Assembly: GCA_004299845.1 (NCBI GenBank) | Contig: CP036201.1 | Span: 3,906,001-3,970,000 of the forward strand | Length of the DNA: 64,000 nt | Origin: Verrucomicrobia bacterium S94 | GTDB taxonomy: Bacteria; Verrucomicrobiota; Kiritimatiellia; Kiritimatiellales; Pontiellaceae | Direction: 5' to 3' | Part shown: piece by piece, positions 1-64,000 of the stretch | How positions within the stretch are numbered: position 1 is the stretch's first letter | Layout: each line of letters starts with the position of its first letter | The notes under the pieces: generated by a model | Seen by the model: only the letters and a program-made list of their open reading frames with translations | Database searches by the model: none | What the model was told of the DNA's origin: nothing | Position numbers and translations under genes: made by a program

Positions 1-3000
1 CCGCAAAGTTGATCCAGCCTGTGTCGTCGGGTGCTGCTCCCGATTCGCCGTAATCGTTGTAGTAAGCGGAGAGGATCGGGGTAAAGCGGTATACCTCATC
101 CTGCGGTCCGTCGAGTTCAATCAGATCGGGCAGGCTCAGACGCGAATCGATGCCGATAATGCCGTCGGCTTCGGAGGCGATTTCTCCACTGGGCAGAAAG
201 CCGAGCACGCCGGCCAGCGGTTTGTCGATATTGGCGCAGGCGGTGGTGATACCCAGGCAGAGACCGCGTTCGCTGTTGCCGCAGCTGTCGTTGACCGTCG
301 GTTTGTAGAACAGTGATTTCGGACTGATGACGGCGTTCCAGTATTCGAGGGTTTTATCCGGAGCACCATCAATGTCGGCACTTAGAATTTCACCCATGCA
401 GTCGAATTTCATCTCTTCATATTCGAGGTCGAAGTTGCTTGGGAAGAAAAGGGAGACAAGCCCCTGCACCCGGGACTCCTGCGGTTTTCCGGAGAGATAG
501 GACAGACCGTATTGGCTGAAGTTGTGGAGGTATCCGTAAATGTAAAGGGTTTGAGGGAATGTTCCCGGCGAGGCTTCGTGAATACCGGTTACCCCGGACG
601 GGCGGAGGTAATATTTTGCGCGGTCGGTCAGCCACCAGGTGCCCGACGGTGTTCCGCCCAGAACGGACTCCGCCGGATAGGAGGCATCAATACCGGTCAA
701 CACATTCAGACCGGCATAATGGGCATAGCCGTTGCGGTAGTCTTCGGCACCGGAATAATGTCCGGGACGTTCCATTTCAGAGCTTTTGGCATGGGCGCCG
801 GAAAGGAGGATAACCCCTGGGCCGAAGTTGTCGGTGACCGGAAGAACGGACTGATCGCCGCGAATAAAGTGGCCCGCCATACAGAACTGGCCTTTATGAA
901 AATCCATTGCGCGCTGGGCATAATAGCCCGCTTTATTTTTGCCCCATTCAATATCGAGGCTGTTGAGCTCCACCGGCTGAAGCAGGCCGCCGTCTTTACT
1001 GAAAGCTGCCGGAGAGTTCGCATACATCTGAACCGGGGTTGCACCGCCGGGATCGGCGCAGGTGTGTGCCGGGCAGGTGGGGTTGTATTCAATCTGCATA
1101 TCGGTGGTGTTCCGCAGTTCGCTGCCGGTATCCACGAGATCCTCTGCAATCATGATGGAGGATGAGTCTAGCCATTGCACAACAGGACCATAGGGGAAGT
1201 GCGTGTGGAAACTTCCGGGATCAAGTGAAATATCCACTGTCATGCGGGCATCCTGGGAGGGCCCGGGGTTGACCTGAATATCGGAATTCACTCCGGCCAC
1301 CGCTGTATAGTATTCAGCGTTAGAGCGTTTGATAGCGAGATCAGGTGATGTCAGCGAAGGTTTAGCAACGGCTAACTGTACATGGTCACTTTCGCGAGTG
1401 AAGGTAATACTGCCGGTTTGGGTAAAATCCAGCGTTCCATTGGCCGGATCCCAGGTGATATCCTGCACATCAATCCATAACGGTTTGGTTTCTTCGGTAA
1501 TTTTAAAAGGGCCGGGTGATGTCAGCACGTATTTCGGTTTGAGACTGGAATCCAGCGATACGGAGCCGAAGGTATATGTAGACTGCATCACATATTCGTT
1601 CGCCGTGGAGATCCCAGGCCGGCGGGCATCCGCAACCGGATGTCCGCGTAAGCCCCGGCCGTGCTCAGGGTGAGGTCATTCGGCAGCGTATACTGAAGAC
1701 CGGCCATGGTAACGGGATTCGGAACCGCTACGGTGATGGTCTGGGTTTCTGAGGGGTGAATGGAATAGTTGAGTGAAACCGGATCCTTGATCACATCGAG
1801 ATTATTGAAGACAAAGCTGTATCCGGAAATCGTTCCGCTGCCGCTGATGGTGTGCAGGGTATCGGAAGTCCGGGTCCAGTCGGTGACGGTGATGTCGGTT
1901 TCAACATCGTCGAAAAAGAGTTTGCCGGAATACTGGTTGATGGTGAGCGGCAGGGTCCGGGTGTTGTTGTTTTCCCGGCCCTCATCAATTTGGTTGCCGG
2001 CGTCGGCTTCGATAAGAACAGTGTAGTTGTTTTTCGTGAATTTTTCGGTGCCGGGAATATAGAAGTTTGCGGTCCAGTCATCTTCCTGCGCTTCCAGTGC
2101 CGGGAAAGTGATATTCCGGGTTACGCTGTTGGAGAAAACCGGCGAGGCTCCATCGAGAATAGTGAAGCGGTAGGAAATACCCGGATAGGATTCGGTTACC
2201 TGTCCGCTGCGCAACGTGGTCTGGATCTCAATCGGAATATTTCGAGTGCCGAGTGTAGTTTTCCAGATATTGTTGGTATTCGCGGCAAAGAGATAATCGG
2301 CATCATGAAGGAAGAGGTCGGCATCGGAAAAGATCCGGATATCATCGAATTCCCGGCCGTCGGTCGGCCAGCTGTAATTGTCTACCTGCTGAAACTTGAT
2401 ATAAGGGGTTCCGGTCAGGGCCATGCCGTTCTGTGCTGCCAGATCGTTAATATCGAGGTTGAAAGTCTGCCAGCCGGTAGTGCCGTTGGGCAGATCAAAA
2501 ATTTTGGTGAATGACGAGCCGCTGTCATTACTCAGGAAAATGCCGTCGCCGGCATGGAGTTCCTCCCGGATGCCCGATGTTTAAAGCTGAGTGTGAGTGG
2601 ATCGTAATCTTCGATGTCGACCACCATCACAACGCTGTTGGTTGCGGTCTGTCCGGCAGAAAGGTTGTCGTCCATCCGCATGACCATGTTGGTGGCAATG
2701 TCCAGTTCCTGGACATAGGTCAGACTGGACGGTGAGGCACCGGATGCTGATCCGGCTGCCGGGTATCCACTTATGGCGTATCCGCCGATGCTTTGTCCGA
2801 ATGCCGTCTGCTGCGGATGGGAGCCGGAGGTGCTGTAGCGCGCCGAGTTGTTCCAGGCGGCACCGATCAGGTAGTATTTGCCCTCCTTCAGGACAGTGTT
2901 GAGTGTGCCGTAGACATAGTTGGTGCCAATGGATGCGGTAACCGTGTTGGAGGAGATTAGTGAATAGGTTCCGTTTGCCGTGGAACTTTCATACACCAGA

Positions 3001-3356
3001 AACTGCACGGAGGTGGATTGCGAGCGGCCCAGATAGAAACCCTGGCGGGTGAGTTCCACGGTTTGGTCGCACTGGAAAAAGTTTCCCCTCATACGGTTGC
3101 TGCCGGTGTAGTGGCTGGGGTTGAAAAGCGGGCCGGGAATATTCTCTGTAATCACCGTGTCGGTATCTCCACGCAGTTCAATGCGTCCTTCCGGGGAGGA
3201 GTTATACACCCACAGGATATTATTCGGCAGAGTCGCTTTGTCGAAATCTTCGCGGATCGGCGGAGCCATCGAATATGCGCTCCGGGTGGTGATCAATAAA
3301 ATTATCAGACAGAAAAGCCGGGATAATCGAACTGAACCGGAAGGAAGAGTTTTCAT
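1..3356 (-). CDS. Large secreted protein, CARDB-like region, two frameshifts, 3' end outside window
   Basis: The start at 3356 follows a GGAAAAAG ribosome site and opens with a signal peptide (basic n-region, hydrophobic LFCLIILLITT, cleavage near SAYS-M). Residues 1-265 lie in one frame to about 2570. The protein then continues in a second frame to about 1605 and in a third frame off the left edge. At each junction (GGG near 2570 and GGG near 1605) one extra G restores a continuous protein. The middle part, with YRFTILDGASPVFSN and a DEGRENNNTR turn, looks like the CARDB/adhesion-type beta-sandwich found in surface proteins. The last ~500 visible residues have paired Cys, Gly and aromatic residues but I recognise no family. 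It is probably exported to the periplasm, cell surface or medium. Function is unknown. The breaks are more likely sequencing indels than decay, because all three segments keep protein-like composition. Confidence 0.6.
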
Positions 3357-3577
3357 TACTTTTTCCTTTTTTTAAATTCCGGAGGTGTCGGCTAATGTAT
3401 AAATGTATAGCCGGTAAGCTCCTCTCTTTGTTTTCCTCAATAAGTGCAAGCTAGGGTTGAGGCTCATTATTGTCAATATTAAGTATATTAGGATTTAATA
3501 TAATTTATGGGGTATCATCCGCGATACGTCGGTTTATTTTGATTTATCGGGTTACAGGAATCGGGTATCGCTTGTTT

Positions 3578-4234
3578 ATGAAAACAGGATTAATCATCAG
3601 TCTGGTGGCTTTTTATGCTGTGCGTGTTGTGGCTCAGCTGGAGTGGGATCAGGAATTTATCCGGCTGAAGGCACACCCGCTGCAGGAAAAGATGCAGATC
3701 GAATTCAACTACCGGAATGTCGGGGATCAGCCGGTGAAGATTGTCCGTATGGATTCTTCCTGCGGCTGCCTGGTTCCGCAGAAGGGACCGCGCACGGTGG
3801 CTCCGGGAGAGTCGGGATCGATTACGGCTGAATTCATGTTACGCGGCCGAAGCGGAAAGCAGAAAAAGCATATTCTGGTTACCACTGATCGTAATGCGCA
3901 GGTTCCCTATCGGCTCGATATTGAGGTGGATATTCCCGGCAGTTACCTTCCGTCGGTTAAACGGGTAATCTGGGAACGTGCGGAAACTTATGAATCCCGC
4001 ACCGTCAGGCTGACGAACCATTATCATGAACCGATCAACCTGATCGAGGTGCTTCCAAGCATTGGTACGCTCAGAACAGAACTGAAGACGGTCAAACCGG
4101 GGTTTGAATATGATCTCACGATCACCCCCGAACCCGGTGTGAAAAATCTTCGGGCATTTATTCGACTGAAACCCGAACCGCTTTCTGAAATGCAGAAGCC
4201 CCGGGATTTTAAGGTGTATGTCTTTGTGCGGTGA
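3578..4234 (+). CDS. DUF1573 family exported protein
   Basis: Predicted product of 218 residues. Residues 1-19 form a signal peptide (IISLVAFYA core, cleavage after VVA). The SSCGC motif at about 60-64, followed by a PG-x-SG turn and a FMLRGRSGKQKKHILVTTD stretch, is the hallmark of DUF1573. This is an Ig-like (ASH/MSP-type) domain common in exported proteins of Bacteroidetes and PVC bacteria, and its function is not known. An in-frame start at 3470 would add 36 residues ahead of the signal peptide, so I prefer 3578 although its ribosome site is weak. It is divergent from the secreted protein at 3356, and the 220 bp between them must hold both promoters. Confidence 0.7.
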   Translation: MKTGLIISLVAFYAVRVVAQLEWDQEFIRLKAHPLQEKMQIEFNYRNVGDQPVKIVRMDSSCGCLVPQKGPRTVAPGESGSITAEFMLRGRSGKQKKHILVTTDRNAQVPYRLDIEVDIPGSYLPSVKRVIWERAETYESRTVRLTNHYHEPINLIEVLPSIGTLRTELKTVKPGFEYDLTITPEPGVKNLRAFIRLKPEPLSEMQKPRDFKVYVFVR

Positions 4235-4380
4235 AACGGATTTAATTTAAAAACACACCGTTTAAAACGTGTATTGGTATGCATATATTTATAAATTTAA
4301 AAAGATGCTAATTAGTCTTGTTGTCTGAGAAAACCCTTTTAGTGTCCGTCTCTAAGAAAAGATGTGAAAAGGGAGGGCAC

Positions 4381-5610
4381 ATGGCATCGCAGGCAACAAT
4401 CCTTATTCCGGGAATTAAAGGGACTAAACTGCTGAATTCCAACGAGGTGAATCATGACACCATCTGGTCGGGGATTCAGAGTAACTTTGAATCAATCGAC
4501 GATCTGACGCTGACCAGGAGTTATCGGAACCGATATTATGACGAGGCGCTGGAGTGTATTATTCAGCCCAGCGAGGTGGAACAGCTCGCTTATGGAGAGC
4601 TTGTACAGGAGCTGCGGAAAACTTCGAGCCGTCCGGTTTATATTTTCAACTATGACTGGCGCTACTCCAATGTGGAAAACGGCGAACGGCTGCGGGACTA
4701 TATCGGATACCTGATTGCCAAATCAAAAGCCCGCCGCCGGGTGGATCCGAATCAGCCGGTATTTTCTTCGTTCGATTTTATCACGCACAGTATGGGCAAT
4801 CAGGTGTTGCGTTCGTATCTGAATCTGGATGGATTCCGGTATGTTAATAAAGCGGTGCTCACCGTGCCGCCGTTTCGGGGATCGCTTGAGATTATTTCGG
4901 CATTGATTAAAGGCGAAGGGCTTTTTGCCGGAACCAGAGAAAGCATGCGGAAACTGGTGCGCACCTGGCCCGGTGCCCTGGAACTGCTTCCCCGTTATGC
5001 CGGGGCCTCGCGTTTTGAAAACGGAGCGGCACACAACTTCTTCAACATTAATCACTGGCAGGAGAATCTGGTGCAGATTAAACCGGATGATTCCGATGAA
5101 AAGATTGCGCGGAAGGAAAAACTGAGGGCGCTGATCCGCCGCGGAAAAAAGATGGTGGAGCAGGAAATGGTGGATCTTGATCAGCTTTCCGCGGCCGACA
5201 GAAAACGGATGCTGATTGTGGTTCGCGACGGGTTTAAAACCATGCAGTCCATACAGGTGCTCAAAGATGTTCCGTCTCCCGGACCGGCGAATCTGTTCAA
5301 CCTTTCACAGGTAGCTGTCAGCAAAGACGGCGACGGTGCTGTGGCGCATGCCAGCTCCTGCTGTTATGCCCGCCCAGACGGTTCCGGTGTTCAGACGGTT
5401 GCATTAATGAAAGATTTCTGGGCCAACGACAACAGCCACGGTTTTGTGCTGAACGAAGGACGTATGCAACGTCTGATTCAGCGTTTTCTCTATTCCGATG
5501 CCCCGTTCGATTACCGGATTCCCGGAAACTCTGTCCGTGAAGTGATCGGGCTGGATAAACGCGGATGGGGCCACAACCTCTCGCGCTGGGGATTGGTGCT
5601 TAAAGATTGA
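4381..5610 (+). CDS. LCAT-like alpha/beta hydrolase
   Basis: 409 residues starting at an ATG just after GGGAGGGC; an earlier in-frame TTG at 4318 has no such site. The N-terminus ILIPGIKGTKL and the downstream YIFNYDWRYS are typical of the lecithin:cholesterol acyltransferase (PF02450) branch of alpha/beta hydrolases. The nucleophile elbow is THSMGN at 135-140 (Ser137). Candidate acid and base are Asp in DGDGAV (317-321) and His353 in NSHGFV. There is no signal peptide, so it should act in the cytoplasm or on the inner leaflet as a lipase, esterase or acyltransferase. Substrate is unknown. The lipoprotein gene starts 20 bp downstream with the same kind of ribosome site, and a large membrane protein follows, suggesting one functional unit. 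Confidence 0.7.
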   Translation: MASQATILIPGIKGTKLLNSNEVNHDTIWSGIQSNFESIDDLTLTRSYRNRYYDEALECIIQPSEVEQLAYGELVQELRKTSSRPVYIFNYDWRYSNVENGERLRDYIGYLIAKSKARRRVDPNQPVFSSFDFITHSMGNQVLRSYLNLDGFRYVNKAVLTVPPFRGSLEIISALIKGEGLFAGTRESMRKLVRTWPGALELLPRYAGASRFENGAAHNFFNINHWQENLVQIKPDDSDEKIARKEKLRALIRRGKKMVEQEMVDLDQLSAADRKRMLIVVRDGFKTMQSIQVLKDVPSPGPANLFNLSQVAVSKDGDGAVAHASSCCYARPDGSGVQTVALMKDFWANDNSHGFVLNEGRMQRLIQRFLYSDAPFDYRIPGNSVREVIGLDKRGWGHNLSRWGLVLKD

Positions 5611-5630
5611 ATATTGAAAGGGAGGGCGTG

Positions 5631-6458
5631 ATGAAAATCATCATTTATCTGGCTGTGATTATTGTGTCTGTTTCGGGGTGTGAAACCACCGGCAGGAGCA
5701 CATCCCGGGAGATCAGTCCCGGTTATTATCCTATTGATCCGCTGCCGGTGCAGTTGGCTAAGCCGGACGGTTATGAACCGGTAAAAATGAACGAAGCAAT
5801 TCTGGCGGTTCTTCCGGATGAAACCATGCGCCTTTCGGTGGGATCGTTCGATTCTTCCGGTGGAATTACCTATGGGCCGGCGGGTGGAAACTTCAGCAAA
5901 GGCAGCTATGTGGTCGTGCTCGATTATATCAAGTATACGACGTTGCCGGTGGGGATTCTGGAAACGGGGACAGCGTCGAATACTATGCTGCAGGCGGTGG
6001 AGTATGGGACAGATGCGCCGATGTCCACCGGGCTGTTTACCGGCGTCGGCCTGCGGTTGACCGCAAATCTGAGTGTGCTGAAATCGAATGTGGACCTTAG
6101 CAGTCTCTTTGCTGTCGGGGTGGCGGCTGAAGCAAAACAGGTATCGGGTTCAATGGTGATTCAAACGCTGGGAATCAGTGGAGAGCCGGTTTCGACGATG
6201 CTGCCGATGCCCAGCGAAATCAGTCGGTCAAGTATTCAGAATGCCATGCTGGCGCTGGGGGCTATCAAGGCTAAATTATATGAAGAGGATATTACCATTA
6301 CCCCCCGTATTCTCGGCTTTAACAACACCTATTGCAAAACGCCGGAATCGATAAGCTATTTTACGGCTTCTCTCCTGAATCTTCCGTCTCCGTACCCGCC
6401 CGTTAATCTGGTGCAGGTTTTTGCAGCACAGGCAGATGCTGATGATCATGGGCTGTAA
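5631..6458 (+). CDS. Predicted lipoprotein of the hydrolase cluster
   Basis: 275 residues from an ATG preceded by GGGAGGGCGTG. The N-terminus MKIIIYLAVIIVSVSGC is a lipoprotein signal with a VSGC lipobox, so Cys17 should be lipidated. The mature part has no family I recognise. It holds short hydrophobic glycine-rich stretches (LPVGILETGTAS, GLFTGVGLRL) and few charges, consistent with a beta-rich envelope domain. It sits between the LCAT-like hydrolase and the 1000-residue membrane protein and probably belongs to the same transcript. Role unknown; it might anchor or receive a partner at the membrane. Confidence 0.65.
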   Translation: MKIIIYLAVIIVSVSGCETTGRSTSREISPGYYPIDPLPVQLAKPDGYEPVKMNEAILAVLPDETMRLSVGSFDSSGGITYGPAGGNFSKGSYVVVLDYIKYTTLPVGILETGTASNTMLQAVEYGTDAPMSTGLFTGVGLRLTANLSVLKSNVDLSSLFAVGVAAEAKQVSGSMVIQTLGISGEPVSTMLPMPSEISRSSIQNAMLALGAIKAKLYEEDITITPRILGFNNTYCKTPESISYFTASLLNLPSPYPPVNLVQVFAAQADADDHGL

Positions 6459-6567
6459 AGCAGTTCTACTCAATCCGGTTAAGGCCGGATGGTTATAAAC
6501 GGTACAGGCCGTATGGCCGGTATGAAATGATCCCGGTTCGCCAGGAAAACGTGAATGAAGGGGCATC

Positions 6568-9500
6568 ATGAAACTGTTAGGCACCGGTTCCGGTCCGATT
6601 CCGGCGAGCAATGTGATTCTGCTGTTCAGCGCGATTATCGGCGCACTGATATCGAGCACCCGCACCACCCTGAAATCTCATCGGCCTGTTATTCCGGAAG
6701 AGGCTGTCGTGGAACGGACGGACAGTCAGGTAGCTGCGCGGCTTTGGGAGGATCCCTTTGATGTGCTTGAGCGATGGGAGTTGCTAGCGTCAAAGGGCCG
6801 GGTTGAACTCAGGTCTCTGCAGGCAATTCTGGCCGCCAGACCGAACAAACTGATTATTCCGGTAATCACTGATGACGAACATTATCCGGAGATGAGGGAA
6901 AACCGGATTCAGCAACGCTACGCCATACTGGCGGCTCTGAGCACCTCAAATTATAAGCCGGGAAATCCGAAAAAAATGGGGATTGGCGAGCTGGTAATTG
7001 ACGGTGTCACTATTGGGGTGCCGTATGATTGGTTTTCACTGGATAAATCCAAACCGGCGGTTTATCCGGACGGGGGAATTAACGGGATTGATCCCGCCTA
7101 TAAACAACCGGGCAATATGTCCAATCATGAATTCGAGCATGTATGTGTTCTCTGGCTGCGCAGTGACTTAAAGGCGAAGGACTGGGCCGAAAGGGATGCC
7201 GAAATAAAAACAGCTGAATCGTTCGCGAACATCTGGAGAAAGAAGACTGATGCATTGGGGAATGCCTGTGCCTCGATGAAGCACCGGATCAGCAGGCTTG
7301 AGGCCGTCAGCAGAGCTCTTGGCCGATTTAAGGAAAATAAACTGGCCGATGCCGGAACGATGAACGGAATTAAAAGTCTGTATCCGGTTCCTGTCTGCAG
7401 TGTCTTTTCGCCATGGGCCACTGCGGATAATTATCTGCTGAATGCAGATCTCACAGACGGCAACCGTTTTAATGAACTGATGGATAAAAAATATGACAGC
7501 AGAACCGCGATCGGGCGCAGCGCACTGGCGGAACTGCGTAAGGAAATGCTTTATTTCCACGGCATTCATTTCAACCGTACTGTACAGAAAGACAAACGTG
7601 TCGCTGAAGTGCTGGTCAATGAACTGGTACGGCGGGGAGCAATTGTGCCGTCGGGCAATAGAGAGGAATCGGCGGCCCGCATCGTTTTGATCGGGGAATG
7701 GGATTCTGTGTTCAGTCGGGCGCTTTCAACCACATTCGCGCTGGAATACCTGGGAATAATGGGGCGGCCGGCGTACCAGTGGCCGGCTGAAATTGAGGTT
7801 TTTGAATATTTGCGAGGAATCGACGGGCTCATACCCGGTGCGGAACATAACGACGTCCCGTCATCCGGCAGCGGCACGCGAGACGGACAGAGCGTATATC
7901 AGACCTTAGGCAAACGGTATCCGGACGGAGCAAGCCAGTATGACTATCTCCGGCGATTGGCCGACCGTATTCAGCATATCAATACCGATGAACACAAAGT
8001 TACGGCGGTCGGCATTTTTGGCAGTGATCCGTATGATAAACTGCTGATTCTCCGGGCACTGCGAGGGAAAATTCCCGATGCGGTATTTTTTACGACCGAT
8101 CTTGACGCCCGCTTTTTTCATGGAGAAGAATTGAAGTGGACTCGCGGACTGGTGGTGGGTTCCAGTTATGGACTTGAGCTTGCTCCTGCGCTGCAGCAAC
8201 GGACGGCACCGTTCCCGAATACTTATCAGACCGGGATTTATGCGACCATGTTTACGGTCCTTAACGGAGCACCCTGGGCGTTCAATATTGATGATTATGA
8301 GCCGCGCATTTTTGAGATCGGTCTGCAGGGGGCCGTCGATATATCCAATCGGGAAAAACAGTTGGGCGATTTTTTTCTGCCGCTGCATCCGGAGCCGGAT
8401 AATCTGTGGAGAAAACAGGTCTTCAATCTGCTGGTCCTGCTGGGTCTGGGGGTTGCCGTTCCTGCATTGCTTCTCGGTCTGTTCGGCTTTTTTAAAACCG
8501 AAAAAGAAAATCCGGATATGTCAAAGTCGGCTCTTTACTGGCTGCTTTATGCCGTTTTATGCGGTTGGGCGATCATCTCATTTTTCAGAAAAGTCGTTGA
8601 AAGTGCAGCGGGATCCTATGGAGGAGAGCCTCTGTCATTTTCCGGCGGGATATCCATCTGGCCGTCGCTCATGATCCGTATTCTGGTTTTTATATTTTCA
8701 CTCTTTTTTATCATCAGAACCTATTTTTCCATTCGTAGCGATTCTTGTTCAATCGCTTCAGAATTCGGATTTGACACCGGATCGCTGAACAAAAAAGAAT
8801 ACGGATTTCTGAAGAATCTTCTGTGGCCGTTCCAGCGGCGGGGAACAGAACCCGACATTTCTCAGATCTGGAGTGCGTACAGCTGCCGCCGTGGAATAGG
8901 CTGGATTTACGTTGTACTTTTTCTTGCCACATTTATATACGGCAGAATGGCTTCGCTGGTTGTCCGTTGCGACCCTCCGTTTGTTCCGTACCGGGGACTG
9001 CCTGCACTGGAAGCACATGAAAGTACACTCCGTCTGGCGTTGCTGAGTATGATTCTTCTCTGCGGAATTACGGTTTATACCCTGTTGCGCAGTACTCGAC
9101 TTATCTGCAGTCTCTATCACCGTGGGAAAAAAAGCTTTGAATCGTGTTCCTGGATGCAGAGCGGACTGCCGGCTTCGGAGTGCCGGATTCATCTGAATAA
9201 TATTTTTCTCGTGGGCCGTGTGACGGAGACCACGGGGCGGATTATTATCTATCCGTTTGTCGTGCTTTTTCTGATGATTTTTTCCCGGTATTCTTTCATC
9301 GATCTGTGGGACTGGCCGCTTCCGCTGGCCGCTGTTGTCGGTCTGATCGTATTGTCCGCACTTTTTTCAGCGGTTTACCTGAGATATAAAACCAAGGAAA
9401 TTCAGAAACGCGCAATTGATCTGCTCCAGATGCAAAAACTGAAAAAACCGGGAAAACGGGATGATATTAACCGGTGCATCGAACAGATTGCCGGGTATGA

Positions 9501-9630
9501 TCGCGGGGCGTTTGCTCCATTGTCGAGTAATCCCATCCTTCTGGCCGTATTAACGCCGTTCGGGGTATCGGGGCGGTTACGATCCTCCAGAGCATCATTG
9601 CCGGGCTGTAAAAAGAGGTCGTTGTGTTGA
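6568..9630 (+). CDS. Large multi-pass membrane protein of unknown function, C-terminus frameshifted
   Basis: About 1015 residues. One membrane segment near residues 16-32 is followed by a soluble region of ~590 residues and then about seven membrane segments between ~620 and ~960 (for example LLVLLGLGVAVPALLLGL and IYVVLFLATFIYG). The soluble part contains KVTAVGIFGSDPYDKLLIL and DAVFFTTDLDARFF, which read like the Rossmann-type repeats of type I periplasmic ligand-binding domains. That is a resemblance only. The last ~20 residues are out of frame: adding one G to the G4 run at 9562-9565 gives a hydrophobic end (ILQSIIAGL) stopping at 9611. Third gene of the hydrolase/lipoprotein cluster, 109 bp after the lipoprotein gene. 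Function unknown. Confidence 0.65.
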   Translation: MKLLGTGSGPIPASNVILLFSAIIGALISSTRTTLKSHRPVIPEEAVVERTDSQVAARLWEDPFDVLERWELLASKGRVELRSLQAILAARPNKLIIPVITDDEHYPEMRENRIQQRYAILAALSTSNYKPGNPKKMGIGELVIDGVTIGVPYDWFSLDKSKPAVYPDGGINGIDPAYKQPGNMSNHEFEHVCVLWLRSDLKAKDWAERDAEIKTAESFANIWRKKTDALGNACASMKHRISRLEAVSRALGRFKENKLADAGTMNGIKSLYPVPVCSVFSPWATADNYLLNADLTDGNRFNELMDKKYDSRTAIGRSALAELRKEMLYFHGIHFNRTVQKDKRVAEVLVNELVRRGAIVPSGNREESAARIVLIGEWDSVFSRALSTTFALEYLGIMGRPAYQWPAEIEVFEYLRGIDGLIPGAEHNDVPSSGSGTRDGQSVYQTLGKRYPDGASQYDYLRRLADRIQHINTDEHKVTAVGIFGSDPYDKLLILRALRGKIPDAVFFTTDLDARFFHGEELKWTRGLVVGSSYGLELAPALQQRTAPFPNTYQTGIYATMFTVLNGAPWAFNIDDYEPRIFEIGLQGAVDISNREKQLGDFFLPLHPEPDNLWRKQVFNLLVLLGLGVAVPALLLGLFGFFKTEKENPDMSKSALYWLLYAVLCGWAIISFFRKVVESAAGSYGGEPLSFSGGISIWPSLMIRILVFIFSLFFIIRTYFSIRSDSCSIASEFGFDTGSLNKKEYGFLKNLLWPFQRRGTEPDISQIWSAYSCRRGIGWIYVVLFLATFIYGRMASLVVRCDPPFVPYRGLPALEAHESTLRLALLSMILLCGITVYTLLRSTRLICSLYHRGKKSFESCSWMQSGLPASECRIHLNNIFLVGRVTETTGRIIIYPFVVLFLMIFSRYSFIDLWDWPLPLAAVVGLIVLSALFSAVYLRYKTKEIQKRAIDLLQMQKLKKPGKRDDINRCIEQIAGYDRGAFAPLSSNPILLAVLTPFGVSGRLRSSRASLPGCKKRSLC

Positions 9631-9742
9631 ATCCGCCGGTTCGGTCGTTCCGGTTTTGAGGGTTTATTGGATTTGTATAGGGGGCGCGGAATCGGTAAAA
9701 AGTTCCATTCTTTCTGAAAACGAATGATTTGGAGCACTTTAA

Positions 9743-10705
9743 ATGAGAATTCTGACGGGTATTCAGCCTTCGGGCAAACTGCATATCGGCAATTATTTCG
9801 GGGCGATCAAGCCGGCGACGGAACTGCAGGAACAGGGTGACGCCTATATTTTTATCGCGAATTATCATGCGCTGACAACGGTGCATGACGGACCGGCGCT
9901 GCGGGAAATGACAAAAGATGTGGCGCTGGACTATCTGGCGTGCGGCATTGATCCGGAGAAAACGGCGTTGTATCGGCAGAGCGATCTGCCGGAAGTACAG
10001 GAGCTGGCGTGGCTGCTGTCGGTGGTCTGTCCGATGGGGCTGCTGGAGCGCTGCCATTCCTATAAGGACAAGATCGCGAAAGGATTCGCGACGACGCACG
10101 GCCTTTTCGCCTATCCGGTACTGATGGCCGCGGATATTCTGGCGGTGCAGGGTGAAGTGGTGCCGGTGGGCAAGGACCAGAAACAGCACTTGGAAGTGAC
10201 TCGCGATCTGGCGATTAAGTTCAATAACCAATATGGTGAAGTTTTCACGATTCCGGAAGCGGCGATCCGCGAAAATGTGGCGGTGGTGCCGGGGATTGAC
10301 GGGCAGAAAATGTCGAAGTCGTATGACAACACCATCGAAATTTTTGCCGAGGGCAAACCGCTGAAAAAGCGGGTCATGTCTATTGTAACCGACAGTAAAG
10401 GGCTGGAGGATCCGAAGGAGCCGGAAGGCGACAATGTTTTTGCACTGTATAAACTGTTTGCTTCCGAAGAGGAACAGCTTGATCTGGCGGCGCGATATCG
10501 GGCCGGCGGGCTGGGTTATGGCCACGCCAAGCAGGAACTGCTGGAAAAAATCAATGAGCATTTCGGGCCGATCCGTGAAAAACGCCGGGAATTGGCGGCC
10601 AATATGGATTATGTGGAAGACGTGCTGAAGACCGGTGCGGAAAAGGCGCGGGTGCTTGCCCGTGCAACCTTGCAGAAAGCGCGTCAGGCCGCCGGGCTCG
10701 AATGA
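9743..10705 (+). CDS. trpS: Tryptophan--tRNA ligase
   Basis: Charges tRNA-Trp with tryptophan in the cytoplasm. The 320-residue protein has the class I signatures HIGN (14-17) and KMSKS (189-193), with the TrpRS-typical LTGIQPSGKLHIGNYFG start. Length is normal for the bacterial enzyme. The ATG follows GGAGCACTTTAA. I see no tryptophan-rich leader or T-box in the preceding 110 bp, so no specific regulation can be read. It is followed after 100 bp by scpA on the same strand. Confidence 0.97.
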   Translation: MRILTGIQPSGKLHIGNYFGAIKPATELQEQGDAYIFIANYHALTTVHDGPALREMTKDVALDYLACGIDPEKTALYRQSDLPEVQELAWLLSVVCPMGLLERCHSYKDKIAKGFATTHGLFAYPVLMAADILAVQGEVVPVGKDQKQHLEVTRDLAIKFNNQYGEVFTIPEAAIRENVAVVPGIDGQKMSKSYDNTIEIFAEGKPLKKRVMSIVTDSKGLEDPKEPEGDNVFALYKLFASEEEQLDLAARYRAGGLGYGHAKQELLEKINEHFGPIREKRRELAANMDYVEDVLKTGAEKARVLARATLQKARQAAGLE

Positions 10706-10805
10706 GTTTTGAATGGAATGCTGAGGTGTGGGGCTGCGACGGGCTGTTTAGGAAAGTCCGTCTTCTGAGTTCCAGGCCTCATCATTCGTCATGCTGAAGC
10801 TGTAA

Positions 10806-11693
10806 ATGCGAACGGACGTGAATTCACAGATGGAATTAATCAAAGACGACTATAAGGTTCAGCTCGAGGTGTTCGAGGGCCCCTTGGACCTGCTTTTATA
10901 CCTCATCAAAAAAGATGAGGTGGATATCTATGATATTCCGATCGGTCGCATTACGGATCAGTACATGGAATATCTGCGGCTGATGAAGGTACTGGACCTG
11001 AATATCGCCGGCGATTTTATCGTGATGTCGGCTACGCTGATGCTGATTAAGAGCCGCATGCTGCTGCCGGTGGAAGAGCGTAAGGATGAAAGCGAAGAGG
11101 AAGAGGAGGATCCGCGCTGGGATCTGGTACGCCAGCTGGTTGAATATAAAAAGTTCAAGGATGCGGCGGATCATCTTGAGGACCTTGAGCTGCATATGGA
11201 AAATGTGTTCAGCCGTGAAAGTGAACATGTCGAGCTTGGCGCACCGCCGGATGTCGATCTGAAAGACGCGAGCATCTTTGATCTGATTTCGGCGCTGAAC
11301 GAGGCGCTGGGCCGTGTGAAAGAGGAGGATCTGCAGGAAATCTTTGCCGAGGAATATACGGTCAGTCAGAAGGTGACCTTTATTGTGGAAAACCTGAAGG
11401 TGATGGATCGGCTGTGTGTTTCTGACCTGTTCGGTGGTATGACCTCGAAGCTGGAGATTGTCTGCACATTTCTGGCGGTACTGGAGCTGATTAAGCTGAA
11501 TAAGATTGCCTGTGTGCAGGATGAGCGTTTCGGTGACATTGTGGTGGAACCGCGCGATCCTGATCCGGCGCCGGCGCTGCCGCCGGAAGAACCCGAGGAA
11601 CCGCATCCGGAACTTGAACTGGATGATGGATCGGATGACGATAGATCCGATGAAGATGACAAGTTAGAAGACGAAGAGAACGAAACGCTTTAG
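10806..11693 (+). CDS. scpA: Segregation and condensation protein A
   Basis: Kleisin subunit that bridges the SMC heads in the Smc-ScpAB condensin, which compacts and segregates the nucleoid. The N-terminal FEGPLDLLLYLIKKDEVDIY and the AGDFIVMSATLMLIKSR helix are diagnostic. An acidic linker at ~95-103 and a very acidic, proline-rich tail after ~248 extend the protein to 295 residues, longer than many homologues; the tail looks disordered. A second in-frame ATG at 10830 is possible, since neither start has a clear ribosome site. scpB starts 11 bp downstream. Confidence 0.95.
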   Translation: MRTDVNSQMELIKDDYKVQLEVFEGPLDLLLYLIKKDEVDIYDIPIGRITDQYMEYLRLMKVLDLNIAGDFIVMSATLMLIKSRMLLPVEERKDESEEEEEDPRWDLVRQLVEYKKFKDAADHLEDLELHMENVFSRESEHVELGAPPDVDLKDASIFDLISALNEALGRVKEEDLQEIFAEEYTVSQKVTFIVENLKVMDRLCVSDLFGGMTSKLEIVCTFLAVLELIKLNKIACVQDERFGDIVVEPRDPDPAPALPPEEPEEPHPELELDDGSDDDRSDEDDKLEDEENETL

Positions 11694-11704
11694 CGGAGAG
11701 TAAC

Positions 11705-12442
11705 ATGAGCGAAAGCACGGTAGATGTACTTCCAGAGTTGAAGCAGATTGTCGGCGCGCTGCTGTTTGCGGCGAAAGAGCCGCTGACGGTGAAACGCATG
11801 CGCAAGGCGATGATCGAAACCGGTAACGGTTACGGCGGACCATACGAGCAGTATGCAAAAGCGACGGACAAGCAGATTGAAGGGGCCATTGAGCAGCTGA
11901 CCGAAGATCTGCAAAAGGCCAAAGTCGGCCTGGAGGTGGCACTGGTGGCCGGAGCGTATCGTCTGCAGAACGATGCCGCGTGCGGGCCGTTTGTGCGGGC
12001 GCTGCTGGAAAAGAACCAGACCATGCGTCTTTCAAAACCGGCACTGGAAACGCTGGCCATTGTGGCATATAGGCAGCCCTGCCTTCGTTCGGAAATTGAG
12101 GAGGTTCGCGGTGTTTCCGTGGATGCGGTACTGCGTAAACTGATCGATATGCAGCTGGTGCGGGTGGTGAAGCGTTCCGAGCTGCCGGGCCGGCCGTGGC
12201 TGTTCGGGACCACACAGAAATTCCTTGAGCATTTCGGGATCAACGATATCAATGATCTGCCGGGAGCGCAGGAACTGAAACGTACGATGCCGGTTGAAGA
12301 AAAGAAAAAAGAGACGACAGAGGAGCTTCCGGGAATCGAAAAAGAACTGAAGGAAAAATCGGATGCCGCGGATATGGATGCTTCAATGGCGGCATTGGAT
12401 GAAGAGATCCAGAGTTCGGAAGGCAACGGGGAGAAAAAATGA
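11705..12442 (+). CDS. scpB: Segregation and condensation protein B
   Basis: Winged-helix partner that binds ScpA in the condensin complex. The sequence shows the conserved IVGALLFAAKEPLTVKRM start and the RLSKPALETLAIVAYRQPC helix with VRGVSVDAVLRKL. The two winged-helix domains occupy roughly residues 8-190. A charged, low-complexity tail follows (~200-245). The ATG is preceded by GCGGAGAGTAAC. Its stop codon overlaps the start of pheA by 4 bp (ATGA), so the two are probably translationally coupled. Confidence 0.95.
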   Translation: MSESTVDVLPELKQIVGALLFAAKEPLTVKRMRKAMIETGNGYGGPYEQYAKATDKQIEGAIEQLTEDLQKAKVGLEVALVAGAYRLQNDAACGPFVRALLEKNQTMRLSKPALETLAIVAYRQPCLRSEIEEVRGVSVDAVLRKLIDMQLVRVVKRSELPGRPWLFGTTQKFLEHFGINDINDLPGAQELKRTMPVEEKKKETTEELPGIEKELKEKSDAADMDASMAALDEEIQSSEGNGEKK

Positions 12443-13503
12443 ATCTTAATGATTTAAGAAAGCAGATCGACTCGCTCGATTCTGAAATTGTTAAACTCCT
12501 CAATGAGCGCATTAATGTTGTGCTGAAGATTGGAGAGGAAAAGAAAAAAGAGGGAGCGGAAATTTATGTGCCGTCCCGTGAACGTGCGGTATTTGATAAA
12601 ATCAAATCACTGAATTCCGGGCCGCTGCCCGAGGAATCGGCCCACGCGATCTACCGTGAAATTATGTCGGCCGCGCTGGCGCTGGAAACGAACATGAAGA
12701 TTGCCTATCTCGGTCCGGAAGCCACGTTCACGCATCAGGCGGCGCGGAATAAATTCGGCGTCAGTGTGGATTATATTCCAACCAGTACAATTGCCGAAGT
12801 GTTCGACCGTGTGGCCAACCGTACAGCGGATTACGGTGTGGTGCCGGTGGAAAATTCCACCGAGGGTGCCGTGACGCATACCTTTGATCAGTTTGCCAAC
12901 ACCTCGCTTAAAATCTGTGCGGAGATTTATCTGCCGATTTCCCTGACGCTGCTTTCGCGGCATCAGAAGGACGAGATCCGCCTGATTTTCAGTAAGCAGG
13001 AAGCGTTCGGGCAATGCCGTGCCTGGCTGGCGGGGAATATGCCGAATGCTAAACTTTCGCCGGTGGAAAGTACGACGAAGGCGGTGCAGCTGGCGCTGGA
13101 AACGCCCGGTGCTGCAGCGGTGGCGAGTGTGATGGCTTCGGATATGTACGACATCGAGGTGCTGGCGGAAAATATTCAGGACATGCAGGGCAATACCACC
13201 CGCTTCCTGATCATCGGCCAGGATTACAGTGAGCCGACCGGCAATGATAAAACCTCTGTGATGTTCGGTGTGAAGCACAAGGTCGGAGCGTTGTACGATG
13301 CCCTTTCGGTGTTTAAAGCCGACAACATCAACATGACAAAGATTGAGTCGCGCCCCAGCCGGAATAAAAACTGGGAATATTACTTCTTTGTCGATATCGA
13401 CGGTCACGCCGATGATCCGGAAGTGAAGCGCGCTCTCGAAGCGCTGCAGGAGCACTGCACGGTCATGACGGTGCTCGGTTCTTATCCCAAAGCGGAAATG
13501 TGA
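12439..13503 (+). CDS. pheA: Bifunctional chorismate mutase / prephenate dehydratase
   Basis: Converts chorismate to prephenate and then to phenylpyruvate, the committed steps to phenylalanine. A chorismate mutase type II domain fills residues 1-85 (LRKQIDSLDSEIVKLLNERI). Prephenate dehydratase follows from ~86 (KIAYLGPEATFTHQAA), with the TRF catalytic motif at 254-256. An ACT regulatory domain begins at ~271 and contains the ESRP motif (303-306), which in the family mediates feedback inhibition by phenylalanine. The 354-residue length matches the P-protein. It overlaps the scpB stop by 4 bp and the next gene's GTG start by 4 bp, so it is locked into this operon. Confidence 0.96.
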   Translation: MNLNDLRKQIDSLDSEIVKLLNERINVVLKIGEEKKKEGAEIYVPSRERAVFDKIKSLNSGPLPEESAHAIYREIMSAALALETNMKIAYLGPEATFTHQAARNKFGVSVDYIPTSTIAEVFDRVANRTADYGVVPVENSTEGAVTHTFDQFANTSLKICAEIYLPISLTLLSRHQKDEIRLIFSKQEAFGQCRAWLAGNMPNAKLSPVESTTKAVQLALETPGAAAVASVMASDMYDIEVLAENIQDMQGNTTRFLIIGQDYSEPTGNDKTSVMFGVKHKVGALYDALSVFKADNINMTKIESRPSRNKNWEYYFFVDIDGHADDPEVKRALEALQEHCTVMTVLGSYPKAEM

Positions 13504-14615
13504 ATCCGCCGATGTCTTTAAGCCTGTCAGAACTGAAGCTGTTCAGGGAGGTGGTTTCACTGCCGACGGCCCCGTTCTGCGAATCGAAGGTCCAGGCGTT
13601 TGTACGTGAATGGGCGGCCGGGAACGGGATCGGTTTTGAAGAGGATAAAGTCGGGAATATCCTGCTGACGTATAAAACGCCCGGGCGCGCACCACAGCAT
13701 CCGTGGGTGCTGCAGGCGCATATGGACCATCCCGGATTTGAATGGAACTCCCGGCGGGGCCGCACGGTACAGGCCTGGTTCCGTGGCAGTGTGGGGGAAC
13801 ATTATTTTCCCGGCGCGCGCATGCAGTTTTTTCCACTTACCGGTAATCCGGTTTCCGGGACGGTGGAGGTGGTCCGGCGGGACCGGGAGAGCGGTTTTCT
13901 GAAGTGTCGGATTAAACTGGATGAAGCCGTTCCGTTGGAGCCGGGAACGCCGGGTATGTGGGAACTGCCGCCCTGGAAAAAGCGTGGAAACCGGCTTGAG
14001 CTGCGGGTGGTCGATGATCTGTGCGGTGTGGTTTCGATATTGATGACCTTGAAACGGCTTAAGGATTCGGGGGCGCGACGAAAGGTGTACGGCCTGCTGA
14101 CCCGTGCCGAAGAGGTCGGTTTTGTCGGCGCAATTTCGGCGGCGAAAAACCGGCTGGTCGATCCGGCGTTTCCCATCCTTGGAATCGAAGCTTCAAAGGC
14201 ACAGCCGAATGCGAAAATCGGACAGGGGGCTATTGTCCGGGTGGGTGATGCTTCGACTGTTTTTGATCCGGAATTGACGTCGAGTCTCCGTAAAACGGCG
14301 CGCGCGTTACACCGTGCAGATCCGTCGCTGAAATTTGTGGAATCGCTGATGCCGGGCGGAAGCTGTGAGTCGACCGGGCTGGCTTTGCTGGGTTACCGCA
14401 CCTGTGCGGTCTGTCTGCCGCTGGGTAGTTATCACAATATGGGTGCATCGAAGATCGAAGCGGAAAAAATTGATCTGCGTGATTTTGAATCAATGGTTGC
14501 TCTGCTGACGGAGGTTTCGCAGACGAAACCGGGAGATTCGAATACAGCGGAACTGAAGAAACGGATGCTGGAAAATCACCGGAAACGGGCAGAGTTGCTT
14601 TATGGGTGGAAATGA
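13500..14615 (+). CDS. M42-type metallopeptidase
   Basis: 371 residues. Dinuclear-metal aminopeptidase fold: HMD at 74-76, the bridging-Asp motif VVDDLCG at ~170-176, the catalytic pair EE at 204-205 in RAEEVGFVGA, and a late His in GSYHNMGA. These are hallmarks of the M42 (glutamyl aminopeptidase/endoglucanase-like) family of cytoplasmic aminopeptidases. The GTG start at 13500 overlaps the pheA stop; an ATG at 13512 is an alternative. Substrate cannot be read from the sequence. It is the last gene before the leuA leader region. Confidence 0.85.
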   Translation: MNPPMSLSLSELKLFREVVSLPTAPFCESKVQAFVREWAAGNGIGFEEDKVGNILLTYKTPGRAPQHPWVLQAHMDHPGFEWNSRRGRTVQAWFRGSVGEHYFPGARMQFFPLTGNPVSGTVEVVRRDRESGFLKCRIKLDEAVPLEPGTPGMWELPPWKKRGNRLELRVVDDLCGVVSILMTLKRLKDSGARRKVYGLLTRAEEVGFVGAISAAKNRLVDPAFPILGIEASKAQPNAKIGQGAIVRVGDASTVFDPELTSSLRKTARALHRADPSLKFVESLMPGGSCESTGLALLGYRTCAVCLPLGSYHNMGASKIEAEKIDLRDFESMVALLTEVSQTKPGDSNTAELKKRMLENHRKRAELLYGWK

Positions 14616-14618
14616 GGG

Positions 14619-14648
14619 TTGACAGTTTCCCGGAATTGGAACTAGGTT
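14619..14648 (+). promoter_or_regulatory. Candidate sigma-70 promoter of the leu leader
   Basis: TTGACA at 14619-14624 is followed after 18 bp by TAGGTT at 14643-14648. If used, transcription would start around 14655, only a few bases before the leader ATG at 14659, giving a nearly leaderless leader peptide. The -35 matches consensus exactly and the -10 is weaker. It lies immediately after the upstream peptidase gene. Confidence 0.5.
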
Positions 14649-14658
14649 ACCGAAAGTT

Positions 14659-14736
14659 ATGAAACGTGCATTCAACAACCTGCTGCTAGGCCTGCTACTC
14701 ACTGGGAAAGATCCTGTGGAGGCGGTTTGCCTATAG
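14659..14736 (+). CDS. leuL: Leucine-rich leader peptide of leuA attenuator
   Basis: A 25-codon frame starting MKRAFNN, followed by three Leu codons (14680-14688), one Gly, three more Leu codons (14692-14700) and a last Leu just before the TAG. Seven of 25 residues are leucine and three use the usually rare CTA codon. It lies 29 bp ahead of a strong terminator and 205 bp ahead of leuA. By analogy with enterobacterial leuL, ribosome stalling at the Leu codons when leucyl-tRNA is short would permit read-through into leuA. The peptide itself is not expected to have another function. There is no good ribosome site, so translation may start at or very near the 5' end. Confidence 0.72.
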   Translation: MKRAFNNLLLGLLLTGKDPVEAVCL

Positions 14737-14762
14737 TCTGTTGATTGAATCAACCACTTTTG

Positions 14763-14798
14763 AAAAACCTCTGCAGGGAAACCCGCAGAGGTTTTTTT
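14763..14798 (+). terminator. Attenuator terminator upstream of leuA
   Basis: The 10-bp stem AAACCTCTGC (14765-14774) pairs with GCAGAGGTTT (14785-14794). A GGG/CCC inner stem and AAA loop lie inside it, and a T7 run ends at 14798. The 5' arm segment CCTCTGCAGG (14768-14777) can instead pair over 10 bases with CCTGTGGAGG (14713-14722) at the end of the leader reading frame. This gives a mutually exclusive antiterminator. A ribosome stalled at the leucine codons leaves 14713-14722 free; one reaching the stop codon covers it. Confidence 0.8.
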
Positions 14799-14940
14799 GT
14801 GTTCAGCGCTGCGGATTAATATTGGGAACCGGAAAGCGGGGGCGTGTATTTCGGTGTTTGTCCGTGGCTAGAAAAAATGTGAATGAAATGGAATAGAAAA
14901 GCAGGGTTGGATAAATTAAGCCCTTTTGCAGGAGAGAAAA

Positions 14941-16617
14941 ATGAGTGTACCAAAATACAGAATTCCGGAGATGATTGATATTCCGGATCGTCAGTGGCCT
15001 TCAAAGAGCGTCACACAGTCGCCGATCTGGTGTTCAGTGGATATGCGCGACGGAAACCAGGCACTGCCTGATCCGATGGATCCCGATCAGAAACTTGAAT
15101 ATTTTAAAATGCTCTGCGATCTCGGGTTTAAACACATTGAAATCGGGTTCCCGTCAGCCAGTGCAGATGAATTCAACTTTTTCCGGACGCTGATCGAAGA
15201 GGACCTCATACCGGATGATGTCTTTATTATGGGGCTCACGCAGTCGCGCCCGCATCTTATTGAAAAAACGATGGAGGCGTTTAAAGGCTGTAAGCGGGGG
15301 ATTGTTCATGCCTACATTGCACCGTCGGATCTGCATATGAAGCAGGTTTTCGGTATGGAGCGCGAGCAGTTGGTTGAAACGGCTGTGGCCGCCACCCGGC
15401 AGATTCGCGAACTGGCTGATCAAATGCCGGAATCGGATATCCGCTATGAATTTTCTCCGGAAGAGTTTACCGATACAGACGTGGATTTTTCTGTCGAACT
15501 CTGCAATGCGGTATTTGACACGTGGGGCAAGGCTTCGCCGGAAAAACCGATGATTATGAATCTTCCGGCGACGGTGGAACGCCGCCCGCCGAATCATTAT
15601 GCCGACATGATCGAACTCTTCTGCCGCAAGGTGAAACACCGTGACCGCATTCTGGTATCTCTCCATTCCCATAATGACCAGGGGATGGCCGTGGCAGCTA
15701 CAGAGCTGGCTTTGATGGCCGGGGCGGATCGCGTGGAGGGCACGCTCTTCGGACATGGCGAGCGTACAGGTAATGTCGATCTCGTTACCTGCATCAGCAA
15801 TCTCTATTCGCGGGGCATTGAAACCGGTATCGATTTTTCCGATCTCGGGCACGTGGCGGAAACAGTGGAACGTCTTACCGGCATGCCGATCTATTATCGC
15901 CAGCCGTATGCCGGCAGCTATGCCTTCACGGCCTTTTCCGGTTCGCATCAGGATGCTATTAACAAGGGCGTGCATAAGCTCAAAGAGGCTCCGGATATGT
16001 TCGGTATGGGCTGGAAGGTGCCGTATCTTCATATCGATCCGGCGGACCTCGGCCGTAAATTTGAGCGGTTGATCCGCATCAATTCGCAGTCGGGCAAAGG
16101 CGGCATTGCATGGGTGCTGGAGCAGGATTTCGGGATTGAAATCCCCAAGGCCATGCAGCCGGAACTCGGTCGCTATGTGCAGGGCTACAGCGAAAAGGTC
16201 GGTCGTGAAATCAGTGCCGATGAAGTGTATGAGGTTTTTCTGCATGAATTTGTGTCGCCGGAGGGACCGTATGAACTCATCGGATACTGGCCGCGGCCGG
16301 ATGATGCCGACCCGACTTTTATTCACGGTGAGGTGAAGCTGAAGATCAATGGCGAAGAAAAAACCATTCAGGCCGATGGAAACGGGCCGATTTCGGCTTT
16401 CGTTTCTGCAATCCGGCAGGTGGTGGATGTTGATTTTACTGTGGATGACTATCATGAACAGGCTATCGATAAAGGAGCCGATGCTCAGGCACTTGCCTAT
16501 GTCCCACTTAAATTGGCGGGTAACGGCGTGATTTTCGGTGTCGGGGAAAACTCAAATATCAACCAGGCGGCAGTGCGCGCCATTGTTGCCGGCCTGAACC
16601 GTATTACTAAAAAATAG
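14941..16617 (+). CDS. leuA: 2-isopropylmalate synthase (LeuA type 2)
   Basis: Condenses acetyl-CoA with 2-oxoisovalerate, the first committed step of leucine synthesis. The 558-residue protein belongs to the longer type 2 subfamily: MRDGNQALPDPM (35-46), the metal-binding SLHSHNDQG, and GTLFGHGERTGNVD. A C-terminal region from about 430 should be the LeuA regulatory domain that binds leucine. The ATG at 14941 sits 8 bp after GCAGGAGAG; an in-frame start at 14926 would place that site inside the gene. The upstream leader and terminator indicate control by leucine attenuation. aroE follows after 10 bp. Confidence 0.95.
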   Translation: MSVPKYRIPEMIDIPDRQWPSKSVTQSPIWCSVDMRDGNQALPDPMDPDQKLEYFKMLCDLGFKHIEIGFPSASADEFNFFRTLIEEDLIPDDVFIMGLTQSRPHLIEKTMEAFKGCKRGIVHAYIAPSDLHMKQVFGMEREQLVETAVAATRQIRELADQMPESDIRYEFSPEEFTDTDVDFSVELCNAVFDTWGKASPEKPMIMNLPATVERRPPNHYADMIELFCRKVKHRDRILVSLHSHNDQGMAVAATELALMAGADRVEGTLFGHGERTGNVDLVTCISNLYSRGIETGIDFSDLGHVAETVERLTGMPIYYRQPYAGSYAFTAFSGSHQDAINKGVHKLKEAPDMFGMGWKVPYLHIDPADLGRKFERLIRINSQSGKGGIAWVLEQDFGIEIPKAMQPELGRYVQGYSEKVGREISADEVYEVFLHEFVSPEGPYELIGYWPRPDDADPTFIHGEVKLKINGEEKTIQADGNGPISAFVSAIRQVVDVDFTVDDYHEQAIDKGADAQALAYVPLKLAGNGVIFGVGENSNINQAAVRAIVAGLNRITKK

Positions 16618-16627
16618 GGATCTGAAG

Positions 16628-17491
16628 ATGAAGTTGAGTGGACATACTAAACCGTTCGCTGTGCTGGGGCATCCGATCGGGCACACGCTGTCGCCGGTCA
16701 TGCACAATGCCTCGATGGAGGAGTTGAACTTTGATGGTATTTATCTGGCGCTGGATGTGCATCCGAACCGCCTGATGGAGGTGTTGCCGTCGATGGCGCT
16801 GATGGGTTTTGCCGGCGTCAACCTGACCGTTCCGCATAAAGAGGTGGCTTTCCGAGGACTTGAAAAGCTGGATGCGAGTGCGGAGCTGTTCGGCGCAGCG
16901 AATACGGTTGAGTTTACCGAAGAGGGGATGGTCGGTCATAATACTGACGGTTATGGTTTTCTGAAGGCGCTGGAAGAAGCGTTTGGTAAAACTGTTCAGG
17001 GCGACCGGATTTTTGTGTTGGGTTGCGGCGGAGCAGGGCGGGCCACAGCGTTGCAGGCGGCAGTCGAGGGCGCAAAAGTGCTGGTGCTGGCTGATATCGA
17101 TGCAGAACGGGTCCAGCGGCTGGAAGATGAAGTGAAGGCACTTGTTCCTGATGTGGAAATTTTCCAGGCTTTGGAAAAGGAGAAGCAGATTGAACTGTGC
17201 CGCGCATGCGATCTGGTGGTGCAGGCTTCGCCGGTGGGGATGAAAAAGGACGATCCTTCGCTGCTTCCGCCGGAAGCATTCAAAGAGGGGCAGCGCGCTT
17301 TTGACCTGATTTACATGTATCCCGAAACCGCATTCCTGACCACAGCGCGCGAAGCTGGCGCGCAGATTGCTAATGGGTTGGGTATGCTGCTGCATCAGGG
17401 CGCGCGCGCCTTTGAAATCTGGACCGGCACCGAGCCGTCGGTTCCGGCGATGCGCAAAGCGCTGGAAGATGCCGTTTACGGGAGTGATTAA
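16628..17491 (+). CDS. aroE: Shikimate dehydrogenase
   Basis: NADPH-dependent reduction of 3-dehydroshikimate to shikimate, in the common aromatic pathway. The 287 residues show the substrate-binding start AVLGHPIGHTLSPVMHNA, VNLTVPHKE with the catalytic Lys, NTDGYGF, and the nucleotide-binding GCGGAGRAT. The C-terminal NGLGMLLHQGARAFEIWTG is also typical. It is 10 bp after leuA, and its TAA overlaps the ATG of the next gene (TAATG), so leuA, aroE and the peptidase are likely one transcript. Confidence 0.96.
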   Translation: MKLSGHTKPFAVLGHPIGHTLSPVMHNASMEELNFDGIYLALDVHPNRLMEVLPSMALMGFAGVNLTVPHKEVAFRGLEKLDASAELFGAANTVEFTEEGMVGHNTDGYGFLKALEEAFGKTVQGDRIFVLGCGGAGRATALQAAVEGAKVLVLADIDAERVQRLEDEVKALVPDVEIFQALEKEKQIELCRACDLVVQASPVGMKKDDPSLLPPEAFKEGQRAFDLIYMYPETAFLTTAREAGAQIANGLGMLLHQGARAFEIWTGTEPSVPAMRKALEDAVYGSD

Positions 17492-18309
17492 TGGGAATTT
17501 GGGACTGGTATTGGACCTGTGTGGTCTTTTTGTTCGGCGCCTGCTGGGGCAGTTTTCTGAATGTGTGTATTTACCGCATTCCGGCTGAACTTTCGGTGAT
17601 AAAGCCGCGGTCCCGCTGCCCGAAATGTATGACGGATCTGGCCTGGAAGGACAATATTCCGATCTTCGGCTGGATTTTTCTCAGGGGGAAATGCCGGTAC
17701 TGCAAAGCTCCGGTTTCAGCCCGTTATCCTACGATAGAGCTGTTAACTGCACTTCTGTTTTCCGCGGTCTGGCTGGTGTATCCCTACCAGTGGGGGATCG
17801 TTTTTGCTTATTGTCTGCTGATCTTCGGGCTGATCTTCGGGAGCATGGTCGATTATGACGAAATGTGGATTCCTGACCGTGTGACGATCGGCGGGGAGAT
17901 TATCGGGCCGATCCTGAGCTTTCTGATTCCGGCCCTGCATGGTGCCGACACGCATATGGGTGGTCTGGTCCAATCGCTGATCGGTCTGGCGGTTGGGTTC
18001 GGATCGCTTTACTCCGTTTCCGTGATCGGGAAACTGATTCTTAAAAAAGATGCCATGGGGTTCGGCGATGTGAAACTGATGGGGTGCCTGGGCGCTTTTC
18101 TGGGCTGGGAAGCTGTGATTTTCATTGTCTTCATTTCCTCGCTGCTTGGTACGATCATCGGCGTAACATTCATCGCTCTCGGAAAAAAAGAACTGCAGAG
18201 CAAAATTCCGTTCGGGCCGTACATTTCTCTGGCGGCGGTGATCTGGATACTCGGAGGCTGGCGGCTTTGGGAACTCTATGGTGAATGGATGCGCGGCACG
18301 GCCTATTAA
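17491..18309 (+). CDS. pilD: Prepilin peptidase / N-methyltransferase (A24A)
   Basis: Integral membrane aspartyl protease that cleaves and N-methylates type IV prepilins and type II secretion pseudopilins. The 272 residues carry two Zn-type CxxC pairs (CPKC 43-46, CRYC 68-71) in the cytoplasmic methyltransferase loop. The catalytic Asp sits in VDYDEMWIPD (~120) and in GFGDVKLM (190-197). About seven hydrophobic segments follow the family pattern. Start overlaps the aroE stop. The likely client machinery (PilB/PilC type) lies 2-7 kb downstream on the other strand. Confidence 0.93.
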   Translation: MGIWDWYWTCVVFLFGACWGSFLNVCIYRIPAELSVIKPRSRCPKCMTDLAWKDNIPIFGWIFLRGKCRYCKAPVSARYPTIELLTALLFSAVWLVYPYQWGIVFAYCLLIFGLIFGSMVDYDEMWIPDRVTIGGEIIGPILSFLIPALHGADTHMGGLVQSLIGLAVGFGSLYSVSVIGKLILKKDAMGFGDVKLMGCLGAFLGWEAVIFIVFISSLLGTIIGVTFIALGKKELQSKIPFGPYISLAAVIWILGGWRLWELYGEWMRGTAY

Positions 18310-18373
18310 CTGTTTTTGAATATCGCCATATTGCGTACAACCTGTTATTCGTTCCTGTGAACCGGAGGTTGAT

Positions 18374-19270
18374 ATGCTGAATACGAGTCGCCGTAACTTT
18401 GCTCTTCCCCTCATTGGAACAGCCGCTTTTTCGGCATCGGCCGTCCGTTCGGAGGAGGTCCCGGCCTCACCGCCGCAGGTCACACTGGGAAACACCGGTA
18501 TCATTATGTCGCGTATGGGATTTGGTACCGGAGTGAAAGCCGGCAGAAAAAAGTCGATTATGACCCGCAAAGGCTATGCGGAATTTGTCGGCATGTTCCA
18601 GCACTGCTATGACCGGGGAATCACCTTTTTTGATCTGGCGGACTGGTATGGGTCTCATCCCTACTGTCGGGAGGCCCTGCGCACTATTCCGCGCGATAAC
18701 GTTTCTCTTCTGACCAAATTCTGGTTCCGGAGTGATGGAAATATTTCCGCTCTTTCTGTGGCCCAGCGTAAACAGTCGGCGAAAAAGGCACTGGAGCGGT
18801 TTCTTGAAGAGCTGAATGTTGAGCATGTCGACATGCTGCTGCTCCACTGTCTGGTCAAAAAGAACTGGGTGGAGGAGATGCAACCGTATATGGATGTTTT
18901 TTCGAAAGCAAAGGCCGAGGGCAAGATACGTGCGCTGGGTGTTTCCTGTCATGATTTCGGAGCGATGGAAACCGCCGCCGCATTGTCGTGGGTGGACATT
19001 ATGCTGGCGCGTTTGAATCCGTATGGAGTGAAATGTGATGCAGAACCCGCCGAGGTGCTCGCTCTGCTGAAGCGGGCCAAAGCCAATGGGAAGGGAATTA
19101 TCGGAATGAAAATATACGGTGAGGGACAGCTCGTCGATAAGCGTGAGCAGTGCATGAAGTATGCACAAAACTGCGGGGCACTGGATGCCATGACCATCGG
19201 AGCGGTTACTCCGCAAGAGGTGGATGAGAATCTGCGGCTGATGGCAGAATATCCGGCAGTATCCGTCTAA
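18374..19270 (+). CDS. Tat-exported aldo/keto reductase
   Basis: 298 residues. The N-terminus TSRRNFALPLIGTAAFSASA is a twin-arginine export signal. The mature part is an aldo/keto reductase barrel: ITFFDLADWYGSHPYCREAL with the Asp and Tyr of the catalytic tetrad, a Lys in LLTKFWF, His in VDMLLLHC, and GVSCHDFG. This subgroup (Tat signal plus aldo/keto reductase) is common in Planctomycetes and Verrucomicrobia. The ATG follows CCGGAGGTTGAT. The substrate is unknown; periplasmic activity would require a cofactor folded in before export. Confidence 0.88.
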   Translation: MLNTSRRNFALPLIGTAAFSASAVRSEEVPASPPQVTLGNTGIIMSRMGFGTGVKAGRKKSIMTRKGYAEFVGMFQHCYDRGITFFDLADWYGSHPYCREALRTIPRDNVSLLTKFWFRSDGNISALSVAQRKQSAKKALERFLEELNVEHVDMLLLHCLVKKNWVEEMQPYMDVFSKAKAEGKIRALGVSCHDFGAMETAAALSWVDIMLARLNPYGVKCDAEPAEVLALLKRAKANGKGIIGMKIYGEGQLVDKREQCMKYAQNCGALDAMTIGAVTPQEVDENLRLMAEYPAVSV

Positions 19271-19274
19271 ACCC

Positions 19275-19302
19275 AAAAAAGCTCCCGGTGAAGGGAGCTT
19301 TA
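19275..19302 (-). terminator. Terminator of rpsU
   Basis: Hairpin AAGCTCCC (19279-19286) / GGGAGCTT (19293-19300) with a six-base loop. On the minus strand it is followed by a run of T residues, so it suits rpsU. It may also stop the convergent aldo/keto reductase transcript, though the plus-strand T run is short. Confidence 0.75.
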
Positions 19303-19327
19303 TCAAACGATTTCCAAAGACTGGAAA

Positions 19328-19510
19328 TCAACGGCGTGTACGACGGCTGTTCGCCAGACGTTTTTTCTTTTCGCTCGGCTTTTCGTAGCAGCGTTTGGAA
19401 CGCATGGTTTTCAGAACACCTTCTTTATCCAGCGCTTTTTTCAGACGACGCAGTGCGCGGTCCACATTTTCGCCGCGGCGTACTTTTACTTCGCATGTTT
19501 CTTGTGCCAT
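19328..19510 (-). CDS. rpsU: 30S ribosomal protein S21
   Basis: 60-residue basic protein of the small ribosomal subunit. [20 protein letters not shown] and the Arg/Lys-rich C-terminus are family signatures. The ATG at 19510 lies 10 bp after GGGGGAGGTG. A longer frame starting at a GTG inside that ribosome site is rejected. It is transcribed alone, with its own promoter and terminator. Confidence 0.96.
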
Positions 19511-19555
19511 TTCTAAATTCACCTCCCCCGATCATTTGGGGTCAAAAGAGCGAGG

Positions 19556-19584
19556 AAATTAGGGGAGAGAAGGGCATAAGTCAA
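19556..19584 (-). promoter_or_regulatory. rpsU promoter
   Basis: On the minus strand, TTGACT (19584-19579) is followed after exactly 17 bp by TAATTT (19561-19556). This is a good sigma-70-type match 46 bp before the rpsU start codon. Confidence 0.6.
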
Positions 19585-19718
19585 TGGCAATATAGCGCGA
19601 TAAGACCATTCCATTATGCCGCCGCCGGTTTATGGCAGGCTGCTCCGAAAACGAAGTGCGGTTATAGCTCTCCCGAATTGCAGAGTTCCATACCGGGAGG
19701 GAAAAGACAGAGTGCCCA

Positions 19719-20126
19719 TCAATCGGTTTCAAGCGAGGCGAGCGCAGGATTGCGCGCTTTTCCGCCTTTGTAGATCTGATTGAGAATCAGGGTGCTGATC
19801 CCCTGCAGAGCCCCGAGATGCGGGAGAATTTCAAAGTCGATATTCGGATACTTCGTTTTTTCCTCTGCAATAATATGCGGAATGTCATTTACCACGTGGG
19901 TGCCTGCGGCGAGAAAATAGGGGAAAATCCTGATTTCGGAAGCACCTTCGTCGGCGAGATCGGCGACAGCAGAGTCGATCTGCGGGCTGGAAATTTCAAG
20001 AAAAGCACTGGCTACGAGGTTAAACGCCGGCCCGGCGTTTTCGTGAATGCGTTTGGCTAGGCGGCGGACTTCATCATTCGACTCTTTACGGCGGCTGCCG
20101 TGCGCGACAATCAACAGTGCTTTCAT
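19719..20126 (-). CDS. CbiX-like small chelatase
   Basis: 135 residues, the size of the single-domain CbiX(S) type. VAHGSRRKES and FLAAGTHVVNDIP carry the two metal-binding histidines of the sirohydrochlorin cobalto/ferrochelatase family. Such enzymes insert Co2+ or Fe2+ into sirohydrochlorin on the way to cobalamin or siroheme. The ATG follows CCAGGAGAGACTG. No other tetrapyrrole genes are nearby, so the metal is undecided. The cobalamin riboswitch on metE in this window shows that B12 is relevant to the organism. Confidence 0.82.
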   Translation of the reverse strand: MKALLIVAHGSRRKESNDEVRRLAKRIHENAGPAFNLVASAFLEISSPQIDSAVADLADEGASEIRIFPYFLAAGTHVVNDIPHIIAEEKTKYPNIDFEILPHLGALQGISTLILNQIYKGGKARNPALASLETD

Positions 20127-20159
20127 CAGTCTCTCCTGGTTCTGAGGTGGCTCCCCTGC

Positions 20160-21422
20160 CTAACTCAGGTTACCGATAATAGACACCATAGGGAGAAACA
20201 TGGCAATCACAATTGTGCCGACAACCAGCGCAAGAATAACGATCAGCAGCGGTTCGATAATCGAGCTCAGTCCCGCCACGATATTATCCACTTCGTCTTC
20301 ATACATATCCGCTGTTTTCAGCAGCATATCCGGAAGTTCGCCGGTTTCTTCGCCCACCTCAACCATCCCCGCGAAAATCGGTGGGAAAACAGGGTTGGCT
20401 TCCACGGGAGCGGCCATGGATTCGCCGTCCTTGATATTGTCATGAATGTCCTGAACGGCATTAGAGATCAGTTCATTATTAAGCGTTTCCTTCACTATTG
20501 AAAGGGCCTGAAGAACGGGAACACCGGATTCCATCAGGGTGCCGAGGGTTCGGGCAAAACGGGCCAGGGCTGACATCCGGATAAGTTTTCCGAACAGAGG
20601 CAGTGCGAGTTTCAGTGCATCGAGCAGATAGCGTCCTCGCCGGAACCGTTTCAGGACTGCGAGAAAAATCGCGATACCAGCAAGAACCGCAAGTCCGACA
20701 GGCCATTGATTTTTAATATTTTCGCTGACGCCCATCACATAAAGGGTCAGTTGCGGAAGGGCGCGGCCGTCGAGCATGTCGGAAAAGATGGTTTTAAATT
20801 TCGGAATAATGGAAACCATCAGAAAGATCATAATGGCTGCGGAGGCCAGTAATACCACCATAGGATAGGTCATGGCGCTTTTGACCCGGTTTTTCATTTT
20901 CTGCGCCTTTTCCATATAGGATGCAAGGCGTTCCAGTACGATATCGAGGACGCCGCCGGCTTCTCCGGCTTTAACCATGTTGATATAAAGCCGGTTGAAG
21001 ATACGGGGATGTTCTGCGAGCGCATCCGCAAAAGTGCTGCCGCCTTCGATGGATTCTGCAATCTGTCCAAGGGCTTTTTTCAGCGTGATATTGTTTGCCT
21101 GCCGTTTAAGAATCTGGAGGCCCTTGAGCAGGGGCATTCCGGAATGGATCAGCGTGGAAAGCTGGCGGGTCAGTACCATTAGATGCTTCGGGATCACCGG
21201 AGTCGGCAGGATTGGAAGACGGATTTCTGTGGAAAGTCCTCGCCCGCGCGCCGGGGGCTTCTTAGCGGTTTTCGGGAGTTCCAGATCGGTGCCGGTTACT
21301 TCGGTCGGAAAAAGCCCTTTTCCTTTGAGCTGCTCCTCCGCTGCGGCCTGATTGGATGCATGGACGGAGCCGCTTTTTTTCCGGCCGTTGACATCGTGAG
21401 CAGTATATCTGAATTTAGGCAT
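20160..21422 (-). CDS. Type II secretion / type IV pilus inner-membrane platform protein (GspF/PilC)
   Basis: 420 residues. The N-terminal FRYTAHDVNGRKKSGSVHA and two T2SSF domains (from ~75 and ~280, the latter with LARFARTLGTLMESGVPVLQAL) define the family. Membrane segments lie at ~180-205, ~230-255 and near the C-terminus. It forms the inner-membrane platform contacting the assembly ATPase. It is downstream of two ATPase genes and a small hypothetical gene on the same strand, a pil/gsp assembly cluster without pilin genes. Confidence 0.93.
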   Translation of the reverse strand: MPKFRYTAHDVNGRKKSGSVHASNQAAAEEQLKGKGLFPTEVTGTDLELPKTAKKPPARGRGLSTEIRLPILPTPVIPKHLMVLTRQLSTLIHSGMPLLKGLQILKRQANNITLKKALGQIAESIEGGSTFADALAEHPRIFNRLYINMVKAGEAGGVLDIVLERLASYMEKAQKMKNRVKSAMTYPMVVLLASAAIMIFLMVSIIPKFKTIFSDMLDGRALPQLTLYVMGVSENIKNQWPVGLAVLAGIAIFLAVLKRFRRGRYLLDALKLALPLFGKLIRMSALARFARTLGTLMESGVPVLQALSIVKETLNNELISNAVQDIHDNIKDGESMAAPVEANPVFPPIFAGMVEVGEETGELPDMLLKTADMYEDEVDNIVAGLSSIIEPLLIVILALVVGTIVIAMFLPMVSIIGNLS

Positions 21423-21457
21423 TGATTTTTCCAGGGTTTGGAACGGGCTGTATCGGA

Positions 21458-22072
21458 TTACTTCGGAAGCTCTTCGGGAAATTCCTCTTCAGACAGATAC
21501 TTTGTTTGGATTTTTTTGCGGTCCGCCTCTTTTACTTTATACATTTCGATGCAGCGTCGGAATGTGGCTTTGAATTTATGGCGTTCCGGAAAGGTGTCTT
21601 TGTTCAGATAGGCATGCGTTACGCCGACATACTTAACGAGCAGATGTTTCCAGTGTACTACGTGGGCCGGCATGGAGGCACTGATCACCTCAATATCCTC
21701 ATCGGTAATCTCTGTCCAGGCCCGAAGCTCATCACGGTTCAGCAGATGGGCGAGGCAGATGGTCCGCACGAGCGGTTTTGTTTCCTCGTTCAGCGCAATT
21801 TCCCAAAGCAGATCGGTGGCTTTCTGTTCCTGACAGGAGTCGATCATGGCCTCGGCAAATTCGATATCATGACCGGAGGCGTAGATCTCCAGCATATAGG
21901 GAATCAGCCGCGGGCGCATAATCTCTTTGCCGCGCTCAATGTGGATCGCTTTGTTCCAGTAACCTTTGGAATACTGGTAGTCGTTGAAGATGGTGCGCAT
22001 CTCCATTTTTTTGTTGGTCATCAGCAGCACGAAAAAGATCATGCAGATACCGGTAAAAATCCATTTAATCAT
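21458..22072 (-). CDS. Small membrane-anchored hypothetical protein in the pil/gsp cluster
   Basis: 204 residues. One N-terminal hydrophobic segment (~4-20, WIFTGICMIFFVLLM) is followed by a soluble, helix-rich, acidic domain with a charged C-terminus. The spacing of leucines and short helices could suggest HEAT- or TPR-like repeats, but I recognise no family. Its ATG overlaps the stop of the upstream ATPase gene by 4 bp, so it is translationally coupled. This supports a role in the pilus or secretion machine, perhaps as an inner-membrane scaffold. Confidence 0.7.
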   Translation of the reverse strand: MIKWIFTGICMIFFVLLMTNKKMEMRTIFNDYQYSKGYWNKAIHIERGKEIMRPRLIPYMLEIYASGHDIEFAEAMIDSCQEQKATDLLWEIALNEETKPLVRTICLAHLLNRDELRAWTEITDEDIEVISASMPAHVVHWKHLLVKYVGVTHAYLNKDTFPERHKFKATFRRCIEMYKVKEADRKKIQTKYLSEEEFPEELPK

Positions 22073-23715
22073 GTGTATTGAACCACCTCTTCAACTGTTG
22101 TGCGGCCATCCAGAATCAGACGGATTCCGTCTTCGCGCAGCGTGCGCATGCCGTGGGCGACTGCTTTCCGGCGGAGGGCCAGTGTCGGCTGCCTTTCCGC
22201 GATAGCCGAACGCAGCGTTTCAGTGATCGGCATATATTCAAAAACGGCCTGGCGGCCGCTGTAGCCACTGCCGTCACATTTTTTGCATCCGGCACCTTTA
22301 TAAAACGGGCGGTCGCCGATCTGTGCCCGGTTGAGTTCGAGCAACCGCAGGATTTCATCATCCGGGGTATAAGCAGTCCGGCAGTTCGGGCAGATCGTGC
22401 GGACCAGCCGCTGGCCCATGACGGATTCAAGCGTCGAGGCAATCAGATAGGGTTCCACATCCATATCAATTAAACGGGTAATGGCTCCGGCGGCATCATT
22501 TGTATGTAATGTGGTAAACACCAGATGTCCCGTCAGCGAGGCCTGCACGGCAATCTGGGCGGTTTCAAGATCGCGAATTTCTCCGACCATAATTACATCC
22601 GGATCCTGCCGGAGAAAAGAGCGTAGGGCCGATGCAAAGGTGAGGCCGATGTTATCGCGTACCGGCAGCTGGATAATTCCTTCAACGTCATATTCGACCG
22701 GGTCTTCTGCGGTCAGAATTTTGGTCTCAATTTTGTTGATCCGCTGGAGGGCTGCATAAAGCGTGGTGGTTTTTCCGGAACCGGTCGGACCGGTCACAAT
22801 TACAATACCGTTCGGTTTCTCAATATCTTCAGCAAAACTGCGGTAGACATCTTCCGGAAATCCGATGCGGTCGAGATCGAGCTGTATGTTGGAGCGATCG
22901 AGCACGCGCAATACGACACTTTCACCGAACTGTGTGGGCAGTGTGGAAACACGGAAATCGATGGAATGACCTGCAACGGGAAGCTGAATGCGTCCATCCT
23001 GGGGCAGGCGTGATTCGGCAATATCAAGCCCGGCAATAACTTTGATCCGCGAAATAATCGGCCGGGCCAGATGAACGGGCGGCGGTGACATTTCAAACAG
23101 GGCTCCATCCACGCGACAGCGGATTTTAAACTCCTTTTCAAACGGTTCGAAATGAATATCCGATGCGCCATCCTTAACCGCCTGCTGCAGGACCATATTC
23201 ACGAACTGAATAACCGGGGTGGAGCTGGCGGCATGCTCGAGGTCGGAAAAATCAGTCTGTTCCAGCTCGCTAACAGGAACGGACGGTTGTTCATCGGGAG
23301 GGCCGAAACGTTTAAGAAGCGCCTGATCAATCTGTTTTTCCGAAGTAACCACAAAATCCACGGGACGGGACAGAACGAAGGCCAGGTCGTCCACCACGGC
23401 CGGTGCCGGATAATCGCATACGGCAAAAATAACCGCATCGTCCTGCTTTTTCACCGGTACTGTAGAATACATCCGGAGGAGGCTGACGGGAACGTGGTTT
23501 CCGGAGTCCGGGAGCAGCAGGGTATTTGCGAGATCGATAACTTTGCTGTCGAGCGCTTCTGCCACGGCCTGCAGATATTCCGGTTCTCTGAGATAGTGCT
23601 GATCAAGTATGATTTCACGTATGCTGTGCCCCTGCGCGAGATGCTCTTCGTGAATGGTCTTCGCCTGTTCGCGGGAAAGTCGCCCGCTGTCTACCAGATG
23701 GTTGAGCATAATCAT
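22069..23715 (-). CDS. GspE/PilB-type assembly ATPase (second of tandem pair)
   Basis: 548 residues. An N-terminal GspE_N/MshEN-like domain precedes the hexameric ATPase with Walker A GPTGSGKTTT, Asp-box AEDPVEYDVEG, Walker B DVIMVGEIRD and His-box HLVFTTLHTNDA. A zinc-type tetracysteine (CPNC...CKKC) lies near the C-terminus. It powers pilus or pseudopilus extension at the inner membrane. It starts inside the last bases of the other ATPase gene (4 bp overlap). The two paralogues differ clearly in the N-terminal region and linker, so this is not a recent duplication. Confidence 0.93.
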   Translation of the reverse strand: MIMLNHLVDSGRLSREQAKTIHEEHLAQGHSIREIILDQHYLREPEYLQAVAEALDSKVIDLANTLLLPDSGNHVPVSLLRMYSTVPVKKQDDAVIFAVCDYPAPAVVDDLAFVLSRPVDFVVTSEKQIDQALLKRFGPPDEQPSVPVSELEQTDFSDLEHAASSTPVIQFVNMVLQQAVKDGASDIHFEPFEKEFKIRCRVDGALFEMSPPPVHLARPIISRIKVIAGLDIAESRLPQDGRIQLPVAGHSIDFRVSTLPTQFGESVVLRVLDRSNIQLDLDRIGFPEDVYRSFAEDIEKPNGIVIVTGPTGSGKTTTLYAALQRINKIETKILTAEDPVEYDVEGIIQLPVRDNIGLTFASALRSFLRQDPDVIMVGEIRDLETAQIAVQASLTGHLVFTTLHTNDAAGAITRLIDMDVEPYLIASTLESVMGQRLVRTICPNCRTAYTPDDEILRLLELNRAQIGDRPFYKGAGCKKCDGSGYSGRQAVFEYMPITETLRSAIAERQPTLALRRKAVAHGMRTLREDGIRLILDGRTTVEEVVQYT

Positions 23716-25340
23716 CCGTTGCGGTCCCCCATAGTTACCCGGAGTACTTCGCTCAGCGTGGTTTCGCCGTCGGCGGCTTTGCGAAGCCCATCCTCCCGCA
23801 GGGTACGCATGCCACAGGCGGAGGCGGACGTGCGCAGTTCGGCGGTCGGGGCCTGATGATAGATCAGTTCGCGCAGTTCATCGTTGATCGCCATCAGTTC
23901 AAAAAGGCCCTTTCGGCCATGATAGCCGGTATTTCCGCAGGCGGGACAGCCTTCACCTTTCCAGAGGTTGGTAATCCGGCCGACCAGCTGAGTTTCAGTT
24001 TCTGAAGGGGCATAACCGGTTTTACAGTTTTTACAGATGGTCCGCACCAGACGCTGGGCCATAATACCGCGGACTGCCGACGAAATAAGGAAGGGCTTGA
24101 TGCCGATATCGGTCAGGCGCGTAACGGCACTCGGGGCGTCGTTGGTGTGCAGCGTACTGAGTACCAGATGGCCGGTCAGTGCGGCATTGACCGCAATTTC
24201 TGCGGTTTCGCGGTCACGGATCTCTCCGATCATAATGATGTTGGGGGCCTGGCGCAGCATGGAGCGCAGGGCCGCACTGAACGTCAGGCCGATATCCGGG
24301 CGGACGCGCACCTGGTTGATACCGTTCAGCTGATATTCAACCGGGTCCTCGACGGTGATGATTTTCCGGTCCGGTTTGTTCAGATGATTGAGGCAGGCAT
24401 AGAGCGAGGTGGTTTTTCCGGAGCCGGTCGGTCCGGTCACCAGCAGAATGCCGTCGGGATACTGAATGAGCCGTTCAAAGGTTTTCCGGTCATCCTCATG
24501 AAATCCAAGATTCGGAAGTCCGAGTTTGAGGGTTTGTTTGTCGAGGATACGCATCACGATGCTCTCCCCGTGATTGGTCGGAATCGAGGAGACCCGCAAA
24601 TCGATAGAGCGTCCGGAAACGCTGATTTCAATCCGCCCATCCTGCGGCAGCCTTTTTTCGGAGATTTTCATTCCGGCCATGATTTTGATGCGGCTGATGA
24701 CGGAAGGATGCAGGCGGCGCGGCGGTCCTTCAACTTCCCGCAGGGCACCGTCGATCCGGTAGCGAACCCGGAATGTGGCGGAGAGCGGTTCGAGATGGAT
24801 GTCGGATGCGCGCTGGTTGAAACCTTCTGTAATGAGCATATTCACCAGTTGAATGATCGGTTCATCACTACTCTGAACAGAAGTCTCTTGTTTTTCTTCC
24901 GGCGCAGGTGTGTCGCGTTCGGCATAGAGCCGTTTAAGTGTTGTTTCAATTTGTTCCGGAAGGGCGGCAGCAATTTCGACCGGTGTATCGAACAGGTAAC
25001 GCAGGGTATCGAGGGTTTCGATATCGGATGGATCTCCGAAAGCGAGTGTCAGAGTGGTCCCGCTTTTCCGGATCGGGACGGTTCGATAGCGCCGGGCAAT
25101 TTCATGATCGATCAGGTGGGCGGCGGAAGACGGCGGCGGTGTTTCATTGAGATCGATCAGATCCATGCCGACATGACGGGCCACTTCTGAAAAAAGGACG
25201 CCTCTGGGATTATCTTCGTCGGAAAGAATTTCAAGAAGATCGGCTTCATTTTGTGCACATCGCTTCAGTGCGGTTTCAATCGTTTCCGGGCTGAACCGAT
25301 GTCTGAGAATTTCTGCAATATAAAGATTATTCCGCATCAA
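23712..25340 (-). CDS. GspE/PilB-type assembly ATPase (first of tandem pair)
   Basis: 542 residues with the same order of domains as its neighbour: MshEN-like N-terminus, VTGPTGSGKTTSLY Walker A, TVEDPVEYQLNG, NIIMIGEIRDRETAEIA Walker B, HLVLSTLHTNDAPSA and a CKNC...CPAC zinc site. The motifs are all intact, so both ATPases should be active. It is the first gene of the minus-strand cluster; the upstream 400 bp are shared with the divergent sensor kinase gene. Whether the two ATPases form hetero-hexamers or serve different machines cannot be told. Confidence 0.93.
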   Translation of the reverse strand: MMRNNLYIAEILRHRFSPETIETALKRCAQNEADLLEILSDEDNPRGVLFSEVARHVGMDLIDLNETPPPSSAAHLIDHEIARRYRTVPIRKSGTTLTLAFGDPSDIETLDTLRYLFDTPVEIAAALPEQIETTLKRLYAERDTPAPEEKQETSVQSSDEPIIQLVNMLITEGFNQRASDIHLEPLSATFRVRYRIDGALREVEGPPRRLHPSVISRIKIMAGMKISEKRLPQDGRIEISVSGRSIDLRVSSIPTNHGESIVMRILDKQTLKLGLPNLGFHEDDRKTFERLIQYPDGILLVTGPTGSGKTTSLYACLNHLNKPDRKIITVEDPVEYQLNGINQVRVRPDIGLTFSAALRSMLRQAPNIIMIGEIRDRETAEIAVNAALTGHLVLSTLHTNDAPSAVTRLTDIGIKPFLISSAVRGIMAQRLVRTICKNCKTGYAPSETETQLVGRITNLWKGEGCPACGNTGYHGRKGLFELMAINDELRELIYHQAPTAELRTSASACGMRTLREDGLRKAADGETTLSEVLRVTMGDRNG

Positions 25341-25758
25341 TGAAACCGCATTTGCATAAGTATGAACAGCGTCTCACAGGAGGCGGAGCCTTGTCAATCT
25401 GCACGAAGTCGGTCGTGTATTCCGCATAAGAAAGCCACCGGCTCTTTCCGGGAGAGAGGCGCTGAGCGGAACAGCCGCTTTATTATCAGGTTCAGGTGAT
25501 ATGCATGCTGACTGTCTGCTTTATTTTTTATTCCCGGCAAAAGAAATCCCGGTGTGTTAGGTCGGGGGAGTAATAGGAGGCGGGAGTCTAAACATTGGAT
25601 TACCGCCGGATAAAAGGGTTTTTATGTAATTTGCAGACAGAATCTGAAGCATTACTCAAAAGGGCGTTGTTTTTCGGTTTTTTGGTACGACAAAGAGCTG
25701 ACGGGTTTGACCGCGTTCCGGAAATGTGTGTAATCTGATCGGTTTTAGGGGAAATTTG
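25341..25758. other. Intergenic region between divergent pilB-like and sensor kinase genes
   Basis: No gene is visible in these 418 bp. It holds structured element copy A (25547-25607), listed separately. A short GC hairpin (AGCGG/CCGCT near 25468-25482) precedes TTATTATC. Both divergent promoters must lie here, but I see no clear consensus pair. Confidence 0.5.
25547..25607 (+). repeat. Two-stem structured element, copy A
   Basis: Stem 1 is TCCCGG (25547-25552) with TCGGGG (25562-25567) around the 9-base loop TGTGTTAGG. It is followed by GGAGTAATA (25567-25575). Stem 2 is GGCGG (25579-25583) with CCGCC (25603-25607), with an inner stem TCTAA/TTGGA. The same architecture with different but pairing bases occurs at 27505-27562. 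This copy sits about 150 bp before the sensor kinase start, on the same strand, and could be in its 5' untranslated region. Confidence 0.55.
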
Positions 25759-27468
25759 ATGATTGAAAAAACAGGGCTGATGAATAAAACAAGGCTGACT
25801 GTGATGCTGGGGCTTGTTCTGCTGGTCGGATTCATGACGATGAGTATTGCAGGATATTATGTTTCAAAAGCCAATATTAGCGAAGCCGTACGAAATCATG
25901 AGCTGCCGCTGGCCAGTGATAATATCCATTCTGAAATCCAGCGTATCCTGCTTCCGCCGCTCAATATTTCGGAAACCATGGCCAATAGTGTTTTTCTGCG
26001 CGACTGGATGCTGGATGGAGAGCAGGACGTCAAAAAAATCACGAGCTATCTTAACCGCATTCAGTCGAAACAGGGTATGACGTCGGCGTTTCTGGCCTCG
26101 GAAGAAACACAGAACTATTATTCCCACAAAGGCCTGCGTAATCAGGTTGATCCGGAGGGGGAGGATGTCTGGTATGCCCGGTGCCGGGATGCCAAAACCG
26201 ATTTTGAAATCAATGCCGATATTGATATGCATGTGAGTAACCGGCTGACGCTGTTTATCAATTATAAGGTCTATGATTATGATGGAAATTTTATCGGTGT
26301 TGCGGGGGTGGCTGAACGGATTGAAACGATAGAGGCGCTGATTCAGCATTTTAAAGTGCGGTATCGTAAAACGATCTATTTTGCAAATCCGGACGGTCGG
26401 GTGGCCTATTCGAGCAGCGAGGAGGAGGATCCATTACGCAAACCGATGCTGAGTGAGTATCTGGGTTCAGACCGGCTTGCGAAGCACATACTCGCGCAGC
26501 CATCCGCGCAGCTGGAATACAGTAGAAATGGACGCAATTTACTGCTGAATGCCCGGTATCTTCCGGAACTGGGCTGGTATCTGCTGGTTGAAGAGGATGT
26601 CGATGAAAGCACGGCTCATCTGAAGGGAATTCTTACAGCGAACCTGCTGGTCTGCATCGTCCTGACAGCATTGGTACTGGCGGTGGTGTATCTGGCGGGG
26701 CAGCAATACCAGCGCAGACTGATCGGGCAGCATCAGCAGGTGCTGCTGATGGCCGATGAGCTGGAAGGGCGCAACTGTGAGCTGGAACAGTTGCATTATG
26801 AAAAAGATGAATTTATGAAAATAGTTGTTCACGATCTGAAGACGCCGCTGAGCGGTATGATCGGGATGGCTCGGCTTATTCGGGATGAATCGGATCTTGC
26901 GGTGGTACACGATCTTGCAGTGCGTAGCGAGGAGTCAGGGGAGGATATGATTTCGCTGATTCAGGAACTGCTGAACCTCAAGTCGCTGGAATCAACAGCA
27001 CTCCCGCCTGCTGAGTCGGTGAATCTCAATGAGGTGCTGGAAGCGGTCTGGGACGACTGCGAAGCGCATGCGCGGTCGAAAGCCATTCGGATGCGTAAAG
27101 ATGCCGGCTTCAGTCCGGTCATAATTAAGGCCAGTGTGTCCTGGGTGCAGTCTATTCTTGGGAATCTGGTTTCAAATGCAGTTAAATTCAGTCCGGAAGG
27201 TGCAGAGATTCGTGTCCGTATCGTTTCTGCGGGGTCTTCGGTACGGGTCTGGGTCGAAGATCAGGGGCCGGGAATTCTGCCTGAAGAGCGGAACAGACTT
27301 TTTCAGCAGTTTTCCCGTCTGAGCAGCCGCCCGACCGGTGGGGAGCGGTCTAGCGGTCTCGGGCTTTATATCGTTAAGACGATGGTGGATAAGCTGGGCG
27401 GCCGGGTGGGCGTCGAAAGCAAGCCGGGATCCGGCAGCCGGTTCTGGGTTGAGTTCGCCCTCGGTTGA
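25759..27468 (+). CDS. Membrane sensor histidine kinase with dCache-like periplasmic domain
   Basis: 569 residues. Membrane segments at ~13-33 and ~297-320 enclose a ~260-residue extracytoplasmic domain whose features (DVWYARCRD, VYDYDGNFIGVAGV, VAYSSSEEEDP) fit a double Cache sensor. HisKA follows with VVHDLKTPLSG and the phospho-acceptor His. The HATPase domain has N box LGNLVSNAVKFS, G1 VEDQGPGI and G2 SSGLGLYIVK, all intact. The ATG follows TAGGGGAAATTTG; an upstream in-frame start at 25726 lacks a site. No response regulator is adjacent, so the partner is elsewhere. The ligand is unknown. Two copies of a structured element flank the gene. Confidence 0.88.
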   Translation: MIEKTGLMNKTRLTVMLGLVLLVGFMTMSIAGYYVSKANISEAVRNHELPLASDNIHSEIQRILLPPLNISETMANSVFLRDWMLDGEQDVKKITSYLNRIQSKQGMTSAFLASEETQNYYSHKGLRNQVDPEGEDVWYARCRDAKTDFEINADIDMHVSNRLTLFINYKVYDYDGNFIGVAGVAERIETIEALIQHFKVRYRKTIYFANPDGRVAYSSSEEEDPLRKPMLSEYLGSDRLAKHILAQPSAQLEYSRNGRNLLLNARYLPELGWYLLVEEDVDESTAHLKGILTANLLVCIVLTALVLAVVYLAGQQYQRRLIGQHQQVLLMADELEGRNCELEQLHYEKDEFMKIVVHDLKTPLSGMIGMARLIRDESDLAVVHDLAVRSEESGEDMISLIQELLNLKSLESTALPPAESVNLNEVLEAVWDDCEAHARSKAIRMRKDAGFSPVIIKASVSWVQSILGNLVSNAVKFSPEGAEIRVRIVSAGSSVRVWVEDQGPGILPEERNRLFQQFSRLSSRPTGGERSSGLGLYIVKTMVDKLGGRVGVESKPGSGSRFWVEFALG

Positions 27469-27504
27469 CCTCGGAGGGGCAGATTATGGCGGGGCAAAAA
27501 TAAA

Positions 27505-27562
27505 CCCCGGTGGGTTAAGCCGGGGTGGAGTAATAAAAGGCGAAGTGGGTTAATCTACCGCC
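27505..27562 (+). repeat. Two-stem structured element, copy B
   Basis: Stem 1 is CCCCGG (27505-27510) with CCGGGG (27520-27525) around TGGGTTAAG. Then come GGAGTAATA (27527-27535) and stem 2 GGCG (27539-27542) with CGCC (27559-27562), with an inner stem GTGGG/TCTAC. Relative to copy A, the stem bases change but pairing is kept, while the loop pattern TGxGTTAxG and the GGAGTAATA linker are conserved. It starts 36 bp after the kinase stop codon and precedes a possible terminator at 27602. Confidence 0.55.
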
Positions 27563-27601
27563 CAGTAAAATTGTTGGGTTCATAATTTAATACGAGGCGT
27601 A

Positions 27602-27645
27602 TTCGGGAAACGTTACCCGGAAAGCGTCTTTTTCTGCTTTTTTTC
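27602..27645 (+). terminator. Possible terminator after element copy B
   Basis: TTCGGG (27602-27607) pairs with CCCGGA (27616-27621) with one G-U pair. It is followed by CTTTTTCTG and a second T run. It would end a plus-strand transcript covering the kinase gene and copy B. The stem is short, so confidence is low. Confidence 0.35.
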
Positions 27646-27675
27646 TGAAACATCAGCTTATGCTGAGGTTTTAGC

Positions 27676-27706
27676 AAAAAAAAGGCCGCCCAAGGGCAGC
27701 CTTTTT
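27676..27706 (-). terminator. Terminator of fusA (bidirectional)
   Basis: The stem AAGGC-GCCC / GGGC-GCCTT has one internal mismatch. It is flanked by A8 on the left (T8 on the minus strand) and T5 on the right. It lies 20 bp after the fusA stop codon. Confidence 0.85.
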
Positions 27707-27726
27707 GGATCAAATAAGCTGGAAGC

Positions 27727-29811
27727 TTATTTGATTTTTCCTTCTTTGCGGCGTTTCTCGACTACTTCTTCAGCGATATTGATCGGAACCGCTTCGTAGT
27801 GTTCGAAATGCATGGAGAAGGATGCACGACCCTGGGTCAGGGAGCGCAGGGTGTTGGAGTAGCCGAACATTTCGCTCAGCGGTACATAACCCTTAACAAC
27901 CTTCATGCCGCCACGCTCGTCCATGGACTCGATGCGTCCGCGGCGCTGGGCGATGGTGCCGTTACAGGCGCCCATAAATTCGTCCGGCGTGGTGATTTCG
28001 ATGCTCATAATCGGTTCGAGCAGCTGCGGGTTGGCTTTCAGGAACAGTTCCTTAAAGCCCTGACGTCCGGCGATCTGGAACGCAAAGTCCGAGGAGTCGA
28101 CGTCATGATAGGACCCGTCGGTCAGGGTGGCTTTCATATCCACGATCGGGTAACCGGCATACGGACCGGCTTCAAGAGCCTGAATAATACCTTTTTCCAC
28201 GGAAGGAATGTATTCGGCAGGAATACGACCGCCCACAATCTGGTTGATGAACTCGAAGCCGTCGCCCGGTTTGCCCGGTTCGATGGTCATTACAACGTGA
28301 CCATACTGACCACGACCACCGGACTGCTTGGAGTGTTTGTAGGAACCTTCCGCAACGGAGGTGGCGGTTTCACGGTAGGCCACTTCCGGACGTCCCACTT
28401 CAGCCACTACGCCGAATTCACGTTTCAGACGGTCCACGATGATTTCCAGGTGAAGTTCGCCCATTCCCGAAATAATGGTTTCGGATGTTTCGTGGTCGAA
28501 GGCGACGGTGAAGGTCGGGTCTTCGTCGGCCAGTCGATGCAATGCTTCGCCCAGTTTTTCGTTGTCAGCGTTGGATTCGGGTTTAATGGAGATTGAAATC
28601 ACCGGAGCCGGGAATTCCATGGATTCCAGGTAGATTTCATTCTCTTTGTCACAGAGCGTGTCACCGGTTTTGGTATCGTTCAGTCCTGCAACGGCAACGA
28701 TGTCGCCGGCCACAGCCACATCGAGGGCTTCCTGACGGTTGGAGTGCATGCGGAGCAGGCGGCCGATACGCTGTTTTTTCTGCTGCGTGGAGTTCCAGAT
28801 CGTTTCACCGGCGGTCATGGTACCGGAATAGATTCGCAGATAGGTCAGTTTACCCATGTGCTTATCGGACATAATCTTGAAAGCCAGTGCAGAGAAGACT
28901 TCGTTATCGTCGACTTTACGCTGGTTATCCGGATTTTTAGTGCAGATGATCGGCGGAATTTCGTTCGGTGCCGGGAGGATTCTGATGACGCCGTCCAGCA
29001 GTTGCTGAACCCCTTTGTTTTTGAAGGCGGAACCGCAGTATACCGGAACGACCTGGCGGGCACAGGTGGCCTTACGCAGGATATCCCAGATTTCTTTTTC
29101 GGACAGATCGCCTTCTTCGAAATATTTTTCGAGTAGCTCTTCGTCCATTTCGGCACACTTTTCAACGAGATTATTGCGCCATTTCTGGGCGTTTTCGAGC
29201 AGATCGTCCGGGATATCGATTTCGTCCCACTCGGTACCTTTAGTCTCTTCGTTGAAGATAAGCGCTTTCATGGTAACCAGGTCGATGATGCCTTTAAAAT
29301 CCTCGGAAGCACCGATCGGAATAACCACGGGAACGGCGTTGGCACCGAGCATGGTCTGGATGCCTTCAACCACGGCGTAGAAGTCGGCACCGATACGGTC
29401 CATCTTGTTCACAAAAGCGATCTTCGGCACTTCGTAGCGTTCGGACTGATGCCAGACAGTTTCGGACTGCGGCTGAACCCCGCCAACTGCGCAGTAGAGG
29501 GCAATTGCGCCATCAAGTACACGCAGTGCACGTTCCACTTCCATCGTGAAGTCCACGTGGCCGGGGGTGTCGATGATGGAGATCATGTGGTCTTTCCACA
29601 TGCAGGACGTGGCAGCCGAAGTGATGGTGATGCCGCGTTCCTGTTCCTGTTCCATCCAGTCCATGGTTGCGGCACCGTCGTGTACCTCACCGATTTTGTG
29701 GGAACGGCCTGTGTAATACAGGATACGTTCGGAAACAGTTGTTTTACCGGCGTCAATATGCGCCATAATGCCGATGTTACGGACTTTTTCTAATGGAACT
29801 GTTCTACCCAT
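27727..29811 (-). CDS. fusA: Elongation factor G
   Basis: GTPase that moves tRNAs and mRNA through the ribosome after peptide transfer and helps ribosome recycling. The 694 residues carry G1 AHIDAGKTT (17-25), the effector [10 protein letters not shown]3 DTPGH and G4 NKMD, followed by domains II-V. The C-terminal domain V ends with [15 protein letters not shown]. Full normal length. It stands alone, not in a str operon with rpsL, rpsG and tuf, so the genome may hold another copy or have a scattered str operon. The 100 bp upstream contain only a weak GC hairpin followed by T7. Confidence 0.96.
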
Positions 29812-30123
29812 TGCTCTTCCTCGTTAATAATTACCTAAAAAAACGCGCCGGTTCAGTGCGCTGATCACAAATCACAAATCTTTTCTACCTATAAAGGCGC
29901 GCAAATATGCCCATTGGCCTCCCTACCTTCAAGGCATAATTCGTTAAAAGTTGGTAATTCGAGGCATACGCATTTCCGGACTTATCCGGGGTGTAGGAAG
30001 CACGATGCGGGATGGGGCGCGGGGAAGGGGTTTAGGGTTTCCGGAACGATCTGCCACCATCCGCATCATTTGCGGGCAAGATTTGCTGCGGTTGTCAGCT
30101 TACAAGCCTACACATTGAGCCTC
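29812..30123. other. Non-coding stretch upstream of fusA
   Basis: No convincing gene. It holds the fusA 5' region, and an imperfect inverted repeat GATGCGGGATGG (30004-30015) / CCATCCGCATC (30057-30067) that differs by a single extra G and could form a ~64-base hairpin. I see no clear promoter consensus. Confidence 0.4.
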
Positions 30124-30375
30124 TTATTTTGTGATTTCCATTCCTATGACTGTACCTGAGGATGCATCAACAAAAATGCGGGAATCGTACGATGGACCAG
30201 TTTCGCTCAGATCGTCCGGCTGACGCCAGAGAACAATGATGTAGATATCTTCGATCACGGTACTCATACGGTTCTCGCTCTTCGTCAAAGGTGCGCCCTC
30301 TGGACAAAGCATGATTAATCGCGATGTCAGAGGCCTCTTTGGGGGTTAGCGATAAGATCGAAGAATCGTCCGATA
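30124..30375 (-). pseudogene. Decayed small gene, PepSY/DUF2283-like C-terminus
   Basis: The C-terminal part (to 30124) reads DIYIIVLWRQPDDLSETG, then YDSRIFVDASSGTVIGMEI. This resembles the end of small PepSY-like or DUF2283 proteins (strand, turn, VDxxTGxVxGxEI). Upstream, a different frame reads LTPKEASDIAINHALSRG, the expected N-terminal helix, and it joins the first part if one base is removed near ACCGTG at about 30262. No ATG precedes the helix; a stop lies just upstream. I read it as a remnant of about 75 codons. An alternative is a ~47-residue gene starting at 30267. Confidence 0.35.
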
Positions 30376-30444
30376 GCTCCCGTCAATTTCGCACCCGCAT
30401 ACTGCGGGGTGCATGCCGGAGTTCCAAAGGTCGGAAATATTCAT

Positions 30445-31179
30445 CTACTTTTTCCGGAATTTGAAAAAGCCGAAAGCGCCGATCAACAGCAGGATTCCAA
30501 GGATTGGAAGGATGAACTTTTTAGGGTTCGAAGACTCTTGCACCATATCAAGCGCAACCTCATTAAAGCTGTTGGACGGATTTGAAATCGATTCCGTTCC
30601 TGCAGGAACTCGCGAAATCGAAGACTTTGAATCAACACTGTTTTTTTCCGACGTCATCAAAATCCCCAATTGTATATCGTTAGTTATTGGAGGTTGAATC
30701 CGACCATCAATGATTGGCTGACTTGTTACTATGTATTCTTTTTCATCAACTATTTTAAACGAACGCTCATCCGCTACGGAGGAATCTTGATAAAGCAAAG
30801 TCCCTGTAATTTCATGAGTTCTACCCTTGTGTAGGTAATTGGATTCCCGAATATGTAATCCTTTTTTACTCACATCGGAGGATAGGGGTTCGAAATGTAC
30901 GCGACTGTCTTTGTGACCAATCCGAATTGGCCACTCATGATCATAGGGAATAAAATACTCACCAAGCTCATTCGAGTTTCCTTGAGTACGGATTTTAGTC
31001 GGATTATCAAAATAGACGCTGACCCTGTAAGGTACATTCATCTTCTTAAATACAATCAATAATCCCTCTTCGTTAGCCGTTACAGACGCAAACCTTTGTT
31101 CAAGAGATTCCTGAAGCCCGCTGAAGCATGAAACTGCTAAAGTTGCATATGTAATAATGGTAAAAAATAATTTTCTCAT
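30445..31179 (-). CDS. Exported protein with C-terminal membrane anchor, partner of the TSP3 protein
   Basis: 244 residues from 31179 (or 249 from 31194). The N-terminus MRKLFFTIITYATLAVSCF is a signal peptide, possibly a lipoprotein signal with a poor lipobox (AVSC). The C-terminus is PKKFILPILGILLLIGAFGFFKFRKK-like: one hydrophobic span followed by a basic tail, as in tail-anchored or sortase-like sorting signals, but without a PEP or LPxTG motif. The middle is hydrophilic and beta-rich. I recognise no family. The start overlaps the stop of the TSP3-repeat gene, so the two are coupled and both are exported. Confidence 0.6.
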   Translation of the reverse strand: MRKLFFTIITYATLAVSCFSGLQESLEQRFASVTANEEGLLIVFKKMNVPYRVSVYFDNPTKIRTQGNSNELGEYFIPYDHEWPIRIGHKDSRVHFEPLSSDVSKKGLHIRESNYLHKGRTHEITGTLLYQDSSVADERSFKIVDEKEYIVTSQPIIDGRIQPPITNDIQLGILMTSEKNSVDSKSSISRVPAGTESISNPSNSFNEVALDMVQESSNPKKFILPILGILLLIGAFGFFKFRKK

Positions 31180-31183
31180 TTTC

Positions 31184-33781
31184 TTATGGCCCATAGTTTA
31201 TTGTGTGTTGGCATCCCGGCATTGCCCAGTCTTTCGAGGCATCGTAGGAGGCATTTAATTCTTCAAATCGACAACGGACTTCTTCATCACCATAATCGTA
31301 GTATCCAGAAAAACCGAAAAATACGGCCATATCGAAGGTGTCGGGATGGTTGATCTCAGTTGAGATCCCAAGGTAGGTGCCCTCCATGGCATCGGGAATG
31401 CAGTCCGAGTCGGTGTCAGTTCCTGTCAGATTAAGGTATACATGCATATGCAATTTTTCATGGGCAATGGTTTCGGCCACACATTTAATACCTTTGCCGT
31501 CACCAGTCCCCTGGATCGTTGTGCCATTAAACCGGTTCGTATAGGTGTGCAACCCATCATTCTCTTCGGCAGCATTGTATCCGATGCGAACAGCCTGATC
31601 TCCTTCGGTATACTCTCCGTACTCCACCGAAGGCGATGGATCATAAAGCACCTGACTGTCAATCCCGCACACCCCGCCGTCCTTCCAATAATAAAACCAG
31701 TTGGGTTCGTCGGAGTTTGAACCGGGATGATTATGAAGATATTTCGGGAAGAATACCTCATAGGTACTGCCCGCCATCTTGCGCCCATCAAAAGCAATCG
31801 AAGCATTTTTGCGCCCAAAGTCCGAATTATTGATCGGCAAACCGGTATAGGTGACTGTTGCCTCAAGATAATCGCCGTTGGCGACCGGTTGTCCGCCCGG
31901 GTTGACGGCATCCCATGCGAGTGCGGAAGATCCTACTGCATCAACTGAAAATAAACTTTTACCTGCAACCAACGAGGCTACTCCCGTCGGAGTAACCTCT
32001 GTTTTCAGATTCAGGGTCAAGATCCCAGGATCGTCAGCTGAAAAAGTAAATTCATTCTGCCCGTCAAGAGCCAGGTTTTCAGGAGCGGCAACCGGGTCAC
32101 CAGCAGGTGTGATCATCTTGATTTTCACCGCATGCGCTTTAGCCTGTTTTCCCGCTGCAGAGAATGTGCTGCCGGAGGTGTTGCGCACTCGCAGGATGTT
32201 GCCCGTATCTTCGAGTACCCAGCCGTTGGAAACGGTGGTGCTGGAGGCACTGCGCGGTTCAGGGGAATCGGTGCCTTCGGGCGCTTTGCTTTCCAACGTT
32301 TGGAATGCGGCATCGGCGGCGGTTCCTTCTCCTCCTTCGTCATCGACCGGCTCAACGAGCGCGGTGTAGTCGAAGTCGGGCTTGCCGCGTTTTTCGAGCT
32401 GTTCGGGCGAGGTACCGATATGCCGGATCGTAACCGTATAGGTTTCGCCCCGTTTGAACGTGAAGGTTTCACTGACCACTTCGCCGTAGGTGCCGGAGTT
32501 GAGCCGGATGGTGCGTTCTCCGGATACCGTCATTTCATAGATTTCGGACTCACTGGTGGAATGGTCTCCCACAGTGAGTTTGAGCTGCGTGGTATCGTCG
32601 ACCTCGGGTTCTTCGCCGCTGTCGGAACCGTCGGCGGGGTTGGAACCCTGGCCGGCTTCCGTTCCATCCGATATTCCGTCTCCGTCGGAGTCGGCCACCC
32701 CGGGGTTGGTGCCGAACTGATACTCTGCTCTCAGGTTCAAGCCATCCTCATCGTCATCGGATTCAGGATCATCCCAGACCTTGGGGTCGGTGCTCCAGTC
32801 CACCTCAATGCCGTCGGAAAAACCGTCTGCGTCGGTGTCCCAGTTTCCGGCAAGCAGATCGTTTTCATACTCGTAAAAGTTTGAAAGGCCATCATTATCC
32901 ATGTCTTCGAATTTATCGGAAGCATCGAACGCATTCAGGTAGTTTTCGAGTTCGTACCCGTTGGGCATGCCGTCGCCGTCCGAATCCACAGTCCGTTCCG
33001 AGGGCCATGCGTTAAGCGGATCAAGGCCGAAGTGGTGTTCTTCATAATCTGAAAAACCGTCCCCATCCGTGTCCTCTTCCCGAAGATCTGTTCCGAGGTG
33101 ATATTCCTCAAGGTTGCTCAGGCCGTCGCGGTCCCGGTCCCAGTCCGCATCGCGCGGATCGGTGGGGTCGAGCCAGGATTCGGTGACGGTTTCATAATAG
33201 TCATCCATCCCGTCGCCGTCCGTATCCGGATTGGCGGGATCGGAATAGATAACGACCCGTGGGGCGCCATAGCCGGAGGTTCGGTATTCCATTTCCTCGG
33301 CATTTTCCAGCCCGTCTTCATCGAAATCACCCTCGGCTCCCTCATCGAGGGAACCAAAAAATAGGCGTTCATTCCAGTCGTGCATGCCGTCGTTGTCCAC
33401 ATCCACATGGTTAAAATTGGTGGGGCTGGTGCCCTCGAACATCGTCTCGCGCAAATCCGTAAAACCATCCCCGTCCGTATCGTTGAGCAGACTGTTGAAA
33501 ATGTAGAAGCGGTGGTTCACATTGCTCGCCGTATGATCAGTCCATGCAAAATACGTTTCCCCGGTAACCGCCATACGATCCTCCCTAATGCGCCACGGGT
33601 CGTAGAGGAGATGATCCCGTTCGAACAGTTCAGCATGTGTTCCGAAATCAACGCCGGTTTTAAACTGCAGTTCCGGCGGCGAGGGCGGCACCGCTTCCCC
33701 GTCCCCGCCGGAACCATCTCCCCCTCCACCCGGCAACGGTGGAGTAGGCGGGGTGGCAAATGCCGATAGCGTGGTGAGCAT
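31184..33781 (-). CDS. Secreted calcium-binding protein with thrombospondin type 3 repeats; signal peptide out of frame
   Basis: 865 residues as read. A proline/glycine-rich start (PPTPPLPGGGG) is followed from ~98 to ~385 by about a dozen acidic repeats of the DxDGDGxxDxxE type, the calcium-binding thrombospondin type 3 pattern. Beta-rich domains and a late ETIAHEKLHMHVYLNL motif follow; its HEKxH resembles a metal site but is not a canonical HExxH protease motif. The frame opens at an internal ATG (33781). A better start at 33809 (after AGAGGAATCGTC) begins MKVGLRYFF but is one base out of frame because of the T8 tract at 33789-33782. With T7 the two join into a proper signal peptide. Confidence 0.75.
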   Translation of the reverse strand: MLTTLSAFATPPTPPLPGGGGDGSGGDGEAVPPSPPELQFKTGVDFGTHAELFERDHLLYDPWRIREDRMAVTGETYFAWTDHTASNVNHRFYIFNSLLNDTDGDGFTDLRETMFEGTSPTNFNHVDVDNDGMHDWNERLFFGSLDEGAEGDFDEDGLENAEEMEYRTSGYGAPRVVIYSDPANPDTDGDGMDDYYETVTESWLDPTDPRDADWDRDRDGLSNLEEYHLGTDLREEDTDGDGFSDYEEHHFGLDPLNAWPSERTVDSDGDGMPNGYELENYLNAFDASDKFEDMDNDGLSNFYEYENDLLAGNWDTDADGFSDGIEVDWSTDPKVWDDPESDDDEDGLNLRAEYQFGTNPGVADSDGDGISDGTEAGQGSNPADGSDSGEEPEVDDTTQLKLTVGDHSTSESEIYEMTVSGERTIRLNSGTYGEVVSETFTFKRGETYTVTIRHIGTSPEQLEKRGKPDFDYTALVEPVDDEGGEGTAADAAFQTLESKAPEGTDSPEPRSASSTTVSNGWVLEDTGNILRVRNTSGSTFSAAGKQAKAHAVKIKMITPAGDPVAAPENLALDGQNEFTFSADDPGILTLNLKTEVTPTGVASLVAGKSLFSVDAVGSSALAWDAVNPGGQPVANGDYLEATVTYTGLPINNSDFGRKNASIAFDGRKMAGSTYEVFFPKYLHNHPGSNSDEPNWFYYWKDGGVCGIDSQVLYDPSPSVEYGEYTEGDQAVRIGYNAAEENDGLHTYTNRFNGTTIQGTGDGKGIKCVAETIAHEKLHMHVYLNLTGTDTDSDCIPDAMEGTYLGISTEINHPDTFDMAVFFGFSGYYDYGDEEVRCRFEELNASYDASKDWAMPGCQHTINYGP

Positions 33782-33809
33782 AAAAAAAATAACGAAGACC
33801 CACTTTCAT

Positions 33810-34157
33810 GACGATTCCTCTCTACTGATTATGCACCTCCCCCAAGAGAAGAGGCGCGACCCCAAACACACTCCACCTGAGGTATCGCCAGACACCCGCC
33901 AAGAAATATGCCGAAGCCGCGCCCGAGTGGGCGCGTCCCAACGCATCTGCTCCTTGGCTGTAAACTGGCGATTTTCAGGTGGAACAAATTGCGTAAAACG
34001 CAAAAGTTATTTTTGAAATATGAGGGTAAAGATACGCATATTCTTCCTATGGCTGTCAAAGTTTCTTGTCGTGGAGATTCTCCCCGCAAATAAAAGTAGG
34101 CTGATTCCGGGGAATAATTCTCGCAGGCCGCCTGCCGGTTCCGCTTTACTGCCGCGC
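33810..34157. other. Intergenic region between TSP3 gene and truncated tatD
   Basis: Nearly 350 bp without a supported gene. It contains the ~112-bp palindromic element at 33872-33983 and the 5' region of the TSP3-repeat gene. The reading frame entering tatD opens at 34020, but its first ~45 codons do not look like TatD. Confidence 0.4.
33872..33983. repeat. Long imperfect palindrome with nested hairpin
   Basis: The arms TCCACCTGAGGTATCGCCAG (33872-33891) and, inverted, 33965-33983 match except for three positions. Inside lies a second hairpin, GCGCCC / GGGCGC. The nested stem-loop layout resembles REP/BIME-type or miniature transposable elements. No coding function is visible. Confidence 0.55.
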
Positions 34158-34676
34158 ATTATCTTTATTGATTCTCATGTCCATTTTGACCGTTTTGAAA
34201 AAGACGGCACACTTGATGAAATTCTGGCAACGGCCAAAGAGGCCGGTGTGCACGAAATGGTGGCGATCGGCGGAAGTGCTGAGGCCAATGCGCGTTCCGC
34301 CCGCCTGGCCGGCGAATATCCCGGCCGGATTTTCGGCTGTGCCGGTTACGACCGCGATGAGGCGACCAATGAACCCGATTTTTCCAGCCTCCGCGAATTG
34401 CTGGAAGACCCGATGGTGAAGGCGGTCGGTGAAACGGGGCTGGATTATTATTACACGGCCGATACGGCGGCAGAACAGAAAAAGCTGTTCAATGAAAATC
34501 TGGCGTTGGCCGTTGAATTTGAAAAGCCGGTGGTGGTGCATTCGCGTGATGCTGACGAGGATACCATCAGCCTGCTGCGGGATTTTTCCGAGGCCTGGAA
34601 GGGCGATGAGCTGTGCCGCGGTGTGCTGCACTGTTTTACGCGGGATGAAAAATTTGCCCGCGCGGTGCTCGATCTG
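34158..34676 (+). pseudogene. TatD-family metal-dependent hydrolase, C-terminally truncated
   Basis: TatD enzymes are DNases/hydrolases of the amidohydrolase fold, usually ~255 residues. Visible here: FIDSHVHFDRF (metal HxH), GCAGYDRDEA, VGETGLDYYY, KPVVVHSRDADED and GVLHCFTRDEKFARAV. Homology stops after ~173 residues at a tandem duplication TACAAGGGGTCA TACAAGGGGTCA (34677-34700). The missing ~80 residues include the ETDSP-type catalytic Asp. The open frame runs to 34910, but the tail overlaps the antisense gene and is not TatD. No ATG precedes the homology closely; the first is at 34020. Probably inactive. Confidence 0.75.
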
Positions 34677-34700
34677 TACAAGGGGTCATACAAGGGGTCA
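34677..34700 (+). repeat. Tandem 12-bp duplication at the tatD break
   Basis: TACAAGGGGTCA occurs twice in a row at 34677-34688 and 34689-34700, then GAGCGCTTATTTAAT. The GGGGTCAGAGC-type string is reminiscent of sequences near REP-associated Y1 transposases, but no transposase is present. It marks the exact end of TatD homology, so it may be the scar of an insertion or deletion. Confidence 0.6.
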
Positions 34701-34812
34701 GAGCGCTTATTTAATCATACGGTGAGTAGAGATGCCGTGGATATCTTGATGATTATAAGCCATCCAGTATCGCCCGTTGTGGGTTTGAAATTCGGGACTG
34801 ACCGAGCGGTAC

Positions 34813-35592
34813 TCATTCCAGGATGCGGATGTGGTCCCGCGTTGAGCCCCGTTCTCCAAGCCGGATCAGGAACAGTACGATCGAGAGTTTTACGTCCGGA
34901 TGCAGGATGACCCGGGAAAATTCGGCAACACGTGCGTCTTTGAGCGCGATGGATTCGCTGTGGCCCTCCGCAGTCAGCGGGGCCAGCTCTTCGGCAAAGG
35001 CCCAGGCGGCATCGCGCGCTTTTCCCATACTGAAGTTCACGATGGCATTGTCGACCTGGCCGAGAAGGCGGTTCAGTATGCGGAGGATCGGCCAGATCTC
35101 GGCCAGCTCTTGCTGCACCTGGTCGACCAGGCTGGCCAGTACGTCGTTGATTCTACCGAAATCCGCTTTGAGATCAGGCAGCTGTTCGGGCGGAACGGTC
35201 TCCGCCGCGGCAATGCCGAGGTCGAGATTGATGTGTGCATTCATACCCATCAGCAGATGCTGCAATACGATCGGCCGCCAGCGATGGGCTGCATCAAAGG
35301 CGTTTACCCAGGATTGCGAGGGCACTTGTCCGGTCAGCGATGCATGGCAGGCCTGGATGTATCGGTTCGCGAAGATGATATCGAGGCGTTCCATGCGCGG
35401 GCCGTCGTCAAAAAATCCATCGAGGATACCCTGTTTAACATGAAGGGTCACTTTACGGTAGAGCGCGGCGAAGCAGCCGATGCGGGAATTCTGTTCTTTG
35501 GACCATTCGATGATGGCGGTGAGCTGATCAATGACCTCGTCGATGGTTTTTGCGGGCGTTGCGATTGATGTGGGAAAGTGCTGATCCTTCAT
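34813..35592 (-). CDS. DUF5995-like protein
   Basis: 259 residues, cytoplasmic, helix-rich, no signal peptide. FAALYRKVTLHVKQGILDGFFDDGPRMERLD with FANRYIQA and LLMGMNAHINLDLGIA agrees with the DUF5995 family as I remember it; function unknown. The conserved HINLDL and nearby acidic residues could bind a metal, but that is guesswork. ATG at 35592 chosen over 35631, because the first 13 codons of the longer form overlap the ribosome site region (AGGAGAGGAACAC). The 14-bp perfect palindrome at 35627-35640 just upstream could be its operator. Confidence 0.7.
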   Translation of the reverse strand: MKDQHFPTSIATPAKTIDEVIDQLTAIIEWSKEQNSRIGCFAALYRKVTLHVKQGILDGFFDDGPRMERLDIIFANRYIQACHASLTGQVPSQSWVNAFDAAHRWRPIVLQHLLMGMNAHINLDLGIAAAETVPPEQLPDLKADFGRINDVLASLVDQVQQELAEIWPILRILNRLLGQVDNAIVNFSMGKARDAAWAFAEELAPLTAEGHSESIALKDARVAEFSRVILHPDVKLSIVLFLIRLGERGSTRDHIRILE

Positions 35593-35626
35593 TATGTGTT
35601 CCTCTCCTCTTGAAACGTTGCATGTT

Positions 35627-35640
35627 ATCACGATCGTGAT
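35627..35640. promoter_or_regulatory. Perfect 14-bp palindrome, candidate operator
   Basis: ATCACGATCGTGAT is fully self-complementary and lies 35-48 bp before the DUF5995-like start codon. This is where a dimeric repressor could block the promoter. No regulator gene is adjacent. Confidence 0.4.
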
Positions 35641-35687
35641 TCAGCTCGCGTCATATTAAGAGGGGAAACGCACAGGACAAGATGCAA

Positions 35688-35715
35688 ATAGGCGGCAAAG
35701 TACGAAGCCGCCTAT
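35688..35715 (-). terminator. Possible terminator between glpD and DUF5995-like gene
   Basis: The 9-bp perfect stem ATAGGCGGC (35688-35696) / GCCGCCTAT (35707-35715) has a 10-base loop. On the minus strand it is followed by TTTGC, a weak T run. It could end the glpD transcript, which stops 245 bp upstream on that strand. Confidence 0.4.
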
Positions 35716-35878
35716 ACGATTATTTTAGCTGGGTTTTTAGTTTGTCGAGTTTTCCGTTGCAGGGGCATTGGAAAAATTGGGATCGGCTATCGGTAATAGA
35801 TTTGTGCATGGCCGACAGCTGTGGGTTTGAAAAATGCGGAGCGTTGCTCTCCGGGCCGACGTTTCCTGCGCGGTGCAC

Positions 35879-35965
35879 AGGTAAAGGTCCGCTATACTTT
35901 TATGTGTTGAGGGCGCGAGGGAAGCGTCGGAGTTGTTCCGATGTTCCGGTGGCGGAGCTCTACCT
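35879..35965. repeat. REP/MITE-like inverted-repeat element, copy 1
   Basis: AGGTAAAGGTCCGC (35879-35892) is the near-exact inverse of GCGGAGCTCTACCT (35952-35965), 12 of 14 pairing. An inner hairpin CGGA/TCCG lies between them. The outer AGGTA...CTCTACCT ends are shared with the element at 45076-45144. It runs 6 bp into the glpD 3' end. Confidence 0.5.
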
Positions 35966-37537
35966 GTTGAAACAGCGTTCGATTTCGGTTTCGGCATTGG
36001 GGCCGAAGAGAATGCGGGCGGTTTCAGCGAGGGCGGGGTGACAGCGCAGGGCGGCGCGGTGTTCGGTGAGGGCGAGGTGGGTTCGGCGGCGCAGGAAATC
36101 CTCGAGATGAATCACCATTTCCTGTTCGGCCATTAGATGGAGTTCGGCTCGGGTGATGCCGGCGAGCAGTTTTTCGCGCATCTTCGGGTCGCGTTTTATT
36201 TTTTCGAGCACCTGGAATCCGGTTTTTCCATGCCGTCGCCAGATGCGGTCGAGCTGATTATCGGTAAGCCCCAGCCGTTTGCCGTCGGTTTCAAACTTCC
36301 GGTGTTTTTCGGGGGAGGACTCGCCATACCAGCTTCCAAGAGGTTGGAAACCGGTGAGTCCGAACGAGGTGATCAGGTCGGCCGCTTCGTTGCCGATGTT
36401 GATGCAGTCGGTCAGTTTTCCGCCGTAAATGCTGAACATATTTTTATCCGGATGGACATCGATTTCATGTTTGCGGGAGAGGGATGTCCATTCACCGTCT
36501 TTTACTGCATCATTTTTATGGACGACGAGCGGGCGGACGCCGCATCGTCTGGAAATGACATCATTTTCTGAAAGCGGTTTTTCGAGCTGCAGCAGCTGAT
36601 TGGCATTATCGAGGAGAAATCGGACATCGGCGTCAGTCGGTTCGACGGAGGCTTGATCGACCCGCGTATCGGTGGTGCCGATGCAGGTGCGGTTGCCCAT
36701 GGGAACCATGAAAAAGAGCCGGCCGTCGGAGGCGAAAAAGGTGAGTACATGCCGGGTTCTGGCGATGCGTGGTACGATGAGGTGTACGCCTTTGGAATAG
36801 ATATGCCGGAAATGACTTTCCATGTTGAGCAGATGGTTTATCCGGTCGGCAAACGGGCCAGCGGCATTGATCAATGTGCGGCTTTTAATCCGGCAGGTGT
36901 TTCCGGAAACGCGGTCGTGTACCTCACATTCCCAGAGGCCGTTTTTCCAGTGCCCGGAAATCAGTTCGGCATAATTTATGGCGTTGCCGCCTTTCCGCAG
37001 TACGCGGCGGATAAAGTTGAAGGTGAAGCGGGCGTCGTTTTCCACGAAATAAGCGTCGGAGTATTCAATGCCGCCGGCGAGCCGTTCCGTGTTTACCATG
37101 GGAGCTTCTTTCCGGATGGCGGAAACGGAGAGCAGTCGGGGCGGTCTGGTGCGGCATCCGCCCATGAACCAGTAGAGCAGGGCGCCGAGATAAATCAGGA
37201 AACGCGGTTTTCGAAATCCTTTTTGAATACTGGTGAAAAAACGGATTTCGCGGACCTGTCCCGGGAAGGAGTCTATCAGGTGGTTTCGGCTGGCGCAGAG
37301 TTTGTTGACGAGTGCGAATTCGTAATTTTCCAGATATTTAATGCCTCCCCATACCAGGTTGGAACTTTCCTGTGAGGTGCAGGAGGCAAAGTCGTTTTTA
37401 TCAATGACGGTGACTTTCAGTCCGCGGGCCGCCAGGGATGCCGCGGAAACGGCGCCGTTGATTCCTGCGCCGATGATCAGGCAGTCCTGCACGTCATTCC
37501 GTGCGCGGTCAATGCAGGCTGTGCGGAGAATGTTCAT
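35960..37537 (-). CDS. glpD: FAD-dependent glycerol-3-phosphate dehydrogenase family protein
   Basis: Oxidises sn-glycerol-3-phosphate to dihydroxyacetone phosphate at the inner membrane, passing electrons to quinone. DCLIIGAGINGAVSAASLAARG is the FAD-binding GxGxxG motif. TSQESSNLVWGGIKYLENYEFALV is the GlpD signature, IGTTDTRVD the conserved catalytic region, and a C-terminal DAO_C domain follows. I chose the start at 37537, directly before the dinucleotide fold. A frame from 37651 overlaps the permease stop but adds 38 residues without homology. No ribosome site is clear. The product is 525 residues, normal for GlpD. Confidence 0.88.
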   Translation of the reverse strand: MNILRTACIDRARNDVQDCLIIGAGINGAVSAASLAARGLKVTVIDKNDFASCTSQESSNLVWGGIKYLENYEFALVNKLCASRNHLIDSFPGQVREIRFFTSIQKGFRKPRFLIYLGALLYWFMGGCRTRPPRLLSVSAIRKEAPMVNTERLAGGIEYSDAYFVENDARFTFNFIRRVLRKGGNAINYAELISGHWKNGLWECEVHDRVSGNTCRIKSRTLINAAGPFADRINHLLNMESHFRHIYSKGVHLIVPRIARTRHVLTFFASDGRLFFMVPMGNRTCIGTTDTRVDQASVEPTDADVRFLLDNANQLLQLEKPLSENDVISRRCGVRPLVVHKNDAVKDGEWTSLSRKHEIDVHPDKNMFSIYGGKLTDCINIGNEAADLITSFGLTGFQPLGSWYGESSPEKHRKFETDGKRLGLTDNQLDRIWRRHGKTGFQVLEKIKRDPKMREKLLAGITRAELHLMAEQEMVIHLEDFLRRRTHLALTEHRAALRCHPALAETARILFGPNAETEIERCFNR

Positions 37538-37644
37538 AGAGTGGCGGGATGGAAAAGTAAAGGATTCGGGGGTGAAGGGTGAAAAAGAGAGAGAGGCAGT
37601 TCCTGGTTTGGCCCTTTTGAGGTGCCGGAAAACGGTAATTTTCA

Positions 37645-38736
37645 TCAGCAATTCAGCTTTATGTTACGGAGTTTGAGCATGTCGTAGGAATAGATTTCGC
37701 GGACCAGGACAATAAGGCAGGCGAGAATCGGTACGGCAAGAATCAGTCCGAGCGCGCCGAGGGCCATGGTGATGAGCAGCTGAAAGAGCATGAGATAGCC
37801 GGCGGGGATGTTAAGCTGTGTTTTGACGACCTGCGGGGTGATGATGTTGCTTTCGGTGAACTGGATGGCGAGATAGACCGGAATGTAGAGCAGCAGTTTG
37901 GCGGGATCGGAATAGGCCAGCGTAAAAATGGTGATCGGCAGAATCGGCAGGACGGCCCCGATGTTCGGAATAAAGGTGGCGAAGCCGGCGAAGAGCGCCA
38001 CAACCATAGCGTTGGGCATGCGCAGAATCAGGCCGAGGAGGATCCAGACGAACAGTACAATGACGCTGACGGAAAAGAGCTGGGCGTTCAGCCATTTGGT
38101 CAGAGTGGTGCCGAGGATGCTGATGATTGATTTGGCTCGTGAATGCTGTTTGGGGGGAATGAGGTAAAGGAGGGCGCTGATGTAGCTCTTCGGTTCGAGC
38201 AGAAAAAAGACGGCAATAAAAAGTACCAGGCCGAGATTCACCAGTATGCCGGCCATCAGTCCGATGCCGCCGAGGAGGTCCGGAGCAATTGCCATGCCGG
38301 ATTTGACGAGCCAGTTGAACATTTCATGAATTGAGTCGGCATCAATCGGTTTATCGGAACCGGCTTCAGGAATTTCCGGAAGAAAGGTGTGTACGGCAGG
38401 GGTGGTATCCCAGAAGTGTTGATAAGCGGTTTTGGCACTTTCCGCAGCGGCAGGCAGATCCTGGACGATGTCGGCCACGCCTTTTCCTAGGGTCGGGATG
38501 ATCCAGAGTGAAAGCAGGATGATGGCGGCGAAGCTGAATACGACCGAAAGCGTAAGCGCCGGTCCGCGTTTTAGTCCTTTTTTCTGCAGGAACATCATGG
38601 GCTGAGCCATGGCCATAGCGATGACGATGGAGGCGAAGGCCAGGACCAGAATATTACGCGTGGACCAGAGTGTAAACAGCAGCGCCGTCAGAATCACCGT
38701 CACAAGAACCCGCCTGATGTACTCTCCCATGTCCAT
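37645..38736 (-). CDS. AI-2E family transporter (PerM/YdiK type)
   Basis: 363 residues with about eight membrane segments and the family-typical loop between the N-terminal two to three helices and the rest. The conserved stretch MVVALFAGFATFIPNIGAVLPILP and the C-terminal LGALGLILAVPILACLIVLVREIY place it in the AI-2E permease family. Members export varied small molecules or act as Na+/H+ antiporters; the substrate cannot be assigned. The ATG at 38736 follows GAGGGAGAACG. Confidence 0.88.
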   Translation of the reverse strand: MDMGEYIRRVLVTVILTALLFTLWSTRNILVLAFASIVIAMAMAQPMMFLQKKGLKRGPALTLSVVFSFAAIILLSLWIIPTLGKGVADIVQDLPAAAESAKTAYQHFWDTTPAVHTFLPEIPEAGSDKPIDADSIHEMFNWLVKSGMAIAPDLLGGIGLMAGILVNLGLVLFIAVFFLLEPKSYISALLYLIPPKQHSRAKSIISILGTTLTKWLNAQLFSVSVIVLFVWILLGLILRMPNAMVVALFAGFATFIPNIGAVLPILPITIFTLAYSDPAKLLLYIPVYLAIQFTESNIITPQVVKTQLNIPAGYLMLFQLLITMALGALGLILAVPILACLIVLVREIYSYDMLKLRNIKLNC

Positions 38737-38878
38737 CGTTCTCCCTCTTTAATAAACGGTGTGAATGATAGAGAATTCTAGTGGACTGTATTCATTCCAT
38801 CAAATTTTTCACGAACTTTTTTGAATATAGAGCAAAGTTGCTTTCGGCGACGGGCGTATCCGGATAAACCGTTGTCTG

Positions 38879-38902
38879 CCGGCCGGGAATTTTCCCGGCC
38901 GG
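38879..38902. repeat. Perfect 24-bp palindrome after metE
   Basis: CCGGCCGGGAA / TTCCCGGCCGG with a two-base loop, 8 bp after the metE stop. It is a very stable hairpin. The minus strand lacks a T run after it, so it may act as an mRNA 3' end protector rather than a classical terminator. Confidence 0.5.
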
Positions 38903-38909
38903 ACTTTTA

Positions 38910-41177
38910 TTATTGCAGGATCTTACGTACTGCGGTTGTTGCTTCTACCATATTCCTGAGTGCCTGCCGGGTTTCGGGCCATCCCCTGGTTTTCAGTCCG
39001 CAGTCAGGATTAATCCAGAGCTGTTCTTTAGGAATCACTTTCAGGGCATTTTCGATCAGCGTTCTGATTTCAGTGACGGAAGGTACGCGCGGGGAATGAA
39101 TATCCCAGACCCCGGGACCGATGTCGTTGGGATAGTGGAACGTTTCAAAAGCCTGCAGCAGTTCCATATCACTGCGGCTGGCTTCGATGCTGATGACGTC
39201 GGCATCCATTGCGGCAATCTCCTGCAGGATGGTATTGAATTCGCTGTAGCACATATGGGTGTGGATCTGGGTTTCGTCGCGCACGCCTGATGTGGCCAGC
39301 CGGAAATTTTCAACCGCCCAGTTCAGATATTCCTCCTGTTCATCTTTGCGGATGGGAAGTCCTTCGCGAAAGGCGGCTTCATCGATCTGAATCATGCCGA
39401 TTCCGGCTTTTTCCAGATCCAGAACCTCGTCTCTGATAGCCAGAGCGATTTGGCGACAGACTGCGGCCCGGGGCAGATCGTCGCGTACAAAGCTCCAGCA
39501 GAGCATGGTAACCGGTCCGGTCAGCATACCTTTGAGCGGTTTTTCGGTCTGACTCTGGGCATATTGAATCCAGTCCAGGGTCATGGGGGCGGGGCGGGAG
39601 ACATCACCGTAGATAATCGGCGGTTTAACGCATCGGCTGCCGTAACTCTGAACCCAGCCGTATTGCGAAAAGCAGAAGCCGTTCATCTGCTGACCGAAAT
39701 ATTCCACCATGTCATTCCGTTCCGGTTCTCCGTGAACCAGTACATCGAGTCCGGCCAGTTCCTGCTCCTGGATAACGGAACAGATTTCCTGCTGCATGGC
39801 CTGTGTGTAGGCGGATTGGTCACAATCGCCGTTGCGGAATGCTTTCCGGATGTTCCGGATTTCCTTGGTCTGGGGGAAGGATCCGATGGTGGTGGTGGGA
39901 AGAAGCGGAAGGTTAAGCCGGGCCTGCTGGCATTTTTTACGTTCAGCGAAGGGGCGGGCTCTGCGGCACATCCGGGCATCGACCTGTTCCACCCGCTTCC
40001 GGACTTCGAAATCCAGAGAGAGGGGACTGTTTTTACGGGAGCTGATGATCTTTTTGTTTTCCAGCAGTTCTTCGTTCACATTACAGCCCTGTGCGGCCAG
40101 GGTTAATGTTTTCACTTCGCTGCACTTTTCGACGGCGAAGGCCATCCACGCTTTCAGTTCCGGCAACAGGTCGGTTTCCGGTTCCAGTGACACCGGAGTG
40201 TGCAGTAGTGAACAGGAGCTTCCGATCCATAGCTGGTCGGTGTGTCTGGTCGGTTTGGCTTTTACGATCTGTTTAAGTAACTCTGCTAAATCGGCTTTCC
40301 AGATGTTGCGTCCGTCAATGAGTCCAAGTGACAGATCTTTGTGTTCCGGCCACTTTGTCAGTACATCGTCCAGCTGGCCGGGTGCACGCACCAGATCAAT
40401 ATGCAGTACATCCACCGGCAGGCGGGCGGTCAGGTCGAGATTTTCATTCAGTCCGCCGAAATAGGTGCCAAGGAGCAGTCTGGTATGCCGGGCGTGCGAG
40501 CGCAGTACTGCGTAGGTCTGTTCCGCCCGCTCCCGGATTTCCGTCGGCAGGTCGGTGCAGAGAATCGGTTCATCCAGCTGGATGCAGTCGGTCAGTCCGG
40601 ACAGTTTTTCAAGCAGTGTACTGTAAACCCCGGTTATGGCATCGAGTGCGTCCCATTTATTGACCCCTTCGGCCGCTTTGGCCAGTGCCAGATAGGTCAG
40701 CGGTCCAACCACAACGGGTTTCGGTCGGAAGCCCTGTTTCAGCGCGGCTTCAGTCTCCCGGACCAGCGTGTCGGAAGAATAGGCGAGCTGCATATCGGCT
40801 TCAATTTCGGGGACGATGTAATGATAGTTGGTGTCGAACCACTTCGTCATTTCCATGGGCGCAATGCCGGCTTCGGCATTGCCGCGGGCCATGTTGAAGT
40901 AGATGTCCAGCTCAGAAAGACCGGGCGTCTGAAAACGGGCGGGAACCGCGCCGATCATCCGGCTGACATCCAGGACGTGGTCGTAGAGCGAAAAATCGCC
41001 GGTGCAGACATAGTCAAGGCCGGCCTTCTGCTGTACCGTCCAGTTCTGCAGTTTAATCTGTTCGGTCCGCAGCAGCAGTTCGGATTCCGAGCACGCTCTC
41101 CGCCAGTAGGCTTCGATGGCGAATTTGAGTTCTCTTTGGCTTCCAATGCGCGGAAAGCCGAGGATGTGACTTTTCAT
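38910..41177 (-). CDS. metE: Cobalamin-independent methionine synthase
   Basis: Transfers the methyl group of 5-methyltetrahydropteroyl-glutamate to homocysteine. The 755 residues start MKSHILGFPRIG and hold both MetE barrels. Zinc ligands are visible in IHTHMCYSEF (His, Cys) and INPDCGLKTRGW (Cys). LLPTTTIGSFPQTKEIR begins the C-terminal domain. The ATG at 41177 is preceded by AGGAGAACAT. The open frame extends 60 codons further upstream but there overlaps a cobalamin riboswitch, so the longer start is wrong. Control: repression when B12 is available, implying a B12-dependent MetH elsewhere. Confidence 0.96.
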   Translation of the reverse strand: MKSHILGFPRIGSQRELKFAIEAYWRRACSESELLLRTEQIKLQNWTVQQKAGLDYVCTGDFSLYDHVLDVSRMIGAVPARFQTPGLSELDIYFNMARGNAEAGIAPMEMTKWFDTNYHYIVPEIEADMQLAYSSDTLVRETEAALKQGFRPKPVVVGPLTYLALAKAAEGVNKWDALDAITGVYSTLLEKLSGLTDCIQLDEPILCTDLPTEIRERAEQTYAVLRSHARHTRLLLGTYFGGLNENLDLTARLPVDVLHIDLVRAPGQLDDVLTKWPEHKDLSLGLIDGRNIWKADLAELLKQIVKAKPTRHTDQLWIGSSCSLLHTPVSLEPETDLLPELKAWMAFAVEKCSEVKTLTLAAQGCNVNEELLENKKIISSRKNSPLSLDFEVRKRVEQVDARMCRRARPFAERKKCQQARLNLPLLPTTTIGSFPQTKEIRNIRKAFRNGDCDQSAYTQAMQQEICSVIQEQELAGLDVLVHGEPERNDMVEYFGQQMNGFCFSQYGWVQSYGSRCVKPPIIYGDVSRPAPMTLDWIQYAQSQTEKPLKGMLTGPVTMLCWSFVRDDLPRAAVCRQIALAIRDEVLDLEKAGIGMIQIDEAAFREGLPIRKDEQEEYLNWAVENFRLATSGVRDETQIHTHMCYSEFNTILQEIAAMDADVISIEASRSDMELLQAFETFHYPNDIGPGVWDIHSPRVPSVTEIRTLIENALKVIPKEQLWINPDCGLKTRGWPETRQALRNMVEATTAVRKILQ

Positions 41178-41199
41178 ATGTTCTCCTGTTGGTTTTCCG

Positions 41200-41362
41200 G
41201 ACGGGTTTATTCCCGTTCGGCTGGATCGAACCGTGGTCGTCTTCTGGCTTCCGGCTTCCTGTCGACACCCTTCCGGGCTATGCCCGTGGACCGTGTCGAT
41301 GCTCCGGTTACAGCGGCGCGTCCGCGACGGATTTTCACCGTTTTCCGTTACCAGCATTCGTA
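41200..41362 (-). promoter_or_regulatory. Cobalamin riboswitch of metE
   Basis: On the minus strand, GGTGAAAATCC (41339-41329) is followed by GCCGCTGTAACCGG (about 41316-41303). Then come GC-rich paired arms and the B12 box AGCCAGAAGAC (41249-41239), all in the order of the AdoCbl riboswitch core. Downstream, ACGGG/CCCGT and GTTCG/CGAAC hairpins lie just before the metE ribosome site, suggesting translational control; no T run follows. Ends are approximate. Confidence 0.9.
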
Positions 41363-41505
41363 TATCCGGATAAACAGATATATTAAAGGAGGCAAAATTA
41401 CAATACAGAATGTATCAATGTTTTTTTCGCTGAAAGCAGGCATTTTCCAGGATGAACCAGCGGTGGATATGAAAAAACTAATTAAGTATTGAGTAGCGCA
41501 ATTGC

Positions 41506-41551
41506 ATACAATATATTGTGTAGCTCCGGCAGAAATTAGCATATATGGTAT
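41506..41551 (+). promoter_or_regulatory. Two NrdR-box-like palindromes over the nrdA promoter
   Basis: Box 1, ACAATATATTGT (41508-41519), is a perfect palindrome matching the NrdR consensus. Box 2, AGCATATATGGT (41538-41549), is weaker. Their centres are 30 bp apart, about three helical turns. They overlap a plausible promoter TTGTGT (41516) - 18 bp - CATATA (41540). NrdR would repress the operon at high dATP/ATP. Confidence 0.65.
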
Positions 41552-41644
41552 TATTAAGTACATTAATGTGCAGGTTTGAGCGCCGGGTTTGTCGTTGGGA
41601 TGAGTAAGTCAGTCAGCATCAGGAAGTTTTAAAAGGCGGTGGAT

Positions 41645-43917
41645 ATGAGCGGAGATTTGTCGGTCATTAAACGAAGTGGAGAGAAGGCTCCGCTGGATCT
41701 GGAAAAGATTCACAAGGTAATTACGTGGGCAGCGGAGGGGCTGGACAAGGTGTCCGTTTCGCAGGTGGAGTTGAAGTCGCAGATTCACCTTTTTGATGGA
41801 ATACGAACTGAGGATATTCACGAAACCATCATTAAAGCGACGGCGGATCTGATCTCGGAAGAGACGCCGGATTATCAGTATCTTGCGGCCCGTCTGGCGG
41901 TGTTTCATCTCCGCAAAAAAGCGTACGGCCGCTTCACACCGCCGACCCTGTTTGAGCATGTCTCTAAAATGGTTAAGGCCGGCCGGTATGATGAACACCT
42001 GCTGGAGGATTATACGAAGCAGGAGCTCGATGCCATGGATAAGTTTATTGACCATGATCGCGACCTGACTTTCAGCTATGCCGCCGTAAAACAGCTGGAA
42101 GGAAAATATCTTGTGCAGGACCGGGTTACCGGACAGATTTATGAGAGTGCCCAGTTTCTTTATGTGCTTGTGGCCGCCTGCCTGTTTGCACACTACCCGA
42201 AAGAGACGCGTCTGGATTATATCCGGCGCTTCTACGATGCCGTCTCCACGTTTAAAATATCGCTGCCGACGCCGATCATGGCCGGAGTCCGTACACCGAC
42301 CCGTCAGTTTTCCTCCTGTGTGCTGATCGAATGCGATGACAGTCTGGATTCAGTGAATGCGACATCGAGCGCAATTGTTAAATACGTCAGCCAGCGCGCC
42401 GGGATCGGCATCAACGCCGGCCGCATTCGCGCGCTGGGCAGTCCAATCCGGAACGGCGAGGCTTTTCATACGGGCTGTATTCCGTTCTACAAGCATTTCC
42501 AGACCGCCGTGAAAAGCTGTTCTCAGGGCGGGGTGCGCGGTGGTGCGGCGACTCTTTTTTATCCGATCTGGCATCTGGAAGTTGAAGATCTGCTGGTGCT
42601 CAAAAACAACCGTGGGGTTGAGGAGAACCGTGTGCGGCATCTTGATTACGGCGTGCAGTTCAATAAGCTGATGTATCAGCGCATGCTGAAAGGAGAGCAT
42701 ATTACACTGTTCAGTCCCAGCGATGTGCCGGGTCTGTATGATGCTTTTTTTCAGGATCAGGAGGAATTTGAGCGGCTTTATCTGAAGTATGAAGCGGATG
42801 AATCGATCCGGAAGAAACGGGTGCAGGCGCTGGAGCTGTTCACGGTTTTTGCGCAGGAACGAGCCAGTACCGGCCGGATCTATCTGCAGAATGTCGACCA
42901 CTGCAATACGCACAGTCCATTTGATCCGGCTGTGGCACCGGTGCGGCAGAGTAACCTGTGTCTGGAAATTGCGCTGCCGACTAAACCGCTGAATGACGTG
43001 AATGATGAAGAGGGCGAAATTGCGCTCTGTACGCTGTCGGCGATCAATCTCGGGCGGTGGAATCGCTTGATGATCTGGAAGAACTTGCCGACCTGACGGT
43101 GCGTGCGCTCGACCGTCTGCTGGATTATCAGGACTACCCGCTTCCCGCCGCCCGGAAAGCTTCGCTGGGCCGTCGTACGCTGGGGATCGGTGTAATCAAC
43201 TATGCCTATTATCTTGCAAAAAACGGGGTTCGTTATTCCGACGGCTCGGCCCGGGGACTGACGCATCGGACGTTTGAGGCACTCCAGTATTATCTGCTGA
43301 AAGCTTCTGTCGGGCTGGCCAAAACGTTCGGGCCGTGTCCGAAATTTAATGAAACCACCTATGCCGAGGGCATTCTGCCGATCGATACCTATAAGAAAAA
43401 TCTCGATGAAATCTGCGATGAACCGCTGCATTTTGACTGGGAGACGCTACGCCGGGATATTGTGAAGCACGGGCTGCGCAATTCTACGCTGACGGCGCTG
43501 ATGCCCTCAGAAACGTCATCGCAGATTTCCAATGCAACGAACGGGATTGAACCGCCGCGCGGACTGATCAGTGTCAAATCGAGTAAAGACGGGGTGCTGA
43601 AACAGGTAGTGCCGGAATTTGAAAAACTGAAGGATCGGTATGAGCTGCTCTGGGATATTCCGAATAATGACGGATATCTTGAACTGGTGGCGATTATGCA
43701 GAAGTTTATCGATCAGACGATTTCGGCGAACACCAACTATGATCCATCTAAATATCCGGATGGAAAGGTGCCGGTGAAGCAGATTCTGAAAGATATCCTG
43801 AAAGCATATTCGCTCGGCGTTAAAACGCTTTATTATCATAATACCCGCGACGGTGCTGCCGACCGGCAGGGCGAGATCCAGGACAACGATTGCGTCGGCG
43901 GCGCCTGTAAAATCTAG
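41645..43917 (+). CDS. nrdA: Class Ia ribonucleotide reductase large subunit, one frameshift
   Basis: Reduces ribonucleoside diphosphates to deoxy forms with NrdB. ATP-cone at ~1-95 (VIKRSGEKAPLDLEKIHKVI). Key cysteines: FSSCVLIE, NLCLEIALP and ALCTLSAINLG at the active site, and the C-terminal CVGGACKI swinging arm. The frame breaks at 43052-43054, where GGG should be GGGG. With one added G the protein is 757 residues, as expected for the E. coli type, and reads INLGAVESLDDLEELADL across the break. As written, the parts are 41645-43096 and 43057-43917. A GTG at 41639 is an alternative start. nrdB follows after 12 bp. Confidence 0.93.
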
Positions 43918-43929
43918 GAGGAGTACGAT

Positions 43930-45060
43930 ATGGCCTTTTCAACATTCCGACAACATAAGAATAATGCACTGGAAGAGCCGATGTTTCTGGGTAACAGTGT
44001 GAATGTTTCGCGCTTCGACCAGCAACGCCATCCCATCTTTGAAAGTATCATCGAAAAACAGCTGTCCTTTTTCTGGCGGCCGGAAGAGGTGGATATTTCG
44101 AAGGACCGTGCTGACTGGCAGTCGCTGACGGATTCCGAGCGGCACATTTTTATTTCCAACCTGAAATATCAGACGCTGCTCGATTCCGTGGCCGCGCGGT
44201 CGGTGAATGTCTGCCTGCTGCCGCTGGTCTCGCTGCCCGAGCTGGAGACGTGGGTGGAAACCTGGGCCTTTGCGGAAACCATTCACTCCCGCTCCTATAC
44301 GCATATTCTGCGGAATCTTTTTTCCGATCCCAGCGGGGTTTTTGAGGATATTGTCGTAAACGAGAATATTGTGGAGCGGGCCAAAGATATCACCCGCCAT
44401 TTTGATGAAATCATTCTGATGTCGCATATCTATCATTCGCAGGGTGAAGGAACGTTTTCGGTTGAGGGCCGGACCATTCATGTGACAAAGCGTGAACTGA
44501 AAAAACGCCTTTATCTGGCGATCTGCGCCATCAACTCGCTGGAAGCCATCCGGTTCTATGTGTCTTTTGCCTGTTCCTTTGCTTTTTCCGAGCGTGAGCT
44601 GCTCGAAGGAAATGCAAAAATCATCAAACTGATTGCCCGCGATGAAGCGCTGCATCTGACCGGCACCCAGCACATACTGAATCTCTGGGCCGACGGCCGC
44701 GATGATCCCGAAATGGCGGATATTGCCGCAGAACTGCATGATGCCGGCCGGTCCCTGTTTCTCGATGTGGTGGATCAGGAAAAAGCCTGGGCCGATTATC
44801 TTTTCAAAGACGGTTCCATGATCGGTATGAATGCGGATATCCTGAAACAGTATGTTGAATATATCAGCAACCAGCGCATGCTGGCCATCGGGTATGATGC
44901 ACCGTTCGATATCAAAACCAATCCGCTACCGTGGATGAATGCCTATCTGGTCAGCGACAATGTTCAGGTGGCCCCGCAGGAAGCGGAGATTTCGTCCTAC
45001 CTTGTGGGACAGGTGGATTCCGCGGTTGACAGTTCTGATTTTGATGGTTTTGAGCTGTAA
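43930..45060 (+). CDS. nrdB: Class Ia ribonucleotide reductase small subunit
   Basis: Holds the diiron-tyrosyl radical cofactor. [17 protein letters not shown] carries the first carboxylate ligand, and [17 protein letters not shown] has the Glu/His ligands and the radical Tyr. [17 protein letters not shown] carries the later ligands. 376 residues, C-terminus SDFDGFEL as needed to dock to NrdA. ATG after TAGGAGGAGTACGAT. Same operon as nrdA and, after a repeat element, the ferredoxin gene. Confidence 0.97.
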
Positions 45061-45075
45061 TGTGAATCGGGCGTC

Positions 45076-45144
45076 AGGTAGGGCGCGCCAAAGTTCGCTG
45101 AGCGGCACGCGTGCATAAGCTCGCCCGGCGGGCGAGCTCTACCT
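45076..45144. repeat. REP/MITE-like inverted-repeat element, copy 2
   Basis: The outer arms AGGTAG (45076-45081) and CTACCT (45139-45144) enclose a perfect 9-bp hairpin, AGCTCGCCC / GGGCGAGCT (45118-45138). The GAGCTCTACCT end is shared with the element at 35879-35965. It lies inside the nrd operon, between nrdB and the ferredoxin gene. Confidence 0.6.
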
Positions 45145-45177
45145 CATGCCGCAGGTTAGAAAGAGAGTTCAACCCTT

Positions 45178-45444
45178 ATGCCGCACCTGATTCATGTGGA
45201 TGAAAAACTGAAGCCGTTTGTCTATGAGGAGGCGGATGAGCTCAATGTACTTGACTGTCTTGAAAAGCGGGGGCTTGAAATGCACAGCCATTGCCGGGCC
45301 GGAATTTGCGGAACCTGCCGGGTCAAGCTGCTGCGCGGTGTGGTGAAATATCCGGCCGGGCCGCCGCTCGCCTATGTCCGTGAGGGTGAGATTCTTCCGT
45401 GCTGCTGCGAACCGGTGACCGATATCGAAATTAAAACCTACTGA
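45178..45444 (+). CDS. 2Fe-2S ferredoxin of the nrd operon (YfaE-like)
   Basis: 88 residues with the plant-type 2Fe-2S motif CRAGICGTC plus a later Cys in LPCCCEP. In E. coli the yfaE ferredoxin follows nrdAB and keeps the NrdB diiron cofactor reduced, so the same role is likely here. A 117-bp gap holding a REP-like element separates it from nrdB. The ribosome site before the ATG is weak. Confidence 0.88.
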   Translation: MPHLIHVDEKLKPFVYEEADELNVLDCLEKRGLEMHSHCRAGICGTCRVKLLRGVVKYPAGPPLAYVREGEILPCCCEPVTDIEIKTY

Positions 45445-45578
45445 TTCCGGTCCGGGGGAAACGGTGTGCGGTTTCCTGTCATTCGTGAAACGCTCTTGCA
45501 GACTGAGCCGCACCCTCCTGCTTGAATGGAGGCGGGTTTTCTGTAGACTGCGTTCCGATTAGTGGAAATGAGGAATTT

Positions 45579-46358
45579 ATGAATGTTTTACTGGTTGGAG
45601 ATATCGTCGGGAAGCCGGGACGGAACGCATTCACCCAGGTGGCCGCACAGCTCAGAAATGAGGGGCGGGTGGATTTCGTTATCGCCAACGGCGAGAATGC
45701 CGCGTCGGGCCGCGGTCCGACCCCCGATATCGCCCATGCCATTCTGGATGCCGGTGCCGATGTGATGATTCTGGGCGATCATGCCTGGGACAGCAGAGAT
45801 ATGGTTGCCGGGATTGATATGGAGGAGCGGATTATCCGCCCGGCTAACTTTCCGAAAAGTGCGCCGGGCAAAGGCTGGGTTCGGGTTGAAACTCCGGAGG
45901 GTCCGCTGGTTGTGCTGCAGCTGGTCTGCCGTGTCTTTATGCAGCCGGGCTATGACTGCCCGTTTCAGACCGTCGACCGTCTGTTAAAGGGTCAGCTCAG
46001 TTCCGATAAAGTGATTTTTGTGGATTTTCATGGGGAAGCCTCTTCGGAACGTATGGCGATGGGCCGTTTTCTGGATGGTCGTGTGACGTCCGTTACCGGA
46101 ACACATACACATTGCCAGACGTCGGATAACCGCATTTTCCCGAATGGGACAGCGTATATGACCGATCTGGGCATGACCGGTCCTCAGGATTCGGTGCTGG
46201 GCCGTGAGGTTGAGCCCGTCATAAAAAAATTCCTTACCGGAGTGCCGCAGAAATTCGATGTTGCCAAAGGCGACCCGGCACTTGAAGGGGCCATTGTGGA
46301 TGTCGATATGAAAACCGGTAAAGCCAATTCCATCGAACGCATACGAATCTCCCTCTGA
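45579..46358 (+). CDS. YmdB-family metallophosphoesterase
   Basis: 259 residues, normal for the family. GDIVGKPGR, NGENAASGRGPT, LGDHAWD and THTHCQTSDNRI are the metal-binding motifs of YmdB/TIGR00282 proteins. In Bacillus YmdB is a 2',3'-cAMP phosphodiesterase that influences motility and biofilm decisions; the function here is inferred from family only. ATG after GAGGAATTT; an upstream frame start at 45522 has no site. xseA starts 2 bp after its stop codon. Confidence 0.88.
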   Translation: MNVLLVGDIVGKPGRNAFTQVAAQLRNEGRVDFVIANGENAASGRGPTPDIAHAILDAGADVMILGDHAWDSRDMVAGIDMEERIIRPANFPKSAPGKGWVRVETPEGPLVVLQLVCRVFMQPGYDCPFQTVDRLLKGQLSSDKVIFVDFHGEASSERMAMGRFLDGRVTSVTGTHTHCQTSDNRIFPNGTAYMTDLGMTGPQDSVLGREVEPVIKKFLTGVPQKFDVAKGDPALEGAIVDVDMKTGKANSIERIRISL

Positions 46359-46360
46359 CG

Positions 46361-47692
46361 ATGGCCGAACAACGCCAGATCTATTCGGTTTCCGAGATCA
46401 ACCGCAAGGCGCGGATGGTGCTGGAGTCGGCCATGGGCGAGGTTTGGGTGGAAGGTGAACTTTCGCGCGTCACCATCCATTCCAGCGGGCACTGGTATTT
46501 TACGCTGAAAGACGCCGGGGCTGCGGTTTCGTGCGCGATGTTTGCGCGGGATAATGCCGGTGTGACTTTTCGCCCGAAAGACGGCATGCAGGTGCAGCTG
46601 CTGGCACGGCCGAGTCTGTATGAGGCGAGCGGGCGGTATCAGCTGATTGCTTCGAAAATGGAGGAGGCCGGCAAGGGAAATCTCCAGGAGCAGTTTGAAA
46701 AGCTGAAGGCTAAGCTGGACGCTGAGGGGTTGTTTTCAGAAGAGCGGAAGAAAGTGCTGCCGGTTCTCCCGGCAAAAATCGGTGTGGTGACATCGCCGAC
46801 CGGTGCGGCGATCCGCGATATTATCAACGTATTGACGAGGCGTTTTCTCAATATTCAGGTTCTTCTGATTCCGGCTAAAGTGCAGGGAGGCGGCGCGGCG
46901 CAGGGTATTGCTAAGTCGATTGCCTATCTGAATTCACGGCATGATATTGATGTGATGATTGTCGGGCGAGGGGGCGGAAGTATAGAGGATCTCTGGGCGT
47001 TCAATGAGGAGGTGGTGGCCCGTGCCATTGCCGCTTCTGAAATTCCGGTGATTTCGGCGGTGGGGCACGAGATTGATTTTACCATTGCGGATTTTGTGGC
47101 GGATGTCCGGGCGCCGACGCCGTCGGCCGCGGCGGAGCTGGCAGTGCGGGAAAAGGGAGAGCTGGAGGCTGAACTTTTGCTGTATCAGCGTCGGTTGAAT
47201 GACGGTCTGGTTCGGATGTTCAGGGATTTTCAACTGCGGCTTAGCCGGGCGGCGCATTCGTATGTTTTCCGCGAGCCGGAAGTGCTGGTGAAGCAGTATC
47301 GGCAGCGTATTCTTTCGTTGGAAACCCGGATGGGGGATCTGCTTAAACTGGAATCGCAGGCAATTTTTCAGCGGCTGGAACGTTCAGCGGTTCGGATGGA
47401 GCATCTGCTGGAGTCGAGCGTGCTGCAGGCGCATCAACGGGTCGACGAATTGAGTATGGTAATGCGCCATGAAATGCAGCGACGGTCGGAGCGGAGCCGC
47501 CAGAAATTCCAGTCGCTGGAAAGTCAGTTGCGTATGCTGAATCCGCTGGCGGTTCTGGGGCGGGGATACAGTCTGACACGAACGCCGGATGGAGCGGTGG
47601 TACGGTCGGCGGAGGATGTGAAGATCGGAGATGTTCTGGTGACGCAGCTGGCGGATGGAAAAGTGGTTTCCAATATTACGGAAAAAGGGTAA
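46361..47692 (+). CDS. xseA: Exodeoxyribonuclease VII large subunit
   Basis: Catalytic subunit of the ATP-independent single-strand exonuclease. The N-terminal OB domain (IYSVSEINRKARMVLE...VWVEGELSRV) is followed by the catalytic domain with IGVVTSPTGAAIRDI, GRGGGSIEDLWAFNEE and SAVGHEIDFTIADF. A long coiled region and the C-terminal LAVLGRGYSLTR complete the protein. 443 residues. xseB follows after 23 bp, the standard arrangement. Confidence 0.96.
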   Translation: MAEQRQIYSVSEINRKARMVLESAMGEVWVEGELSRVTIHSSGHWYFTLKDAGAAVSCAMFARDNAGVTFRPKDGMQVQLLARPSLYEASGRYQLIASKMEEAGKGNLQEQFEKLKAKLDAEGLFSEERKKVLPVLPAKIGVVTSPTGAAIRDIINVLTRRFLNIQVLLIPAKVQGGGAAQGIAKSIAYLNSRHDIDVMIVGRGGGSIEDLWAFNEEVVARAIAASEIPVISAVGHEIDFTIADFVADVRAPTPSAAAELAVREKGELEAELLLYQRRLNDGLVRMFRDFQLRLSRAAHSYVFREPEVLVKQYRQRILSLETRMGDLLKLESQAIFQRLERSAVRMEHLLESSVLQAHQRVDELSMVMRHEMQRRSERSRQKFQSLESQLRMLNPLAVLGRGYSLTRTPDGAVVRSAEDVKIGDVLVTQLADGKVVSNITEKG

Positions 47693-47715
47693 GCAACGGG
47701 ACCGGGAGATATATT

Positions 47716-47949
47716 ATGGCTGAGAAAAAGAGTGTTGATTTCGAGCAGTCGCTGGAGCGGCTGGAGGAACTGGTTGATCAGATGGAGAGCGGAGAGCTGA
47801 GTCTGGAGGAGATGATTAAACATTTCGAAGAGGGGTCGAAACTGGTTGAGGTCTGCACGAAGAAGCTTAATGAGGTTGAGCAGAAGATTGAAAAGCTTGT
47901 GAAAAAGGATGGGGAGCTGCAGGAAGTCCCGTTTGAGGTGGAAGAGTAG
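47716..47949 (+). CDS. xseB: Exodeoxyribonuclease VII small subunit
   Basis: 77 residues. FEQSLERLEELVDQMESGELSLEEMI and the two-helix hairpin are diagnostic. It coats the coiled-coil part of XseA in the holoenzyme. Its stop is directly followed by the ATG of the HtrA-like protease gene. Confidence 0.95.
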   Translation: MAEKKSVDFEQSLERLEELVDQMESGELSLEEMIKHFEEGSKLVEVCTKKLNEVEQKIEKLVKKDGELQEVPFEVEE

Positions 47950-49110
47950 ATGACGCGTCAAAGAACAGTGCTGATCGGTTTTTGCGTGCTGATGGTAGGC
48001 AGTGCTTTCATTTCGGCGCTGAACCGTCAGCGGACTTCTGAAGAGCCGGCTCATCGGCGTACGGATATTCCCGAGTCGCATTTCACTCCGCGGCAGCGGC
48101 CGGTTTCGGCGCATAATCCGGCGCGGGCATACAGCGATGCGATTGCGGATGCCATTGACAAAGTGATGCCGTCCGTGGTGGTGATCCGTACGCAGAACCT
48201 GACGCTGAAACGGGAGCGGGTTGCGCTGGATCCCTTTGGGATTTACCAGGGATATAGAAATGTTGAAGAGCACAATAAGGGAGAGGGGTCCGGTGTAATC
48301 ATTGATGAGCAGGGCCATGTGCTGACCAGTTGGCATGTCATTGAAAATGCGGTTGGCGGTGAGGTGATTCTGAACGATGGAACCCGGATGAGTGCTGTGG
48401 TGGTGGGGTATGATAAAGCTACGGATCTGGCGGTTCTGAAAATCAAGGATGCCGGGAATGACTGTCCGGCGGTTGAGTTCGGCGATTCGGATCGCGTGCG
48501 GGTGGGAGAAGTGGCGATTGCGATCGGTTCCCCGTTCAGCCTGCAACGCACGGCAACGGTGGGGCATGTGAGTTCCAAAGGGCGGAAGGTTGATATTCTG
48601 CCTTATGAGGATTTTATCCAGACCGATGCGGCCATCAATGAAGGCAACAGTGGCGGGCCTCTGGTGGATGCGGATGGACGGATGATCGGCATTAATACGG
48701 CGAAAAAGACGGATGATCAGCAGAAAGGTGTCGGTATTGCTTTTGCGGTTCCTTCAAATCTGGCGATGGTGGTTGCAAAATCGATTATTGAAACCGGTAA
48801 GCATGAGTGGCCGTGGATTGGTGTGACTTTCAGGAATAAGGATCAGGCCTATCGCGATGAGATGTATGGCGGAACGGGAGCCTATATTGACCAGGTCTGG
48901 AATAATACACCGGCTTCCCGGGCGGAGCTGATTCCCGGAACATCGGTTCTGGCGGTGGATGGCAGGAAGGTCGAGAGTGTTGAGGATATTGACCGTATTA
49001 TTTTCAGTAAGTCAGTGGGCGACACGGTTCGTTTTACATTGGAATACGAAGAAGGGCAGTTCGATGTCGAACTGCCCCTTGAAAAGTTTCCCGGATCGCT
49101 TTTCAATTAG
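47950..49110 (+). CDS. HtrA/DegP-type serine protease with one PDZ domain
   Basis: 386 residues. The N-terminal hydrophobic segment (~7-24) acts as signal or anchor, placing the protease in the periplasm. Trypsin-like catalytic triad: His129 in TSWHV, Asp159 in ATDLAVL and Ser234 in GNSGGP. A single PDZ domain fills the C-terminus (~285-380), so it is closer to DegS/HtrA than to two-PDZ DegP. It probably degrades misfolded envelope proteins or takes part in envelope stress signalling; an ECF sigma gene lies 6.6 kb away. The last codons form a stable hairpin (49054-49077) and overlap the convergent gene by 4 bp. Confidence 0.92.
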   Translation: MTRQRTVLIGFCVLMVGSAFISALNRQRTSEEPAHRRTDIPESHFTPRQRPVSAHNPARAYSDAIADAIDKVMPSVVVIRTQNLTLKRERVALDPFGIYQGYRNVEEHNKGEGSGVIIDEQGHVLTSWHVIENAVGGEVILNDGTRMSAVVVGYDKATDLAVLKIKDAGNDCPAVEFGDSDRVRVGEVAIAIGSPFSLQRTATVGHVSSKGRKVDILPYEDFIQTDAAINEGNSGGPLVDADGRMIGINTAKKTDDQQKGVGIAFAVPSNLAMVVAKSIIETGKHEWPWIGVTFRNKDQAYRDEMYGGTGAYIDQVWNNTPASRAELIPGTSVLAVDGRKVESVEDIDRIIFSKSVGDTVRFTLEYEEGQFDVELPLEKFPGSLFN

Positions 49111-50321
49111 TCGTCGCGCAGTCCGCGTATAACGGCCTGATCGAAGCCGAGCGGAACCAGGAATTCGCTCATCAGCCATTCCGGCGGTGTATTGTCGATT
49201 TCCGCTTGCGTGCAGAATTCAATGTAGGCTTGCCAGGCCTCCTTATGTGCGAGCAGCGGAGGCAGCACAGAACGGGCTGAGGATCCATTCACAATAGCGG
49301 CTGAAATACGTTGCTGTGCTTCCGCATTACGGACATACTGTGCCAGCTTTTCTGCGCTGATATCCGGTCGGAGATCAGCCAGTGTACGGACTTTGGTTTT
49401 CTGCAAATCCGTCATCGTCGGCGGATAGCTGAAATGGCGGTAGGCTTCCGCTGCTTCCGGGAAACCGTTTTCTTCAAAGAAAGCGATTCGCTTATTGGTT
49501 TTCTGTACGGGGTCGCTCCAGGCCTTGCCGAGATAGACCATCTCAGTGAGGCCGGAAGAGAAACCGGCCAACCACCCCAGGCGACCGTTTTCTACATCCT
49601 GCGGAAGCGTGAAAACATGATGTCCAATCATGATGCGGTGCTGATCGCCGGGGGAGTCGAGCACTTCAATATAGATTTTGGTGCGGGCGTCCAGATAGTC
49701 CTGTGCTGCGCGGCGGGGATAGAGCTGATTGCCGAATACGGGCCAGGCCAGTGCCATGGTGCGCAGAGCGAGGTCGTTGTCCGGTTTGGCAATATAGCCG
49801 TTCTTTACTCCGGTCTCCAGCAGGATGTCCTTGTGCGAAAACTTAGGCAGCAGCAAAGAGGTCCGTTGACCGTCAACCAGGAAGGAGCCCGGATCAATGC
49901 CGGCGGCCAGCTGCAGGAAATTATAGGCGCTCAGGTCGGCCTGCCCGAGGAAGGACTGACCTTCTTTGGCGGATACGGTCCGGCCGTTTTCCACGGTTGT
50001 GACCGCCTGAGCTGAGGAGGGGCTGAAAAGGTTAACCATCACAAACGGATGGCTGCCATATACAGCGCGCTCCATGGAGAGACTTTCTGCCGACGTTTTC
50101 GAATAATCGGCCTGCTCCGCCTGGAGGTAGAGCCAGGGGCGGGTTGCGCCGCCGGTGAAGTGGTTCGGCTCGACATAGACATTGAGCTGTTCCACTACAT
50201 TGAGTGCCAGCACCACCACGAGGGTAATCAGCACAATCACTGTGCAGAGCACCATATCGGAGAAGGATTCATAGATCCCTTCGCTGTCGGATGAGGCTTC
50301 ATGACGGACTGTCGCACGCAT
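49107..50321 (-). CDS. One-TM partner of the ExbB/MotA-like channel protein
   Basis: 404 residues. An acidic/serine N-terminus leads to FSDMVLCTVIVLITLVVVLALNVV, one membrane span at ~20-42 with Asp22 at its start, as in ExbD, TolR and MotB stator proteins. A large ~360-residue extracytoplasmic part follows; I recognise no OmpA-type peptidoglycan-binding or ExbD domain there. Start and stop overlap in TAATG with the channel gene, so the two are coupled. Likely a peptidoglycan- or ligand-contacting stator partner; substrate and role unknown. Confidence 0.65.
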   Translation of the reverse strand: MRATVRHEASSDSEGIYESFSDMVLCTVIVLITLVVVLALNVVEQLNVYVEPNHFTGGATRPWLYLQAEQADYSKTSAESLSMERAVYGSHPFVMVNLFSPSSAQAVTTVENGRTVSAKEGQSFLGQADLSAYNFLQLAAGIDPGSFLVDGQRTSLLLPKFSHKDILLETGVKNGYIAKPDNDLALRTMALAWPVFGNQLYPRRAAQDYLDARTKIYIEVLDSPGDQHRIMIGHHVFTLPQDVENGRLGWLAGFSSGLTEMVYLGKAWSDPVQKTNKRIAFFEENGFPEAAEAYRHFSYPPTMTDLQKTKVRTLADLRPDISAEKLAQYVRNAEAQQRISAAIVNGSSARSVLPPLLAHKEAWQAYIEFCTQAEIDNTPPEWLMSEFLVPLGFDQAVIRGLRDD

Positions 50322-51673
50322 TACGCCACCTTCTGACTTTCGTTATCTGCGTTTTTCGCACTCAGAAAATGCTGAATGGATTCAGCGGCAGTCGAGAGCT
50401 GACCGGCAATCTGCAAGGCTTCAGCATCCAGTTTCGCTTTGTTCATGGAAACCATTTCCCCGGTCGCTTCACTGATGGAGGCATGCAGTTTGCCAACGGC
50501 ATCATTGAGCTCAAGAGCGGTGTCGTCGACCGACAGTTTAAAGTCTGCAAGAGAACCCGAGACGGCATTGCCGGCCTGCTGAACGGCATTGCCGAGGCCA
50601 TCGAATGAATCATCGATTTTCCGGCCCGATTCCGCCAGCGTTTCGTTCAGGGTGTCAAAGGATTCCTCCAGTGTTTCGCCAGACCGGACAATAGCTTCAC
50701 TTACAGTACTGATGGATTCCTGCACACCGGTTCCGGCTTCGGCAATCAGTGCGTTATACGAATTCAGGGATTCTTCAATACTTTCGTTGAAAGCGCCCAT
50801 CTGCTCGGTCATACCGGTTACCGCTTCCCGGGTCGTGCTCATGGCATGTTCGCCCACTTCGGTAATCGAGGTTCTGAACATGGAAAGGGAATCCTGAATA
50901 GATTCGGAGATACGGCCGGTAAGGGCATTGATTTCGATCTGCATATGTTCAAAGCTGGAAATGAGTTTGGTCACCTGCTGGTTCAGTGCTTCTTCATGGC
51001 TTTCCAGTTTAACCGCGAGATTTCTGTCTGCATATTCTGCTGCTTCGGAGCAGAGTTCAGAGAGCGAATTCAATTGTGAAACCGCTACGGCACGCAGAAT
51101 GAGACCGGCAAGCGCCCCGAAGAAGGTCGTATAGAAAGCGGTTCCCATACCGGAAAAGGTCTGGCGCATGGCATCCATCATACCTTCTTTGGACAGGCCG
51201 ATGTTTTCTACCATCGCACCCAGACCGGAGATTGACATAATCAGGCCGACAACGGTGCCAAGCAACCCCATCGAAATAACCAGTGCGGCCATAATGGATA
51301 CGGAGCGTACGCGCGAATTGTGTTTGGAGTGGTAGGTGTCAATCGCCGTGTGAATATCAACCGGTTCTCCTTTTTCCTTATCTTCGGATAAACGCTGAAA
51401 AACGGATGCAATATCGTTCCGGTTGTTCGATTTCGGCAGTGCATTGGTTCGGTTGATATGGGACAGAACGTCCCATTCGTCGTGCAGTTTTTTTGCGGAA
51501 AGGAATGAAACCACCAGCCCTGCCAGAAACAGTGCGGTAATCACATAACTCATTCCGGTTTTATCTGCTGAAAACCCTGCAATCAGGTGGTGCCGGGTTA
51601 CAAGGCCCATCACCAGTGACAGGCCGACAGCCCATACACTCCATGATACCATTGGTGTCATCTTCGTTTTCAT
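50321..51673 (-). CDS. MotA/TolQ/ExbB-family channel protein with long coiled-coil tail
   Basis: 450 residues. Four membrane segments at ~12-27, ~42-60, ~128-150 and ~172-195. The signature VISMGLLGTVVGLIMSISGLG and TFSGMGTAFYTTFFGALAGLIL belong to the proton-channel family that drives TonB, Tol and flagellar stators. From ~200 to 450 runs a heptad-rich cytoplasmic tail, much longer than in ExbB or TolQ, recalling the extended tail of ZorA. The zorC-E type effectors of Zorya defence are absent. ATG after AAGGGAGCAC. Confidence 0.8.
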   Translation of the reverse strand: MKTKMTPMVSWSVWAVGLSLVMGLVTRHHLIAGFSADKTGMSYVITALFLAGLVVSFLSAKKLHDEWDVLSHINRTNALPKSNNRNDIASVFQRLSEDKEKGEPVDIHTAIDTYHSKHNSRVRSVSIMAALVISMGLLGTVVGLIMSISGLGAMVENIGLSKEGMMDAMRQTFSGMGTAFYTTFFGALAGLILRAVAVSQLNSLSELCSEAAEYADRNLAVKLESHEEALNQQVTKLISSFEHMQIEINALTGRISESIQDSLSMFRTSITEVGEHAMSTTREAVTGMTEQMGAFNESIEESLNSYNALIAEAGTGVQESISTVSEAIVRSGETLEESFDTLNETLAESGRKIDDSFDGLGNAVQQAGNAVSGSLADFKLSVDDTALELNDAVGKLHASISEATGEMVSMNKAKLDAEALQIAGQLSTAAESIQHFLSAKNADNESQKVA

Positions 51674-51902
51674 GTTAACAAGTGCTCCCTTAACGGTTTA
51701 TCTGTTTGTTTTTCGGGGTATTGGAATGCCGGCCATTGCAGCATTTCATGTGCCACAGGTTGTTTGGCATTTGTTTGAGCTTTAAAGTGTTTGTTATTTT
51801 GTTGTGGGGTCGTTCGCCGCTGAAAAGTTCTGATTTGCAAATTGCGGGGCTTTTCAATGATTGTAAATTCGGTAGAGTGCGCACGCTTTTCAGGAAAAAT
51901 TT

Positions 51903-53174
51903 ATGAAAAAACAGAAAAACAGCCGTCTCACCGCCGCAGAAATCGTTTACCAATGGCTGGAAAACCAGCGTTTTCCCGACCGCAGTCTCGCAAAACTGAA
52001 GCAGGACCATGCCTTTGTTCTCGAAGTGGTCAACGGGGTTGTACGTAACCGCCTCATTCTTCAATGGCTGGAAACGCAGTGGGTAAAAAATGAACCGAAA
52101 CTCTTTTTCAAAGCCGTTTTGTGGGTCGGTCTTTACCAGATTCTCTTTATGGAGGTCGAAGACTATGCCGCCATCAACGAAACCGTACAGGCGGCCAAAG
52201 AGCGCTCCGGCGGTCTGGGCCCGGCCAAGCTGATTAATGCCGTGCTCCGCCGCGCACAGCGGGAAAAAACGGAAGTTTTAAAGTCCTTCGAAAAACAGCC
52301 CGATTATATACGGCTTTCGCATCCTGAATTCCTGATAGAGCGCTGGAAAAAGGCCTATGGCGAAGCCGATGCAGTGGCGCTGGCCGAATGGAACAATGAA
52401 CCGGCGGCCACCATTCTGCGGATTGAGCAGAATGCTGTCGATGCCGCCGAATTTATTGATAAACTGCGCGAAGCCGATATTGAGCCGCTGATGCATCCCT
52501 ATTCAGATAAAGAGATTTTTCTGGTTCTGCCGCGCGGTGTTCCGGTGAAAAAGGTGCCCGGCTACGATGAGGGCTGGTTTACTGTGCAGGATCCGGCCAC
52601 ATCCATTTCGGTGGATCTGCTCGCGCCGCGTCCCGGCGAGGCGGTGCTTGATGCCTGTGCTGCACCCGGTGGAAAAACCGCGATGATGGCCGGTCGGATG
52701 GATCGGCGAGGTGAACTTACGGCTATGGATCTGCATGATGATCGCATTTCGGTTCTCAAAGAGAATCAGAAGCGTCTTAGACTCGACTGGATTGAAATTG
52801 TTAAAGGTGATGCCCGGAAACCGGAAACCGTATTTTCCAATGACCGGAAATTTGATGCCATTCTGCTCGATGTGCCCTGTCTGAATACCGGGGTGCTGAA
52901 ACGCCGGGCCGATGCGCGCTGGCGGGTGACGGAAGAGCGGATTGAAAGCATTACGGAACTGCAGTTTGATATTCTGACGGCGTGTTCCGGACTGCTGAAC
53001 GAAAAAGGCCGGCTGGTTTACAGTACCTGCAGTCTGGAACCCGAAGAAAATGAAGAGCTGGTTACCCGCTGGATTGCACAGCATCCCGGTTTCAGACTGG
53101 TAAAAACGGGAAAAGCCTTTCCACCCGACTCCGGCACTGACGGTGCGTTTGCGGCACTTATTCGGAGAAAATAA
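51903..53174 (+). CDS. rsmB: 16S rRNA m5C967 methyltransferase RsmB-like
   Basis: SAM-dependent cytosine-5 methyltransferase acting on 16S rRNA. An N-terminal NusB-like domain (~1-140, with AAINETVQAAKE) precedes the catalytic domain with LDACAAPGGKT (SAM site), LLDVPCLNTGVLKRR and the second cysteine in YSTCSLEPEENEE. The usual PCSGTG is PCLNTG here, but the catalytic Cys is kept. 423 residues. The last 17 bases overlap the convergent cinA-like gene. Confidence 0.92.
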   Translation: MKKQKNSRLTAAEIVYQWLENQRFPDRSLAKLKQDHAFVLEVVNGVVRNRLILQWLETQWVKNEPKLFFKAVLWVGLYQILFMEVEDYAAINETVQAAKERSGGLGPAKLINAVLRRAQREKTEVLKSFEKQPDYIRLSHPEFLIERWKKAYGEADAVALAEWNNEPAATILRIEQNAVDAAEFIDKLREADIEPLMHPYSDKEIFLVLPRGVPVKKVPGYDEGWFTVQDPATSISVDLLAPRPGEAVLDACAAPGGKTAMMAGRMDRRGELTAMDLHDDRISVLKENQKRLRLDWIEIVKGDARKPETVFSNDRKFDAILLDVPCLNTGVLKRRADARWRVTEERIESITELQFDILTACSGLLNEKGRLVYSTCSLEPEENEELVTRWIAQHPGFRLVKTGKAFPPDSGTDGAFAALIRRK

Positions 53175-53919
53175 AATCAGCGAGCAGGGTCTGCAGTTCA
53201 GCAACGGCGGCGAGTACGCGGTCTTCGTGGTCGGCGGTGGAGGAGAGGCGGATTTTCACGCGGCCTTGGCCGGGATAGAACCCCAGATCGACTTCCGGAG
53301 GCTGGAACTTTGCTTTTTCAAGGATGGTAACGATATCCGATTCTCCGATGCCCTGTGTGCGGATAAAGCGCACAACCAGCGGTTTAATGTCGGAATAGCG
53401 GATTTTCAGCCGAGGGAGGATTTCTTCGTTTAAAATAGCATTGAATTCATTCGGAGGTCCGGGCAGTACAAACAGGATTTTCCCTTCAGCGGTTTCGATG
53501 CGCTGTCCGGGGGCATGGCCGACAGAGTTGTTCAGCACATCGGCCCCTTCAAGCACCTGTGCCTGCCGGGTGGCGGCGAGGGACATTTTCCGGCCTTTGT
53601 CTTCCAATGAACGTTCAATTTTTTTAACAGTGGCGGAGTCGAGTATGATTTTACGCTGGAGCAGTTCGGCAAGGGCGTCGCGTGTGATGTCATCAATTGT
53701 GGGACCGAGGCCGCCGCTCACAAAAACGAGATCGACCCGCTCAAGAGCCTCTTTTACGGCGGTTTCAATGGTTGGGATATCGTCGCCAATGGTGGTGTCG
53801 CGCGTCAGGCTTAGTCCGATGTCTGAAAGTGCCGCTCCCAGATCGCGGCCGTGAGTATTCAGTGTCTGTCCGCTAAGCAGTTCGTTTCCGATCGAGATAA
53901 GTTCCGCTTGAATGTGCAT
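53158..53919 (-). CDS. CinA N-terminal (molybdopterin-binding-like) domain protein
   Basis: 253 residues: AELISIGNELLSGQTLNTH, FVSGGLGPTIDDITRDAL and VLPGPPNEF are typical of the COG1058/CinA N-terminal domain, linked in some bacteria to ADP-ribose pyrophosphatase activity. The C-terminal PncC deamidase domain of full CinA is missing; it is a natural single-domain form. ATG at 53919 after GGAGAGGATC, rather than 53976. Confidence 0.88.
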   Translation of the reverse strand: MHIQAELISIGNELLSGQTLNTHGRDLGAALSDIGLSLTRDTTIGDDIPTIETAVKEALERVDLVFVSGGLGPTIDDITRDALAELLQRKIILDSATVKKIERSLEDKGRKMSLAATRQAQVLEGADVLNNSVGHAPGQRIETAEGKILFVLPGPPNEFNAILNEEILPRLKIRYSDIKPLVVRFIRTQGIGESDIVTILEKAKFQPPEVDLGFYPGQGRVKIRLSSTADHEDRVLAAVAELQTLLADFIFSE

Positions 53920-53934
53920 GATCCTCTCCGCAAA

Positions 53935-54876
53935 ATGAATGGATATCTTGAAGCCATGGAAAACACGAATCAACAATCTTTAACCGTCGAAAGCTCGGGC
54001 GCAAAAAAGCGGGTGGATGCTTTTCTTTCGGCAGGCATGCAGGAAATATCGCGTTCGCAGTGGAAAATCCTGATTGAACAGCAGTTTGTGCGGGTCAACG
54101 GAAAGCCCTGCAAACCCAATACGCGGTTAAAAACGGGGGATGAGATCGTGTGGTCTGTTCCGGAGCGTGCGCCGTTGGCCGCTGTTCCGGAGGATATTCC
54201 GCTGAAAATTCTTTTCGAGGATGATTCCGTGCTGGTGCTGAACAAGCCGCCGGGTCTGGTGGTGCATCCGGCTGTGGGCAATTCATCGGGTACCCTGCTG
54301 CACGGACTGCTTTTTTATAATCCGGTTTTTCAGACGCTGGAACGTGCCGGTATTGTGCATCGGCTGGACAAAGACACGAGCGGTGTGATGGTGGTGGCTA
54401 AGTCCGAGCAGGCTGTTCAGGAACTGCGACGCCAGTTCAAGGCCCGGGAAACAGACAAAGAGTATGTAGCATTGGTCTGGGGTGAACCGCCAAAAAACGG
54501 GCGGATTGAAACATTGCTGGGGCGGCACCCGGTACACCGAAAAAAGCAGGCGGTATTGAAAGAAGACGGGCGCGAGGCGATTACCGCATTTCAATGTCTG
54601 GAGCAGTTTGAGCAGTGTGCATGGATGCAGGTGAAGATCGAGACGGGGCGAACGCACCAGATCCGGGTGCATATGGCGCATTTGAAACATCCGATTGTCG
54701 GCGATACGGTATACGGCCGGGTGCGTAAAGGACGGCTTCCGGCAGAGCCGGAGCGTCAGATGCTGCATGCCGCAAAACTGTCTTTCTGTCATCCGGTGTC
54801 GGGGAAAAGGCTTTCTTTTGAGGCGCCGTTGTTTGAAGATATGGCTTTATTGCTGGAAAAACTGCGGAATGGCTGA
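53935..54876 (+). CDS. rluD: Large-subunit pseudouridine synthase RluD-like
   Basis: Converts uridines of 23S rRNA (helix 69 in E. coli) to pseudouridine. An S4 domain at ~22-80 (RVDAFLSAG...VRVNGKPCKPNTRLKTGDEI) precedes the catalytic domain with HRLDKDTSG at 142-150 and catalytic Asp145. TGRTHQIRVHMAHLKHPIVGD follows. 313 residues. Starts at 53935 or 53956 (MENTNQQ) are both possible; neither has a strong site. It is divergent from the cinA-like gene by 15 bp and overlaps the next gene by 8 bp. Confidence 0.92.
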   Translation: MNGYLEAMENTNQQSLTVESSGAKKRVDAFLSAGMQEISRSQWKILIEQQFVRVNGKPCKPNTRLKTGDEIVWSVPERAPLAAVPEDIPLKILFEDDSVLVLNKPPGLVVHPAVGNSSGTLLHGLLFYNPVFQTLERAGIVHRLDKDTSGVMVVAKSEQAVQELRRQFKARETDKEYVALVWGEPPKNGRIETLLGRHPVHRKKQAVLKEDGREAITAFQCLEQFEQCAWMQVKIETGRTHQIRVHMAHLKHPIVGDTVYGRVRKGRLPAEPERQMLHAAKLSFCHPVSGKRLSFEAPLFEDMALLLEKLRNG

Positions 54877-55620
54877 AGAAACAACATATTATGGGTTGCT
54901 GGAGGATATTGAGAAATATCTGAAGTTTCAGCGCGACGAGGGCGTTCAGCGTCTGGAGGTTGATCGCGCTGTGCTGGAGGCTTTGGCGAAAGAGCCGGAG
55001 GTGGAAAAGAACAAACCGCTGAAAGTGGAGGCGGTGCCGATTCCTGAGGATTTCCAGAGCCTGGAGGCGATGGGGAAGTATATTTCAGCCTGTACCAACT
55101 GCGCGCTTTGTGAAACCCGTAATGCGACGGTGCCGGGGAGGGAAAGGCGGATTCTCCGGATATTATGTTTGTTGGCGAGGGACCGGGGGCGGAAGAGGAT
55201 GCGCAGGGACGGCCGTTTGTCGGAAAAGCGGGAAAGCTGCTCGATAAAATGATCGAGGCTATGGGCTACACGCGGGAGCAGGTTTATATCGGGAATGTGG
55301 TGAAGTGCCGCCCGCCGAAAAACCGGAAACCGCTACCGGAAGAGATGGAAATGTGCCTGCCGTATTTACGTCAGCAGATCAGGCTGATTCAGCCGAAGAT
55401 CATTGTCGGGCTGGGCGGAACCGCTATGGAAGGGCTTCTGGGGCGTCCGGTGGGGATTACACGAATACGCGGTGTGTGGCAGGAATATGCCGGAATCCGG
55501 CTGATGCCGACGTTCCATCCGTCTTACCTGCTGCGGGATCCATCAAAGAAAAAAGAGGCCTGGGCGGACCTCAAGCTGGTGCTTGCTGCGCTGGGCAAGG
55601 AACCGCCTCTCCGTAAATAA
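54869..55620 (+). CDS. Family 4-type uracil-DNA glycosylase, one frameshift
   Basis: Removes uracil from DNA using a 4Fe-4S-containing fold. CTNCALCETRN gives two cluster cysteines, and NVVKCRPPKNRKPLPEEMEMC the others. GEGPGAEEDAQGRPFVGKAG is the active-site motif and TFHPSYLLRDPSKK is motif 3. The frame breaks in the G4 run at 55135-55138. One added G gives VPGEGKADSPDIMFVGEGPG and a 250-residue protein, including a ~75-residue N-terminal extension rich in charged residues. As written, the two halves end at 55252 and 55620. The start overlaps rluD. Confidence 0.88.
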
Positions 55621-55729
55621 TCTATCCAAAATGGGAATCGGGGAGCGTTTCTCTGGAAACGATTGAACGGAATTTATCCTTTGAATGTCTTGAATGTTTT
55701 TACTCGCAAGGGGGAGGCTATGCATTAAC

Positions 55730-56416
55730 ATGGCTCGACTTATGGTTGGTGATGTAAATCAGGAGCCGGAAGAAATTCCGGATGAAGAAGAGGCGTTTCC
55801 CGTAGAGGCGGCGGTTTCTGTCGAGGATACGCCGGTCGCCGAAGAGGGGCCCTCGGATGTTGAACTGGTGCTCAAAGCGCAGCAGGGCGATGTGTATGCG
55901 TTTGACCAGCTGGTGGAGCGTTATCACGATAAGATTTACGGGCTGACCTACAACATGACCTCCAACCGGGAGGATGCCGAGGACCTGACGCAGGAAATTT
56001 TCGTGAAAGCCTATGAGGCACTACCGCGTTTTAAAGGAAAATCTTCCTTCTATACGTGGGTCTATCGTATCGCTGTTAACAAGACTATCAACTACCGGAA
56101 AAAGCGGAATCGCAAGCGCGCCCTGAGCCTGGATTCGTTCGATCAGGAGATCAAACTTGATGATGTCTATCATGAAATGACGGCCAAAGGATCGCCGCTT
56201 CGAAACATCAGTTTGTCGGAATTACAGAAAAAATTGAACGAGGCTCTGCAAAACCTGTCTGAGAAGCACAGAACCGTTGTGGTGATGCATGATATGCAGG
56301 GCATTCCACATGAGGAAATCGCGAAAGTGGTGGGGGCTTCGGTAGGAACAGTTAGGTCGCGTCTGTTTTATGCCCGAAGACAAATGCAAACTGAATTAGC
56401 GGAATTCATGAAATGA
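55730..56416 (+). CDS. ECF (RpoE-like) sigma factor
   Basis: 228 residues. An unusual acidic ~45-residue N-terminal extension (EEIPDEEEAFPVEAAVSVE) is followed by region 2 (YHDKIYGLTYNMTSNREDAEDLTQEIFVKAYEAL) and region 4 with LQNLSEKHRTVVVMHDMQGIPHEEIAKVV. It directs RNA polymerase to a stress or envelope regulon. ATG at 55730 is about 12 bp after GGGGGAGG; a nearer ATG is followed at once by a stop. The next gene overlaps by 4 bp and is probably its anti-sigma factor. Confidence 0.9.
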   Translation: MARLMVGDVNQEPEEIPDEEEAFPVEAAVSVEDTPVAEEGPSDVELVLKAQQGDVYAFDQLVERYHDKIYGLTYNMTSNREDAEDLTQEIFVKAYEALPRFKGKSSFYTWVYRIAVNKTINYRKKRNRKRALSLDSFDQEIKLDDVYHEMTAKGSPLRNISLSELQKKLNEALQNLSEKHRTVVVMHDMQGIPHEEIAKVVGASVGTVRSRLFYARRQMQTELAEFMK

Positions 56417-56883
56417 TGGACGAAAATAAGTCTGGAGAACCGATGGCCGAGGAACAGGCCGATCTCATATTACAGCAACTGCTGCACCTGAAATCGTATG
56501 AACGACCTGACCCTTCGCGCATGACGCGGAATAAGCAGAATATCATGCGCTCAGTCCGCCAGGCACAAGCCCGGAAACCTAAACCGTTTCTGGATATGCT
56601 TGAATTCAGTATCCCCTGGTTTTTTGCGGAACCGAAATACGGAATAGCCGCGCTGTTTCTGGCCTTTCTCGGTTTGCAGTATGTGGGAATGTCGACGAGA
56701 CAGACGGCCATGGAAACGGGCATTTATACTTCCGGCGATCTGATGGCGACCTATCATTCTTCCGGCGAATCGGCTGCCGTGGTTTCCAATCGTTATCCGA
56801 GCCTGCCCAGTAACTATCAGCTGTTTTCCAGCCCTCAGGGCAATCAGACGGTGGTTCCGACCGCTTTCAAACTCGACGAATAA
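56413..56883 (+). CDS. Probable anti-sigma factor, one membrane segment
   Basis: 156 residues. The N-terminal ~70 residues are cytoplasmic and helical with a run of charges. One membrane segment lies at ~77-93 (IAALFLAFLGLQYVGM), and ~65 residues follow outside. The position directly behind an ECF sigma gene, with ATGA overlap, and the topology fit an anti-sigma factor. I see no zinc HxxxCxxC motif, so it is not a ZAS-type protein and the assignment rests on context. Confidence 0.6.
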   Translation: MMDENKSGEPMAEEQADLILQQLLHLKSYERPDPSRMTRNKQNIMRSVRQAQARKPKPFLDMLEFSIPWFFAEPKYGIAALFLAFLGLQYVGMSTRQTAMETGIYTSGDLMATYHSSGESAAVVSNRYPSLPSNYQLFSSPQGNQTVVPTAFKLDE

Positions 56884-56905
56884 TTTTTTCTCCTCCTCCT
56901 GACAT

Positions 56906-56947
56906 AGAAAAAGCGCTCCCGCATTAACGAGGGCGCTTTTTCTTTTT
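56906..56947. terminator. Bidirectional terminator between sigma operon and rpiB-glyA
   Basis: The stem AAAAAGCGC...GCGCTTTTT has a CCC/GGG-type inner pairing and CTTTTTC after it on the plus strand. The A run gives T residues on the minus strand. It separates the two convergent operons. Confidence 0.85.
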
Positions 56948-56964
56948 CCAACGATTGGAAAATT

Positions 56965-58644
56965 CTACGGAATCGGGAATGCCGCAGTCAGGGCAATGAC
57001 CTCTTCTTTAATCTGGGCCAGCACCGTATCGTTGTCAGCATTACGGATAGCACGCTTAATGAAGTCGGCAATTTTGACCATTTCCTCTTCCTTCATACCG
57101 CGGGTGGTCACAGCCGGTGTGCCAATACGGATTCCGGAAGTTACAAACGGGCTTTTGGTATCAAACGGTATGGCGTTCTTATTCACCGTAATTGCCGCTT
57201 TATCCAGCGCAATCGCCGCGTCCTTACCGGTGACTCCGGTTTGGGTCAGGTCGACGAGCATCAAATGGTTGTCCGTTCCGCCGGAAACCAGACGGATGTC
57301 GTCATCTTCCAGCGCTGCGGCCAGTGCCTGGGCATTTTTCACGATCTGCTGCTGATAGGTTTTAAAGGAAGGCTGCAGGGCTTCGTGGAAACAGACGGCT
57401 TTGGCCGCGATGGTGTGCATCAGCGGTCCGCCCTGGATTCCAGGGAAGACCTGCTTATCGATATCCGCTGCAAATTTTTCCTGACAAAGAATCATGCCGC
57501 CGCGCGGTCCGCGCAGTGTTTTATGCGTGGTGGTGGTCACGAATTCCGCATACGGAACCGGGTTCGGGTGACAGCCTGCAGCCACCAGACCGGCGATGTG
57601 TGCCATGTCCACCATCAGATAGGCCCCGCAACTGTCAGCGATTTTGCGCAGCCGTTTAAAATCGATGATACGGGAATAGGCTGACGCGCCGGCGACGATC
57701 ATTTTCGGTTTATGCTCATCAGCGAGTTTCTGAATATTGTCGTAGTCGATCTGTTCGGTTTCTTTATCCACGCCGTAAGGGACAATATTGAAGAATCGGC
57801 CGGAAAAATTCATCGGATGGCCGTGGGTAAGGTGGCCGCCTTCAGCGAGGCTCATCGCGAGGATGGTATCCCCCGGATTCAGCATGGCATAGTAAACGGC
57901 CATATTGGCACCGGAACCATGGTGCGGCTGAACATTGGCGTGCTCAGCCCCGAAGATTTCCTTTGCCCGGTCAATGGCCAGGCGCTCCGCTTCATCGACC
58001 CATTCGCAGCCGTTGTACCAGCGTTTCGCCGGGTAGCCTTCCGCATATTTATTGGTCAGGCGGGATCCGGAGACTTCACGTACGGCTTTGGATACGATGT
58101 TTTCCGAAGCAATCAGCTCAAGGTTTTCCTTCTGGCGTTCGTCTTCCTTTTTAAGAACGGCGTAAATTTCCGGATCGCCGTCATAAACAGCAATGGTGCC
58201 GCTGTGCTCGGATGCGTAGTCTTTGATCTTGTTCACGCGGCGTTCGTGGCGGCCGCCTTCGAAGTCTGTGTTCAGCCAGGCATCGATGATGCCTTCAATG
58301 TCGGCATCATCCGTGTATTTTCCGGAAAGACACAGTACATTGGCATCGTTATGAGAACGGGTCATGGTGGCCATTTCGGCATTCAGACAGACGGCGGCAC
58401 GGACGCGCGGGAATTTATTGGCCGTGATGCTCATGCCGATACCGGTGGTGCAGCAGATAATGCCCTGATCCACGGCGGCGTTGGAAACCTCGTTGGCCAC
58501 AGCGGCGGCATAATCGGAATAATCGACCGATTCGGTGCTGTCGCAGCCGAGGTCTTCCACGACGACTCCCTTATTCTGCAGAATTTCGGCAACTTTGGTT
58601 TTAAGCGTATAACCGCCGTGATCTGAACCAATTGCAATCTTCAT
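56965..58644 (-). CDS. Fusion: ribose-5-phosphate isomerase B + serine hydroxymethyltransferase
   Basis: 559 residues with two complete enzymes. Residues 1-142 are Rpi[10 protein letters not shown], catalytic Cys65 in [20 protein letters not shown], and HND at 98-100; it interconverts ribulose- and ribose-5-phosphate. Residues ~155-559 are Gly[36 protein letters not shown] and the PLP lysine (Lys375) in [14 protein letters not shown]. It makes glycine and methylene-tetrahydrofolate from serine. There is no stop or frameshift between them; a ~12-residue linker joins them. The genes sua5 and ywlE lie upstream, as in the Bacillus ywl-glyA region where rpiB and glyA are separate. gene_symbol left blank because two genes are fused (rpiB-glyA). 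Confidence 0.95.
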
Positions 58645-58768
58645 AAAAGCGTTCCTTATTGAGGAAGGTGTTTACCCTTCCGGTTAATGGTTATTGGTTA
58701 TTGGCGGTCCGCGAAAACGGATTTTCCCGGTTGCCAGTAACGACTAACTAATAACTGCAAAAGAATGC

Positions 58769-59230
58769 CTAGGCCTTCTTTTGATTCTCGCGAATAAAAA
58801 GGATCAGGTCCGAAAGGGCCCGATCAATTTCATCACGCGTTTGTTTGTAAGTGTTTAGCGATCCGCCGAACGGATCGGAAACATCGGCGGGGACTTTCGA
58901 TGTTCCGAAGGCGTTAATCAAGAAAACTTTGTTTCCAACCTCCGGAAAGCGGTCGCGGATGTGCGCGGCGTGTCCGGCCGACATAGCCACGATGAGGTCG
59001 GCTTCTTCAACCAGAACCGGAGTAAGAGGCTGACTTCGATGGCCGGAGATATCGATGCCGATTTCTGCCAGGGCTTTAACAGAATTGGGGCTGGCCGGAG
59101 CCCCTGATTCCGCAAAAATTCCGGCACTGCAGGCCTTCCAGCCCATATCGCCCTGCCGATGCAGGAAGAGGGCTTCCGCCATCGGGCTGCGGCAGGTATT
59201 TCCGGTACAGATAAATAAAATCATGTTCAT
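58769..59230 (-). CDS. Low-molecular-weight phosphatase, protein-arginine phosphatase YwlE-like
   Basis: 153 residues. P-loop CTGNTCRS with Cys8, Thr12 and Arg14. In Bacillus YwlE the threonine at this position gives specificity for phospho-arginine rather than phospho-tyrosine. The general acid is Asp119 in DPFGGSLNTYKQTRDE, also closely YwlE-like. It would reverse protein arginine phosphorylation by a McsB-type kinase, which is not in the window. The start overlaps the sua5 stop by 4 bp. A tyrosine phosphatase role cannot be excluded from sequence alone. Confidence 0.85.
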   Translation of the reverse strand: MNMILFICTGNTCRSPMAEALFLHRQGDMGWKACSAGIFAESGAPASPNSVKALAEIGIDISGHRSQPLTPVLVEEADLIVAMSAGHAAHIRDRFPEVGNKVFLINAFGTSKVPADVSDPFGGSLNTYKQTRDEIDRALSDLILFIRENQKKA

Positions 59231-59841
59231 CGTTCCAATCCCTGGAAAAATACCGCTTCGATTTCGGCCATTGGAAGACGTCCTTCACGAAGGCATTCGA
59301 TTTTTTCCCCGTCCACGCGGACCACGGTGCTCGGAATCGCTGCGGCAGCGGACGGGCCGGAATCGAGCACGAGGTCTGCCTTGACGGAGGCGATGGCCTC
59401 CTGCGCGGTTTTGGTGTCGGGTTCGCCGCTGAGGTTGGCACTGGTGAGCGCGAGCGTGCGGCCGCACTGTTTCGCCAGTTCCACCGGTACAGCGTGGTTG
59501 GGGACGCGGTAGCCCGTCCAGCCGCCGTCGGTTTCCACAATGAGGGTCAACGGCCCCGGCCACCATTTTTCCGCCAGTGCATCGAGTCCGGGGTTCCAAT
59601 GCCTGGCCGCCGCCTTCACCTGCCCGCCGTCAGCGGCAAGACGGGCAACCGGTTTGCCGCCGTCGCGGCCTTTGGCTCGGATCAGTTTATCCATAGCACC
59701 GGAAACTGCAGGGTCGCAGGCGATGCCGTAAACCGTCTCTGTCGGTACAATCACGAGTCCGCCCGCACACAGCACATCGCGGGCTTGGGTCAGAATCTGC
59801 GGATCCGGCTTTTTTTTATCGATTTTCAATGTCTGGATCAT
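59227..59841 (-). CDS. Threonylcarbamoyl-AMP synthase (Sua5/TsaC)
   Basis: Makes threonylcarbamoyl-AMP from threonine, bicarbonate and ATP for the t6A37 modification of ANN-decoding tRNAs. 204 residues: GGLVIVPTETVYGIACD, the KGRDGGKP nucleotide-binding stretch, WWPGPLTLIVE and LTSANLSGEPD. There is no C-terminal Sua5 domain, so it is the TsaC-size form. Start at 59841 chosen; a TTG at 59871 would add ten residues without homology. Co-transcribed with ywlE-like and rpiB-glyA. Confidence 0.92.
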   Translation of the reverse strand: MIQTLKIDKKKPDPQILTQARDVLCAGGLVIVPTETVYGIACDPAVSGAMDKLIRAKGRDGGKPVARLAADGGQVKAAARHWNPGLDALAEKWWPGPLTLIVETDGGWTGYRVPNHAVPVELAKQCGRTLALTSANLSGEPDTKTAQEAIASVKADLVLDSGPSAAAAIPSTVVRVDGEKIECLREGRLPMAEIEAVFFQGLER

Positions 59842-59932
59842 TCGGCGGATTTTACTGACCGCGAGGTCCAAATCAAGCGGTGGCGGCTTTTTTCGTGCCT
59901 TTCCAGCATTTGGAAACTACATTGTGCGGCTT

Positions 59933-62125
59933 ATGGCACATATTGCAAAAGTAGTGGTTGAAATTTCGCTTGACCGGGAATTTGATTACACGATTCCAGC
60001 GCATCTGCAGTCGGTGATCAGGATCGGGGCGCAGGTTACGGTTCCGTTTAACGGACGGGAACTGCGCGGATTTGTGGTCGGTCTGGCCAACCATTCGGCA
60101 TTTGCAGACAAGCTGAAGGCGATCAGCGGCGTGGTTGGGGACAAACCGCTGATTCCTGATGAAATTATGAAGCTCGCCTATTGGATTGCCGACTACTACT
60201 GCGCGCCTATCGAACAGGCTGTCCGTACCGTGCTGCCCAGTGCTGTCCGGAAACACGGTGCGCGGCATAAAAAACAGCGTTTTGTTTCTTTGACAGGGCA
60301 GGTGCCCGAGCGGATTACTGCGCTTCAGGATGCGGTGTTTCAGACGCTGGAACAGCATGGGAGTCTGTCGGTTTCGGAATTGTGTGAACGGGCCGGCTGC
60401 ACGGAATCGCCGATCAGGACATTGGAAAAAAAGGGGCTGGTTACGATTTCGGAAGAGATCGTCCAGCGTGATCCGCATGCCGGAATGGAGCTGCTGCGCA
60501 CAGAGCCGTTTGACCTGATGCCGGAGCAGAAGACGGCGCTGGACAAAATCTGTGCGTCAATGGATCTGGAAAAGCCGAAACCGGTCCTGCTGCACGGTGT
60601 GACGGGCAGCGGTAAAACCGAGGTTTATCTGCAGGCACTGCAGCATGCGCTGGATAAAGGGCAGGGTGCCATTGTGCTGGTGCCTGAAATATCGCTGACG
60701 CCGCAAACTGTGGATCGGTTCCGGGCTCGCTTCGGCGATTGTGTGGCGGTGCTGCATTCAAGTTTGTCGGATGGCGAGCGGCATGATGAATGGCATCGGA
60801 TCCGCGACGGCAAGGCGCAGATTGCCATCGGTGCGCGGTCGGCACTTTTTGCTCCGGTGGAGAATGTCGGCCTGATTGTCGTGGATGAGGAGCACGAACC
60901 GACGTATAAGCAGGATGAATCGCCGCGCTATAATGCACGCGATGTGGCGGTAATGCGCGGCCATCTGGAGAACTGCTGTGTGGTGCTGGGTTCGGCGACT
61001 CCTGCGCTCGAATCGTTTGCGAATGTAAAGAACGGCCGGTATGAGCTGGCGGAAATGCTGCAGCGTGTGGATGACCGGTCGATGCCGCTGATGCGCGTGG
61101 TCGATATGCGGATTGAGGCGGAGAAAGAGGGGCGCCCTACGATTTTTTCATCGGAGTTGGTGCAGGGGATTTATGACCGGCTGAATCAGGGCGAGCAGGT
61201 GATTCTCTTTCTGAACCGCCGCGGTTTTTCTTCGTCGATCCAGTGTGAAGTGTGCGGCTATGTGGCGGAGTGCACGGAGTGCAGTATTTCGATGACCTAT
61301 CATAAGCGGGCCGGCAAACTGATGTGTCATATCTGCGGCCGGGAGGAAAAGGTACCGGGCCGTTGTCCGAACTGCGGAGACCTCAATTTCAAGTATTCCG
61401 GGATGGGCACGCAGAAAATAGAAGAGATTCTTGAAAAACTGTGTCCGAACGCACGGGTGGCACGCATGGATTCCGATACGATGCGCAAAAAGGATTCCTA
61501 CCGTACCGTGCTGGATAAGTTTAAGACCGGAAAACTCGATATTCTGCTGGGGACGCAGATGATTGCCAAGGGGCTGGATTTTCCGAATGTTACGCTGGTG
61601 GGGGTTTTATATGCGGATATGTCGCTGCAGGTGCCGGATTTCCGGGCGGGTGAGCGGACCTTCCAACTGCTGACGCAGGTGGCCGGGCGGGCCGGGCGCG
61701 GCGAAAAAGCCGGAGAGGTGATTGTGCAGGCGTATACTCCACACCATCCGGCGATTCAGGCGGCACGGAGTCTGGACTATGAGGGTTTCTGTTCGCAGGA
61801 TCTCGAATTCCGCCGTGAGCTGGGTTATCCACCGTTTTCGCATCTGGTGCTGCTCACGTTTAAAGGCGAGTCGGAAATCGATGTGATGTCGGCGGCGGAT
61901 CAGTTTTTTAAATCATTGGAGCCGATCCTTCCGGAGTCGGTTAATGCGGTTCCGCCGATGCCGGCACCGCTGGCGAAGGCTAAGGGGCACTGGCGCTACC
62001 AGATTATGCTGCGCTGCGAGCATACCGTGAAAATGACCAAGCCGATCCGCTATGTGCAAAGCCGGATGCGTTTGCCGAAAGGGGTGGCAGTGAGTATCGA
62101 TGTGGATGCGCTGTCACTGCTGTAG
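59933..62125 (+). CDS. priA: Primosomal helicase PriA
   Basis: 3'-5' helicase that restarts stalled replication forks by loading DnaB. 730 residues: 3'-DNA-binding domain (1-105), winged helix, Walker A GVTGSGKTEVYL, VVDEEHEPTYKQDESPRYNARDVA, and the paired zinc sites (CEVCGY, CTEC, CHICGR, CPNCGD). The C-terminal helicase lobe has LGTQMIAKGLDFPNVTLVG and QVAGRAGRG. ATG at 59933 chosen over a GTG at 59924; no strong ribosome site. Divergent from sua5. Confidence 0.95.
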   Translation: MAHIAKVVVEISLDREFDYTIPAHLQSVIRIGAQVTVPFNGRELRGFVVGLANHSAFADKLKAISGVVGDKPLIPDEIMKLAYWIADYYCAPIEQAVRTVLPSAVRKHGARHKKQRFVSLTGQVPERITALQDAVFQTLEQHGSLSVSELCERAGCTESPIRTLEKKGLVTISEEIVQRDPHAGMELLRTEPFDLMPEQKTALDKICASMDLEKPKPVLLHGVTGSGKTEVYLQALQHALDKGQGAIVLVPEISLTPQTVDRFRARFGDCVAVLHSSLSDGERHDEWHRIRDGKAQIAIGARSALFAPVENVGLIVVDEEHEPTYKQDESPRYNARDVAVMRGHLENCCVVLGSATPALESFANVKNGRYELAEMLQRVDDRSMPLMRVVDMRIEAEKEGRPTIFSSELVQGIYDRLNQGEQVILFLNRRGFSSSIQCEVCGYVAECTECSISMTYHKRAGKLMCHICGREEKVPGRCPNCGDLNFKYSGMGTQKIEEILEKLCPNARVARMDSDTMRKKDSYRTVLDKFKTGKLDILLGTQMIAKGLDFPNVTLVGVLYADMSLQVPDFRAGERTFQLLTQVAGRAGRGEKAGEVIVQAYTPHHPAIQAARSLDYEGFCSQDLEFRRELGYPPFSHLVLLTFKGESEIDVMSAADQFFKSLEPILPESVNAVPPMPAPLAKAKGHWRYQIMLRCEHTVKMTKPIRYVQSRMRLPKGVAVSIDVDALSLL

Positions 62126-62256
62126 TTTGCTGTGTTCCATTTTTCAGCGTCTGCCGGAGGCTTTAAAGTTCGAATTTCCGCACCCCGGTTTCCGGCAATG
62201 AGTTCACCGGGCTGGCTGATACCAAACGTTAAAACTATCCGGTATAAATTTGATCC

Positions 62257-62318
62257 CGCGCAGAGGCGCTGAGAACGCAGAGAAATTCAGTCATAAACGG
62301 CTCCACACTCTCTGCGCC
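62257..62318. repeat. CGCAGAG-type degenerate inverted repeat
   Basis: CGCAGAGGCGCTGAGAACGC and the following AGAGA (to 62283) face TCTCTGCGCC ending at 62318. Such CGCAGAG-rich strings recur in many genomes as non-coding palindromic elements; whether it is multicopy here cannot be seen from one window. Confidence 0.45.
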
Positions 62319-62438
62319 TTGTAGGTTTCTCCTGACATCATTTGAGCTTTTCCCCTTTCGAGAATGGGAACCATTACTCGTCGGAGAAAAGGGAGGAAAA
62401 AAGCTCCTCAGTTAAGTAAGCTCAGGAGCACCAGGGAA

Positions 62439-62468
62439 CCGCCGAGCTTTTGACGAAAAGCTCGGCGG
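62439..62468. repeat. 13-bp perfect hairpin with GACG loop
   Basis: CCGCCGAGCTTTT (62439-62451) pairs exactly with AAAAGCTCGGCGG (62456-62468). There is no T run on either side, so it is not a standard terminator. It lies in the middle of a row of four hairpins. Confidence 0.6.
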
Positions 62469-62739
62469 GGTTTCGGAAGAGATCATTCTGCGTCCAGAAT
62501 CTGCCGGAGGCAGAGTTCATCGCAGAGCAGGGATCCTCCGAAGCTCTGCGCGGAATAACGCTGTCGTTAAGACCGGAATGTTTTAGTAAATGGTATGAGT
62601 TCGGGTTTTCGGATCGGCTCAGTGATTTTCCACCAGTATGAGCGGCAGGTTTCATAGCTGTCTTTACCGATCTGCTTGGTAAGCGGGTATTTGTTTCATG
62701 ACTCAAAATACAGATATATTGGCCATATGGTTGCGGTCT

Positions 62740-63654
62740 TTATATTCTGCACATCTCTTTGAACTCCGCAACGCGGATTTCGATCTGATCGCGGTCGAGT
62801 TCGATGAGCCGTTCCAGGCTGAATTTTTCGACACCGAAGGAGGCGGTGATACTGCCGTATACCATGGCCTGGCGTATACTTTCCTTGTCGGTTTTTCCAG
62901 AAGCGCAGAGGGCGCCCATCAGTCCGCCGGCGAAGGTGTCACCCGCTCCGGTGGGATCCTTGAAGCTGTCGAGGGGATAGGCGTGCAACAGGAATGTATC
63001 CTCTTTTGTGAAGAGCATGGATCCGTTTCCGCCCTTTTTGATGAGTACGTATTCAGTGCCTAAATCGAACAGCTTTTTAGCCGCCTGCGTCAGTGCGTGT
63101 TCTCCGGTGAAAAGCTGCGCTTCATACTCATTGAGGGTCAGCATGGTGCATTTGCTGATGACTTTTTCGAGATCGTCTTTGGCAATGTTGATCCACAGAT
63201 CCATGGTGTCGATCAGTACAAATTCGGGTTTTTTGACCTGTTCGAGTACGTGGAGCTGCAGGGCGGGGTGAATATTGCCGAGAAAGAGGTAGGGGGCTTC
63301 TTTGTAACTTTCCGGCAGTTCGGGGGAGAAGGTTTCAAAAACGCCAAGATCGGTGAAGAGCGTGTCGCGGCTGTCCATGTTATCATGGTATTTTCCGCCC
63401 CAGCTGAAGGTTTTACCTTCGACAGTCTGGAGCCCTTCGAGATCGATATTCATGTTACTCCAGGTATCGCGGAATTCCCGGGGAAAATCAGTGCCGACCA
63501 CACCGACCATTCCGGTATGGGAAAAGAAAGAGGCGGCAGCACAGGCATAGCTGACAGAGCCGCCGAGGAGGCCTTTACGTTTTTCTGCGGGGGTTTCGAT
63601 GTCATCGATTCCGATTGAACCGACGATGATGAGGTCAACAGCGGGTTTGGTCAT
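62740..63654 (-). CDS. PfkB-family sugar/nucleoside kinase
   Basis: 304 residues, ribokinase fold. GLLGGSVSYACAAASFF (substrate-binding glycines), GVVGTDFPREF, and the ATP/anion-hole motif DPTGAGDTFAGG with the catalytic Asp. ATG at 63654 follows GGAGAAAAAT; the open frame extends 99 codons upstream, but there it is the shadow of the prenyltransferase gene. The substrate (adenosine, ribose or another sugar) cannot be told. Confidence 0.9.
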   Translation of the reverse strand: MTKPAVDLIIVGSIGIDDIETPAEKRKGLLGGSVSYACAAASFFSHTGMVGVVGTDFPREFRDTWSNMNIDLEGLQTVEGKTFSWGGKYHDNMDSRDTLFTDLGVFETFSPELPESYKEAPYLFLGNIHPALQLHVLEQVKKPEFVLIDTMDLWINIAKDDLEKVISKCTMLTLNEYEAQLFTGEHALTQAAKKLFDLGTEYVLIKKGGNGSMLFTKEDTFLLHAYPLDSFKDPTGAGDTFAGGLMGALCASGKTDKESIRQAMVYGSITASFGVEKFSLERLIELDRDQIEIRVAEFKEMCRI

Positions 63655-63667
63655 ATTTTTCTCCGTA

Positions 63668-64000
63668 TTAAATAGCATAAAGCATAGCGGCCAGGCCGAT
63701 CGAGCCCAGCACGTAGGTCTGGAGATCGCGAGCGGCAAAGGCCAGCGGGTCGTCGTCAATTTCTCCCCGCCAGGCGAGGTGCCAGATGCGGGTAATCCAG
63801 TAGAGGAGCAGTGGGCAGAAAATCCAGAGCAGCTGGGGGGAGGTGTAAAGTTCCGCCACTTTGGCGCTGCCGAGATACATGGTAAACACCAGTACCGAAA
63901 TATAGCCGGCCGAAGAGCCGAACCCGAGCAACAGCGGAAGGTCGTCCACACGGTAACCGCGCTCGCGCATGGCCTGGGCCTCTGCGCCGGCTTCTTTGAT
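63668..64000 (-). CDS. UbiA-family prenyltransferase, C-terminal part only
   Basis: About 110 residues, with the gene running off the right edge. Three hydrophobic segments (GYISVLVFTMYL, LLWIFCPLLLYWITRIW, YVLGSIGLAAMLYAI) and the loop RGEIDDDPLAFAARD match the end of the decaprenyl-phosphate phosphoribosyltransferase-like branch of UbiA proteins, which attach polyprenyl or phosphoribosyl groups to lipid carriers at the membrane. It ends 13 bp before the PfkB gene start, so the two are likely cotranscribed. Confidence 0.75.
   Translation of the reverse strand: MKEAGAEAQAMRERGYRVDDLPLLLGFGSSAGYISVLVFTMYLGSAKVAELYTSPQLLWIFCPLLLYWITRIWHLAWRGEIDDDPLAFAARDLQTYVLGSIGLAAMLYAI

Follow-up and report, generated by a model that had tools for sequence, protein, structure and literature searches.

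A very probable ribosome-mediated leucine attenuator ahead of leuA in a relative of Pontiella

The leuA locus and its leader promoter

We examined a 64,000-nt stretch of DNA (the window) that sits in a 4.1 Mb single-contig genome. The closest named relatives of this genome are Pontiella sulfatireligans, Pontiella desulfatans and Pontiellaceae isolates (Kiritimatiellota), which bears out an earlier reading made from the sequence alone (the sequence-only reading) that had placed the DNA in a probable PVC genome. The same reading had called the LeuA encoded here type 2, and this assignment also held: the protein carries HMGL-like, IPMS_D2 and LeuA_dimer domains and scored 718 against NF002991 (cut-off 455), with the type 2, yeast-like model TIGR00970 second-best, although slightly under its cut-off (653 versus 697). 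The aroE gene (TIGR00507, over cut-off) lies 10 nt 3′ of leuA, and from this close spacing the two genes are likely carried on one transcript. The preceding gene (13500-14615) encodes a peptidase-like protein, and its stop codon is 3 nt 5′ of a −35 box. Elsewhere in the window, a cobalamin riboswitch at 41239-41346 (− strand) exceeded its Rfam gathering score. The promoter, leader and genes are as follows.

14619..14624, + strand: −35 hexamer TTGACA
14643..14648, + strand: −10 hexamer TAGGTT, 10 nt before the leader AUG
14659..14736, + strand: leader ORF of 25 codons, MKRAFNNLLLGLLLTGKDPVEAVCL, with 7 Leu codons (3 CTA)
14680..14700, + strand: putative regulatory Leu run, CTG CTG CTA GGC CTG CTA CTC
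14941..16617, + strand: leuA, type 2 2-isopropylmalate synthase, the gene predicted to be regulated
16628..17491, + strand: aroE

The gene downstream of the leader is thus the cognate one for a leucine attenuator. The promoter is kept in relatives at a fixed distance from the leader AUG, in line with the proposal of the sequence-only reading that a consensus −35 gives an almost leaderless leader mRNA. TTGAC was present 39-40 nt 5′ of the leader AUG in all 17 genus members with sequence coverage, the spacing to the −10 is nearly fixed at 17/18 nt, and the −10 in genus relatives is mostly TATGTT, with its end 10 nt from the AUG. Most members of the sister family have TTGACA at −38 to −44 from the leader AUG. 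The −10 of the host genome itself (TAGGTT) is poor, and a simple promoter/terminator scan made no call at the leader region, a probable consequence of rules that exclude TAGGTT and a bulged stem. Judging from hexamer position, transcription would start ∼7 nt past the −10, 2-5 nt before the leader AUG. Because the −10 ends 10 nt from the AUG, the leader mRNA would be almost leaderless, and a start so close to the AUG would leave no room for a Shine-Dalgarno sequence.

Leucine codons of the leader

The 25-codon frame, with its seven Leu codons and three CTA, was found exactly where the sequence-only reading had placed it. The 64 kb window contains 593 short ATG ORFs, counting both strands; this was the sole one with 6 Leu in 7 codons, and it was still the one match when this requirement was loosened to 5 Leu in 7 codons; when first-order Markov sequences of the same region were generated, 3 in 20,000 reached its Leu density. 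A comparison of orthologous ORFs in the genus revealed a coding-type substitution pattern, as expected for a short translated ORF with a run of cognate codons. Codon columns 9 and 12 were Leu in all 18 leaders, with 105 and 89 synonymous pairwise differences, respectively, and no non-synonymous ones. The remaining Leu columns tolerated some Arg, Gln or Pro, and overall there were many synonymous and few non-synonymous changes. Insertions and deletions within the ORF were all 3 nt (one codon), and a 4-nt gap was seen just 3′ of the stop codon.

The choice of Leu codon was also distinctive. CTA accounted for 1.3% of Leu codons in the 48 genes of the window versus 39% in the genus leaders, and for 46 of 115 Leu codons (40%) in the genus leaders versus 3 of 585 (0.5%) in leuA of the same genomes; since the leaders are related, the counts lack independence and P values are not to be read at face value, but the effect size is nonetheless clear. 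The sister family showed the same bias (5 of 34 in leaders versus 0 of 218 in leuA). For the E. coli leu attenuator, CUA was predicted to be the most suitable control codon, and in Salmonella the replacement of CUA by CUG lowered attenuator sensitivity (PMC1183508). By analogy, the same logic may be valid for the tRNAs of Pontiella.

Alternative RNA structures and a model for switching

Downstream of and overlapping the leader ORF, we found the elements of a putative three-part RNA switch.

14667..14752, + strand: protector (anti-antiterminator), from MFE folds, predicted to sequester the antiterminator 5′ arm
14713..14722, + strand: antiterminator 5′ arm, CCTGTGGAGG, pairing with 14768-14777
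14768..14777, + strand: antiterminator 3′ arm, CCTCTGCAGG, within the terminator 5′ arm and loop
14766..14798, + strand: intrinsic terminator, stem AACCTCTGC/GCAGAGGTT (14766-14774 / 14785-14793) with T7 at 14792-14798

Both the terminator with its T7 and the 10-base antiterminator that excludes it had been described in the sequence-only reading and were recovered here. The terminator lies between the leader ORF and leuA; 99.4% of cells in the genus alignment were paired, three pairs showed compensatory changes, and the covariation score was matched by none of 500 shuffles. A strong terminator with a T-run follows the leader ORF by 15-28 nt in the genus and the sister family, which, together with its covariation in the genus, makes it highly improbable that control is exerted at translation (by coupling or Rho) rather than by an intrinsic terminator, as has been discussed for some actinobacterial leu leaders. 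Such control would be in keeping with the Leu-rich ORFs that precede leuA in the wider Verrucomicrobiota, which mostly lack an obvious terminator.

The antiterminator is an unbroken run of 10 pairs, including two G-U pairs, and because its 3′ arm shares bases with the terminator 5′ arm, the two structures are mutually exclusive. Across the genus, 88% of cells were paired versus 34-62% when the pairing was slid, and the antiterminator was weaker in some species. No compensatory change was found for it within the genus; each arm has a second partner, in the protector for the 5′ arm and in the terminator for the 3′ arm, which leaves little freedom to covary, an explanation that we do not offer as proof. 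When the check proposed in the sequence-only reading, for conserved Leu runs and covariation in both stems, was run on relatives, the Leu runs, frame, promoter spacing and both pairings proved to be kept and the terminator to covary, but the antiterminator does not covary within the genus.

Support for the antiterminator therefore comes from its conserved pairing and from the pairing of different sequences in other lineages. G+C-rich arms pair promiscuously, which made a cross-lineage arm-swap matrix uninformative, and we used dinucleotide shuffles of trimmed hairpins instead. Shuffles as good as the native sequence numbered 8 of 500 for the genus, 7 of 500 for the sister family, 9 and 123 of 500 for the two members of the class-level family f6, and 28 of 500 for f16. 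Contigs of metagenome-assembled genomes labelled Sumerlaeota, Planctomycetota and Phycisphaerae, labels that may be wrong, gave 8, 25 and 1 of 500, respectively. The antiterminator thus beat most shuffles in seven lineages, each with different sequences; those of L045 and L063 were no better than roughly one-fifth of the shuffles.

In the predicted protector, UUCAACAAC pairs with the GUUG region past the stop codon, UAGGC pairs with GCCUA, and GGGA/UCCU forms a hairpin. The protector was stable in folds, its inner hairpin and GGC/GCC pairs are kept in the genus, and a comparable fold built from different sequence occurs in the sister family. Its covariation did not exceed that of column shuffles within the genus, and neither it nor the antiterminator is taken as proven by covariation. 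Overall, the leader RNA folded 4.3 sd more stably than dinucleotide shuffles. The protector stems may also account for an odd feature of the peptide: typical genus leaders read M[KR]NEFNNLLLGLLL.GNDPVEAVCL, and within the genus FNN, GNDP and the near-terminal Cys show no or almost no variation. Conserved residues outside the Leu run (FNN, GNDP, VCL) could point to a function of the peptide itself, either as a small protein or through a stall of its nascent chain. However, the conserved codons belong to predicted RNA stems (pairing of UUCAACAAC with the GUUG segment, the GGGAAUGAUCCU hairpin and GGC/GCC), the FNN, GNDP and VCL nucleotides are largely invariant as well, while Leu codons drift synonymously, and the sister-family peptide ends differently (LREFCAC) with a comparable fold. 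We consider an action of the peptide itself very unlikely.

A second conserved element lies at 14879-14940, directly before leuA (consensus AATGGATAAGAAAANCGGGGTTGTTTAGATTANGCCCC..TTTTAGGAGAG), and is possibly a hairpin, an operator or a translation element. Twenty genus genomes retain it, even though the stretch that separates it from the terminator is not conserved. A role as a repeated regulatory site was dropped, as no convincing second copy was found in the host genome. Immediately ahead of leuA, several relatives have what resembles a further coding leader of about 20 aa (M[KE]WN..GLFKL..); we discarded this candidate, since other relatives, L034 among them, do not preserve the frame.

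One could argue from this conserved element, and from the variable distance between terminator and leuA (∼50 to several hundred nt among relatives), that leuA is transcribed from a promoter of its own near 14880-14930; the terminator would then end an upstream transcript or make a constitutive short RNA, and the Leu-rich ORF would be incidental. Yet a simple scan found no sigma-70-like promoter between the terminator and leuA. Moreover, the selection on Leu codons, the CTA enrichment, the promoter at a fixed distance from the AUG and the retention of the alternative pairing in separate lineages all speak against this explanation, to which we assign very little probability.

The attenuation reading also agrees with the geometry of the leader. 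Taking a standard footprint size for the ribosome, we presume that Leu codon 14 (14698-14700) in the A site would leave the RNA free from ∼14711-14713, and that a ribosome that has reached the UAG (14734-14736) would mask most of 14713-14722. Geometry and pairing are those of a mutually exclusive antiterminator that stalling would free. When the ribosome position was imposed during folding, RNA lacking a ribosome folded into protector plus terminator, a ribosome stalled at codon 14 with polymerase at 14780 gave the antiterminator, and a ribosome at the stop codon gave the terminator. At equilibrium, the full-length stalled RNA favored the terminator (−33.0 versus −25.2 kcal/mol), so antitermination would have to be kinetic.

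We propose the following model. RNA would start ∼2-5 nt before the leader AUG, and a ribosome would load on the nearly leaderless 5′ end. When leucine is ample, the ribosome would reach the UAG and cover 14713-14722, and the terminator (14766-14798) would halt transcription ahead of leuA. If charged leucine tRNA is short, above all the CUA-reading one, the ribosome would stall at 14680-14700 and disrupt the protector; the freed 14713-14722 segment would pair with 14768-14777 before the terminator 3′ arm exists, and RNA polymerase would continue into leuA-aroE. If the leader is untranslated, the protector would hold 14713-14722 and the terminator would form. We conclude, with high confidence, that the leader is a ribosome-mediated leucine transcription attenuator ahead of leuA.

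Known systems and distribution among relatives

Searches of Rfam at gathering and relaxed thresholds returned only chance matches at the leader region, with no covariance match to Leu_leader (RF00512) or to a T-box. The leu attenuator of E. coli and Salmonella has a protector, an antiterminator and a terminator ahead of leuA; the Pontiella-like leader has an antiterminator and a terminator in the same place, together with a predicted protector. Both also have a Leu-rich leader ORF (leuL in the enterobacterial system, RF00512) with rare CUA control codons before leuA (PMC1183508 for CUA). The present leader differs in lacking an RF00512 or other Rfam sequence match, in its predicted near-leaderless start where the enterobacterial leader has a ribosome-binding site, and in preceding a type 2 leuA whose neighbor is aroE, not leuBCD.

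Precedent for the near-leaderless start comes from the Corynebacterium glutamicum ilvB leader, in which the start codon and the transcription start are one nt apart and an anti-antiterminator is present (PMC11857589). The ilvBNC attenuator follows the three-hairpin logic predicted here (PMC11857589, PMC10272879) but regulates ilvB, uses Val, Leu and Ile codons and belongs to a different phylum, with no evidence of shared ancestry. The actinobacterial LEU element, too, precedes leuA and includes a leader peptide that contains a Leu run; it is a pseudoknot in which Leu codons pair with the leuA Shine-Dalgarno sequence (PMC1262725), in contrast to the intrinsic terminator and antiterminator found here. 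Such pairing is unlikely in our case, since the leader stop is 204 nt from leuA, and up to about 520 nt in relatives. For the PVC group, the sole proposal of a leader-peptide attenuator that we found is the putative TrpL of Chlamydia trachomatis trpRBA, which is unvalidated, 59 aa long, lacks consecutive Trp codons and is predicted to be a poor attenuator (PMC7755916). Until 2010, reports of leader peptides came from Proteobacteria and Actinobacteria alone; Firmicutes joined the list in that year (PMC2965389).

The leader is present in 19 other genus genomes (one a remnant) and in ten sister-family genomes, and nearly all genus genomes with a contig reaching far enough carry an orthologous leader before leuA. 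A covariance model built from 18 genus leaders, with the sister family kept out of training, matched 20 genus genomes (including the L052 remnant) and 10 sister-family genomes (E 2e-8 to 2e-5 in the latter). Matches sit just before leuA or a cupin-leuA unit, with one true leader per genome, apart in position from G036, where the leader is on a contig separate from a truncated leuA. The only two extra matches were weak, on the opposite strand and at the same spot. Thus, the leader is not a multi-copy element.

Several relatives depart from this layout. In L034 (an 8.7 Mb genus genome), L010 and L043, the leader is ∼600 nt upstream of leuA with a small cupin gene between them, which would then share leucine control; in L010 this gene encodes a ChrR-type cupin (PF12973) and lies at about 480-85 nt upstream of leuA, and that in L034 is similar. 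The L052 remnant, ∼270-150 nt upstream of leuA, has kept the −35 and terminator and lost most of the Leu ORF and the −10 by deletion. Two small genomes, L053 and L054, had no leader. L062, a 3.9 Mb single-contig sister-family genome, has an early TAA just past the Leu run and before the antiterminator arm (175-127 nt upstream of leuA), a natural variant for the role of the run-to-stop distance.

Beyond these families, three class-level genomes (f6 and f16) have a Leu leader with a terminator in the same layout and with unrelated sequences. We also examined another 51 regions upstream of leuA, nearly all of them from other families of Verrucomicrobiota; ATG ORFs with at least 4 Leu in 8 codons occurred in 14 versus 2.2 expected from shuffles, and with at least 5 Leu in 8 in 5 versus 0.2 expected. 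Most of these Leu-rich ORFs had no terminator recognized by the scan. Leu-rich short ORFs before leuA, mostly with no recognizable terminator, were seen in L090, L106, L107, L111, L114, L119, L121 and L124 of other Verrucomicrobiota families. We tentatively suggest that leucine leader-peptide control of leuA may be an old, widespread trait of Verrucomicrobiota/Kiritimatiellota and some neighboring phyla, that it may have arisen or persisted independently of the systems in Proteobacteria and Actinobacteria, and that in Kiritimatiellota at least it may rely on near-leaderless leader mRNAs.

The mechanism is classical, being textbook knowledge in E. coli; what is new is its occurrence in a phylum for which we found no description of a leader-peptide attenuator, in either Kiritimatiellota or Verrucomicrobia, in the open-access literature, so that translation-coupled attenuation would extend to this group. 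The 30 related leaders are a natural set for testing how attenuator switches evolve, and the leader would offer a ready-made leucine-responsive reporter in a group for which genetic tools are few. If the attenuation reading is true, Kiritimatiellota couple transcription tightly to translation, and a ribosome can load there on a nearly leaderless leader; judged from its sequence, this bacterium very probably makes leucine only when leucine is scarce.
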